DNA of 39,300 nt, taken from positions 1 through 39,300 of the forward strand of contig NZ_JADCBK010000113.1 of NCBI RefSeq assembly GCF_020253525.1, given 5' to 3'. Positions within the stretch are counted from its first letter, which is position 1. Each line of letters starts with the position of its first letter. The position numbers and the translations under genes are program-made. This stretch comes from Aquidulcibacter sp. (GTDB taxonomy: Bacteria; Pseudomonadota; Alphaproteobacteria; Caulobacterales; Aquidulcibacteraceae). Positions 1 through 39,300 of the stretch are shown here, one piece after another. The notes under the pieces were generated by a model. It ran no database searches. It was not told the origin of the DNA and saw only the letters and a list, made by a program, of their open reading frames with translations.

Positions 1-3000
1 AGGAACGTCGTGCGACGGTTCAGGTTCTCAGCAATGGAGAACATTGCCGACCACAAGCCCGCGCCTTTTTGGAATGTCCGGTTGCTCGATATCCCGCGAA
101 TAGTCTCTTGGTACAGATAGTAGACTTCCTGCGGGTCGGTGATACCTTTCTCGTTGGCCAGTTTTAGGGCGTCTTTAAGGTTCTGCGGAAGTTTGCTGCT
201 GGTGCGAAGAGCCTTGACCAGCGCGGCAGAGGCTTTAGCGTTACCCCATTGGCCAAGATACGGCAGCGTCATTGTCAGGGGTTGTGTCATGTTCACTATC
301 GCAGAGGCCATTGATCCGCCGATGAAGTAGGCATACATCAAGCCTCTGAGTGCTGCGGCGTCTTCCGTCGGGCTTTCGATCTGTTCGACCATTCCCATCG
401 CTTCGTCGCGGATGTCGCCGGCGTCTTGGTCGATGTTGTCGATTGCGCCTTTGATAATCGGCATGTTGTAGTTTGCCGCCGCTCTGCGTGCGTTCGAGGT
501 CACAAACCCGGCAAGGACTCGCGGTAGGTCGTCGGAGTAACCGGCAATACCCTTACGCTCAATCCGGCGTTTCATGGCGCTTCTGGCCGATACCGCCTCA
601 CGGTAATATTGCTGCGCGGCCTTTTGCATATCCATCGGAAGGCCTAGTTTTTCAGCGAAGAGCATGATCGTTTCTGGCGTCATGCCCTTCATCAACTTAA
701 AGTCTTCTTCGCTGATGGTGCCTTTTGAGACTTCTGAGCGCGGATACTTAGCCTTGAGTTCTGCCATTGCCGCATTCAGGTCGAGACGGTTTTCATAGTG
801 GGCGCGGTAGATTGTCTCGCCTTCGTCCCGCACGGTCACAAAGTATTTCCCGAAACGCATCAACGGTGCGTAACCAGCCGCTTTTAGGGCGTCGGCGTGC
901 TGGAATGTTTCTTGGGCACGCTTCTCGATGTCTTTCCAGCCCGGCACCATTTCTGGCGCGGCGTTTTCTCTCGCCGTGGCTATGGCGTCCAAGAGTCCAG
1001 CCCGGAATTGGTTTGGATTCGACTTCAAAAATTCCATCATCGCCGGTTCGATCTTCACGCGCTCCCCAAGCATTCTCACGACTTCCGACATTGAAAGGTC
1101 ATCGAGAGACTTATCAATAACCTGTCTTGCCTGTTTGTAGAATGTAATCGCCTCTGGCGTGAGTTTGGCGTCGGATAACTCCTTGTCTGTGAATATCCGG
1201 CCTTCCAGCGGGTTCCCACCGCCTTCCATGGTACCGTCGAATATCGCAGCACCGGCAGCTTTAATGTCCTTGTTCCGCTGGCGAGATTTCAGCGGGTTTA
1301 CGGTATCGCGCAAAGCCATGCCAAGATTCTTGATGTTGCCGTAGTTCGGCAGGATTTCGGGGGCCAGTTCGGCGGCCTGGGAAGCAAGCTGCGAAACGTC
1401 CTCCATAAACTGCTGACCCGCCCAAAACACTTTGCCAAATTCCTTGTTTTTCAGGGCTTTGTGAAGTTGGGTGTTCAGCGTTTTGTTGATGACATTGAAT
1501 TGGCCGGGATTGCTGACAATCTCCTTGATCATCTTCTGGCCAAGCGCCATGCGGGTGACTTTGGCGATACCGTACTCTGCTGCGGCGTTGGCAGACTTTA
1601 GATCGTCGTCGCGGGCGCGGGAGAAACGCACCTCGCCTTCGAGGGATATCGGAACGTAAACTCCAACGATTCTGGCAAAGTGATTGCTGTCGTGCTCGTA
1701 TGAAACGCGTCCGCCTATTTCGTCATCAGCACGTTGGATGTAGGGACGAAAACCGCTTGACTCTGGAAAATCGGTGTAGTTGGCCGTCTTTGAGCTAATG
1801 CCAACTGCAACATTATTGGTGTCACCGAATTCTTTGAGGGTTTTTAGAGAAGAAACTAAGTCGTCTTTTTTGAGCCTAGTGACAATGACGCGGCTGTTAC
1901 CAAGCGGGTCAATTTGAAAGCCGGGGGCTTCTTTTTCAAATTTTTTGATTGCGTCACGTAACGCTTGCGAGGGTTTGTCGTTAGCAGCGTCGTAGCGGTT
2001 GAAGTTGGATAGGTCTTCACGGCTGCTATTGTATACCCGATTTGTGGTGCCCATCGAGAACATCGCCCCACCCGTCAGCGTCGTAGACTTCTTTCCAGAC
2101 CGGATAAATTCTTCGGCTTGGTATAGAACGTCTTTCACCAGTTCGTCGGCTGTTGGCCCGTCTAGCATTGCCGCAAGGCGGGTAAAGCCGTTCTTCTCGA
2201 ACCACTCTTTCATCTTCCCGACCACTTGCTTCCAGCCGGATAGTTTTTGGGCGTAGTCGAGGGATTTGTCGGCTAAGACTTCGTTGATCTGGTTGACCGT
2301 GTTCAATCCGGTTTTCTTTTGGAGCGCGTTCACTTCCCTGCGAAGCTCGGCGTTCTTCAAGTACAGATTCATCAGCACCGGATTCAGGTCGCGGCCAAAT
2401 ACTCCGTCTAGTCCGGCATGGCGGGATTCGTGAACAAGGGTGCGTTCAAGCACGGCTAGGTTCGGGATGTTCTGCGGGAATAGGTGGATCTCGCCGCCAT
2501 GCCATGCGCCCCGTGCATCTTGGGCGCCAGCGCGTTCAATCTCGTCGCGTAGTCCGGCAGGGGCTTGGTCAAACGATTCCCATACGTTGATCTTGGGGGC
2601 GTTCTTCCACTCTGATTTGATGACTTCGACGGCGGCTTTCGCGTCGGTGGGGTCGAGGGATTGGGGGGATTGGCCCCTAGAAAACAAAACGCCCTCATTT
2701 GAGGGCGTCTGTGTGTTCATTGTCCCGAGAGAGACTACGCGGCCTGTTGGCCGTCCGTCGAATATGTCCGCCAGTCTTTGATAGAACTTTTCCAGTCCAC
2801 TTCCTTCGTCCCGTCCCCCAGCGTTTCCAGTATCTTCGCCGGGTCTAGCCAGCCGTTGGCCATCTGTTTGCCGGTTCCGAGAAAAGATTCGCGCGACATC
2901 GAATTGGGGAAGCGATCTGCGTAAGTACGCATCACTACTACCGCTTTCTCGGATAAGGTTGAATAGTCCATGAAACGCCTCGTAGGTTTTTGGTAGGTGG

Positions 3001-6000
3001 AGTTTGAGTAGGTCAGGATCGCCATTGTACGCCACACCCATGCGCGCGAAAAGTTCTGCTTTGATTCGGTCTTCCGATAGGTCTATGCGGAAGAGAAATG
3101 GGTAATCAAGCCAATTTCTGTACTCTCCATTTTCATTGAAATGATTGGTCAGCTCTGCGCGAATGTCCCCGCCAATTCCCAACCGTTTACTGGTCGAGCT
3201 GATTGTGGTGTTGGGCGCAACAAGGTCAATCGCGTGCAGGATTTCCTCGGCAGCGGCTTGTGCCGCATGGCTTCTGGAGTCCATCTGCTTGGGGTCAAAT
3301 TCAATCACCCCTGTTGCGGGGTCAATGCGCGCTGGGTTGTTTAGTTCAAGGTCTGCGCTCTTAATCGGGAAACGACCGTTGATCCCTAAGATGCGCTTGG
3401 CATCTTCCATCGCCGTGGCGGGGTAGGCTTTGCCTGCCGGAAACTCAAATCGAGGAAACAATTTTGCGGGAAGAATAGTGTCAAACATCCCTCGTTGCCC
3501 ACTCAAATTTTCCTCGGCAGACTGCCCTAGCTGGAAGTCCGCGTTAGCGCCTTCCATGCGTCTCTGTACGGTCTTGCGCTCGTTATCTTTGGCTTCTTTC
3601 TCGGCGGCTTCGCGGTCGGCTTTTGCCTTTGCTTCCTCGGCGGCTTTCTTTTTGGCTTCGATTTCAGCTAACTGCTCTGGTGTCTGCGCTGCTATAGTAA
3701 ACGCATCAGCGGCAACACGCATGGCTTCCGCAGCGCGTAAGGCTGCGGCTTGCATGGGGGTGGGTTCAACAGCATCGGCGCGGTCTTCGTCATTCGTGAA
3801 TTGGTTGCTGTAAGTAGAAACTCCCGCATCGGCGGGAGTCTGTGGGGTTACTTCTGTCGGGCTTTCTTCGCTAGTGCCAGCGCCGCTTTCAGGGCTGGCA
3901 GGCGCTTCTCGATCGGTAGTTTCTCTAGCCTCGCTTTGACGCGCTTGATTGTATGCTGTTGTAGTTTCATTGATTTCCTCATCGGTGAAACCGAGTGCGC
4001 GCATGGCATCGATTTCGGTCATGTTGCCTCTTCCAAGGAACACATCATCCGCCAAATCGTCAGCCATTTCAATGGCGGCGTCCAGGGTGTCGGCATCAAG
4101 GTTTTCGGCTTCTGGCGTTTCTTCAACAGCATCGGTGGCAGATTCGCGGTACTTCGCTGCTTCTTCCTGATACCGGGCATCCTCAGATAGTGCGGCGCGG
4201 CGCTCATGCCCCGTTGGTGTGTAGTGCTCGTCACCATTTTTAAAGGCTTCTTCAAAATCCGCGAGGTCGTATTTGCCGTTTTCGTCTTTTGGTAGATAGC
4301 CTAGCTCGGCCAATTTTTGGCCCATGTCGTCCAACGAAAGTCCGCGCTGTTGGTCGTCTTTGTCAACATAGACTGCGCTAAGAACGGGGCGATTCCAAAC
4401 ATGAGAGGCCCGGTATTGCCTAGGGTCGGAGTCCCAGGTTGAAACGGCTTCTTTTTTATTCAACCCGCCTAGCTTCGCAATGGCGGTCCAAAGGTTATCG
4501 CGCGCGGGGTATGGGGTGACGGAATCTATCTTCTGCTGCGCTTGGGCTTTGAGTTGGGCTTCGGACTTCGGTTTGACAACTTTGGACAGTACCCACTTCT
4601 TGCCATCCTGACGCGGCTTGAACCCAACAAGGCTGTTTTTCCCGCCTTTGGTTAGTGGAAGGTTCTTTTCAAGATACTCTTGCGCTTTGCCTTTATTGTC
4701 GAACTGCTTTATTCCGGTCTTGGTTTGGTAGTCGCGGAATTGAACTTGTACGGCGGTCGGGCTATCTGAAACGTCTTGCCGTCCGGCGACATTGCTTGTC
4801 TGTTCAACGCTCGGAGTAACGCTCGGTGTAACGCTCGGTGTAACGCTCAGAGTAACGCTCGGTGTTCCATTTGTCTTAGTTTCTGCCCCATCAACTGCGA
4901 CAGGATTAGCCCCGGCATTCCCGGCTGCAACATTCCGCCCCACCGCCAATTTCTCGGCATTTGCCTGATCCCATCCTTGGAACCATGCCTTCCCTCTCGC
5001 TTGGCCTGCGGGTGAACTAAATCGACTCGCGTATTTTTCCGGTAGTTGACGTTCCGCACCGCTTTCAAATGCGGCTGCACCATCTTGTGCGGCCTGCAAT
5101 CGCGCCTTTTCTGCAATGGCGACGATATCAGACTTGAATTTTTCCTTAGTTGTATTTTTTTGTTTTTCGTCTAAACCCTGCGCTGGCTGTGCGTTTTCAG
5201 GCAAAATTGCTTGGAAAGCCCCGTCGTTAAATGAGTTTGCTATCGGCTGATTCTGGCTCGCTGACTCCAGGGGACGTGCGTTGTCCGTGGCTCCTTGCGC
5301 GGCCTGCCCCGCTTGCGTTTGATTGGCTGGAAGTGGACTTCCTTCAACGGCGGGGGCGGTGGCAAGAATTTCAACCGTGGCGGGGTCAATCCGAGCAGGC
5401 GCATTATTTCCGGCGTTGACCAGATTATCGGCCTGGATCCCGGCGGGTCTGGCAAAAGTTGAAACGGGTATTGGCTGGGCTGCATTTTCGGTTGCATTGG
5501 GAACCTCGGAGAGTCCGACATCTTCAATGGGATTGAGTTTGGCCGTTTTGAATGCGGCGGCAAGGGATTCCAGCGGCGTGACTGGCGCGTTGTTGATCGC
5601 GTCGAGGTCGGCCTTGAGGTCGCCAGTCAGCGGAACGGTCGAGGCTGATGGTTGACTCAGAATCTCTTGCGCGGCGGCTTGGGGAGTTAATACAGGGGGG
5701 GTATTGGGAGTTGGTGCCAGTGGTGGGATTTGGTCTGGCTGCCCGGTTTCGCCGGGAATGGGATTGGTTGGTTGAAGACGATCTAATCCGCTGGAGATGA
5801 CCGGCATTGCGCCGCCGGACGCGGCACCGGCCATTGCGCCGATTACACCTTGTTTGGTCGCGTCTTGTGTGAGGTTGGTGATTGCCTTGCCTGATTCGTC
5901 GGTCGCGCCAGCTTGCCCAAGTGCGAGGTTCTTGGCGACTGTCTCGCTGTAAGACTGTACAAATTCCTCTGCGGCTTCTTTGCTCATCGCCTTTGGTATG

Positions 6001-6947
6001 GCTTTGAGTAACGACTCCTTGATTGACTCGCGCATAAAGGGCATGACTTCGACACCGGATCCGATCCGTCCGAGGTAGCCGGTGACCACGCCAGCGGTGT
6101 TTGCGATATCTATTGCCGACTTGCGTAATGCCGGGTCGGTGATGCCTTGCTTGTTTAGCAGGTCTTCAATATCGTTACCGAGCGTTCCGGCGGATAATGC
6201 ACCTTCGCCCACCATCGCGCCAATTTTGGCAAGCGTGCTGGTTGCGGCTTGTGATGCGCCAGCCATTGAGGCGCCCTTGGCCAACGCTCCGCCTAAACCG
6301 CCAGCGGCAAACATGCTGGTCGCTGACTCTGCGGCAAGGCTGACCAGTGCGGTCGGGTTGGAAATTAGGAACGAGGCGGCTTCTAGTGCGCCTGGTGCGT
6401 CTTGTAACTGTTGACGCTGCCATTGGCGTTTATCGGACTGGCCTTCACGGATAACGTCTGCCGTGCCCTTGGCGGCGGCCTCGAATGCGCCCGGCTTCGA
6501 TTCGACCAACGCAGATGTTGCCAGAGGCGTAGTTGTGCCGTATTCCTCGCGCATTGCTTGGTTGTTGCGGTCTTCGCGCATGGCAAGTAGGCGACGGCCA
6601 AGACCAGCGACACCAGCGGCCATTTCCAGCGTGCCAGCGGTGATGTCTTTTGGCAAGTCGGTCGCGGCTTCTGTCCATGTGCGTTTAGGCGCGGCTGGTG
6701 CGGATGTTGAACCGCTATCAGCGGCAGGCTCGAAAGCGTTGTTGACTTCGACCGGCTCCGGCGGCGTGTACCAAAGCGAAGTCGCACGCTCATTGAACTG
6801 TTTTCCGACCTGTTCAAGATCGTAGCCATTCTCGGCTGCGACCGGTGCAACGTACTGGTCAAAGAAACTCTGTTGGACTTTGCGCTTTTCTGGTTCGGAA
6901 AGTTTCTGGAATCGTGGCGAGGTGACAACTTGTTGCCAAGTGATCAT
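1..6947 (-). CDS. Giant polyvalent ejection/virion protein (PLxRFG/LPD38-like), 3' end off the window
   Basis: One uninterrupted frame from the ATG at 6947 to the left edge (at least 2,315 codons, no stop seen). The ATG overlaps the previous stop as ATGA. The N-terminal 60 residues are a short helical region like other podovirus internal virion proteins. Residues about 188-257 are Ala/Gly-rich and hydrophobic, which suits membrane insertion during ejection. About 695-715 is a TPSV repeat, and around 825-900 is a segment like those in phage large polyvalent proteins. HESRH at about 1506-1510 fits the HExxH zinc-peptidase motif. PLMRFGKY at about 2028 is the PLxRFG signature, inside a long helical C-terminal region typical of LPD38/tail-700 proteins. 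By family, such proteins are packaged in the virion and delivered with the DNA. Peptidase activity is inferred from the motif alone. The family call is good; the exact role is not established. Confidence 0.85.
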   Translation of the reverse strand, partial: MITWQQVVTSPRFQKLSEPEKRKVQQSFFDQYVAPVAAENGYDLEQVGKQFNERATSLWYTPPEPVEVNNAFEPAADSGSTSAPAAPKRTWTEAATDLPKDITAGTLEMAAGVAGLGRRLLAMREDRNNQAMREEYGTTTPLATSALVESKPGAFEAAAKGTADVIREGQSDKRQWQRQQLQDAPGALEAASFLISNPTALVSLAAESATSMFAAGGLGGALAKGASMAGASQAATSTLAKIGAMVGEGALSAGTLGNDIEDLLNKQGITDPALRKSAIDIANTAGVVTGYLGRIGSGVEVMPFMRESIKESLLKAIPKAMSKEAAEEFVQSYSETVAKNLALGQAGATDESGKAITNLTQDATKQGVIGAMAGAASGGAMPVISSGLDRLQPTNPIPGETGQPDQIPPLAPTPNTPPVLTPQAAAQEILSQPSASTVPLTGDLKADLDAINNAPVTPLESLAAAFKTAKLNPIEDVGLSEVPNATENAAQPIPVSTFARPAGIQADNLVNAGNNAPARIDPATVEILATAPAVEGSPLPANQTQAGQAAQGATDNARPLESASQNQPIANSFNDGAFQAILPENAQPAQGLDEKQKNTTKEKFKSDIVAIAEKARLQAAQDGAAAFESGAERQLPEKYASRFSSPAGQARGKAWFQGWDQANAEKLAVGRNVAAGNAGANPVAVDGAETKTNGTPSVTLSVTPSVTPSVTPSVEQTSNVAGRQDVSDSPTAVQVQFRDYQTKTGIKQFDNKGKAQEYLEKNLPLTKGGKNSLVGFKPRQDGKKWVLSKVVKPKSEAQLKAQAQQKIDSVTPYPARDNLWTAIAKLGGLNKKEAVSTWDSDPRQYRASHVWNRPVLSAVYVDKDDQQRGLSLDDMGQKLAELGYLPKDENGKYDLADFEEAFKNGDEHYTPTGHERRAALSEDARYQEEAAKYRESATDAVEETPEAENLDADTLDAAIEMADDLADDVFLGRGNMTEIDAMRALGFTDEEINETTTAYNQARQSEARETTDREAPASPESGAGTSEESPTEVTPQTPADAGVSTYSNQFTNDEDRADAVEPTPMQAAALRAAEAMRVAADAFTIAAQTPEQLAEIEAKKKAAEEAKAKADREAAEKEAKDNERKTVQRRMEGANADFQLGQSAEENLSGQRGMFDTILPAKLFPRFEFPAGKAYPATAMEDAKRILGINGRFPIKSADLELNNPARIDPATGVIEFDPKQMDSRSHAAQAAAEEILHAIDLVAPNTTISSTSKRLGIGGDIRAELTNHFNENGEYRNWLDYPFLFRIDLSEDRIKAELFARMGVAYNGDPDLLKLHLPKTYEAFHGLFNLIRESGSSDAYLRRSLPQFDVARIFSRNRQTDGQRLARPGEDTGNAGGRDEGSGLEKFYQRLADIFDGRPTGRVVSLGTMNTQTPSNEGVLFSRGQSPQSLDPTDAKAAVEVIKSEWKNAPKINVWESFDQAPAGLRDEIERAGAQDARGAWHGGEIHLFPQNIPNLAVLERTLVHESRHAGLDGVFGRDLNPVLMNLYLKNAELRREVNALQKKTGLNTVNQINEVLADKSLDYAQKLSGWKQVVGKMKEWFEKNGFTRLAAMLDGPTADELVKDVLYQAEEFIRSGKKSTTLTGGAMFSMGTTNRVYNSSREDLSNFNRYDAANDKPSQALRDAIKKFEKEAPGFQIDPLGNSRVIVTRLKKDDLVSSLKTLKEFGDTNNVAVGISSKTANYTDFPESSGFRPYIQRADDEIGGRVSYEHDSNHFARIVGVYVPISLEGEVRFSRARDDDLKSANAAAEYGIAKVTRMALGQKMIKEIVSNPGQFNVINKTLNTQLHKALKNKEFGKVFWAGQQFMEDVSQLASQAAELAPEILPNYGNIKNLGMALRDTVNPLKSRQRNKDIKAAGAAIFDGTMEGGGNPLEGRIFTDKELSDAKLTPEAITFYKQARQVIDKSLDDLSMSEVVRMLGERVKIEPAMMEFLKSNPNQFRAGLLDAIATARENAAPEMVPGWKDIEKRAQETFQHADALKAAGYAPLMRFGKYFVTVRDEGETIYRAHYENRLDLNAAMAELKAKYPRSEVSKGTISEEDFKLMKGMTPETIMLFAEKLGLPMDMQKAAQQYYREAVSARSAMKRRIERKGIAGYSDDLPRVLAGFVTSNARRAAANYNMPIIKGAIDNIDQDAGDIRDEAMGMVEQIESPTEDAAALRGLMYAYFIGGSMASAIVNMTQPLTMTLPYLGQWGNAKASAALVKALRTSSKLPQNLKDALKLANEKGITDPQEVYYLYQETIRGISSNRTFQKGAGLWSAMFSIAENLNRRTTF
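2681..2708 (-). terminator. Terminator-like hairpin inside the giant reading frame
   Basis: A perfect 9-bp stem (2689-2697 with 2700-2708) is followed on the coding strand by TTTTGTTT. That is the form of an intrinsic terminator for leftward transcription, yet the frame reads straight through it (encoding T-P-S-N-E-G-V-L-F). An in-frame ATG (2720) lies just upstream. It may reduce transcription of the distal gene, or be a leftover from joining once-separate genes. Confidence 0.45.
4806..4865 (-). repeat. Five 12-bp tandem repeats in the giant gene (TPSV units)
   Basis: The plus strand reads aacgctcggtgt-type units five times in a row with a few substitutions. On the coding strand each unit gives four residues (T-P/L-S-V). 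Because 12 is a multiple of three, copy-number change would keep the frame. It sits between two more complex regions and looks like a flexible linker. Confidence 0.8.
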
Positions 6948-7657
6948 CTCTTTGCTCCCAGCACGGAGTTCAAGAAATCATCGGTCGATGACGGTGCGGC
7001 GGATGCTGGTGAACGTCCGGTTAATCGCGCTTCTGCGCTGCGGAGTTCTTGCAACTGGCGGTCATAGTCTTCCTTGCCTTTTTTGCCCATTGGCTGATTT
7101 CTCATCAGAGCTTGGATCTGGCTGCGGATGCTGGTCAGCTCCATTTTGTCCGTTTCTGACAGATTTTTAGCGGAACGGATTTGTGAACCGTCGGACGTAC
7201 GGACTGGCTGGGCGACGTTGTTTTCATCCATCGTATACAGCGAACCGTCGTTGCCGGTAATGAGACGAGAAGCAAGGTTGGCTTTCGACTGGTATTTTCC
7301 AGCTTCGATGTTCTCGCGGTTGAGTCTGCTTGAATGCGTCCGGTCTTTCTCTTTCTCACCCGACTGATAAGAGCGGTCGTTTTCGCGCTCAATCGCCTGA
7401 TAGTTACGAGCTTCGCTTGCTTGTTGCTCTTGGAAGCGGCGGTTTTCGTCTTCCCGCGTGACTTGGAACATCTGGTTATCAGCGGCCCTTTCACGTTGGA
7501 ATTTTTGCTGCATCTCCATCATTGTTCGATCACGCGCCTCTTGGATTTTGGCTTTTGCCTCGTCCATATCCATCTGCATGCGCGATACTGCACCCTGTAC
7601 TAACCCCTGTGCGGCACCCTGCGCGGCACCGAGAGCGAATGTCGAAAAGAGACTCAT
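6944..7657 (-). CDS. Coiled-coil virion/ejection protein, 237 aa
   Basis: The N-terminus is a short Ala/Gly/Gln-rich segment. It is followed by a long, highly charged helical stretch (residues about 30-130, rich in E, R, Q and K, with RENxR-like turns) predicted to form a coiled coil, and a Ser/Ala-rich tail. Start and stop both overlap the neighbours as ATGA (7654-7657 and 6944-6947), so it is translated with the giant protein. Position next to the giant ejection protein and the Ala/Gly-rich proteins upstream suggests an internal virion or ejection component. No family was recognised with confidence. Confidence 0.75.
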   Translation of the reverse strand: MSLFSTFALGAAQGAAQGLVQGAVSRMQMDMDEAKAKIQEARDRTMMEMQQKFQRERAADNQMFQVTREDENRRFQEQQASEARNYQAIERENDRSYQSGEKEKDRTHSSRLNRENIEAGKYQSKANLASRLITGNDGSLYTMDENNVAQPVRTSDGSQIRSAKNLSETDKMELTSIRSQIQALMRNQPMGKKGKEDYDRQLQELRSAEARLTGRSPASAAPSSTDDFLNSVLGAKR

Positions 7658-8208
7658 GCCTGCACCTTCTCCATAATCCCGCGACGCTTCATTTCGCGGC
7701 GTTGTTTACGATTGGGCTTCCAAGGTGTCTGCCCCCGCATCATCAAATCTTTGGCCTCGGCCATCGTTTCAGGCGTGACTTTGCCATCTTGTATCTCGCG
7801 CTCGCCGAAAAGCTTGACGCCTTCAAACAGCGCATCTTGGGTCAACTGCTCGGCGTTGTTGGTCAACTTCGCCATTTCCGCAAGCTCAACAATGGCCGGT
7901 ATCAATTCGTTTGCGGCAACTTGCAAGATAATTTCTGGATCGACTTCATCGCCCATAGCTGATACTGCCGCCTTGACGATATTGGCGGCGAGCATGCCGA
8001 TGGTCTTCACCATATCAGCCTTACCGCCAATCAGCACCTTGATCAATGAGTCTCGATATTTCTCGCCATACACCATGTCCAGGCAAACGACGGAGAGTTT
8101 GTCGTAGACCCCTTGCTCTTCTGGTGAGACGTTGGGCATATCTTCGGGCGATTGATTTGGCTCCATTGCCTCTTCGCTTGGTGACTCCATTTTCATCCCG
8201 GCTTGCAT
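7654..8208 (-). CDS. Acidic helical virion-region protein, 184 aa
   Basis: Start chosen at the ATG at 8208, which lies two bases past the TAG of the previous gene and behind GGGGGG; a longer frame exists but would overlap that gene. The N-terminus is acidic (many E, P, S). The middle is mostly helical and Ala/Ile/Val-rich (about 60-130), and the C-terminus is basic (KPNRKQRREMKRRG). Together this suggests a small structural or chaperone-like component of the ejection set. It overlaps the next gene by ATGA. No family recognised. Confidence 0.7.
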   Translation of the reverse strand: MQAGMKMESPSEEAMEPNQSPEDMPNVSPEEQGVYDKLSVVCLDMVYGEKYRDSLIKVLIGGKADMVKTIGMLAANIVKAAVSAMGDEVDPEIILQVAANELIPAIVELAEMAKLTNNAEQLTQDALFEGVKLFGEREIQDGKVTPETMAEAKDLMMRGQTPWKPNRKQRREMKRRGIMEKVQA

Positions 8209-8209
8209 G

Positions 8210-8860
8210 CTACCCCCCGACTCTCGAATAAATAGACTGTGGACGGTAAGGCTCCAATGCAACCGGCGTGTAGTTGCCCTTTCTGGCTTCCTCTTGACGG
8301 CGCTGCTCGTCTATCATCGCCTGCTGCTGGCGCGCTTGCGCGACTGCGCCAAACCCTTGCATTGCTGCGTTACCGACCATAAACTGTGTTGTTGCCGGGA
8401 GCTTGCTAAATCCGGTCAAGGCTTGCGAGAAGATGGACGGATTAGCGACAGCGGCTGGCGCTGCTGGTGCTGCGGCTGCTGCAACCGATCCCAACGTACT
8501 CGGCGCACCGGCTGCAAATATTGCCTCTGTCCCTGCTGCGCCTAGTCCCGATGCGGCTGTGGTTGCCCCCGTGGCTGCCGATGTTGCCGTAGTTCCGGCT
8601 GCGGCTGCGCCACCTCCACCAAACAATGAGTTTGCAAAGTTCCCTACTGCGTTCGCCCCTGTACTTACCCATGAGGTTAACTGTGCGCCGACCGCTGACG
8701 GCGCAAAAGAACCAGCGGCAAGACCGCCGGTAAAGTAGATAGCGGCTGCGCCTAACAAGGCTTTGCCGACATTCGATTTGGTGACTTTTTTTACGGTGTT
8801 GGTAACAGTTTTGAACACTTTTGTTACTGCGTTGCCAACACTCTTTATTGCCTTGCTCAT
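8210..8860 (-). CDS. Ala/Gly-rich putative ejection or minor virion protein, 216 aa
   Basis: Begins with a basic amphipathic segment (MSKAIKSVGNAVTKVFKT). A hydrophobic stretch follows around residues 35-60, then a very Ala/Gly-rich middle (about 80-150), and a C-terminal helix rich in Q, R and E ending in tyrosines. This composition resembles the membrane-active internal virion proteins of podoviruses, which help DNA cross the cell envelope. It overlaps the acetyltransferase gene by ATGA and sits one base before the next start. Function is inferred from composition and position only. Confidence 0.65.
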   Translation of the reverse strand: MSKAIKSVGNAVTKVFKTVTNTVKKVTKSNVGKALLGAAAIYFTGGLAAGSFAPSAVGAQLTSWVSTGANAVGNFANSLFGGGGAAAAGTTATSAATGATTAASGLGAAGTEAIFAAGAPSTLGSVAAAAAPAAPAAVANPSIFSQALTGFSKLPATTQFMVGNAAMQGFGAVAQARQQQAMIDEQRRQEEARKGNYTPVALEPYRPQSIYSRVGG

Positions 8861-9279
8861 AACTCTTCTCCTAGTCGCAGCACATACATTCCGCCGACGT
8901 TTTGCATCCCGGCTGCTTGTAAAAATTTGTCTGTCCGGCTTTGGCCGAACGAGTTAACGATAACCACTTCCTTTGCGCCCTTGCGCCTCGCCCACGCTTG
9001 AAAGTGTTTCAGTAGCGACCGGCCAGAACCTTGCGCGTAGAAAGCCACATCTATGGCATATTTAGCTGCGGCGTAGGGGTATTCCGCAAGCGTCCCAAGT
9101 AAAAACCCATCGTCTGAAATCAGCACGATGTTTTCCCATGGCCGCAGCATCATGGCGCTGATGGTTTTGCGCCATACGTCCTCCGAGATTGGAAGGTGCT
9201 GATTGTTCGATGCTGCGTGCGCCTGCCAGCCTAGCTCTACTAGGCGGTCAAGGTCACTTCTTGTCGCTATCCGTACCAC
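8857..9279 (-). CDS. GNAT-family N-acetyltransferase
   Basis: About 140 aa. The N-terminus (VRIATRSDLDRLVELGW) is a typical GNAT opening. The middle (YAIDVAFYAQGSGRSLLKHF) matches the acetyl-CoA-binding strand-loop-helix (Q/RxxGxG/A pattern, here QGSGRS), followed by EVVIVNS and a final strand ending VLRLGEEL. GNAT enzymes transfer an acetyl group from acetyl-CoA to an amine; the substrate here is unknown. Three in-frame GTG codons (9303, 9291, 9279) could start it. The last gives the best N-terminus, but all lie within the 3' end of the upstream gene. An acetyltransferase among virion genes is seen in other podoviruses. Confidence 0.8.
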   Translation of the reverse strand: MVRIATRSDLDRLVELGWQAHAASNNQHLPISEDVWRKTISAMMLRPWENIVLISDDGFLLGTLAEYPYAAAKYAIDVAFYAQGSGRSLLKHFQAWARRKGAKEVVIVNSFGQSRTDKFLQAAGMQNVGGMYVLRLGEEL

Positions 9280-11263
9280 CCGATCCGCCACCCGATCCGC
9301 CACCCGATGTTCCCGTGTTCTCGCCGGTTCCTGTTGTCGTTTGACCGGCAGGTTTCACCATGTTCAAGAATGCGCCGTTGTAAGTGAAGCCTGCAAAAAT
9401 AGAATTCATCGCGGCGATCTGTGCAGAGCGTTGTTCCGGCGTCATATTGGGGTCGAGCTGCAACGCCAGAATCGACTGGTTGTAGTTTTGCTGCATGGTA
9501 CGGAAGAAATTGCGGTCGCCTTCGTCTTTCGTTGCGGCGATTTGTCGCTCAAAGTTGGCAATGTTGCGCTGGTAGTTAAGCGTGTCTTTCTCAGAGTCTA
9601 GCCGCCAGCCTTCCCGCGTCATGTCGCCTTGGAATAGGCGTTGTGCTGCGCCTTCGCTTTTCTGGAATTCACGTTGCAAGGCGTTCTCTCTCTCTGCCGA
9701 CGACAGACTTTTATCCTGCATGATCTGTTGGATTCTGGCTTGAAACTCTCGCGCATCTACATCCGCTGTTCGATTCAAAGCGCCTTCGCTTTGCTGGAAT
9801 GCCCGTTGTAAAGCATTCTCTTTCTCCGCCGACGTTCGATTCAAAGCGCCTTCGCTTTTCTGGAATGCACGTTGCAAGGCGCTCTCTCTCTCCGCCGACG
9901 ACAGACTTTTATCCTGCATGATCTGTTCGATTCTGGCTTTGTACTCAGTCAACGCAGCGTCTTTGAACGTGTTGGCGTCTTGCGTTGCGATCTCGCGAGA
10001 GGCGGAAAGCATGGCTTCCGTGCCGGCCTGTGCGGCCATTGAGGAGTTCAACGTGCCGCGCTCGTTGGCAATCTGTTTGGCGCGGGTCAGAGCTTGTTCG
10101 AGAAGCGGGTTGCCGGAACGCATCAAATTGGCGATACGGTTTTCCACCAGCATTTCCGGTGAAATTAGGCCAGATTGGGTGGCAATGGAAGTGCTGGGGC
10201 CGGGAGTATTGCTGCCGGGAGCGGCGCCTTTTGACACCTTGCCCTGCGCGTCCAGATAGCCCCACTGTTTCCCGCCTGCGGTGATCTTCCCATCTTGTCC
10301 GACGATTAGCTCGCTGCCGTCTTCGGCCAACTGATACCCGCCGCTTGCGCTTGTCAGGATGCGGCCTTGTTGATCGACCTGACGGGGAACACCAGATAAA
10401 CCAATGATGGTGCGACCGCGGAAGTCTTGCCCGGTGCCCATTTTCGGATCAGCTTGGCCTGCGGCTGGTCGAAGTCCTTGGCGAACCTGTCCGTTGGCTT
10501 GAACGTAGCCCCAAGGCTTTCCGCCGGCGGTGATTGTGCCGTCTTCACCTAAGTTCAACAGATTGCCTGTGCCGTCGCCCTGTGGGTTGCCCTGTGCGTC
10601 TAGGATTGCGCCATCGGCGCGAACCTGACGGAGTTGGCCGGATGCGCCTGTAATCGTTCGGCCACGGAAGTTTGTTGGCGCTGGGAGCGCGGGGGGGCCG
10701 GGTTGTGTGCCGACTGGTAGACCGGTGCTGGCGTTGATAGGGAGATTTGTGTTTGGATCTCTTTTTACGGGGGCTTCTATTGAGTTAGAAAGCCCGCCGC
10801 CTAATGCCGCATTTTCTGCCGTTCCGGGAACATACCGGAAACGCCCCATTTCTGACGTCCATTCTGGCGTCGTGCCTACGCCTCGAATGTTGACGTTGCC
10901 ATTAACGTCAAGATACGAATTGGGCGCAACACGGCGCGCACGTTCGGCCATATCGATACGGCCATCGGTCAGAACGTCCTTAAACTGCCACGGGCTACCG
11001 ACTGGTTCAGCCTCATTGCGCTCGTACTGAAGGTTTGGGTTGTCATAGACGGGTGGCTTGTAGACCAAGCCATCGGAAGTAACTTGCGGGGCTTCCCATG
11101 CGCGCGATACAGTTTGCGTGCTGCTTGGTGTCGGAAGCTCGCCCACATTTTCGGGCGTGCCGCCTGGTCCGGTATCTAAAAGACTAGGCTTTTTTATCAC
11201 CGATCCGGCTGAAAGTTTTTCCATCGGCTCATCAGCCGTCATGTCCAAAATTGAGCGTGGCAT
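9254..11263 (-). CDS. Repeat-containing tail/virion protein, 669 aa
   Basis: The first 170 residues are Pro/Gly-rich linker-like sequence. A duplicated beta-type module follows (each about 70 aa, opening FRGRTI and ending W-G-Y, near residues 198-265 and 281-350). Then comes a long coiled-coil region (about 380-600) with near-identical repeated blocks containing QIMQDKSLSSAER and FQKSEGA, and a Gly/Ser tail (GGGSGGGSGG). It looks like a structural protein, perhaps an ejection protein or fibre, but no family was recognised. It starts four bases after the previous stop, and its 3' end holds the alternative starts of the GNAT gene. Confidence 0.75.
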   Translation of the reverse strand: MPRSILDMTADEPMEKLSAGSVIKKPSLLDTGPGGTPENVGELPTPSSTQTVSRAWEAPQVTSDGLVYKPPVYDNPNLQYERNEAEPVGSPWQFKDVLTDGRIDMAERARRVAPNSYLDVNGNVNIRGVGTTPEWTSEMGRFRYVPGTAENAALGGGLSNSIEAPVKRDPNTNLPINASTGLPVGTQPGPPALPAPTNFRGRTITGASGQLRQVRADGAILDAQGNPQGDGTGNLLNLGEDGTITAGGKPWGYVQANGQVRQGLRPAAGQADPKMGTGQDFRGRTIIGLSGVPRQVDQQGRILTSASGGYQLAEDGSELIVGQDGKITAGGKQWGYLDAQGKVSKGAAPGSNTPGPSTSIATQSGLISPEMLVENRIANLMRSGNPLLEQALTRAKQIANERGTLNSSMAAQAGTEAMLSASREIATQDANTFKDAALTEYKARIEQIMQDKSLSSAERESALQRAFQKSEGALNRTSAEKENALQRAFQQSEGALNRTADVDAREFQARIQQIMQDKSLSSAERENALQREFQKSEGAAQRLFQGDMTREGWRLDSEKDTLNYQRNIANFERQIAATKDEGDRNFFRTMQQNYNQSILALQLDPNMTPEQRSAQIAAMNSIFAGFTYNGAFLNMVKPAGQTTTGTGENTGTSGGGSGGGSGGTDSDKK
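9649..9940 (-). repeat. Internal duplicated coiled-coil blocks
   Basis: A block of about 94 bp at about 9649-9742 is repeated almost exactly at about 9847-9940, differing at only a handful of bases. A shorter, more diverged third copy lies between them at about 9780-9845. The repeats encode the SSAERESALQRAFQKSEGA-type segments of the 669-aa protein. The high DNA identity suggests recent duplication or gene conversion. Confidence 0.8.
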
Positions 11264-11266
11264 GAT

Positions 11267-11698
11267 CTAGGCTCCTTTGAAAAGTTCGTCCGCAAGCGGT
11301 GGCGTCGACGGGATGAGCGCGGCTTCGGCTTCGGTGATCTTGCCGAGTTTGACCAGTTGGGCGAGGTAGAGGGGTAAAGACTCCGACTTGAGATCGATAC
11401 CCTCTCGAACACGGGATAACGCCAGTGACATCATCCCCTGGCAAATAGGGTGCGGGTCACAAGCGATTTCGGCTTGCTTTGGTTTTTCGCAAAGCCAGTC
11501 GAACCGACGGAGATATGCTGGAACTTCGATAACCCACGAACCCGCGTATGGCTTTTCGGCCTCGGTTAAATCGAGCTCGCCTGAATACGCCGCGTAGACG
11601 AAACCGCCCGTTGCGGTGATGTTTGAGAACTTCGATGTGTCATCGGGGTAGACAATTACGCCGTCCTGATACGTCTCAGCAAAGCGAATCTTTTTCAT
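11267..11698 (-). CDS. Putative tail fibre assembly-like protein, 143 aa
   Basis: The start overlaps the stop of the 311-aa gene by ATGA. The protein has a beta-rich N-terminal half (KIRFAETYQDGVIVYPDD) and a helical C-terminal half with an acidic/Ala-rich end (GKITEAEAALIPSTPP). Small proteins of this size and layout directly after a tail-surface protein are often tail fibre assembly chaperones, but no diagnostic motif is seen. Function stays tentative. Confidence 0.6.
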   Translation of the reverse strand: MKKIRFAETYQDGVIVYPDDTSKFSNITATGGFVYAAYSGELDLTEAEKPYAGSWVIEVPAYLRRFDWLCEKPKQAEIACDPHPICQGMMSLALSRVREGIDLKSESLPLYLAQLVKLGKITEAEAALIPSTPPLADELFKGA

Positions 11699-12630
11699 CG
11701 TGGCAGCCCCATCATGTCGGCGCAGCGGTAAATAAACGCATCAAATTCGGCGCGGTCAAAATCTCGCGGGATTGGTGTAATTGAGCCAGAAATAAGCCCA
11801 CCCGAAACGAGAGAAACCTGCGGGCCATTCGGTTGTGCCCCTAGCGCAAAGCCTGCGGTGGTAGACGATTCCATTAGCCCGGTAAGACCGCCTAGATTGG
11901 TCGCGCTAATTCCAATCGCCCTCCGATTCCCGCCGCGACAAATATTCAGCACAATTTCCCCGCCAGAGTGATACGCCGACGTTGTAACGTGCGAAGGATA
12001 AGCCGTTAAACTAAAAAGCGCGGTCGCGTCTGCCGTCATATAGAAAGACAACGCGCCATTAGCAAATAAAGATACATTTTGGAGTATGTTCGTTGCCATC
12101 CCGCCGAGAGTAAATGGCGTTTGTGCGCCGATTGCGCCCGTCGATTCTGTCAGCGTTTGCTGAACCATGTTTCCGTTATTCACTCCATAAACCTGAAAAT
12201 TGCCGTCGCTGCGCCTGTCCATAAAATACGGGCCAGACGCCGTAATCGTGCTTGTGCCGCGATGGGTGTATGACTTTGCCGTTATGGTCGTGAACCCAAA
12301 GTAGGTTGTTGTGCCGCCGTTAGTGCCAAAAACATATATGCGCGAATTGGCGTAATCCGGGAAAACCGCCAAAATCCCCGTGCAGGATGCGTTTAGCTCG
12401 GTGGGGGCGAGCGTCCAAACTAACGTGTTGGCAGAGTTGTATCGCAGCAACGAAAGTGTGGTTGCGTTGTACAAAAAATACGATCCGTCGTTATTCAGCA
12501 AATCGGGGAATGATGCAACCGGCGGGGCAGGTGACGCACACTTGACGGGCATCGGCTTTGGCCAATTTAATGGGCGAACACCGCCCGTCCACAATGACAG
12601 CGCGGCAAGGGCAGAAGATAGGATGCTCAT
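11695..12630 (-). CDS. Putative tail surface protein, beta-rich, 311 aa
   Basis: The N-terminal 18 residues are hydrophobic, then the chain is Thr/Ser/Gly/Asn-rich with repeated short strands of the kind seen in beta-propeller or beta-helix tail proteins (for example DGSYFLYNATTLSLLRYN, YANSRIYVFGTNGG). It ends in a short helical tail (RAEFDAFIYRCADMMGLPR). It is coupled to the previous gene by TAATG. Position among tail genes supports a host-contact or decoration role; the fold is inferred from composition only. Confidence 0.65.
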   Translation of the reverse strand: MSILSSALAALSLWTGGVRPLNWPKPMPVKCASPAPPVASFPDLLNNDGSYFLYNATTLSLLRYNSANTLVWTLAPTELNASCTGILAVFPDYANSRIYVFGTNGGTTTYFGFTTITAKSYTHRGTSTITASGPYFMDRRSDGNFQVYGVNNGNMVQQTLTESTGAIGAQTPFTLGGMATNILQNVSLFANGALSFYMTADATALFSLTAYPSHVTTSAYHSGGEIVLNICRGGNRRAIGISATNLGGLTGLMESSTTAGFALGAQPNGPQVSLVSGGLISGSITPIPRDFDRAEFDAFIYRCADMMGLPR

Positions 12631-13034
12631 TAGCCGTTACCCGCGACGAGTGACGCATGAACCGCGCCGGCGGCGATGGTCGTTTTCGCTGACGCCCAAA
12701 CCCCGTCAGCAGGCGCGAACGGGATGCCGTCGAGCAAGGCTGGCATATTCGATAACGCCGGAATGAATGCAGGTGCAACATACTCTGCGGGGGCAGCACC
12801 CGATACACCAGCACCAATCGCTACGGGCACTTCGCCAATCAGGAAGCTCGTACCACTGACACGCCGATAGATTTGCATGGTCTGTGCAACGCCGGACGTA
12901 TTCACGAAAGAGAGGCTGAACAATCTGCCGCCCAAGCCGCCGAATGTCGAGATGACTTTGGCGACTGTGGTATCAGCCGACGTGAACGATACCGACGTTC
13001 CGAACGGGTTTGTGAAAAACGGGCTAGATGCCAT
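12630..13034 (-). CDS. Small tail/virion protein, 134 aa
   Basis: Beta-rich, Ala/Gly/Ser/Thr-rich protein (SVSFTSADTTVAKVIST; SGVAQTMQIYRRVSGTSF). It starts inside the stop of the 106-aa gene (TAATG) and ends by TAATG at the 311-aa gene, so the three are translated as a block. Resembles small receptor-binding or tail-surface domains, but no family recognised. Confidence 0.65.
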   Translation of the reverse strand: MASSPFFTNPFGTSVSFTSADTTVAKVISTFGGLGGRLFSLSFVNTSGVAQTMQIYRRVSGTSFLIGEVPVAIGAGVSGAAPAEYVAPAFIPALSNMPALLDGIPFAPADGVWASAKTTIAAGAVHASLVAGNG

Positions 13035-13354
13035 TACATACCTCCATTGATGTCAGATGAGGCTTTCAGGAAGCCCCCAAAGTTTTCGGCTGGGCCAGAT
13101 GCGATCTTGGCAATCACCCATGCCGCATTAACGACTTCCGTACCAACCACGGAAGACGCCGGGGTTGCCGCCGCCAGTCCGTTGCTAAAGTTGTGCGTGC
13201 CTGTCCAGAGTTGGCCGGATGCCGCGCCCTTATCCAGCAAAGCGGCTTCGACTGCCGCAAACCCTGCATCCGTCGCCGCACCAAGCGCGTTTAAGTGAGA
13301 GGCAAAAATAACCTGCCCATCCAAGCGAGTTGTGTACGTAAATCCGTAGCTCAT
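13034..13354 (-). CDS. Small tail-associated protein, 106 aa
   Basis: The N-terminal segment (FTYTTRLDGQVIFASHLNA) resembles a short fibre-attachment or trimer-forming element, followed by an Ala-rich helix and a short beta region. Coupled to the 499-aa gene (ATGA) and to the 134-aa gene (TAATG). Probably part of the tail tip or fibre; assignment rests on position. Confidence 0.6.
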   Translation of the reverse strand: MSYGFTYTTRLDGQVIFASHLNALGAATDAGFAAVEAALLDKGAASGQLWTGTHNFSNGLAAATPASSVVGTEVVNAAWVIAKIASGPAENFGGFLKASSDINGGM

Positions 13355-14850
13355 TTTTGTCTTCCTATTAAGCTGTATTCGAGTATCACGTTGTTAAGTG
13401 TCCATGCCGCATCTGTTGCGCTGGTGTGCGATACCAACATTGAAACGCTTTGCCCGACGCCTTGAACATTCACTTCACACAAACCCGACATTCCACCGCC
13501 ATATATGGCAGACCCGTATTCAGACGCGCCATAAAGCGCCCCGCCCGCCATAGCCTGCTGGCTTGAATAGTTGGCAGGTTCGGTCGCGCCGTAGTTGAAG
13601 TCGATGCCAAAATTGAACGAAAACGCTGCCGGTGCATCAAGCTCTAAACGGGCTTTTCGCATGCGCTTCTTCTGTGAGATTCCATTCAGGTAGTTAAATG
13701 GAAGTCGCAAGGCCGATGTGTAGGCATTACCGACAAAGCTGGTGCCCGTATCCAGCTTGTAAACGAACCCATCTTCCGCGCCGGCAAAAATAACTTCGGT
13801 GCCGGTAGAATCAATAGCCGAAACACCGCAAGTAAACTGGTGGTCAAGAATCTGGCGCGTGTACTCAATCGCCTTACCGTTCTGCCCGTCAACCACCGTT
13901 GCCGTAATAACTGATTTGTTGTCGAAGTAGACGCGAACCTGCTGCTTGTTGCGGACAACCAACGAAAACAGCGCGCTCTTGCCGGGGAACAAGCGTTTGA
14001 TCTGCTTAGAAACTACCGCCGTCACAAAATCGCCAAAATTTTGTGTACTAGCGAGGCTAACCAGCCCGTTTTCTGACGCAATGAAGGCGTCACCAGCAAT
14101 CTCAGACTGCGAGCGAGCGATACCGCCGCCAGAGCTTGACAGCGTTTTGAGTTCCCAATTCAAATTCGATGATCCGTATAGCATCATCGTTTTGTTCTGG
14201 CCGTATACCACTAGGGTATCGCCGCGATAACTCAGTAGGCCTTTGATTGATTCACCAATGCCGATATCGGAAGCACCGGCTCGGAGTGTCCAAGTGTCAG
14301 GGGTGCCGATACCGGAGTTTTGCAGGCTTGCGCCGAACGTATAGAACAGATGATTCTTGTGCGTTGCAATGTGCTCTGGCTTATCTGGCACGGAACCAGT
14401 TGTAATGTCTTTCCAAGTTACGCCGTCCCACTCAAAACCTTTATGCACACCCGAAACGCCGTACATTTTTTTCTCGGAGAGTGCGCCGGTAAAGTTGTAG
14501 CTCGAGAATTCGTAAGTACCGTTTGCCGTCAGTCCGGTTTTTCTGGAAGTCCAGCCACCGGCATTTGAGTCGAACATGGCGCATGTAGCGCCGCCTACCG
14601 CATTGCGGAAGGCATGCACCTTATCGTTGTAGAACCAAATACCACGAACGGGCCCTTCGCCGGGAACCGCTAACACTGTCCCGCTTGATCTTCCATCGAA
14701 TGCCTGATACCCCTGCATCCGCTTGTAGCCGCCAGACAATCCGCTTTCAAAGTTCACACAGTAGACAAGTGAGCCTGTGGGTAAGGATAGCGGGGGCGAT
14801 TCTGTATTTAGCCCGCCCTGACAACTAAAGATGCTGGTTTGAATGGTCAT
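13351..14850 (-). CDS. Podovirus tail hub/nozzle-type protein (P22 gp10 / T7 gp12-like role), 499 aa
   Basis: Long beta-rich protein whose N-terminus contains a GGLNTESPPLSLPTGSLV-type segment and a GYKRMQGYQAFDGR loop. These are familiar from podovirus packaged-DNA stabilisation or tail-nozzle proteins. Many repeated Trp/Tyr/Gly strand motifs (GIWFYNDKVHAF; HLFYTFGASL) suggest a propeller-like body. It lies directly after the head-tail adaptor gene, the usual place for the tail-tube component. By role it would plug or extend the portal channel. The family call is from pattern and order, not from an alignment. Confidence 0.65.
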   Translation of the reverse strand: MTIQTSIFSCQGGLNTESPPLSLPTGSLVYCVNFESGLSGGYKRMQGYQAFDGRSSGTVLAVPGEGPVRGIWFYNDKVHAFRNAVGGATCAMFDSNAGGWTSRKTGLTANGTYEFSSYNFTGALSEKKMYGVSGVHKGFEWDGVTWKDITTGSVPDKPEHIATHKNHLFYTFGASLQNSGIGTPDTWTLRAGASDIGIGESIKGLLSYRGDTLVVYGQNKTMMLYGSSNLNWELKTLSSSGGGIARSQSEIAGDAFIASENGLVSLASTQNFGDFVTAVVSKQIKRLFPGKSALFSLVVRNKQQVRVYFDNKSVITATVVDGQNGKAIEYTRQILDHQFTCGVSAIDSTGTEVIFAGAEDGFVYKLDTGTSFVGNAYTSALRLPFNYLNGISQKKRMRKARLELDAPAAFSFNFGIDFNYGATEPANYSSQQAMAGGALYGASEYGSAIYGGGMSGLCEVNVQGVGQSVSMLVSHTSATDAAWTLNNVILEYSLIGRQK

Positions 14851-15518
14851 GCGAGCGCGGAAGGAACGATGCGAGTCTTAGGAAGGTATCGCTCGCGCAT
14901 ATTGGTGAACATCTGCGGATAGTGCGACTGATACCTCGCTATCACATCAGGCGCCTGGTCAAACAGCGCGTAGGACTCAAGCACCTTCCACACGATGATC
15001 ATATGCAAGTCTTCGTCTAGGCCGGTCGGCTCGTCGGCCGAATTTTCAAACACTTGCGGCGCTTTGATGTAAGGCAACGTTACGCTGTAAACCTTGTCCG
15101 GCAGAGTGTTGAATGTGATGAGGTTGTCATCCGACCAGGTTACGATGGTCGGGCGTGTGGCCGATGGTGTGCCAACCCCGTAGATCGATTCAAACTCTTC
15201 AAAGGTGTACCAGGTCAACGGGGATTCATCAGCCGCCGTTTCCCCTATCTTTTGCTTGCCTTTGAGATCCAGCCACCTACGGAAGTCCGTCACGTTGATG
15301 TCGCCCAACGTATATTCGTTGTCACCGATAACCGTGTTGAACACGGCTTTCTTCTTCATAAAAGACCAGTCGCGTGCGCGCTGAATATCGATCCACGCTT
15401 GGCGAGTCCAGTCGATGAAATGCTGATTCATGTTGACTTGAGACTCGACGGCAGAGGGGCCGGGGCCTTGCAGCCCCGCCTCAAACGATCCCCTCTGTGC
15501 TAATGCAAGGAAGTTCAT
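14847..15518 (-). CDS. Head-to-tail adaptor protein (P22 gp4 / T7 gp11-like), 223 aa
   Basis: The N-terminus has the pattern common to podovirus adaptors: an initial short helix, then a W-x(5)-W-x-DIQxxRxWSFMKK segment (residues about 37-55), a beta region with EYTLG, and a C-terminal helical bundle (DLHMIIVWKVLESYALFDQA). Adaptors of this type form a ring under the portal and connect it to the nozzle. Both ends overlap neighbours by ATGA. It follows capsid genes and precedes the hub, as expected. Confidence 0.75.
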   Translation of the reverse strand: MNFLALAQRGSFEAGLQGPGPSAVESQVNMNQHFIDWTRQAWIDIQRARDWSFMKKKAVFNTVIGDNEYTLGDINVTDFRRWLDLKGKQKIGETAADESPLTWYTFEEFESIYGVGTPSATRPTIVTWSDDNLITFNTLPDKVYSVTLPYIKAPQVFENSADEPTGLDEDLHMIIVWKVLESYALFDQAPDVIARYQSHYPQMFTNMRERYLPKTRIVPSALA

Positions 15519-15919
15519 TCCTGCGCCAGTTCCGCTTCACGCAGCTTCAGGTTTTCGCGTTCCTGTTTGGCAGCATCCGCCTGCTCTTGCAAGTACGGCT
15601 GGGCGTCTTCGACACTCAAACGCTCAAGGATTTGCGGACGATTGAATGCCACCTTCTGATTGATAATGTGTGTGCCACCGGTGCGCGGGTTGTAAACCGC
15701 TTTCGGGCGAAATTCAGGCTCCATCAGGTGAGAAATGGCGTCGTACTTCACGACAAGCTCTTTCTCACGCGGCGCCAGAAACTTCTCACCGTTTACTGCC
15801 CAATAGACCGGATCGGTTGCCGATGGATCGCTTGACCCTTGGAACATGATCTTGGCGTAAGGCTTATCGGTAGACGCAGCTTTTGCTACCTTTGTCTCTT
15901 TCTGCGCGCTGCCACTCAT
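15515..15919 (-). CDS. Conserved-looking virion-region protein of unknown function, 134 aa
   Basis: Has a mixed beta region (KIMFQGSSDPSATDPVYW) and a C-terminal charged coiled-coil helix (residues about 100-134, rich in E, Q, K and A). It lies between a 53-aa gene and the adaptor, coupled to both by ATGA overlaps. It may be a head-completion or scaffolding-like factor; no family recognised. Confidence 0.65.
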   Translation of the reverse strand: MSGSAQKETKVAKAASTDKPYAKIMFQGSSDPSATDPVYWAVNGEKFLAPREKELVVKYDAISHLMEPEFRPKAVYNPRTGGTHIINQKVAFNRPQILERLSVEDAQPYLQEQADAAKQERENLKLREAELAQE

Positions 15920-16077
15920 TCGTCGTCACCTTCAACGTCACCTTCAATCAATGCGTTCACGCTCAAGGCATACGCCTCGGCAACTTCGACTGACTGGTGG
16001 TGTTGCACGCTCTCACCATCTTCGTAGATGGTCGTCGTGGTAGCACCATTGACCGATACTCCAACTGGTTTTGACAT
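15916..16077 (-). CDS. Small acidic protein, 53 aa
   Basis: ATG at 16077 is preceded by a strong Shine-Dalgarno (GGAGGT, about 5 bases upstream). It encodes a 53-residue acidic protein (MSKPVGVSVNGATTTTIYED ... ends in GDDE) whose stop overlaps the next ATG (ATGA). It is the first gene after the terminator that follows the capsid block. No known family; a short head or tail joining peptide is possible. Confidence 0.75.
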   Translation of the reverse strand: MSKPVGVSVNGATTTTIYEDGESVQHHQSVEVAEAYALSVNALIEGDVEGDDE

Positions 16078-16091
16078 TTTGGACCTCCAAT

Positions 16092-16115
16092 AAAAAACCC
16101 CCTCCGAAGAGGGGG
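16092..16115 (-). terminator. Intrinsic terminator after the capsid block
   Basis: For leftward transcription: CCCCCTC-TTCG-GAGGGGG (7-bp GC stem closed by a very stable C-UUCG-G loop; stem arms 16098-16104 and 16109-16115) followed by TTTTTTA. It lies 28 bases after the stop of the 175-aa gene and just before the Shine-Dalgarno of the 53-aa gene. It probably lowers transcription of tail genes relative to capsid genes, as the T7 terminator after gene 10 does. Confidence 0.9.
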
Positions 16116-16142
16116 CTGTTGTCCATCAAACTACGATGGGAA

Positions 16143-16670
16143 TTACCAAGCGACTGCTGGAACCATACCGTTGTAGTCACGATACGTCACCGTCAGACCG
16201 GCCGCATCCAACGCCGTTGTACCTGGCGTGAATGTGGTTGCACTGTTAGTGACGATCTTGATACCGCCAATCGCCACAAACGCATAGTCGTCCGGATCTG
16301 GAATTTCACCAGTACCGAAATTTGCGCCAGCGCCTTGGAACGGCTGATTGAGGTACGTTCCTTGAATGACGTTCACGGTACCAGACGATGTGCTTAGAAC
16401 CACTGTGTAATACACTGTGGTTGACACTGGCTGGACGTAGAACCCCTGTTGGTACGTCGTCTTTTGCTGCAACGTCGTATTGACCGCGAGGGCAACCGCC
16501 GCAAGTGCTGCGCGGGTGTAGATTTGCCCGTCGAGGCTGAACACGACCGCGTTGGTGGTCCTGATTGTTGCTGCGGCCGCGGCGTTGATTGCCAAAACCG
16601 GAAGAGTAAGAACCCGGTTCCCCAAGGCTTGTCGCAGTTGTGTTGATGTGAATTCGTTAAGAATAGACAT
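16143..16670 (-). CDS. Capsid-associated protein, possibly decoration/head fibre, 175 aa
   Basis: Start has a clear GGAG 7 bases upstream. The N-terminal third is helical and Ala-rich (residues 14-60), then a Thr/Ser/Val-rich beta region (TTVYYTVVLSTSSGTVNVI), Gly/Pro loops and a final strand. It directly follows the major capsid gene and precedes a strong terminator, so it would be made in high amounts with the capsid. A head decoration or stabilising role is inferred from position. Confidence 0.65.
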   Translation of the reverse strand: MSILNEFTSTQLRQALGNRVLTLPVLAINAAAAATIRTTNAVVFSLDGQIYTRAALAAVALAVNTTLQQKTTYQQGFYVQPVSTTVYYTVVLSTSSGTVNVIQGTYLNQPFQGAGANFGTGEIPDPDDYAFVAIGGIKIVTNSATTFTPGTTALDAAGLTVTYRDYNGMVPAVAW

Positions 16671-16682
16671 GTTGGGCTCCGA

Positions 16683-17678
16683 TTAAAGTGCAGTTGCACA
16701 GGTTTCGATACGATAAATCCACGCTTCATTCAAGCGCAGAGCCGTGAACCAGCCCTTCCAGCCGACCGAGCCGAATTGACCGAGCGGGTTGCCCGAGTCC
16801 AGCTTGTTTGGCAGGAGAACTTTGAGCGCAGCACCAGACAGCATGCCGTCTTTACCGCGGACGGTAACGTGGCCATAAGCCTCTTCGCCGACGATCACGA
16901 TTGGGTAGACGTCGGTGTTTGCACCGGTCTGCTTCATACCGTTGATGGTGCCGGAACCAGCGGCGTAGAATGCCTCGAAGTGCGGACAGGTCACAAAACG
17001 AACGTGACCGCGTGCACCGAACTCTTCGGGATGCACCAAGTCCGAATAGTCCTTTGCATCAAGGAAGCCGGCCAACGCCTGAATGTCACGCTTCATGTCG
17101 GTATGACAGAAGGCGATGTAGCTCGGGCGCACGTTGACCGTGTTGAACGAGTCATCGGTGGCGACTTTCTTGCTGATCTTCTTGGCGCGGTTGCTTTCCA
17201 AGACACGAACAGCAGCATCCATCGCGTTGACAGTGATGGTCGTGTTGGTCGTGTTGCGAGCCGAACCGTTGGAATAACCGACGGCTGTACCAGCACGCAA
17301 GACGTTCCAAAGGACGTTTTCGCGGGTTTCAACGATCTGATCGCCGCACGCTTCTGAGGCTTCCTTCACCGTTTCTTCTGGCGAAAGATCAAAGTCACGA
17401 TTGGTAAAGCGAACCAGGTCGCCGTACTCAGATACCGTCGCCGCGACGTTCGTTTTGGTCAGCGTGCGGCTGCTTGGAACCAACCCTTCGGTCAGGGTTG
17501 TAGCGACGGGGAACGGGTTGACACGGCGGAAGGTGATGTTGTCGGTCGAGTTGCTTGGGAGCATACGTGCCGAACCGAACATCGACAAACACTCGAACGG
17601 CATTGCACGCTTGAGGGCTTTCGCCTCTGCGTAGGTGTTGAGCCGTGCTTGGCTCTGTAAATACGTATTGAAACTCAT
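16683..17678 (-). CDS. Major capsid protein, N4-gp56-like family
   Basis: 331 aa, with AGGAGA 6-7 bases before the ATG. Segments typical of this capsid family are present: an early FRRVNPFPVATTLTEG strand, KTNVAATVSEYGDLVRFTNR (about 75-95), the helix with QIVETRENVLWNVLRAG, FCHTDMKRDIQALAGF, and a late GFDP-like GWKG/TALRLNEAWIYRIET strand. It forms the icosahedral shell. It lies after scaffold and portal and before an adaptor, the normal order. The family name is from recall of the sequence pattern; the capsid role is strongly supported by context. Confidence 0.87.
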   Translation of the reverse strand: MSFNTYLQSQARLNTYAEAKALKRAMPFECLSMFGSARMLPSNSTDNITFRRVNPFPVATTLTEGLVPSSRTLTKTNVAATVSEYGDLVRFTNRDFDLSPEETVKEASEACGDQIVETRENVLWNVLRAGTAVGYSNGSARNTTNTTITVNAMDAAVRVLESNRAKKISKKVATDDSFNTVNVRPSYIAFCHTDMKRDIQALAGFLDAKDYSDLVHPEEFGARGHVRFVTCPHFEAFYAAGSGTINGMKQTGANTDVYPIVIVGEEAYGHVTVRGKDGMLSGAALKVLLPNKLDSGNPLGQFGSVGWKGWFTALRLNEAWIYRIETCATAL

Positions 17679-17697
17679 GGTGTTCTCCTAAAAGACT

Positions 17698-18528
17698 TCA
17701 AGAATTGAAGGCACGCTTCCAGACGGACTCTCGTTCGTTGGATGCGGAAGCCCCGCTTGGTTTGGAGTCAACCGTGGTCGCGTTGGCGATGCGTCTTTCA
17801 CGCTCGGCGCGGATGTCGGCAGTCGTTCGGGATGGTAGAGATTTGAGCGTTGCCTTGTAGTCTGAAAGGAATCCGGCATAGACGCGGGGGCTGTTGCTTG
17901 ATTCAAGCTCCCTGCGGTCTTCCGGTGGTAGTTTTCCTACCCATTCCTTAAAGCCAGCAGAGCGGCTGACCTCCACAAAGTCCGCATGTCCGAGTTCGGT
18001 GAGGCGTGTTCGAGTAGCGTTGAACGCAGCGGCTTCCGCGGCCAGTTCTCGTTTCTCTTTCGCTGCTTCGATTTCGGCATGGACTTCTGGTAAGACTGAC
18101 GCTTGTTGCTGCAACGCGGCTAACTGCTTCTTCAAGTCGAGAATCACACCGCCAATTTCGCCGTAATCGTCCAGCAGTTCGGCGTCCTTCTCAGTGATAG
18201 CTTGTCGGCCTGATTTCTCTTCTGCCATGCGCGCTTCGTTGGCCTTTTGCAAGGCGTGGTAGCGCGGCATGACACCATCGAGACGATTGCGGAGTTCCGC
18301 AATTTCACGATCCTTTGGGTCCTCTGTGGGTTGATGAGCCTCCGCCGTTGCGCGTGCCGGAGTTTCCTCGGACACTACTGCTTCGGTCGTCTCTTTCGCA
18401 CCAGAATCATCACCGACGGCTTCTTTGAAGAGTGCTGCAAGCTCTTCGGTCGATGTGGATTCTGCTACGGGCTCGGGTGTTGCTTCTACGGTTGGGTTTG
18501 AATCTGCGGTTGTATCGTAATCACTCAT
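17698..18528 (-). CDS. Head scaffolding protein
   Basis: 276 aa from the ATG at 18528, which has AGGTGA 8 bases upstream; an in-frame GTG 12 bases earlier lacks such a site. Very acidic N-terminus (E, T, S, A-rich to about residue 85), a long coiled-coil middle (DREIAELRNRLDGVMPRYHAL through KKQLAALQQQASVL), and a basic helical C-terminus (RAERERRIANATTV, KRAF). This is the classic layout of phage scaffold proteins, whose basic tail binds the capsid protein. It sits directly upstream of the capsid gene. Confidence 0.85.
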   Translation of the reverse strand: MSDYDTTADSNPTVEATPEPVAESTSTEELAALFKEAVGDDSGAKETTEAVVSEETPARATAEAHQPTEDPKDREIAELRNRLDGVMPRYHALQKANEARMAEEKSGRQAITEKDAELLDDYGEIGGVILDLKKQLAALQQQASVLPEVHAEIEAAKEKRELAAEAAAFNATRTRLTELGHADFVEVSRSAGFKEWVGKLPPEDRRELESSNSPRVYAGFLSDYKATLKSLPSRTTADIRAERERRIANATTVDSKPSGASASNERESVWKRAFNS

Positions 18529-18697
18529 TGCTTGCGTCACCTGTTTTGGTTGGTAGTTCGATCACCCAGCGAAGCATCCACAACTGGCCGGCGTAGTAGG
18601 TGCGCTGTGCGTCGGTGAGCTCGGGGGATTCGGCTTGTTTCTGTAAACGCTCACGCTTGGCCTGATAAGCCTCGGCGAGTTTCTTGTACTCAATCAT
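18521..18697 (-). CDS. Small helical protein between portal and scaffold, 58 aa
   Basis: ATG at 18697 overlaps the portal stop (ATGA), and the stop overlaps the scaffold start. Encodes 58 residues, helical and charged (MIEYKKLAEAYQAKRERLQK), with an aromatic stretch (TYYAGQLWMLRWVIELP). Its coupling to portal and scaffold suggests a head-assembly factor; no family recognised. Confidence 0.75.
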   Translation of the reverse strand: MIEYKKLAEAYQAKRERLQKQAESPELTDAQRTYYAGQLWMLRWVIELPTKTGDASNE

Positions 18698-20835
18698 GCG
18701 AGCCGTGGGTTAGGCGCTTCAACCTGAAGCTCGATGGCGTGCTTGCGGTTGTCGTTGTCGAGCTTCTGACGCAGTTCCGCAAGTCGCGTTTGCAGTCCCA
18801 TCACGGCGGTTTTGTCGGTCGACTCCATGCTTTGCAACTGAAGCGCGTACTCTGCCTCGCTCACCATCTTGAGCAATTCATCCCGCGATGCCGCGATACG
18901 CTCACGCGACTCGATCTCTTTCGCCTTCGTCTCGTTGTTCATCTTGGCGATTTCAAGGCGAGGATCTGGTGCGGCTTGTGATTGCTGTTGCGCCATGGAC
19001 TCTTGCCACTTCTTGACATCGGCCTCGTCTGCCAGTACGTCTTCAGGGTTGATGCGTTGGCCTTTGGCCATGCCTTCCAAGAACTTCCGGGCTTTGAAGT
19101 AGCCGGCGGTCTGTGGGTTGATCACATAGCCAAGCATCTGCGTGTACCACTGGCCTTGTGACTCGGCTTCCATCAATGCCGCAACACCGCTGGTCACAAC
19201 TTCAAAGTCACCTTTGATTGATTCGTCCTCGTTGTACTGCATGTTCCAGTGATAGAACCGCGTGATTACTGGGTCCATCACGTTGTCCTCATACCGTTTC
19301 AGGATGCGGCGAAGCGTTTCGTTGGCAGCGTTGGCGCGGATTGTGGCCTCGCGCGCGGTCGTTGGGCTGAATGACTCAAAGCCCTGCGACATCTGCGGGA
19401 GCATGGTTACATCGTCCATCAACCGATAGAACATTTCGTAGGCAGAGTAGAAAGCCTGCAAGTTCACCGGTGTCACGACGTTGATCAGTGCCTTCGATAA
19501 GTCTTGACCCGGAATATCCTCAGTCGACTCCCAATCCTTGCCGGGGTAGCAGTCGTTGGTGCCGTCCACCCCTTTAATCAAGCCCGTGTTGATAATCCGC
19601 ATCGGGATAGCGGCTTCGCGGGAGTGATCCAGAATCGCCCGTGCCACCGCATTCACCGCTCTTGCTGGGTCAGAACACAAGTCGGGCACGCCATACCCGC
19701 ACAAACCAACACCATCAGGGAAGGGTGCAAACACCGATACGTTCAAGTGCCAGCCGGCTTTGACCAGCAGGGGCTCGATCTTGGCAACCTTGTCGTTAAT
19801 CAACCATACAATGCACAATTCTTTTTCGAGCTCGGTCGGACATCCACATGCGAGCAATTCATCCTTGCCGATGGGACCGACATACTTCTTGACCAGGTAC
19901 GGCGCAACGCTGGAGCTCGCACCCACAATGGCACGCATCTGTTCTTGCCAGTTGGTTGTCGCTGATGCCCGGCGAGCGCCTTCTTTTTCCAGAACTTCCT
20001 CGAACACCGCCTGATCCATGCCGTCTTGCTTGGCCAGATCGCGGAGTTCCTTGGCATTCAGCCGGTAGACGCGGAACCAGTCGGGCAATTGGTCTGGACG
20101 TTCTACTGTCTGATCCCAGTAGAAGTCCCAAGGCGAACAGCGTTCAACACTTACCCGCGTTTCGCTCTTTTCCTCGACCTGATAGACCTTCTTGACGTTG
20201 CCGGTTTGTTCGCCGGCTTCATTAACCTCGGCGACCTCTTCCTGTTTGTAGCTGACCTTGGCCACCTTCTTGACAATCGGTGCCTCGAGAATGCCAATGC
20301 CGTAGAGTGCAGCGTCGTCAATGATGTAACGCTGCTCGGCGTTGAAATCACACTCGGCCATCTGGTCTTCGACCACGCGCTCCATGCGCTTACTGGCTTC
20401 GGCTGCGACTTCTTTGGTGGCTTTGGCCAAGTCATCGGCTGTGACTTCTGCACCTTCCTGCGTAAGCCCAAGTGTTTCGCTCTTCCCAGCCATTTCCGCC
20501 ACCTGAGGGATTGCTGAGTGCGTGAATGACCAGTTCTTGCCGTCAGTCGGCATGGCCGCGGCTGCAAGTCTTGAAGCAAAGCCTTCGGTGTACTTGCGCG
20601 TGAGGCCGATGTAGACCTTGGATGCGCCTTTTTTTTGGGCCAATCGCTGTTCTGTATCGGCGTCGTACTTGTTGTTATAGGCTCTGAGGTTCTCAAGCCA
20701 GCGATTCTCGAGCGTGAGCTTGTCGGTCTCGTAGTTCTTGAACTTCTCACACAAATTCTTGGCGAGCGTGTCCTTGATCACCGAAACGTCAAGTTTTTCT
20801 TCTTGCTTCTCCGGTGACTCGATTTGCTCGTCCAT
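18694..20835 (-). CDS. Portal protein (podovirus type)
   Basis: 713 aa. The N-terminus is acidic, followed by FKNYETDKLTLENRWLENLR and KYTEGFASRLAAAAMPTDGKNW. Further landmarks are DDAALYGIGILEAPIV, SPWDFYWDQTVERPDQLP and WHLNVSVFAPFPDGVGLCGYG. SQGFESFSPTTAREATIRAN is the long helix of the portal clip/crown region, and the C-terminal coiled coil is rich in E, K and R. Portals of this size form the dodecameric ring through which DNA is packaged. It lies between TerL and the scaffold. A run of eight A residues codes Q-K-K near residue 67. Confidence 0.9.
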   Translation of the reverse strand: MDEQIESPEKQEEKLDVSVIKDTLAKNLCEKFKNYETDKLTLENRWLENLRAYNNKYDADTEQRLAQKKGASKVYIGLTRKYTEGFASRLAAAAMPTDGKNWSFTHSAIPQVAEMAGKSETLGLTQEGAEVTADDLAKATKEVAAEASKRMERVVEDQMAECDFNAEQRYIIDDAALYGIGILEAPIVKKVAKVSYKQEEVAEVNEAGEQTGNVKKVYQVEEKSETRVSVERCSPWDFYWDQTVERPDQLPDWFRVYRLNAKELRDLAKQDGMDQAVFEEVLEKEGARRASATTNWQEQMRAIVGASSSVAPYLVKKYVGPIGKDELLACGCPTELEKELCIVWLINDKVAKIEPLLVKAGWHLNVSVFAPFPDGVGLCGYGVPDLCSDPARAVNAVARAILDHSREAAIPMRIINTGLIKGVDGTNDCYPGKDWESTEDIPGQDLSKALINVVTPVNLQAFYSAYEMFYRLMDDVTMLPQMSQGFESFSPTTAREATIRANAANETLRRILKRYEDNVMDPVITRFYHWNMQYNEDESIKGDFEVVTSGVAALMEAESQGQWYTQMLGYVINPQTAGYFKARKFLEGMAKGQRINPEDVLADEADVKKWQESMAQQQSQAAPDPRLEIAKMNNETKAKEIESRERIAASRDELLKMVSEAEYALQLQSMESTDKTAVMGLQTRLAELRQKLDNDNRKHAIELQVEAPNPRLA

Positions 20836-20844
20836 TGTGTCCTG

Positions 20845-22080
20845 TTAGTAGCCTGCTCGACTGTCGCCGACGTTGATGCGGTTGAATTGGGGTGCTCGCG
20901 GTTGCTTTGCTTTTGCGGCACGCATCACACCTTCGATTGCGTAGCGAATCGCATCAATGGTGTGGTTCTTTTTGTCCGGTAACACTGAAATGATCTCGTT
21001 CGTCATTGGGTCGCGCTTGTACTGATAGGCGCCCAACTCGTCAATTACATGCAAGCAACGCGGGTGAACAATGATGTCGAAGCTCTGCATGAACTCAACA
21101 CCCTGCTTGACCGAGCCTGCCCCTTTTTGGCTTGGGGCAATCTTCGGGAACCCGTGCTTTTGCAAATGGCTGATTGTTTCCGGCCGCGAACTATCTGCCG
21201 TAATGAACCATCTGCGCGACTCGGGAACCGTGTCGAATAAATCGGGCAAGTTGACGATCTCGCATCCAACGACATACGCTTCATGGTCGATGTAGATACG
21301 ATTGCCTTCAACGCTGAGTCGGACCAGCACGCTAGGGTCAACGCTGTAACCCCAATCCGCACCGAATCGGTAAATCGTGCCGGCTGGACGTTCAAATGCT
21401 TCTATCCGCCAGTTCTTGAATACCCTGGCTTCGCTTGCCGACTCGTATTGACCGCGCCAAATATGCTGATACTTGTCGGGATCTCGGACGCGCATGTATT
21501 CCATTTCGGCTTGCAGCACGCTCGGGAACCAAGGGTTGTCGTGATAGTTGACTTCGACAACCACCGAATCGGGCGGCGGTTGATCGCCACGCAAAAACAT
21601 ATCGACCGGATCAGTTTTGTTTAGCGGGTTCCAGCTAAACCAGATTTCCGAGCCGTTTTTACGAATCGTCGGCGTCAAGAGCTCAAGGCTTCTCGCGCTG
21701 AGACTTTGCGCCTCTTCCACCCATGCAATATCAAACCCCTCAAGCGACTTGATCGAGTCGTTTGTGTGGTTCTGCATGCCCTCGAAAATGATGACACCGC
21801 CGTGCTTGGACTCAATGTGCGTATCAAGCACCCGAAAGTACGATTGCACGCCCAACGCTTCGATCTTGTGTTCAAGCAACTTCTTGACCGATTGTTTTAA
21901 GCTGCGCTGGACCTCGCGCACGCATACCGCGTCGGTCTTTTCAATGGCCGAACACTCAATGAGCATTTCAGCGAAAAAGTGTGACTTGCCTGATCCGCGT
22001 CCACCGTGTGCGCCTTTGTAACGCGCTGGCTTTAGTAATGGTGCGAACGCTCGCGGCGTCTCAATCCTTAGTGTGGCCAG
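20845..22080 (-). CDS. Terminase large subunit (TerL)
   Basis: The ATPase-nuclease motor that packages DNA. The Walker A (GGRGSGKS) lies at 22002-21979, upstream of the first ATG (21966), so the gene must begin earlier. Between the in-frame TGA at 22092-22090 and the Walker A there is no ATG, GTG or TTG. CTG at 22080 gives MATLRIETPRAFAPLLKPAR, which looks like a normal TerL N-terminus. With that start (411 aa), IAWVEEA (about 118-124) is the Walker B/catalytic Glu region. The acidic nuclease residues would be D242 (GADWG), D296 (ITADSSRPE) and D376 (HTIDAIRYA). The start overlaps the TerS end by 20 bases. Identity is secure; the start codon is not. Confidence 0.92.
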   Translation of the reverse strand: MATLRIETPRAFAPLLKPARYKGAHGGRGSGKSHFFAEMLIECSAIEKTDAVCVREVQRSLKQSVKKLLEHKIEALGVQSYFRVLDTHIESKHGGVIIFEGMQNHTNDSIKSLEGFDIAWVEEAQSLSARSLELLTPTIRKNGSEIWFSWNPLNKTDPVDMFLRGDQPPPDSVVVEVNYHDNPWFPSVLQAEMEYMRVRDPDKYQHIWRGQYESASEARVFKNWRIEAFERPAGTIYRFGADWGYSVDPSVLVRLSVEGNRIYIDHEAYVVGCEIVNLPDLFDTVPESRRWFITADSSRPETISHLQKHGFPKIAPSQKGAGSVKQGVEFMQSFDIIVHPRCLHVIDELGAYQYKRDPMTNEIISVLPDKKNHTIDAIRYAIEGVMRAAKAKQPRAPQFNRINVGDSRAGY

Positions 22081-22630
22081 GATCGATAATCACGCGCTCA
22101 ATCCGCGTGACCTCCACTTTTAGCGGCGAATCCTCATCACCAGACAGCAATGTTCGATCGCCGTATTTCTTCGGCGCCAGTTTCGAAGCGTACCATTTAC
22201 GGGCGTCAACTCGGAGTCTGGCGCGTGCGATATGGTCGTGGTCAACAACATCACGACCGTCTTTGTCCACCGTGTAATCGCGGGTGCCGTCGTCGGCAAT
22301 CTCTACGATCTCAGCGGCCAGATAATCGGCACAATCTTCTTTCGCGCGCGCGTATTGCTTAGAAAACCCGGCGTCTTCACCGATCCACTTCCAAAGCGTC
22401 GGCTGCGAAATGCCCACTTCAATACACATGGCTCGCGCTGATTTGCCCGTTGCGATGCCCTCGCAGATGGTCTTGAGCATTTCTTGCGTTCTGTATGTTG
22501 GCCGACCAACTTTGCGCTTTTCGGCTTTATCCTTACCTTCCGCCCCTGTTTTTTTCGCCTCTAATCGCCTTGTAGAAGGCGAAGTCTTGGCTTTCCCTAC
22601 CTTTTTGGCGGATTTGGTCGTACTTGCCAT
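22061..22630 (-). CDS. Terminase small subunit (TerS)
   Basis: 189 aa. The N-terminus is Lys-rich. A DNA-binding helix-turn-helix follows at about residues 43-85 (RTQEMLKTICEGIATGKSAR / GISQPTLWKWI), then an oligomerisation helix (KQYARAKEDCADYLAAEIVE), and a C-terminal part with HDHIARARLRVDARKWYASK. This matches small terminases that recognise the packaging site and regulate TerL. The TerL frame begins within its last codons. Confidence 0.9.
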   Translation of the reverse strand: MASTTKSAKKVGKAKTSPSTRRLEAKKTGAEGKDKAEKRKVGRPTYRTQEMLKTICEGIATGKSARAMCIEVGISQPTLWKWIGEDAGFSKQYARAKEDCADYLAAEIVEIADDGTRDYTVDKDGRDVVDHDHIARARLRVDARKWYASKLAPKKYGDRTLLSGDEDSPLKVEVTRIERVIIDPGHTKD

Positions 22631-22634
22631 CGGA

Positions 22635-22736
22635 TTACTTGATTCCCATTCGGTTGTTGAATGTCTTGGTGAATGCCTCGTCTTCTTGACGCGCAGCTTC
22701 CGCGTCCGCGCCTTGTGGGGTTTCGATATCGCTCAT
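22635..22736 (-). CDS. Tiny protein upstream of TerS, 33 aa
   Basis: ATG at 22736 with AGGAAA about 7 bases upstream; 33 residues, acidic then basic (MSDIETPQGADAEAARQEDE ... NNRMGIK), ending TAA four bases before the TerS ATG. The good ribosome site and tight fit between stop and start support translation. Function unknown. Confidence 0.6.
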   Translation of the reverse strand: MSDIETPQGADAEAARQEDEAFTKTFNNRMGIK

Positions 22737-22744
22737 GTGATTTC

Positions 22745-23074
22745 CTATCTGGCGAAAACTAATTTAAGGAGTGCTGCGCCCATCATTGCAATGCCAGCCA
22801 AAATGCCGGTGACTACCCACTTTCGCGTTTCTTTAAGCTGCGGCATAGCCAGTTCAATGGCGTTAACGCGCAAGTCCATTTGGTCAACCGCGTGATCCGT
22901 TTTTGCAATCGAGGTAAACGCGCGTTCAAGTGCTCCACGGGTTTCCAAGTGGCGTTCTTCCAATAAGCTGAAGCGGTTTATGGCTTCGCCTATCTTATTT
23001 AAGGCTTCGGTTTGATTCTCAAGTTGCCGTTCGACGGCAGATAACCGAAAGCTGGTTGTGTCGTCTGGTGGCAT
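22745..23074 (-). CDS. Coiled-coil protein with C-terminal membrane anchor, 109 aa
   Basis: Residues about 10-85 are an amphipathic coiled coil (SAVERQLENQTEALNKIGEA, KTDHAVDQMDLRVNAIE), then one membrane segment (WVVTGILAGIAMMGAALLKL) and a short basic end. It lies directly after the spanins (two bases from their stop). This layout resembles XhlA-type accessory lysis proteins, but it could equally be a membrane-tethered packaging accessory. The role is inferred. Confidence 0.65.
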   Translation of the reverse strand: MPPDDTTSFRLSAVERQLENQTEALNKIGEAINRFSLLEERHLETRGALERAFTSIAKTDHAVDQMDLRVNAIELAMPQLKETRKWVVTGILAGIAMMGAALLKLVFAR

Positions 23075-23076
23075 GG

Positions 23077-23340
23077 TTACTTGATCGCTTGTAGTCGTTG
23101 GTTACACATCTCTAACGCGCCTTCCAGCGCCAGCATTCGATTCCACATGTCCTGATTCGTCGCCCCGTTCGTCAGCCCGGCCGGGGCTTCCACCCGTGTT
23201 TTCAGGGCTTCGTCCACCTTGCACACCTGGGGGACTGGTGGTTGTTTGGTCGAAACGCAGCCGGAGAACGTCAGTAGGGATAGGGCTATCAGCCCAAGTC
23301 TTGACGTCCGGCTGTTTGTTTTTGAGTTCTTCCAGGTCAT
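23077..23340 (-). CDS. Outer-membrane spanin lipoprotein (Rz1-like)
   Basis: 87 aa from the ATG at 23340, embedded in the +1 frame of the Rz-like gene. Basic N-terminus, hydrophobic stretch (LGLIALSLLTFSGC) with a lipobox ending at Cys28, then Lys/Gln/Pro (KQPPVPQV) and a helical tail with Cys (LEMCNQRLQAI). Rz1 proteins are lipoproteins of the outer membrane that pair with the inner-membrane Rz to fuse the membranes at the end of lysis. The nested location is diagnostic. The stop lies two bases before the next gene. Confidence 0.85.
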   Translation of the reverse strand: MTWKNSKTNSRTSRLGLIALSLLTFSGCVSTKQPPVPQVCKVDEALKTRVEAPAGLTNGATNQDMWNRMLALEGALEMCNQRLQAIK

Positions 23341-23605
23341 TCGATACTTTCTCGATCTTGGCGCGGACTGTTCTATCAAAAACGTCTCTTGCCAAAAGTT
23401 TCTTGTTGAGTTCGGCGCGTTTGGCTTCCGCGTCCTCTGCGGCTGTCTTCCAGCCGTCGCGCTCCGTCTCGGCGGTTTGTAGCTTGGCAAGGATCGGCTC
23501 TTGATAATGCGCTTTCAGGGCGTGGTTTAGATACCAACCCAATCCCATCAATCCAGCCAACGCCACTGCGTACAGTGCAAGCCTGATCTGCCATGTCAAA
23601 ATCAT
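23102..23605 (-). CDS. Inner-membrane spanin (Rz-like)
   Basis: 167 aa. One N-terminal membrane segment (RLALYAVALAGLMGLGWYL, residues 8-26), then a long periplasmic coiled coil (AKLQTAETERDGWKTAAEDA to KIEKVSNDLEELKNK) and a Pro/Gly/Ser-rich tail. It starts in the lysozyme stop (ATGA) and contains the Rz1-like gene in another frame. By family it spans the periplasm with its partner and disrupts the outer membrane. Confidence 0.87.
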   Translation of the reverse strand: MILTWQIRLALYAVALAGLMGLGWYLNHALKAHYQEPILAKLQTAETERDGWKTAAEDAEAKRAELNKKLLARDVFDRTVRAKIEKVSNDLEELKNKQPDVKTWADSPIPTDVLRLRFDQTTTSPPGVQGGRSPENTGGSPGRADERGDESGHVESNAGAGRRVRDV

Positions 23606-24030
23606 AGAAGTGCGGCCTCAAGTGCGCGGCGCTTTACCAGCCCAGGCAATACTTTTCCGCCGCCTTTGTTCCAGCGCCGGATTTGATAGCGGGCTTCCTG
23701 CCAATCACCGGCATTCACCGCGCGGCGGAGCGTGCTCGCCTGATAGTTCCCAGCGCCCAAGTTGTAGACGAAACTGGTGATCGCCCCAAGCCGAACATCG
23801 TCGTTTGCCAGCGTCGGACTCGCGGCCAATGCCTGTTTTTGGTGTTTCGACCAATCAACTTCGAACATGGCGTCAGCTTGCTCTTGGGTGATTGGCGGGT
23901 GGTCCAGTGATTTCAGCAGCCTTCCCCAGCCAATCGTCGGGTAGTTCGCCGGGCAGATGTATGGGTGAATCATGGTGCCTACTTTCTTGTGGCACCCTTC
24001 CATCATCTTGGCGATGTCCTTGCCGGTCAT
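23602..24030 (-). CDS. Endolysin, lysozyme of GH24 family
   Basis: 142 aa. Catalytic Glu in MMEGCHK (E11), then ICPANYPTIGWGR (C26, T32), matching the E...C/D...T pattern of GH24 muramidases in which the TIG(W/Y)G strand is conserved. LGAITSFVYNLGAG and YQIRRWNKGGGKVLPGLVKRR are the usual C-terminal helices. It cleaves the glycan of peptidoglycan. There is no signal or anchor segment, so release depends on the holin. Both ends overlap neighbours by ATGA. Confidence 0.9.
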   Translation of the reverse strand: MTGKDIAKMMEGCHKKVGTMIHPYICPANYPTIGWGRLLKSLDHPPITQEQADAMFEVDWSKHQKQALAASPTLANDDVRLGAITSFVYNLGAGNYQASTLRRAVNAGDWQEARYQIRRWNKGGGKVLPGLVKRRALEAALL

Positions 24031-24224
24031 GCGCTGTTCCAGCGGTCGGCAATCAATCGCGCGTTTTCGATGCTGGTGATTACCGCGCCGGGCTTATGCG
24101 GGAACGTCAGACAGTTAAATCCGTTGGCGTTCATCACACCAGCCCAGCCCGGCGTAAATTCCTCAGCACGATACGGCGGTCTTGCAAAATGCGGGTTTGG
24201 CTTTGCATCTTCCGGCGACATCAT
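24027..24224 (-). CDS. Small unknown protein in the lysis cassette, 65 aa
   Basis: Starts in the holin-like stop (ATGATG; either ATG may be used) and overlaps the lysozyme start by ATGA. Soluble, Pro-rich N-terminus (MMSPEDAKPNPHFARPPYRA) and a C-terminal helix (SIENARLIADRWNSA). No family recognised; its place between holin and endolysin suggests a lysis-related or simply coupled gene. Confidence 0.6.
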   Translation of the reverse strand: MMSPEDAKPNPHFARPPYRAEEFTPGWAGVMNANGFNCLTFPHKPGAVITSIENARLIADRWNSA

Positions 24225-24619
24225 ATCTTTTTCAGCGTCCTATCAGCAAAAAAGTAAGCGAGAACACCGGACAATAAGCCCAGGTCGTCAGTGTTGTACG
24301 TCCGAACACCGGTTAGAACCACGGTAACGTAGGTTGCTACAAGCGTGAATGCCACTACTGGCCGCACGAACGGGCTTAGTACCGGCTCGGCTTTGTATTG
24401 CTTGGTGACTGACTTTTCCAGCATGTCGGCAAAAGCTTGGGCGCTGGCCACTTCCATGGCCGTAGCCTCCGGACGGAATGCCTCGATCTTGTGGAATTCG
24501 AGTTGCTTGTCTTGCATCGCAAGCTCATGCCGGCGCTCAAGGTGCCGATCGCCATACTTCAAGAATTCTGGCGTGAGACGGAACAGACCGCCTAGCAGCA
24601 TTCCGATTAGGGCTTCCAT
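24221..24619 (-). CDS. Putative holin (3TM / GTA-holin type), 132 aa
   Basis: Start set at the ATG at 24619 with GGAG 6 bases upstream. The ATG at 24649 lies inside the terminator hairpin and has no site. N-terminal hydrophobic/amphipathic segment (IGMLLGGLFRL), a charged helical middle (residues 22-80), two membrane segments (about 84-104 and 112-125), and an end FFADRTLKKI, similar to the F-F/G-x-R-x-x-K-K end of these holins. Holins make the membrane lesion that releases endolysin. It is the first gene after the late promoter and terminator, as S is in lambda. Confidence 0.72.
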   Translation of the reverse strand: MEALIGMLLGGLFRLTPEFLKYGDRHLERRHELAMQDKQLEFHKIEAFRPEATAMEVASAQAFADMLEKSVTKQYKAEPVLSPFVRPVVAFTLVATYVTVVLTGVRTYNTDDLGLLSGVLAYFFADRTLKKI

Positions 24620-24633
24620 CCGGCGCTCCAATG

Positions 24634-24659
24634 AAAAAACCCCGCTCAATGGCGGGGTT
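24634..24659 (-). terminator. Intrinsic terminator in the late leader (tR'-like)
   Basis: Leftward: AACCCCGC / GCGGGGTT stem (8 bp, arms 24652-24659 and 24638-24645) with a 6-nt loop and TTTTTT. It lies about 85-110 nt downstream of the promoter start at about 24743 and 15 bases before the holin-like ATG, so late genes can be expressed from that promoter only by read-through. Confidence 0.9.
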
Positions 24660-24672
24660 CGGAAAATTTAGG

Positions 24673-24685
24673 GGGCAACTTGCCC
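24673..24685. other. Short inverted repeat in the late leader
   Basis: GGGCAA-C-TTGCCC, six-base arms around one base. Lies about 60-70 nt into the predicted leader RNA, ahead of the terminator. Could be a protein site or a small hairpin; no direct evidence either way. Confidence 0.45.
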
Positions 24686-24749
24686 GTGATCGTCAAAATT
24701 TCAGCATGATTTTCTTATTGTGGCTGCGGCTTTTAACTGCCTGCGCGCG

Positions 24750-24778
24750 AGTATGGGGAAATAAAAAAATGATGTCAA
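24750..24778 (-). promoter_or_regulatory. Sigma70-type late promoter (pR'-like)
   Basis: Leftward: TTGACA (24778-24773), 17-bp spacer, CATACT (24755-24750). The -35 box is consensus and the -10 matches at four of six positions. Predicted start at about 24743. The 24635-24808 stretch around it has no gene. It lies just after the accessory cassette and before the leader terminator and lysis genes, as the lambda pR' promoter does. Confidence 0.75.
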
Positions 24779-24808
24779 GCAGTTTCGTTTCTCCACTCGC
24801 CAATACTG

Positions 24809-25036
24809 TTAAGCAAGAAGCAATTTGTGTTTAGCCATGAAATCCCATTCGTCTGCATTAATTGATGCGGCAGGTATTTTTTTTCTGCTCATGGCATCAG
24901 CTTCATCCCTAATTAAAGATGCTTGGTGATATTGGCCTTTAAGGTCGAGTGCTTCGGCGCGGTTATAAAGCGCCTCCCTTGCGTTGATTATTTGGGCAAT
25001 TTCGATTAGCTCGTTTTCTGTTCTCATTTTCCTCAT
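24809..25036 (-). CDS. Small helical protein, last gene of the accessory cassette, 75 aa
   Basis: Start at the ATG at 25036 (GGAG nine bases upstream); ATG at 25051 is an alternative giving five more residues. Longer upstream coding is unlikely. Charged helical protein (MRKMRTENELIEIAQIINAR, EALDLKGQYHQASLIRDEAD) ending MAKHKLLLA. About 100 bp separate it from the HTH-like gene. Function unknown. Confidence 0.65.
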   Translation of the reverse strand: MRKMRTENELIEIAQIINAREALYNRAEALDLKGQYHQASLIRDEADAMSRKKIPAASINADEWDFMAKHKLLLA

Positions 25037-25139
25037 TTTCTCTATCTCCATTTGACTATTGTTCGTAATTAAGCGCGGACAACGCGGTAGGCATAGTAGC
25101 CGCCCACGCGGCCCGTTGAGGGCTAGAATCGGCCATATT

Positions 25140-25406
25140 TTACGCCGCCAACGACACGACAACGGCTGCGATGGTTTTGGCGCGTTTGGGATCGTGCGGC
25201 ACCCAGACGGATGCAAACCAATCGGCAACCGGTGGCAGCATTACTGCCCGCACATGCGCGGGCAGTGGCTCTTTGTTGTTGAGCCATGCGCCTAGACGCG
25301 AGAGTGTGTAGGTGCGGCCCATTTCCGCGTTGAGCGCGGCCAGAGCTGCGGGACGAGTGCCGTGTAGCGCGATGTAGTTATCAACGAGGAGGTGTTTTGT
25401 GGTCAT
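25140..25406 (-). CDS. Small HTH-like regulator, candidate Aca-type repressor, 88 aa
   Basis: Starts in the stop of the 82-aa gene (ATGA). Residues about 8-55 (YIALHGTRPAALAALNAEMG / YTLSRLGAWLNNKEPLP) resemble a helix-turn-helix of Cro-like phage regulators. The C-terminal half is hydrophobic and Ala/Val-rich. It lies in a short operon whose promoter is overlapped by a perfect inverted repeat, which is where such a regulator would act. The DNA-binding call is pattern-based; autoregulation is inference. Confidence 0.65.
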   Translation of the reverse strand: MTTKHLLVDNYIALHGTRPAALAALNAEMGRTYTLSRLGAWLNNKEPLPAHVRAVMLPPVADWFASVWVPHDPKRAKTIAAVVVSLAA

Positions 25407-25651
25407 GTTGGTTCCCGGGCCGTTAACGTTAGACCGGCTAGGTAGCCGTTACCTAGTGCCGCGCGCGATGGGTCGGTAGATTCTGCCGCCGATAGCCATA
25501 ACTGATGCTCTGCCTCGGTGCCAAAACGCTCGCCGTGCTGGGCGCGGCGTAGGCCGCGCATGTAGCCCGTCCACCAGTCGGATTTAACGGGGTCAGTTTC
25601 GATGCGCCGCAGCGCATCGGCGCGGCGCATCAATGCGGCAAAGTCCGCCAT
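25403..25651 (-). CDS. Small unknown protein of the accessory cassette, 82 aa
   Basis: Begins immediately after the TAA of the 130-aa gene and overlaps the HTH-like gene by ATGA. Arg/Ala-rich and helical with conserved-looking aromatic/Gly segments (KSDWWTGYMRGLRRAQHGER, EHQLWLSAAE, NGYLAGL). I recall similar small proteins beside HTH genes in other proteobacterial phages, but I know of no function. Confidence 0.65.
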   Translation of the reverse strand: MADFAALMRRADALRRIETDPVKSDWWTGYMRGLRRAQHGERFGTEAEHQLWLSAAESTDPSRAALGNGYLAGLTLTAREPT

Positions 25652-26044
25652 TTAGACCCCGTAGCCAAAACAGACCGTCTCCCGGTCGCTCGCTGCCGCT
25701 GCGCGTCGCGCAGCGTATGTGTCCTCAATTTCGGCCGCGATAGCGTCAGAGCGCGACTGGTCTCCCGTCAGGGGTTTTTGCCGCACACTAATAATTGCCC
25801 AGTATTGGTTAGCAGATTTGAAAATCTCTGCACCTCGGAAATTAACCTCTGCGCTCATGGTGCCGTTCGTCGTGTCCCACGCTCCGTACTGCACGGCCTC
25901 GCCGAGCGTCATGGTCTGCAAAAACGGCTTGTTTAGCGAGTATTTCTCGGCGCGACTAACTGTTACCTCGTCGGATTTATCTAGTAGCACTGCGTACTCG
26001 TCATGGCGCAGGCGGTTGCTGATGATTTTGTTTGAGCTAGACAT
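25652..26044 (-). CDS. First gene of the accessory cassette, unknown, 130 aa
   Basis: ATG at 26044 with a strong GGAG 6-7 bases upstream; a longer frame would run through the promoter and is not used. The N-terminal half is basic (NKIISNRLRHDEYAVLLD), the middle mixed alpha/beta with MTLGEAVQYGAWD and YWAIISVRQKPLTG, and the C-terminus Ala-rich and helical. It follows a near-consensus promoter directly, so it should be made strongly. No family known to me. Size and context fit an anti-host or anti-CRISPR protein, but this is only a guess. Confidence 0.7.
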   Translation of the reverse strand: MSSSNKIISNRLRHDEYAVLLDKSDEVTVSRAEKYSLNKPFLQTMTLGEAVQYGAWDTTNGTMSAEVNFRGAEIFKSANQYWAIISVRQKPLTGDQSRSDAIAAEIEDTYAARRAAAASDRETVCFGYGV

Positions 26045-26082
26045 TTTGAATCTCCTACCGGAGCTACCTGCCGGGGTCAGGG

Positions 26083-26099
26083 CATCGCTGTATGCGATG
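26083..26099 (-). other. 5'-end stem-loop of the cassette mRNA
   Basis: CATCGC-ATACA-GCGATG, a 6-bp perfect stem with a 5-nt loop, lying at the predicted start (about 26098) of the cassette mRNA. Stem-loops at a 5' end can protect mRNA; that role is inferred. Confidence 0.5.
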
Positions 26100-26104
26100 T
26101 AGTG

Positions 26105-26133
26105 ACTATACGGGCATCTGTATAGTCTGTCAA
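26105..26133 (-). promoter_or_regulatory. Strong promoter with overlapping operator-like inverted repeat
   Basis: Leftward: TTGACA (26133-26128), 17-bp spacer, TATAGT (26110-26105). The -35 is consensus and the -10 differs by one base. Inside it, ACTATAC (26126-26120) and GTATAGT (26111-26105) form a perfect 7-bp inverted repeat with 8 bases between, covering the -10 and most of the spacer. A bound dimer would block RNA polymerase. The surrounding 26045-26163 stretch has no gene. This is the strongest promoter match I found in the window. Confidence 0.85.
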
Positions 26134-26163
26134 GCACTTTTTGCAAATAAATTAAAAATATTT

Positions 26164-26475
26164 TTATCGGCAAAAAACCCGCAGTAGATCCCGCACGATC
26201 GGTGCCGCCAGATCCTCGCCACACCAGCGTTTAGCTGGTTGGCGGCGATCGGGGGTTAGGCATCGGCCTTCAAATACCACCTGACCGGGTTTGCAGGCTG
26301 GCTTCGGTATCGCACAGATATAGCCGCCGCTTGGCTTGTAGCACGGATCAATCGGCAGCGCGGGTGGATGACACTCGTTCGACTCGATTTCGCAGCGGCT
26401 TGGTTCGGCTGGATTGCTTTGGGCGTGCGCTTGCGTGGCCAGCAAGATCAGACCTGCGGTAAGTAGTGTTTTCAT
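26164..26475 (-). CDS. Secreted Cys-rich small protein, 103 aa
   Basis: Signal peptide MKTLLTAGLILLATQAHAQ (cleavage likely after AHA), then a mature part of about 84 aa with eight cysteines (RCEIES, NECH, DPCY, YICAIP, KPACK, EGRCL, RWCG, FCR) and many prolines. In the periplasm these could form disulfides. AAGGA precedes the ATG. No enzyme motif. It may act on the envelope, perhaps in superinfection exclusion or as a lysogeny trait; this is inference. Confidence 0.75.
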   Translation of the reverse strand: MKTLLTAGLILLATQAHAQSNPAEPSRCEIESNECHPPALPIDPCYKPSGGYICAIPKPACKPGQVVFEGRCLTPDRRQPAKRWCGEDLAAPIVRDLLRVFCR

Positions 26476-26548
26476 GTAAATCCTTCGTTGAGATGTCTAC
26501 GCAATATAGATTTATTGTTCGGGGGTTTGGCGATGGAAAACGATGGTG

Positions 26549-26758
26549 TCACGCTCCGTTTGGTGATCCGAATGCCGGTGGGTCGATTGGTTTGGTAGCC
26601 GCTCTCACTTTTTTCTTGAGCTCTAGGTGTTCAACCAATAAGGCACGGTGAAGTTCTTTCCATTGATCACGCTCGGCTGTGAGGGCTTCAGCTCGGGCAA
26701 GCTGCTCTCGCCAAGCGTCACCATCAACTAATAAACGCTGGCAATCAGCCGCCGACAC
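26549..26758 (-). CDS. Small coiled-coil protein downstream of an in-frame amber codon
   Basis: From a GTG at 26758 the frame gives 69 aa, helical (VSAADCQRLLVDGDAWREQL, ALTAERDQWKELHRALLVEH). An ATG at 26800, overlapping the Q-like stop by ATGA, is in the same frame and reads MKPIPAILFDGQL, then TAG (26761-26759), then this GTG. The whole would be an 83-residue protein with Tyr expected at the TAG. So this may be a gene with a nonsense mutation that re-starts at the GTG, an error in the sequence, or two coupled frames. No Shine-Dalgarno is seen for the GTG. Confidence 0.55.
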   Translation of the reverse strand: MSAADCQRLLVDGDAWREQLARAEALTAERDQWKELHRALLVEHLELKKKVRAATKPIDPPAFGSPNGA

Positions 26759-26796
26759 CTAAAGTTGTCCGTCGAACAGTATTGCTGGAATTGGTT

Positions 26797-27438
26797 TCAT
26801 CGCAACACCCGAGCCCAATGCCTAATCGCCGTCACTTCGCACCGCTGGATGATCTCTAGCGCGTTGTTGATCTGTTCCCGTGCGTGCTTGCGCTCCACAT
26901 GGCCGCGTAGCGCGTCACCGCATTCGTCGTCTGAATACTTGCGTTTTCCCGTGCCGTTACAGTCTAGGCACATTTTCATTGGCTGAACCCCGTTTAGGTC
27001 GGGTATGTCGTGATCGGGGATTTCCTTTTTCCCTTGGCACGTTGGGCACATGTCAATGATGTGCTGATGCAATGCAGCTCTAGCCACAACATGCGCGGCG
27101 ATGTAGTCGGGATGCGTCAGGCACTCGGCGCGTTTTTCGACAATATCAATCCAGTCTGCCGCGTTTATCACATTCATCTGTTTTTTCGCAATCAGCATTT
27201 CGCACGCAATTTCCGCCACGGCGCGGGAAAACAGTCTTGGTTGTAGTCCGTTTTTCACGGCGAGCGTGGTCATTCCAATCGCCACCCAGCGTACGTCCCT
27301 TGCCGCTAGTTGTGCGTTGTCGGTTTGCCGCATGTGGTGTTCTTTTAACTGTGCGGCTCCTACTGCCGCTACACGGTCGCCTGGTGCCCTCTCAGCGGCG
27401 AGGACGATTGCCAGTTGTTCTCTGCGGCTGATTTTCAT
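26797..27438 (-). CDS. Q-like late antitermination protein
   Basis: 213 aa from the ATG at 27438, which overlaps the previous stop (ATGA). Residues 131-160 hold two CxxC pairs (MCPTCQGK and MCLDCNGTGK) with 26 residues between the first Cys of each. As I recall, the lambda Q zinc region (CRDCHGTG...CGRC) has the same spacing. The N-terminal half is helical and Ala-rich (KISRREQLAIVLAAERAPG), and the C-terminus is a charged helix. Q proteins load on RNA polymerase at the late promoter and let it pass the leader terminator. Such a promoter and terminator lie 2-2.8 kb downstream. Assignment is by motif and context. Confidence 0.65.
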   Translation of the reverse strand: MKISRREQLAIVLAAERAPGDRVAAVGAAQLKEHHMRQTDNAQLAARDVRWVAIGMTTLAVKNGLQPRLFSRAVAEIACEMLIAKKQMNVINAADWIDIVEKRAECLTHPDYIAAHVVARAALHQHIIDMCPTCQGKKEIPDHDIPDLNGVQPMKMCLDCNGTGKRKYSDDECGDALRGHVERKHAREQINNALEIIQRCEVTAIRHWARVLR

Positions 27439-27887
27439 TCGATCACTCCTGTGGTCTGGTACTTCATGTAAGGAAGACGGATTAGGGTTTGGAAACGGTT
27501 TGCGGCTTGTTCGTCCCCATCCAATTGAAGACGGGAAACTATTTCGACCACTAGGCATAGCCTGATTTTGGTGTTGAGTTCGTCAGTGCCGCCGGCGTAC
27601 TCGTCGCCCCATCTGTCGGCAAGCCATTCTTGAAACTTCCGATCCTTGCACCATTGCACCGCCAGCATACAAAGCGGTCCGGGCTTATCTTTCTCGGGCT
27701 CGGCTGGAATCTGCGGTTTGTCAAACTGCGGATTCAGCGGCGCTAGCGCCACCGGCATATCTATTTCGGGAAATAGCCGATGGAAGTTGGCCTTGTCCTT
27801 TGGCTCAACGTGTAGCTTTATTTCAAGCGTACCGTCAACCATTTCGCGGACTTGGCGGCGGACAGCGGATATGGCGGCTTGGGTCAT
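27435..27887 (-). CDS. Unknown early protein, 150 aa
   Basis: The N-terminus is a short helix (AISAVRRQVREMVDGT), then a beta strand (LEIKLHVEP), an FPEID loop, and a helical C-terminus containing MLAVQWCKDRKFQEWLAD and IRLCLVVEIVSRLQLD. Coupled to the Q-like gene by ATGA and four bases after the 242-aa gene. Likely a DNA-metabolism or regulatory accessory; no family recognised. Confidence 0.65.
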   Translation of the reverse strand: MTQAAISAVRRQVREMVDGTLEIKLHVEPKDKANFHRLFPEIDMPVALAPLNPQFDKPQIPAEPEKDKPGPLCMLAVQWCKDRKFQEWLADRWGDEYAGGTDELNTKIRLCLVVEIVSRLQLDGDEQAANRFQTLIRLPYMKYQTTGVIE

Positions 27888-27891
27888 AGCT

Positions 27892-28620
27892 TCATCTACG
27901 GCAGAGGATAAAGCCGGAGCCCTTCTGTTCGCAGCGTTGCAGCGCTTCCAGCATCGTCTCGCCTTTATGCCACTCTGCGCTTATACCAATAGCGTCATCC
28001 TTCCATCTACCGCTGCGCTCACCGGCTTTATTATTGAAGTCAATGTTAATAACTCGATTGATCTTGCGTGGGAACGGCAACCACTTGCACATGCGCCAGC
28101 GCCATTCACGTTCTTCGCCGTTAATGGCCGCTATCCTGGTTTGAGTCTCACCAGACGTAAGAGTGTAGGTGTACGGATGCCACTCGCTAACTTCATTTTT
28201 GAGCGCTTCCATGCGTGCGTATCCGGCTTTGGCGATCCACTTGTCCAACAAATCAGCGTGGAAACTGCCGTCCGGTTTCAGTAGCGTGTGACGGACGTGC
28301 GACCATGAGTAAGGCATATCAACACCGATAAACTTGCCTTTCCAGTGAATGTGCCACTGGTCATAGAACGGCCAAGCGAATCCAAAGATGCCATGCCACG
28401 AGCCATCTTCTTGCTTGTATTTGGCAAACCATATCGGCGCGTTGATGTAGAGCGCCGGGAACCCAAACGCAATAATGAGTTGTCCTCGCTCTGTGCCCCC
28501 GTAGTCGTAGATGCTGTAATAAAGCGCAATCTTAAAATTCCACGAGATTGAACCCCAGCGGAATAGCCACACTCGATCTCCGACGAAGTGCGGCTTAAAA
28601 TTCGACAACAACGCGCTCAT
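27892..28620 (-). CDS. Unknown aromatic-rich early protein, 242 aa
   Basis: ATG at 28620 has AAGGAAG upstream; a longer frame would overlap the previous gene. Unusually rich in Trp/Tyr/Phe (WLFRWGSISWNFKIALYYSI, FAWPFYDQWHIHWKGKF), with basic stretches and an HEADER-like basic/acidic mix later. Mostly beta with a helical end (MLEALQRCEQKGSG). No family recognised. Confidence 0.65.
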   Translation of the reverse strand: MSALLSNFKPHFVGDRVWLFRWGSISWNFKIALYYSIYDYGGTERGQLIIAFGFPALYINAPIWFAKYKQEDGSWHGIFGFAWPFYDQWHIHWKGKFIGVDMPYSWSHVRHTLLKPDGSFHADLLDKWIAKAGYARMEALKNEVSEWHPYTYTLTSGETQTRIAAINGEEREWRWRMCKWLPFPRKINRVINIDFNNKAGERSGRWKDDAIGISAEWHKGETMLEALQRCEQKGSGFILCRR

Positions 28621-28630
28621 ACACTTCCTT

Positions 28631-28831
28631 TCAAAATAGTTGATCCTGTTCTTTCGGTTGATAGTGCTTCCCTCTGCATATCGGCCCATTGACGCTGAAC
28701 AAGTCGATGATGATCTTCTGCCCGGCCTTCTTCGACTCCGGCTGGCAGAAAGCCATTGATCGCTTGTCCATCCATTCGCGTAGCTTGGGGTCGGATGATT
28801 GGCGGGTGTTTGTGCACATTGAACAGTTCAC
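28631..28831 (-). CDS. Small zinc-finger-like protein, 66 aa
   Basis: Starts with GTG (28831) inside the stop of the DUF1364 gene (GTGA); ATG at 28819 is an alternative. N-terminal CSMC pair, later Cys at FCQP and ICRG, and many Lys/Gln/Pro. The paired Cys suggest metal binding. It precedes the 242-aa gene by 10 bases. Confidence 0.6.
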   Translation of the reverse strand: MNCSMCTNTRQSSDPKLREWMDKRSMAFCQPESKKAGQKIIIDLFSVNGPICRGKHYQPKEQDQLF

Positions 28832-29304
28832 GCAACTCTTATCTCCCCGCTACGCCAGCATTGGAGCCAATAAGAATCATCCGTCACCAGCGATACGGCG
28901 TCACACTTACCAATGTCGATCAAACCGCGCTCAATCAAGTTCTGCCGCGTGCGCTGCATCGCCCAAGCCATGATCATTTCGCGCGCGTACCGCGATAGGC
29001 TCTTGCCAAAGTCGAGTTCGTGGTGGCATGCAGCGCATCCGTGCGCGTGATATGCGTCGTGCGCTTTCTGCGATTTCGCCTTACCGTGTCGGCTGCTGTT
29101 GGAATGGCAAGATACTGAATGCTCGGGGTCGTGCGGACCGGCTGTGATCAGCAATGTGCAGGGCATTCCCTTGGCCAGGTCGAGCAACTTCTGGTTCCGG
29201 TACATATCCTGTTTCGGGAACATGAGTGCGCCTGTGTTCCGTGGGGCGCGTTTGTACTTCACGCCTTTTTTAATGATCGGTCGGTTTTCAAGCTGTGTGC
29301 TCAT
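28828..29304 (-). CDS. YbcO-like nuclease (DUF1364)
   Basis: 158 aa. Core MPCTLLITAGPHDPEHSVSC, SNSSRHGKAKSQKAHDAYHA, HGCAACHHELDFG and a C-terminal helix with REMIMAWAMQRTRQNLIERG. This is the pattern of YbcO/DUF1364, a small phage protein family with a predicted metal-dependent nuclease fold (conserved His/Cys). Such genes lie in the recombination/replication block of lambdoid phages, as here. Overlaps neighbours by ATGA and GTGA. Activity is known from family prediction, not shown here. Confidence 0.8.
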   Translation of the reverse strand: MSTQLENRPIIKKGVKYKRAPRNTGALMFPKQDMYRNQKLLDLAKGMPCTLLITAGPHDPEHSVSCHSNSSRHGKAKSQKAHDAYHAHGCAACHHELDFGKSLSRYAREMIMAWAMQRTRQNLIERGLIDIGKCDAVSLVTDDSYWLQCWRSGEIRVA

Positions 29305-29423
29305 CGCTTACTTTTCCAAAATCTATGCGCTGCTAATTTCACGGTAGGCCAGAAGATAGCCAAGCCCTGCCGGATCAGCAGCACCAGGCAGATGGACAAA
29401 AGCCAGTTGCGAATGTCGGTCAT
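29301..29423 (-). CDS. Tiny membrane protein, 40 aa
   Basis: ATG at 29423 overlaps the methyltransferase stop (ATGA) and has AGGAG 8 bases upstream; its TGA overlaps the DUF1364 ATG. Sequence MTDIRNWLLSICLVLLIRQG then LAIFWPTVKLAAHRFW: one membrane segment and a basic end. Function unknown; perhaps a membrane accessory. Confidence 0.75.
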   Translation of the reverse strand: MTDIRNWLLSICLVLLIRQGLAIFWPTVKLAAHRFWKSKR

Positions 29424-31201
29424 GCCGCTTGCTCCTGTTCTTGGGAGATTGCTTCGACGGCTTGAATGCGCTCTCCTATGAAACGCATCACGTTCACCGC
29501 CATGCTGTTGCCCAGCGCCTTGTAGCGCGGACCGTCAGCAGCGGGTTTGCCGCGATAAGGAACATCAGTCCAGCCATCCGGAAAGCCTTGAAGTCGCTCA
29601 CATTCGACGGGAGTTAGGCGTCTGACCTGCATGGCTGGGGTCATCACCCCGTCATGCCGTCCGCCCTGTCCGCCGCGTTGCAATGTCGCGCCAATGTTTT
29701 CGTGCGCGGTAAGCTCTTCGCTCCAGCCGATTGCAGGCGCTAACACCAACGGCGCTGCATCACCCTTGCCCGTTTCGCCGGATTGCGCCTTGAGTGGCGG
29801 CACGACTTCTGACGGCGCGCCTCGGTCGTTTCGGGCGAAGCGGGATTCAAACGCCACCGCCGGCATCACCCCTGCATTCGCATGGCTACCGCTATGACCG
29901 CCCGCGCGGAGTGTTGGCGATAGGTCTAGCTGTGCGTCGGCTCCGTGGTCTTTGGCGCTGAATGCAAGAACCGCATGCTGGTCTGTCTTCGTCAGCGTAT
30001 ACATCGCGCCGCTATCGTCCGCGCCGGTACCATTGCCGCCGTTCTCGGGCTTGCGTCCGATCACGTTGCCGGGGATCGCCACCGGCACAAAATGTCCCGC
30101 TGCCGCGCCTTCCGGCCGACCGCCTGCACCGCCTGAAAAGCTATCCTTGCAGATCGCGCCTGCAACCGGCACCAACGGCGTACCTCTCCCCGTGCCGTCT
30201 TCGGATGCGTCGAACCCTTCGGCTTTGAGCGAGTGAGCAACATCGAAGCCGCCCCCGGTTTGTACCGGAATCAGATGTCCCGGCTTCGTGTCGGAGTCCG
30301 CTCCCTTCGCGTCGCGCTCCTGTAGGCACCCCGCCGTTTCCGGCAACAGGGAATATCCGCCCTGAGTAGGCGTCTTGGCCGTTAAGCCCCCCCCCCACAT
30401 GTGAGCGCCGTCTGTTAGTGCGCCTACGGTTGCGGGGACAGCGATGACTGGATCTTGTACACGACTCTCTCCAGTTCGCTCGACGCCGCGACCACTTGCT
30501 GTAAGGCTTGGCGCAGTGCAGGCGGCAATTCTTTGCCCCGCTTCTCTACGCGGCGGAGTATGCCAGCACAGGCTTTCGCGCTCAATAAATAGCGGCGGTC
30601 TACTTGTCCAGTTTCCAGAATCTCGGACAATGAAGACACGCCTTCTGCGCTGTGGTACGGCTCGGGGATGTGATTCCACTCGGACGATTTGTGCATCCAG
30701 AGTTGCCCATTCGACCAACCCTTTCGGGCCGACAGCAAAACCGGCGTTTTCCCAGCCGTCTCCCGGTACGTCAAATTCGCACCCAGCCATTTCTCCAACC
30801 ACGGCAGCAAAGTCTCTGCCCTTGTTGCTTGAGAATAGACCAGGGACATTTTCGACGCCGACGAATCGGGCGCCGGACCATTCTGCAATCTCCATTCCGG
30901 TAAAGAAAAGTCCAGACCTAGTTGCGCTTCCATCCTCATTCCTCAATCCAGCACGTTTGCCGGCAACTGATAAATCCTGACAAGGAAATCCGCCGATCAC
31001 TACATCGATGTGACCGAGCTTGCGGATTTGTTCTTTTGTGATCTTGGTGACGTCGCCCAAGTTCGGCACAGTCGGGTAGTGCTGCGCCAGAACCGCACTC
31101 GGGAACGACTCAATCTCTGCGACGGCTGCACACTCCCAACCGAGCGGCTTCCACGCGACGCTCGCAGCCTCAATCCCACTGAAAAGGCTGATGTACCTCA
31201 C
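29420..31201 (-). CDS. DNA cytosine-C5 methyltransferase with expanded repeat region
   Basis: 593 aa from the GTG at 31201 (GGGAGG just upstream; overlaps the prior stop as GTGA); the longer ATG frame would overlap that gene fully. Motif I FSGIEAASVAW (about 7-17), motif IV GFPCQDLS (catalytic Cys74), motif VI VENVPG (116-121), motif VIII QRRRRVFIV (184-192) and motif X GNSMAVNV (about 564) are all present. The target-recognition region (about 228-505) holds degenerate repeats, with pieces such as SLTASGRGVE, SLKAEGFDASEDGTGRGTPL and TLRAGGHSGSHANAG. It methylates cytosine to protect phage DNA or alter specificity. G10 at 30387-30396 lies in this region. Confidence 0.9.
   Translation of the reverse strand: MRYISLFSGIEAASVAWKPLGWECAAVAEIESFPSAVLAQHYPTVPNLGDVTKITKEQIRKLGHIDVVIGGFPCQDLSVAGKRAGLRNEDGSATRSGLFFTGMEIAEWSGARFVGVENVPGLFSSNKGRDFAAVVGEMAGCEFDVPGDGWENAGFAVGPKGLVEWATLDAQIVRVESHPRAVPQRRRRVFIVRDSGNWTSRPPLFIERESLCWHTPPRREAGQRIAACTAPSLTASGRGVERTGESRVQDPVIAVPATVGALTDGAHMWGGGLTAKTPTQGGYSLLPETAGCLQERDAKGADSDTKPGHLIPVQTGGGFDVAHSLKAEGFDASEDGTGRGTPLVPVAGAICKDSFSGGAGGRPEGAAAGHFVPVAIPGNVIGRKPENGGNGTGADDSGAMYTLTKTDQHAVLAFSAKDHGADAQLDLSPTLRAGGHSGSHANAGVMPAVAFESRFARNDRGAPSEVVPPLKAQSGETGKGDAAPLVLAPAIGWSEELTAHENIGATLQRGGQGGRHDGVMTPAMQVRRLTPVECERLQGFPDGWTDVPYRGKPAADGPRYKALGNSMAVNVMRFIGERIQAVEAISQEQEQAA
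30387..30396 (-). repeat. G10 tract inside the methyltransferase gene
   Basis: Ten consecutive C on the plus strand (G10 on the coding strand), encoding W-G-G-G (TGG GGG GGG GGC). A change of one or two bases would shift the frame and cut the protein in the target-recognition region. It is the longest homopolymer tract I noticed in the window. Confidence 0.85.
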
Positions 31202-31548
31202 GCCGCCTCCCGCATTGCTCTCACAACCAGCCACACCGGCACCTTGGTTCCATGCCGTTTTGGGTGCTTCGCAAGCTCGGTTCCCTGCAAAATCAATCCG
31301 GCTTTTGCGGCGCGCTGGTAGATGCCGCCCCATGCCCGTAGGTTTGTCGGTTGAGCGAGTCCGTATTCGACTGACGCATCTACCAATTCCCACGGCCAGA
31401 ACTGTTTGCGTTCGGCAATGAAGCGCTTGAGAAACGCATAGGCAAGCGTTGTCCAGCCTTCGTACTCTCTGTCTGCTTTTTCAGCGGCTAGGGTCATGCC
31501 GCGATTGCCGCGCTCGATGGCGTCGAAGATGGTTAGTTGCTGGTTCAT
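31198..31548 (-). CDS. Small early protein, winged-helix-like, 116 aa
   Basis: ATG at 31548 overlaps the stop of the 78-aa gene (ATGA). Helical protein with FWPWELVDASVEYGLAQP (helix-turn-helix-like) and a strand LILQGTE...VPVWLVV. I recall this kind of protein near replication genes of many proteobacterial phages. It overlaps the methyltransferase start (GTGA). Function unknown. Confidence 0.6.
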   Translation of the reverse strand: MNQQLTIFDAIERGNRGMTLAAEKADREYEGWTTLAYAFLKRFIAERKQFWPWELVDASVEYGLAQPTNLRAWGGIYQRAAKAGLILQGTELAKHPKRHGTKVPVWLVVRAMREAA

Positions 31549-31781
31549 TGCCGCAAACCCTTCGTCGCTTCTTCTCCGCAAAGCTCTGTATGCAGATCGA
31601 GGATCTTGAGCGCCTTGGAAAACCGTGGTTCTGTTTTCATTTCGTCGCGCGCGATTTGTGCAAGGAAGCCTACGTTTTCGCCCATCATTTTTGACGCTCG
31701 TGAAAGCGAAACGTGTTTGCGGATATTCAGCGCGGCGCGCTGCCAGTCAACACGGATTTCGGTAAGGGTGATTTGTTTCAT
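31545..31781 (-). CDS. Small HTH-like early protein, 78 aa
   Basis: ATG at 31781 overlaps the helicase stop (ATGA). Basic N-terminus, then ALNIRKHVSLSRASKMMGEN and VGFLAQIARDEMKTEP, compatible with a helix-turn-helix, and a helical end. A small regulator is possible; no strong motif. Confidence 0.55.
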   Translation of the reverse strand: MKQITLTEIRVDWQRAALNIRKHVSLSRASKMMGENVGFLAQIARDEMKTEPRFSKALKILDLHTELCGEEATKGLRQ

Positions 31782-32677
31782 GCGGCCCTCAACTGGCGGA
31801 TATAGCTGCTACGCTGGAACGTCTGCCCTTCCGAGTACCGCTGGCTGGCCTGATCGAACCACAAGGAGAATTTGCCGTCCCATTCGCCATGACGTTGTTT
31901 GTCGCAGTTCACAACACAGTCCGGCTCTGCCATAGCCTTGTTGTCGTTACGGTTGCGCCATACGCCGAAAGCGTTGTCCACTTGGTCAGAGATCGATCCC
32001 GACCCCTTGGCGTCATACCGACCAGGCACACCCGCGCCGTGTGCTGGCTTCTTGGTGTGGTGAATCAGGTGGGCGTGAATGTTGGTGTCTTGGGCGACGG
32101 TACAGAGCGCGTTTACAAAATCCTTTTGCCCGTTGTAATCGTCTTCACCACGAACGCACTTCATCAGGTTGTCGACAAATACATGCTGTATGCCGAACTT
32201 GTCCTGCGCGTATCGAATGACCGCGATGATCTTGTCCCATTGCACCGAACCGCGACGGTCGTAAACCCATAACTTCCCGTCCGTCCAGTCGTGGAACGTA
32301 TCAACACCTTCGATTGAAGGCTGATGTACGCCAATGGTCTGCCGGTTCATTTTCCCTAGCGTTGTGCGCGGTGGCATTTCGAGCGAGATCACCAACACCT
32401 TCCAGCCGGACGCAATCAGGTGTACCGCGACATGACTGGTCAGCGTCGTCTTACCGGAATAGTTTTCGCCATGCCACAACGAGACTTCACCCGCGCGCAG
32501 CCGAATGGTTTCATGGGTTTTCGCCCACGGCAGTAATGCGCCTTCGGTGTTTCCGCCACCATGAAAAAAGTGTTTGACCTGATCGCGGAAGTAACTCGCC
32601 GGCCGAACGTGCTCGCCTTCATGCCGGTCTTCCAAATAGTCGGAAAGGTCGAGTGTTTCGGGGATGATTGTGCTCAT
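31778..32677 (-). CDS. RecA-fold helicase (DnaB-like C-terminal domain)
   Basis: 299 aa. Walker A GENYSGKTTL (70-79), VLVISLEMPPRTTLGKM (motif 1a region), Walker B HVFVDNLMK (about 175-183), and later AHLIHHTKKPAHG and GSGSISDQVDNAFGVWRN, the H3/H4 region of DnaB-type helicases. No primase domain is present. It would unwind DNA at the replication fork, with the upstream O-like protein as its loader. Both ends overlap neighbours by ATGA. Confidence 0.87.
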   Translation of the reverse strand: MSTIIPETLDLSDYLEDRHEGEHVRPASYFRDQVKHFFHGGGNTEGALLPWAKTHETIRLRAGEVSLWHGENYSGKTTLTSHVAVHLIASGWKVLVISLEMPPRTTLGKMNRQTIGVHQPSIEGVDTFHDWTDGKLWVYDRRGSVQWDKIIAVIRYAQDKFGIQHVFVDNLMKCVRGEDDYNGQKDFVNALCTVAQDTNIHAHLIHHTKKPAHGAGVPGRYDAKGSGSISDQVDNAFGVWRNRNDNKAMAEPDCVVNCDKQRHGEWDGKFSLWFDQASQRYSEGQTFQRSSYIRQLRAA

Positions 32678-33036
32678 CTTGTGCTCCAGCAGTACGCCGG
32701 CAACGTAGGGAAGTTTTCAGGGATTCGCTGAATCGCAATGTCTTTTCCAGTCGGGTTTTTGAATCGCGCCCATTGCTTCCGAACCTCGTCATCCGTGGTC
32801 GTTTCAGCCCACTTGAACCGAGCCCAATACCAGCCGTTGTCATGGTCGTACAGGCACAAGTAATCGACATGCGGAACGATGTCTAGCAAGGCTGGCGCCG
32901 CATGTTTCACGGTTGGCGCGACAATGTGCATAAGATGTTTTTCAGCCCAAGACCAATCTTGATTCGGCCGATAGCGGCGTGACGGCATACGGCCAGTCGG
33001 ATTGCAACCTACGGTAACTTCGACGTCGTAGCTCAT
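32674..33036 (-). CDS. Small unknown replication-region protein, 120 aa
   Basis: ATG at 33036 overlaps the replication protein stop (ATGA). Mixed alpha/beta with MSYDVEVTVGCNPTGRMPSR, a WYWARFKW segment and a basic Pro/Arg end. Lies between the O-like and helicase genes. No family recognised. Confidence 0.6.
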   Translation of the reverse strand: MSYDVEVTVGCNPTGRMPSRRYRPNQDWSWAEKHLMHIVAPTVKHAAPALLDIVPHVDYLCLYDHDNGWYWARFKWAETTTDDEVRKQWARFKNPTGKDIAIQRIPENFPTLPAYCWSTR

Positions 33037-33761
33037 AGCGCACCCGCCCATGCGGTTTGATGATCGGTGCCGTTTTTTTCCTTGAGAGCGTAGACGTCCT
33101 GCCAAGAATGGCGAACGCTTTGGTCAAGAATTTGGCCGGCCCCAGATTGGTCAGGGCATAGCTTGTGCAACTCCGCGACGATCAACTCCTTGGCGCGATC
33201 AGTCATCGGCTTCCGCATTTTCTTTCGCATTTCCTCAAACGATTGCCATTGGTCTTTAGGAATCCAATCCGGCAACACGAAAGTTTTTGAGGTTTGCTTT
33301 TTCGTTGATGCACCCTTGAGGGAATCAGGAGTCAATGAATAGGGAATCAGCGCGGCTACAACGTGTTCACTTCCGTTAGATAACGGAGTTATAACGGGCG
33401 ATTCGCTAAATGATTGATTCGGCTCCTCTTTGTCTAAAAAGTCAGGCAGATCGCTTGGCTTTTCGGTTGGGTGTGGCGACTGATGTTTCGTGAAGTTGAC
33501 GATGTAAATTAAGGCAAGTTTTCGAGCAGTAAAACGCTCAATAAACTCTAACCGTTGTAGTTCCGTTAGATAACCGTTAACGTCTAGGCCATCACGGTAT
33601 GGGAACAATTCAGCCTTAATGCGAAGCGGCCGGTCTTCTAAAATCCCGCGACGATCTGCAAGCGTCCACAACCCCTGAAACAACAGCGTAAGGATTGGGT
33701 CGGCCTGCCCTAGCAGCTCGTTCTTAAAGATGCTGGGCTTGAGATTTCTAGCGCGCGCCAT
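33033..33761 (-). CDS. Phage replication initiation protein (O/DnaT-like)
   Basis: 242 aa, coupled to the GIY-YIG gene by TGATG. The N-terminal domain (LKPSIFKNELLGQADPILTL, FQGLWTLADRRGILEDRPLR, YLTELQRLEFIERFTARKL) is a winged helix-turn-helix of replication initiators. A flexible Ser/Pro/Lys-rich linker follows, then a C-terminal helical domain (WQSFEEMRKKMRKPMTDRAK) as in DnaD/DnaT-like or O-type helicase loaders. By family it binds the origin and loads the helicase encoded two genes downstream. Confidence 0.75.
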   Translation of the reverse strand: MARARNLKPSIFKNELLGQADPILTLLFQGLWTLADRRGILEDRPLRIKAELFPYRDGLDVNGYLTELQRLEFIERFTARKLALIYIVNFTKHQSPHPTEKPSDLPDFLDKEEPNQSFSESPVITPLSNGSEHVVAALIPYSLTPDSLKGASTKKQTSKTFVLPDWIPKDQWQSFEEMRKKMRKPMTDRAKELIVAELHKLCPDQSGAGQILDQSVRHSWQDVYALKEKNGTDHQTAWAGAL

Positions 33762-34183
33762 CAGGCAGCTTTCTTTATCTTCACGGCGCTAAAAATCGTG
33801 TTGCCTTTTGGCCGAAGGCGATTGATCAGCCTGATTTCGTCCATAGCCCATTGCCCGACGCGGCTAGACGGCTTGACCTTTACAAACACGCGCGTTGATT
33901 CAGTAGCCACGCCCCAAGACGATCGAAAGTTATTCGCGTACCCATATTTGAATTTGTGCTCATGCAGGCGTTTTCTGACGTTGTTAGAACTTCCAACGTA
34001 CACAAGCTCGTCATCGAAATAAACGACATAAACTCCCGCACAAGTCGGAAGAAGTGGGCTATCCATTGTCAGCAGTTCAAACAAATGCCACCTATTCGGT
34101 CGTATTTCCATAACGCGGCGATGCTGCGTTTCAACCGAGCGAGGGCTGAAACTTGTCGTGTAAATCAAACCTTTCTCAACCAT
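33761..34183 (-). CDS. GIY-YIG domain protein
   Basis: 140 aa from the ATG at 34183 (AAAGG upstream). GVYVVYFDDELVYVGSS gives the GIY...YVG motif, followed by NNVRKRLHEHK (catalytic Arg region), then the helix with MDEIRLINRLRPKGN (the Glu). This is the GIY-YIG nuclease core with little else, so it may be a small endonuclease or homing-type enzyme. It is separated from the DUF1064 gene by a long structured gap and may have been inserted. Confidence 0.8.
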   Translation of the reverse strand: MVEKGLIYTTSFSPRSVETQHRRVMEIRPNRWHLFELLTMDSPLLPTCAGVYVVYFDDELVYVGSSNNVRKRLHEHKFKYGYANNFRSSWGVATESTRVFVKVKPSSRVGQWAMDEIRLINRLRPKGNTIFSAVKIKKAA

Positions 34184-34439
34184 GCACGAACCTTTCAACG
34201 AATCAAAAATAGGACCGCAGCGTGTCATGTGGATTCGTTACACATGACGGGATGCCTCCCTGCTGCGGGTGAAGCAATCTGTAAAACTCCCACCTATCCA
34301 TGCCTTCGGTGGGGTACTACCGGCTCCTAGAGGGCTTACATCGTGTCTAATGCCTCAGTGCGTGTGCCGATCTCTTACCTCAGTGGCCCCCCAACATCGC
34401 ATAAGGGCTTGCGTCTCTGCCGGTCTCCTAGTCTCGGCG
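34184..34439. other. Non-coding gap of 256 bp with inverted repeats
   Basis: No convincing gene. A perfect 8-bp inverted repeat, GTCATGTG (34224-34231) with CACATGAC (34241-34248) and a 9-nt loop, is nested in an outer stem CCGCAG (34215-34220) and CTGCGG (34262-34267). Leftward this ends in TCCTATTTTT, so it may be a complex terminator. CCCACC/GGTGGG forms another weak hairpin near 34300. CCTCAGTG occurs twice (34353-34360 and 34378-34385). Could be an origin, terminator or decayed gene. Confidence 0.5.
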
Positions 34440-34937
34440 TTAAACCTCTTTGGTAAAGATTCCTTGTTGCTGGTAAAGCAGCTTTGACTTCAAGCGAAAC
34501 AGGTTGTAGGCTGGCGTTTTCTTCAAACTTGCCTTGGACAATCCCGTTGCATGAGTTGAAAATTTCACATCCTCGCAGACCGTCCGCCACTTCCCTTTGT
34601 AGAACTCTTCGTAAGTGAAGTCTGGGATGAAGTACGTTGCCCGTTGGCTTTGTCGGTCTTCGGTCGCTGGAAAAAATGGCGTGACTTCGTAGCTGATCTT
34701 GGTGCGCAGGTTGCGGATAGTCCCGGACTTCTCGATTAAACGAAGCTCTTGGTATCGAGCAAGCTCACGTTTCGAGTCGAACACTTCGCCGTCAAATTCC
34801 ACCTTGTCGTTGCCAAATTTCGCCGTAGCTTTCTTGGTGGCCTTCGCCATGCCTAAATCAAGCGCAGCCAGTACGCCGCCCTTCACACGCGCCTGGTGCG
34901 CTGTGAACTCTTCTGGTGACATGCGTAGCTGGTTCAT
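34440..34937 (-). CDS. DUF1064 nuclease-like protein
   Basis: 165 aa. The segment with KVEFDGEVFDSKRELARYQE, IRNLRTKISYEVTPF, YFIPDFTYEEFYKG and VCEDVKFSTHATGLSK is the DUF1064 pattern: a small endonuclease-like (PD-(D/E)xK-type) fold with E, D and E/K residues. Found in the early region of many phages. Exact activity is not known for this protein. Confidence 0.85.
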   Translation of the reverse strand: MNQLRMSPEEFTAHQARVKGGVLAALDLGMAKATKKATAKFGNDKVEFDGEVFDSKRELARYQELRLIEKSGTIRNLRTKISYEVTPFFPATEDRQSQRATYFIPDFTYEEFYKGKWRTVCEDVKFSTHATGLSKASLKKTPAYNLFRLKSKLLYQQQGIFTKEV

Positions 34938-35206
34938 ACGTTATCCGTCGTCAAATCAGCCGCACGGCGGGGCATAGTGCTAATCATGGACAACCGTACT
35001 TCTCTCTCGACCAGTTCCCGTAAATACGCCGCAGGGGTGCGCTCTGAGGGCTTGCCGTCCGGCTTACGCTCACGGGCAAGGCGCATAAATGCGGTCTTGG
35101 TTTGGGCGTCAACGTCGGTGCGTAATGGAACATCAATCGGCCCATTAGCCCCGATCACTTTCGGTCGCGCAAAACGAGTCATATCTACTTGAGCGATGTG
35201 TCTCAT
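34934..35206 (-). CDS. Small early protein, ribbon-helix-helix-like, 90 aa
   Basis: ATG at 35206 has GGAG 7 bases upstream. N-terminal strand (PIDVPLRTDVDAQTKTAFMR) followed by a helix (AYLRELVEREVRLSMIS) is like RHH DNA-binding proteins. Overlaps the DUF1064 start by ATGA. May be an early regulator. Confidence 0.65.
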   Translation of the reverse strand: MRHIAQVDMTRFARPKVIGANGPIDVPLRTDVDAQTKTAFMRLARERKPDGKPSERTPAAYLRELVEREVRLSMISTMPRRAADLTTDNV

Positions 35207-35210
35207 GCGA

Positions 35211-35321
35211 TTACTCCATGTAAAAAAGCCTCGGCCTTTCGGCCAAGGCGAAACCATCGCTTGCATCACCGGTACGGGAGGAGCCGCATCGGAAACCGTT
35301 ATGAGCGATGGAGGGGTTCAT
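35211..35321 (-). CDS. Possible 36-aa peptide across the terminator
   Basis: ATG at 35321 overlaps the Cro-like stop (ATGA), and TAA ends four bases before the next ATG. Sequence MNPSIAHNGFRCGSSRTGDA...ERPRLFYME; the end is encoded by the terminator stem. Coupling supports translation, and ribosomes crossing the hairpin could reduce termination. May be only chance. Confidence 0.4.
   Translation of the reverse strand: MNPSIAHNGFRCGSSRTGDASDGFALAERPRLFYME
35222..35249 (-). terminator. Intrinsic terminator after the Cro-like gene
   Basis: Leftward: GCCTTGGCC-GAAA-GGCCGAGGC (9-bp stem with one G-U) followed by TTTTTT. Lies about 70 bp after the Cro-like stop and 16 bp before the RHH-like ATG, so all later early genes depend on read-through or another promoter, as at lambda tR1. 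Confidence 0.88.
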
Positions 35322-35572
35322 GCGGCGTCCTTGAATACGTCCGGTGCAATTTCTTCACGCGGATATACGTCAGCACCAAAGAAGCGTTCGAGCGGGATAG
35401 CAAACTGCGCCGGGATCGGGCGAATCCTGTTGCACCACTGGTACACAAAGTCCGGCGATGTTTTGCAAGCTGCGGCAATTTCTCGACGCACAGCGGCCTC
35501 GGACATTGATAGGGTTTTGGCGCGCCTGGCTACCAGCCGTTGAATTTTCAGAATATTAGTTTTCGAGCTCAT
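35318..35572 (-). CDS. Cro-like DNA-binding protein
   Basis: 84 aa. Helix-turn-helix region SEAAVRREIAAACKTSPDFV / VYQWCNRIRPIP, then IPLERFFGADVYPREEIAPD, the RPD-like tail typical of Cro/YdaS phage regulators. Divergent from the CI gene across a 78-bp region. By role it represses CI and starts the lytic path. The ATG lies at or within a base or two of the predicted transcription start with no Shine-Dalgarno, so translation may be leaderless. Confidence 0.82.
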   Translation of the reverse strand: MSSKTNILKIQRLVARRAKTLSMSEAAVRREIAAACKTSPDFVYQWCNRIRPIPAQFAIPLERFFGADVYPREEIAPDVFKDAA

Positions 35573-35578
35573 GGTGAA

Positions 35579-35609
35579 AATAGTAGCACCGCTATTAAAT
35601 GCTTGTCAA
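35579..35609 (-). promoter_or_regulatory. Leftward lytic promoter (Cro) with operator-like repeats
   Basis: Leftward: TTGACA (35609-35604), 18-bp spacer, TACTAT (35585-35580) with TG one base upstream (extended -10). AATAG (35579-35583) and CTATT (35592-35596) are inverted with 8 bases between, over the -10. A further GCTATT half-site lies at 35612-35617. These are probable CI/Cro binding sites. The opposite (CI) promoter is weak: AATAAT at 35639-35644 lies seven bases before the CI ATG. Confidence 0.65.
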
Positions 35610-35650
35610 CTGCTATTTTTATCTTTCGTGGGCTGGCGAATAATTGCGCT

Positions 35651-36400
35651 ATGAGCGAGGCGACTAATACCCAAGAAGCATCAGCCTTAAAACGGATTTA
35701 CAAAGCTCGGGTAACAATGTCGCAACAAGCCTTTGGCGACCTGTACCAAATAGGCTCGCAGGGCATGGTTTGGCAATATCTGAACGGCAAGAGACCGCTG
35801 AACAAAGATGCCGCTGTGAAGTTTGCGCGCGGCCTTAACTGCCAAATTGAAGATTTCAGCCCTCGTCTTGCAGACGAACTTGCTGCGATGGTTGCCAGTT
35901 ACGCAACGAACATGCGCCAACAGGGGATTGCGCTGGAGAGCAAAGAACCTACGTCAAGCTCAAACATCAAATCCGCCCCACTAGCACGAAAGGCCGTGCC
36001 GGTGATAACCCTAATAAGGGCGGGGGCAATGAAAGAAATCGACTACGTACCAGAGGTGTGGCAAGGTGATCGCTGGGAATCGCCACAAGAAAAGTTAGGG
36101 CCGAGGGGTTGGGCTCATGTAGTAGAAGGTGACTCGATGGACGACGGCACAGATAAGGGAATCCCCGAAGGGTGGCTTATCTTTGTAGACCCCGATCTTG
36201 CACCGCGCGCGGGTAATTTCGTCATCGCAAAAGATGTTTCCACTCAGTCTGCGACGTTCAAGAAACTGACGTATGACGGTGGGCGATGGTATCTAAAACC
36301 GTTGAACAGGCAGTACCAGGCGATTGAGATTGATTCGCCGGAGCTGCGGGTGATCGGTGTTGTAACGGAGGCGCGACCGCCCTCGCGCAAATTACTATGA
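35651..36400 (+). CDS. CI-like repressor with S24 autoprotease
   Basis: 249 aa from the ATG at 35651. N-terminal helix-turn-helix (MSQQAFGDLYQIGSQGMVWQ, YLNGKRPLNKDAAVKFARGL). Cleavage site Ala124-Gly125 in LIRAGAMKE. Catalytic Ser162 in VEGDSMDDG and Lys205 in ATFKKLTYD, 43 residues later as in lambda CI. This is a LexA-like self-cleaving repressor, so the phage should be RecA/SOS inducible. It faces the Cro-like gene and is followed by the small secreted protein. No Shine-Dalgarno precedes the ATG. Confidence 0.92.
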   Translation: MSEATNTQEASALKRIYKARVTMSQQAFGDLYQIGSQGMVWQYLNGKRPLNKDAAVKFARGLNCQIEDFSPRLADELAAMVASYATNMRQQGIALESKEPTSSSNIKSAPLARKAVPVITLIRAGAMKEIDYVPEVWQGDRWESPQEKLGPRGWAHVVEGDSMDDGTDKGIPEGWLIFVDPDLAPRAGNFVIAKDVSTQSATFKKLTYDGGRWYLKPLNRQYQAIEIDSPELRVIGVVTEARPPSRKLL

Positions 36401-36411
36401 TGGGGTTATGT

Positions 36412-36585
36412 ATGAAACGAGTCATTGCAGCATCAGTATTGCTTATCGCGCTACCCGCCTTTGCAGGAACCGCCTATCTGAAACGTCAGTGGTTCGATAA
36501 AAACGGTAATCAGATGTGTGAATACGACAACGGCACAGTGTTAAATATGGGCGCTAAACCATGCCCATCGAGCATCAAGACCTAG
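36412..36585 (+). CDS. Small secreted protein co-transcribed with CI, 57 aa
   Basis: Signal peptide MKRVIAASVLLIALPAFA followed by a mature part with two Cys (QMCEYDNGTVLNMG, KPCPSS). ATG at 36412 has GGGG six bases upstream; ATG at 36397 (in the CI stop) is an alternative. Because it is linked to CI it should be made in lysogens, suiting an envelope or superinfection-exclusion role, though this is not proven. Confidence 0.75.
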   Translation: MKRVIAASVLLIALPAFAGTAYLKRQWFDKNGNQMCEYDNGTVLNMGAKPCPSSIKT

Positions 36586-36607
36586 ATAACTGGGCACAAT
36601 CACCCGC

Positions 36608-36644
36608 TACCCGCCGCATTTATTTGTTGGCGGGTATTTTTTTT
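36608..36644 (+). terminator. Intrinsic terminator after the CI operon
   Basis: TACCCGCC (36608-36615) and GGCGGGTA (36629-36636) form a perfect 8-bp stem with a 13-nt loop, followed by eight T. Ends the CI/secreted-protein transcript. Confidence 0.92.
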
Positions 36645-36656
36645 GCATAAATCACT

Positions 36657-36695
36657 AGCAATGCTCTTGACAAGATAAATAGCATTGCTGATAAT
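36657..36695 (+). promoter_or_regulatory. Rightward accessory promoter with flanking inverted repeats
   Basis: TTGACA (36667-36672), 17-bp spacer, GATAAT (36690-36695): -35 consensus and one mismatch in the -10. AGCAATGCT (36657-36665) and AGCATTGCT (36681-36689) are perfect 9-bp inverted repeats, each itself nearly palindromic, placed around the -35 and just before the -10. Likely operators. The half-site AAATAGCA, similar to sites at the CI/Cro region, also lies in the spacer (36677-36684). Confidence 0.82.
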
Positions 36696-36699
36696 TAGC

Positions 36700-36950
36700 C
36701 CCATCGCAGCAAAACACCGCAGCGATTACCAAAGCCGGATCGGGTAGCACGAATCAGCCGTACAGCCCCACGTAAGCCCGATTAGTCGGCGGTGTCAGGC
36801 GATAGCAGAGGAGGGCAGTAGAGGTTAGCCGAAAGGCGATAGCAGCAAGAGCAATTAGCAGGGATGGTTAGTTGATGTTGTTGTTGAGTGTAGGAGAACT
36901 TCGGGCGCGCAAGCCGAGCGAACGGGCTGCGGATTTTTCTGGAGATAAGC
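36700..36950 (+). other. Leader region without a clear gene (about 250 bp)
   Basis: Follows the strong promoter (start about 36702). Contains a direct repeat AGGCGATAGCAG (36797-36808 and 36834-36845). A possible 27-aa frame (36875-36958, MLLLSVGELRARKPSERAAD) lacks a good ribosome site. May be a regulatory leader or small RNA; nothing else is evident. Confidence 0.45.
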
Positions 36951-37025
36951 GTGGATAAGTTTGACGAAGATTTAGCCGTGTTGTTCTTTTTTGGCGTTCT
37001 CGCTTGGTTAGTGGTGCTGCTATGA
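36951..37025 (+). CDS. Tiny membrane protein, 24 aa
   Basis: GTG at 36951 preceded by GGAGAT (about 5-6 bases upstream). MDKFDEDLAVLFFFGVLAWL then VVLL: a single hydrophobic segment with an acidic N-terminus. The stop overlaps the next ATG (ATGA). Function unknown. Confidence 0.65.
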   Translation: MDKFDEDLAVLFFFGVLAWLVVLL

Positions 37026-37213
37026 ATAACGCCTCAAACCTAGCAGACCTATCACAACGCCGCGAAAAGAACCGCATTAACAATGAAGCAGCGGTAGCCA
37101 AGATCGAGGGCTATCAAGCTGGATATGACAAGGCGAAACAGATTTACACCGGACTCGTATGGGCGCTCAGTCTGTACGGGATTGTGATGACAACAGCTTA
37201 TTTTGCGAGGTAG
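37022..37213 (+). CDS. Small protein with C-terminal membrane segment, 63 aa
   Basis: ATG at 37022 in the stop of the 24-aa gene. Charged helical N-terminus (LADLSQRREKNRINNEAAVA), then a hydrophobic end (YTGLVWALSLYGIVMTTAYF). Probably a membrane protein; no family recognised. Confidence 0.65.
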   Translation: MNNASNLADLSQRREKNRINNEAAVAKIEGYQAGYDKAKQIYTGLVWALSLYGIVMTTAYFAR

Positions 37214-37215
37214 CA

Positions 37216-37818
37216 ATGAGTATTCAAATTAAAGACAGAATCAACGGCAGGGTGTTGTTTGAGGCTGATGCGAACAGTATTAGGGTTGCGTTGGAGTTGG
37301 CAGTTAAAGGCAATGCCGATTTGCGCGTGGCCGATTTGCGCGGGGCCGATTTGCGCGTGGCCTATTTGCGCGGGGCCGATTTGTGCGGTGCCGATTTGCG
37401 CGGGGTCAAACGCGAGGCTTTAAAGGAGGCCGATATTAGTCAGAAGCTAATCATCGAATCCGCAACGCGATTAACGCACGGCTGCCACAGCATTGCCGAA
37501 GCAAGCGGCTGGTGGACAGACCTTAAAACTGGCGAATCGCTTGTTGGCAAGAAGAACGTGCCAGAACTGTTGATGTTGGTTGTGTCCGAACTTGGCGAAG
37601 CAATGGAGGGCCACCGCAAAAACCTGATGGACGACAAGTTACCGCATCGCCGGATGGTTGAGGTTGAACTAGCTGATGCCGTCATTCGCATATTCGACAT
37701 GGCCGGTGGCATGGGCTACGACGTTGCAGGCGCGATTGCCGAGAAGTTGGAATACAACGCCAGGCGCGCAGACCACAAGCCGGAGAACCGCACCGCCGAT
37801 GGCGGGAAGAAATATTGA
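37216..37818 (+). CDS. Pentapeptide-repeat / MazG-like fusion protein, 200 aa
   Basis: ATG at 37216 (GAGGT upstream). Residues about 32-62 are pentapeptide repeats (ADLRV-ADLRG-ADLRV-AYLRG-ADLCG-ADLRG) forming a short right-handed beta-helix. Residues about 75-190 match an all-alpha NTP pyrophosphohydrolase: SELGEAMEGHRK (ExxE) and VEVELADAVIRIFD (ExxD) are the metal-binding motifs. MazG-type enzymes hydrolyse NTPs or dNTPs or lower alarmones. The fusion is unusual. The start codon of the next gene overlaps its stop (TGATG). Confidence 0.78.
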   Translation: MSIQIKDRINGRVLFEADANSIRVALELAVKGNADLRVADLRGADLRVAYLRGADLCGADLRGVKREALKEADISQKLIIESATRLTHGCHSIAEASGWWTDLKTGESLVGKKNVPELLMLVVSELGEAMEGHRKNLMDDKLPHRRMVEVELADAVIRIFDMAGGMGYDVAGAIAEKLEYNARRADHKPENRTADGGKKY

Positions 37819-38177
37819 TGGACGCCGCGAAACAGTCTCAAGCGCGAGTACACGCTTTTATCGACGCATGGGATCGCGGCAAGTGTGACGGTGAGGGCGG
37901 TATGAAGTTTCACATTGACGGCACACTGCCAACAGGCCAACAGATATTTGTCTTTGGCAGCAACTTGGCTGGCGTTCACGGCGCAGCCATGCCGCTTGAT
38001 CGCATTGAGCCCCACATCAAAGTTTTTCTCGACTTTGCCGCGAGCTGTACGGACGAGTTTTTTGTGACGCGCATAGGGTGCGGCCTAGCCGGATACCAAG
38101 ACGCTCAAATTGCGCCGCTGTTTAAGGGTGCTCCACCGAATTGTTCTTTTGCAAACCAGTGGAGGCGATACCTATGA
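37818..38177 (+). CDS. A1S_2505-like phage protein with an internal deletion, 119 aa
   Basis: Contains QIFVFGSNLAGVHGA and, after a short link, PLDRIEPHIKVFLDFA, FFVTRIGCGLAGYQDAQIAP and APPNC. These are the ends of the A1S_2505/macro-like family, but the usual middle (a GxGAA helix, GxSYAIPTKD segment, about 35 aa) is missing. The first 45 residues are unrelated. Start at 37818 (TGATG). Function of the family is unknown. Confidence 0.7.
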   Translation: MDAAKQSQARVHAFIDAWDRGKCDGEGGMKFHIDGTLPTGQQIFVFGSNLAGVHGAAMPLDRIEPHIKVFLDFAASCTDEFFVTRIGCGLAGYQDAQIAPLFKGAPPNCSFANQWRRYL

Positions 38178-38707
38178 AAATCGCCCGCAATATTTTGACG
38201 GCAAATAGGCTTAGAGAGGTTTTGAGCTACGACTTGGAATCAGGTGTTTTTACTTGGTTAGTACCATTAAGCAACCGAGTAAAGGTTGGCGATTTTGCTG
38301 GCGCTTTCAGGCCAGATGGTTATCTGGTTATTCGCGTTGATGGTTCCCTTTATCACGCTGGCAGATTGGCCTGGCTGTTTGTTACGGGTCAATTTTCAGT
38401 TGGTCAAATTGATCACAAAGATCAGAACCCATCAAACAACAAGTTTGCCAACTTACGCGACGTTCCGCAAAGAGTGAATTTACTAAATAAGAGTAACGCT
38501 AATTGCACAAGCAAAACAGGAATTCGCGGCGTTAATTTTGACCGCCGTAGGAAAACAAATCCGTGGCGGGCGCGAATATTTGTTGACGGCAAAGAGATAT
38601 TTCTTGGTTGTTTCCCCGATGCGAAAAGCGCGCTTTTCGCTCGTTTGACTGCACAAAAAAAATATCATCCCACCAACTTCCCCGATGAATGGAAACCTTA
38701 TGTCTGA
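38174..38707 (+). CDS. HNH endonuclease with AP2-like domain
   Basis: 177 aa from the ATG at 38174 (GGAGG upstream, overlapping the prior stop as ATGA). HNH core: HAGRLAWLFVTGQ, QIDHKDQNPSNNKFANLRDV, then an AP2-like DNA-binding part GIRGVNFDRRRKTNPWRARI and KEIFLGCFPDAKSA. This is a homing-type phage endonuclease. It overlaps the DUF7666 gene by eight bases. Confidence 0.88.
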   Translation: MKIARNILTANRLREVLSYDLESGVFTWLVPLSNRVKVGDFAGAFRPDGYLVIRVDGSLYHAGRLAWLFVTGQFSVGQIDHKDQNPSNNKFANLRDVPQRVNLLNKSNANCTSKTGIRGVNFDRRRKTNPWRARIFVDGKEIFLGCFPDAKSALFARLTAQKKYHPTNFPDEWKPYV

Positions 38708-39300
38708 TTCAAAACCACCAATTGCCTTTAAGGGCTTTGATCACAAGTGGCAGTGTCGCGAATATCAATACGCCGTTGGTGAGTCGTATGAGCACAAGGG
38801 CGCGGTTAAAGCGTGCGGCAGCGGGTTTCATGCTTGTGAGGTTCCGCTAGAGGTCTTTGGTTATTACCCGCCCGTAGGTGATGGCGGTCTGCTGCACTCA
38901 TTCGCGCTGGTCGAGTGTTCGGGCGAGATTCACCGCGACGGCAGCGATAGCAAGATCGCATCGGCAAAGATTCACATCAAAGCCGAACTATCAATTCCGC
39001 AGCTAGTCGGCCACATGGTTTCGTGGGTGATATCGCAGATTGACGCGACGATTCCACAAGCAGCGACCAACACTGGCGACCGAAGCGCAGCGACCAACAC
39101 TGGCGACCGAAGCGCAGCGACCAACACTGGCAACTACAGCGCAGCGACCAACACTGGCTACCAAAGCGCAGCGACCAACACTGGCAACTACAGCGCAGCG
39201 ACCAACACTGGCGACCAAAGCGCAGCGACCAACACTGGCAACTACAGCGCAGCGACCAACACTGGCAACTACAGCGCAGCGACCAACACTGGCAACTACA
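38700..39300 (+). CDS. DUF7666-like protein with tandem repeats, 3' end off the window
   Basis: ATG at 38700. N-terminal domain (AFKGFDHKWQCREYQYAVGE, GSGFHACEVPLEVFGYYPP, HSFALVECSGEIHRDGSDSK) matches DUF7666. From residue 121 on, nine-residue repeats SAATNTGxx follow (eight full units and one partial in the window), likely a beta-solenoid. Only the last two residues of each unit vary (NY, DR, YQ, DQ). Function unknown; incomplete here. Confidence 0.8.
   Translation, partial: MSDSKPPIAFKGFDHKWQCREYQYAVGESYEHKGAVKACGSGFHACEVPLEVFGYYPPVGDGGLLHSFALVECSGEIHRDGSDSKIASAKIHIKAELSIPQLVGHMVSWVISQIDATIPQAATNTGDRSAATNTGDRSAATNTGNYSAATNTGYQSAATNTGNYSAATNTGDQSAATNTGNYSAATNTGNYSAATNTGNY
39060..39300 (+). 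repeat. 27-bp tandem repeats in the DUF7666-like gene
   Basis: Units of 27 bp (gcagcgaccaacactggc + six variable bases + agc), eight full copies (39060-39275) and a partial one to the edge. Only two codons per unit differ: GACCGA, AACTAC, TACCAA or GACCAA. The copy number can change without breaking the frame. Confidence 0.92.

Follow-up and report, generated by a model that had tools for sequence, protein, structure and literature searches.

Layout of the locus

The window analyzed herein, i.e., the whole stretch of 39,300 bases, is one complete contig (C17) of an Aquidulcibacter sp. genome of 3.49 Mb that is listed as 99.96% complete. It carries phage genes, among them those for a terminase large subunit (TIGR01547), an S24-type repressor, and a DnaB-type helicase domain, and its contig displays no terminal direct repeat. 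On the minus strand, a compact cassette (Table 1) is situated between a gene for a Q-like antiterminator on its upstream side (26797-27558; phrog_127, E 1.4e-5) and ORFs on its downstream side that read like a lysis module, to which family searches assigned no named function. The cassette consists of a near-consensus promoter overlain by a perfect inverted repeat, a short leader, and genes for proteins of 130, 82, and 88 amino acids (aa). Apart from the window itself, the searches turned up two close cassettes: that of L013, a Rhodocyclaceae contig from a metagenome-assembled genome, and that of L087, an IMG/VR viral contig.

Transitions between the three genes are tight, with a TAAATG junction linking the 130- and 82-aa genes and an ATGA overlap linking the 82- and 88-aa genes. 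An earlier note on this DNA had described four such tight small genes; this description holds for these three and fails for the 75-aa ORF, which starts 103 nt past the 88-aa stop codon. The latter ORF has a G+C content of 0.417 (vs. 0.55-0.63 for the three cassette genes) and has no relative among 32 pattern matches in the viral-contig collection; a phmmer search over the fetched loci likewise revealed none except in copies of the window. Given this separation, the different base composition, and the lack of relatives in the fetched loci, we count the unit as three genes, with the 75-aa ORF probably not belonging to it.

Table 1. Features of the cassette and its downstream flank in the window
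Feature	Position	Strand	Remarks
Core promoter TTGACA-17-TATAGT	26105..26133	-	11/12 consensus matches
Candidate operator, perfect dyad GACTATAC-8-GTATAGTC in core promoter	26104..26127	.	arms 26104-26111 / 26120-26127
Leader with common block CCTGACCCCGGCAGGT(A/T)GC and ribosome site GGAG	26045..26103	-	promoter and leader 88% identical to L013 over 125 bp
First gene (130 aa), variable cargo with a putative anti-defence role	25652..26044	-	158-aa gene in its place in L013, 85-aa gene in L087
82-aa conserved middle gene	25403..25651	-	identity 83% L013, 70% L009, 70% L087
88-aa last gene, candidate Aca-like autorepressor, HTH suggested by sequence pattern only	25140..25406	-	identity 86% L013, 28% L087
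Leftover 3' end of aca2-like gene, reading ADSSPQRAAWAATMP	25088..25134	-	94% over 47 bp to L013 Aca2_YdiL 3' end
75-aa ORF	24809..25036	-	behind the leftover aca2-like 3' end, downstream of the 88-aa gene

Several other features mark the surrounding phage region. At 27892-28689 (-), 1.8 kb upstream of the cassette, is a gene of the Acb3 (CBASS inhibitor) family (PF25187, E 1.7e-27), so that a named anti-defence family is represented in this region. Relatives of this gene occur in 44 phage records, of which 40 are from Vibrio phages. Our literature search found no paper treating Acb3 together with CBASS. Downstream of the cassette, a TTGACA-17-CATACT promoter (24778-24750) is followed by a terminator-like site (24660-24637), both on the minus strand, an arrangement that we take to resemble the pR'-tR' late control unit of phage lambda. 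Near the end of the contig are two repetitive coding stretches, at 39003-39218 and 37159-37818 (VASVGRCA repeats; pentapeptide-like ADLRGADL repeats).

At its listed completeness, the host genome yielded no Cas1, whereas the genome holding L013 has one. Beside the Cas1 gene of the latter genome is an array (L035:2342-2931) with a period of 42-43 bp, a repeat of ~25 nt, and spacers of ~18 nt, which presumably resembles the minimal arrays of Cas1-only type V systems.

Promoter, dyad, and leader

The near-consensus promoter proposed in the earlier note is indeed present, being the better of two matches in the interval 22000-30000. As shuffled sequences yield 4.1 ± 1.9 matches, the promoter match alone is not significant. 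An inverted repeat lies within the core of this promoter, as had also been claimed, with each arm of the perfect dyad one base longer (8 bp) than first reported. When the spacer was shuffled with the hexamers held fixed, arms of at least 8 bp arose in 16 of 20000 trials and arms of at least 7 bp in 180 of 20000; random 32-mers of the window gave arms of at least 8 bp in 84 of 20000. The pattern by itself is not diagnostic, as it was matched in 17 unrelated viral contigs (10 of the 17 with one identical promoter) in which no homologue of the 82-aa protein, the 88-aa protein, or Aca2 was detected. A perfect palindrome, CACTATAC-8-GTATAGTG, was observed over a TTGACA promoter in an unrelated viral contig (L018:1159-1186).

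Upstream, a block reading TTTGCAAAAAGTGCTTGACA extends up to the -35 hexamer of the window promoter; it recurs at two L013 promoters and at one L087 promoter. In the leader, the ribosome site reported ahead of the 130-aa gene was verified (...TAGGAGATTCAAAATG). Searched with a relaxed pattern, the common leader block had a single match among viral contigs, namely L087. When up to two mismatches were allowed, the 398 genomes of the order yielded matches in the host genome and in one other, G112 (L135); the match in the latter may be due to chance, as a reversed control of the block was likewise matched once in the same 398 genomes (G385).

The encoded proteins

No homologue of the 130-aa protein was found among phages, viral contigs, genome contigs, or 60 genomes of the family. 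Across the 398 genomes of the order, five weak matches besides its own were recovered (E 3.7e-5 to 0.009); the best of these (L004) falls in a 337-aa frame whose sequence suggests a subunit of an MCE-type transporter, and another (L005) runs through a stop codon, and both were taken as chance. The protein thus has no convincing homologue in the collections searched, and it has no Pfam or NCBIfam match. Pfam, NCBIfam, and PADLOC scans assigned none of the first genes of the cassettes to a known Acr or anti-defence family, and the single-sequence fold prediction for the 130-aa protein gave an unusable model.

The 82-aa middle gene is conserved. Comparison of the window and L013 copies yields a dN of 0.096 and a dS of 0.23. 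A further homologue on L009 is preceded by a fourth unrelated first gene of 163 aa, and no 88-aa homologue occurs within that 5,066-base stretch.

For the 88-aa last gene, the corresponding values for the window and L013 are a dN of 0.087 and a dS of 0.675 (dN/dS of about 0.13), so purifying selection on the encoded protein is clear. The protein was recognized by none of the Pfam, PHROGs, and NCBIfam models; across nine family members, the best Pfam helix-turn-helix (HTH) match was HTH_3 at E 0.17, which is below threshold. A structure model built from a two-sequence alignment is all-helical (pLDDT 64), with no Foldseek match below E 2.4. No profile match to PF08965 (the Aca2/YdiL family) was obtained; profile comparison with Aca2 aligned 23 columns over the presumed recognition-helix region at a probability of 17%. 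The nine-member alignment reveals a conserved core, with a YTLSRLGxW run in the L087 homologue.

Direct searches for 88-aa homologues yielded none in phages, plasmids, viral contigs, or 59 other genomes of the family. Among 507 pattern matches in the species-genome collection, one relative was identified, that of L013, at 86% identity. The 88-aa profile detected only the L013 genome itself among 28 genomes of its family and only the host genome of the window among 249 genomes of the order. Weak matches within the order at E 0.003-0.006 (L010-L012) were dropped, each having an internal stop codon. Weak profile matches were also observed in the same phage and genome, at 33883-34068 (-) of the window (E 0.002) and at G000:C55:7522-7752 (L153; E 2.8e-4).

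Exchange of the first gene between related cassettes

DNA of L013 and the window is 88% identical over 125 bp of promoter and leader, with the similarity ending at the start codon of gene 1. It resumes 19 bp inside the 82-aa gene and continues at 86.6% over 486 bp, almost reaching the end of the 88-aa gene. Gene 1 of L013, in between, encodes 158 aa and has no detectable similarity to the 130-aa gene. The L013 dyad retains CTATAC-8-GTATAG unchanged with one outer pair broken, and its regulator is near-identical. PRTRC A, B, and C and ParB genes on this contig scored above the cut-off, PRTRC genes being typical of plasmids and integrative elements.

L087 contains the only complete cassette among 93 stretches with the upstream/-35 block in viral contigs, the other stretches being devoid of cassette homologues. 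The first gene of this cassette encodes an unrelated 85-aa protein; the second and third encode homologues of the 82-aa protein (83 aa, 70% identity) and of the 88-aa protein (92 aa, 28% overall). The cassette keeps both the common upstream/-35 block and the leader block. The dyad here, ACTATCCC-6-GGGATAGT, starts one base past TTGACA and has the same 22-bp span and place as in the window, from which it differs in having C:G in place of A:T at one symmetric position and in containing an additional C:G pair. An inverted repeat ahead of homologous genes, for which the earlier note suggested a search, is found at the same place in L013 and, in symmetrically altered form, in L087.

The first genes were compared directly: the four genes located immediately upstream of 82-aa homologues (130, 158, 85, and 163 aa) share no mutual similarity. 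Three cassettes with the same promoter and regulator thus have three first genes without detectable similarity. Across these cassettes, the putative operator and the 88-aa homologue differ together, with the 82-aa homologue staying at 70%. Each cassette is carried by a mobile element, to judge from the terminase gene in the window, the PRTRC genes of L013, and the IMG/VR origin of L087.

aca2-like neighbours and cassette borders

The next promoter downstream on L013 heads a second cassette (L013:8290-9291). Its dyad, GTTCGC-5-GCGAAC, is a different one, although the common TTTGCAAAAAGTGCTTGACA block is present, and the genes behind it encode a 144-aa protein without assigned function and a 149-aa Aca2_YdiL protein (PF08965, E 5.8e-21). 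The two adjacent L013 promoters thus share the block up to -35 and differ in operator, each with its own regulator. The 144-aa gene ahead of Aca2_YdiL constitutes an independent anti-CRISPR candidate.

In L087, the cassette is directly downstream of an Aca2_YdiL gene (E 4.8e-21) whose product is 75% identical to that of L013. The leftover aca2-like 3' end behind the window cassette has counterparts ahead of the cassette in L013 and behind it in L087, with an 84% copy on another contig of the L013 genome. These aca2-like ends are probable recombination borders of the cassettes. Adjacency to aca2 is suggestive and not proof, given that acr genes are upstream of only 3% (35/1223) of Aca2-like proteins (PMC9410906).

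Distant plasmid relatives of the 88-aa protein

With the 92-aa homologue from L087 as the query, 17 plasmid records were matched at E values up to 1; the strongest were four Halomonas records (7e-6 to 1e-3), with the other thirteen individually weak (0.04-0.3). The nine-member profile matches all 10 of the genomes or records given to it, nine of which supplied its members, the tenth being Halomonas pHAL1. In the 7 of 17 plasmid loci examined, the 88-aa relatives come after small unknown ORFs, and no 82-aa homologue occurs in the stretches examined. For PA16-9, the gene annotated at this place is on the opposite strand and an unannotated frame was used; for KO116 and pHAL1, no annotated gene underlies the match. 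In two Halomonas plasmids, the relatives adjoin umuDC.

The conjugative plasmids pVIM-20710 and pVH1 (L139:2792-3764 and L142:2785-3758) have a common small operon with a distant 88-aa relative. These loci are mutually related, their first genes being 46% identical. Their promoter, TTGATA-17-TATATT, is fully covered by a 25-bp palindrome, ATATAATAC-7-GTATTATAT, in which the perfect 9-bp arms are unchanged and the loop varies. Among the other five plasmid relatives, four lack a qualifying promoter and L138 has weak ones, with a palindrome of 6-bp arms ~950 bp upstream.

A model for the cassette and its alternatives

The sequences themselves establish the architecture of the cassette, the exchange of cargo against a constant promoter and regulator, an operator that differs along with the regulator, the aca2 neighbourhood, and purifying selection on the 88-aa gene. 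We consider it probable that the cassette is of the acr-aca type, regulating its own expression and exchanging its cargo, which most likely acts against defence. As unrepressed DNA enters a cell, the strong sigma-70 promoter would fire in an early burst and give rise to the 82-aa protein along with the cargo, in this case the 130-aa protein. Translation of the 88-aa protein would come last; as a dimer, this protein would then bind the 22-24-bp dyad between -35 and -10, thereby shutting the promoter. Cargo would be swapped by recombination at common borders, i.e., the upstream/-35 block plus leader on the 5' side and the tail of the aca2-like gene on the 3' side. We infer that the cargo most likely serves as an inhibitor of some host defence. 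Since Cas1 was not found in the host genome, a general anti-defence function is likelier than an anti-CRISPR one; nothing points to anti-CRISPR activity in the present host, and a specifically anti-CRISPR reading is weakened.

A bolder form of this proposal, which we advance tentatively and rate at somewhat less than an even chance, holds that the 88-aa family represents new phage and plasmid autorepressors, overlooked by Aca mining based on HTH models, that define border-delimited, exchangeable counter-defence cassettes. In these, the upstream/-35 block and the leader would stay constant, the operator would co-evolve with the regulator, a constant 82-aa helper would be retained, cargo would swap freely at the aca2-derived ends, and the first genes (130, 158, and 85 aa) would encode new inhibitors of defence.

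The same repression logic could serve a moron or accessory cassette whose cargo acts outside defence, e.g., in lysogenic conversion, superinfection exclusion, or host takeover. The failure of every first gene to match an Acr or anti-defence family in the Pfam, NCBIfam, and PADLOC scans would fit such a cargo, as would the Cas1-negative host genome and the lack of known acr partners for most aca2-like genes. Set against this are the Acb3-family gene nearby and the presence of the cassette beside Aca2_YdiL on both plasmid-type and viral contigs, which points to a benefit common to phages and plasmids, such as surviving entry; we thus regard a cargo outside defence as unlikely, albeit deserving of some weight. 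Which protein represses is a separate matter. Both the 82- and 88-aa genes accompany the promoter in each of the three cassettes, so that the 82-aa protein, alone or jointly with the 88-aa protein, might be the repressor. This is improbable, however, as the 82-aa homologues of the window and L087 are 70% identical despite the change in operator, whereas the 88-aa homologue changes too (28%), and the plasmid relatives of the 88-aa protein stand without an 82-aa homologue in the stretches examined.

Autoregulated toxin-antitoxin operons, e.g., MqsRA and HigBA, also have a dyad over the promoter and a regulator within the operon, and a small operon with a putative HTH protein encoded last could be read in this way, with the first gene encoding a toxin and the 88-aa (or 82-aa) protein an autorepressing antitoxin. 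Co-inheritance of toxin and antitoxin is not observed, however: an unrelated gene replaces the first gene while the 82/88-aa pair is still 83-86% identical, an exchange disallowed for a matched antitoxin, and no first gene has a family match. A toxin-antitoxin operon is thus very improbable. We give still less credence, indeed hardly any, to a pR'-like phage late promoter in which the repeat would be a Q-binding site. The Q-like antiterminator gene upstream and the lysis-like genes (from ORF reading) downstream are what such a promoter would be expected to have as neighbours. Nevertheless, the same promoter and dyad are found on the PRTRC plasmid-type contig L013, where phmmer detected no relative of the Q-like protein of the window in 16264 bases, and the separate downstream promoter and terminator (24778-24637) better fit a late role. 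An acr-aca-type cargo cassette remains our preferred explanation.

If correct, this explanation would provide the 88-aa family as a new bait for counter-defence genes on phages and plasmids, including those missed by pipelines that depend on Pfam HTH models. The three cassettes, with near-identical promoter backbones and two operator forms with matching regulators, may amount to a natural experiment in repressor-operator co-evolution, and their common borders make cassette exchange directly testable.

Comparison with known systems

In the literature searched, we found no paper that appeared to describe this cassette, which does not exclude the existence of one. Toxin-antitoxin operons such as MqsRA and HigBA differ from it, as the cassette exchanges its first gene against a near-constant regulator. 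Anti-defence islands, portrayed as clusters of small unknown genes and HTH regulators on plasmids and phages (PMC7648647; cf. PMC11541004), are unlike it in that the cassette is border-delimited and no known anti-restriction gene was identified within it.

Aca regulators are small (55-140 aa among those listed), encoded in acr operons, and provided with an operator in the core promoter (PMC9410906, PMC9765179), and an exchangeable first gene has been described for acr-aca operons (PMC9765179). Aca1 and Aca3-Aca12 are set apart from the 88-aa family by Pfam models, the best HTH match of the family being that at E 0.17. All known Acas match Pfam HTH-clan models, as stated for AcaFinder; as the 88-aa family reaches no such match, it would probably be missed by an HTH-clan filter. 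The closest comparison is with the acr-aca2 operon (Aca2/YdiL, PF08965, DUF1870), from which the cassette is distinguished by (i) a regulator without a PF08965 match, (ii) a conserved middle gene, making three genes, and (iii) another operator. The cassette, a putative member of the acr-aca group, would by analogy work like an acr-aca system, as it shares with acr-aca2 a dyad in the core promoter, a small and variable first gene, and a candidate regulator encoded last. Moreover, the two are physical neighbours on L013 and L087, and the window retains a 3'-end remnant that matches aca2.
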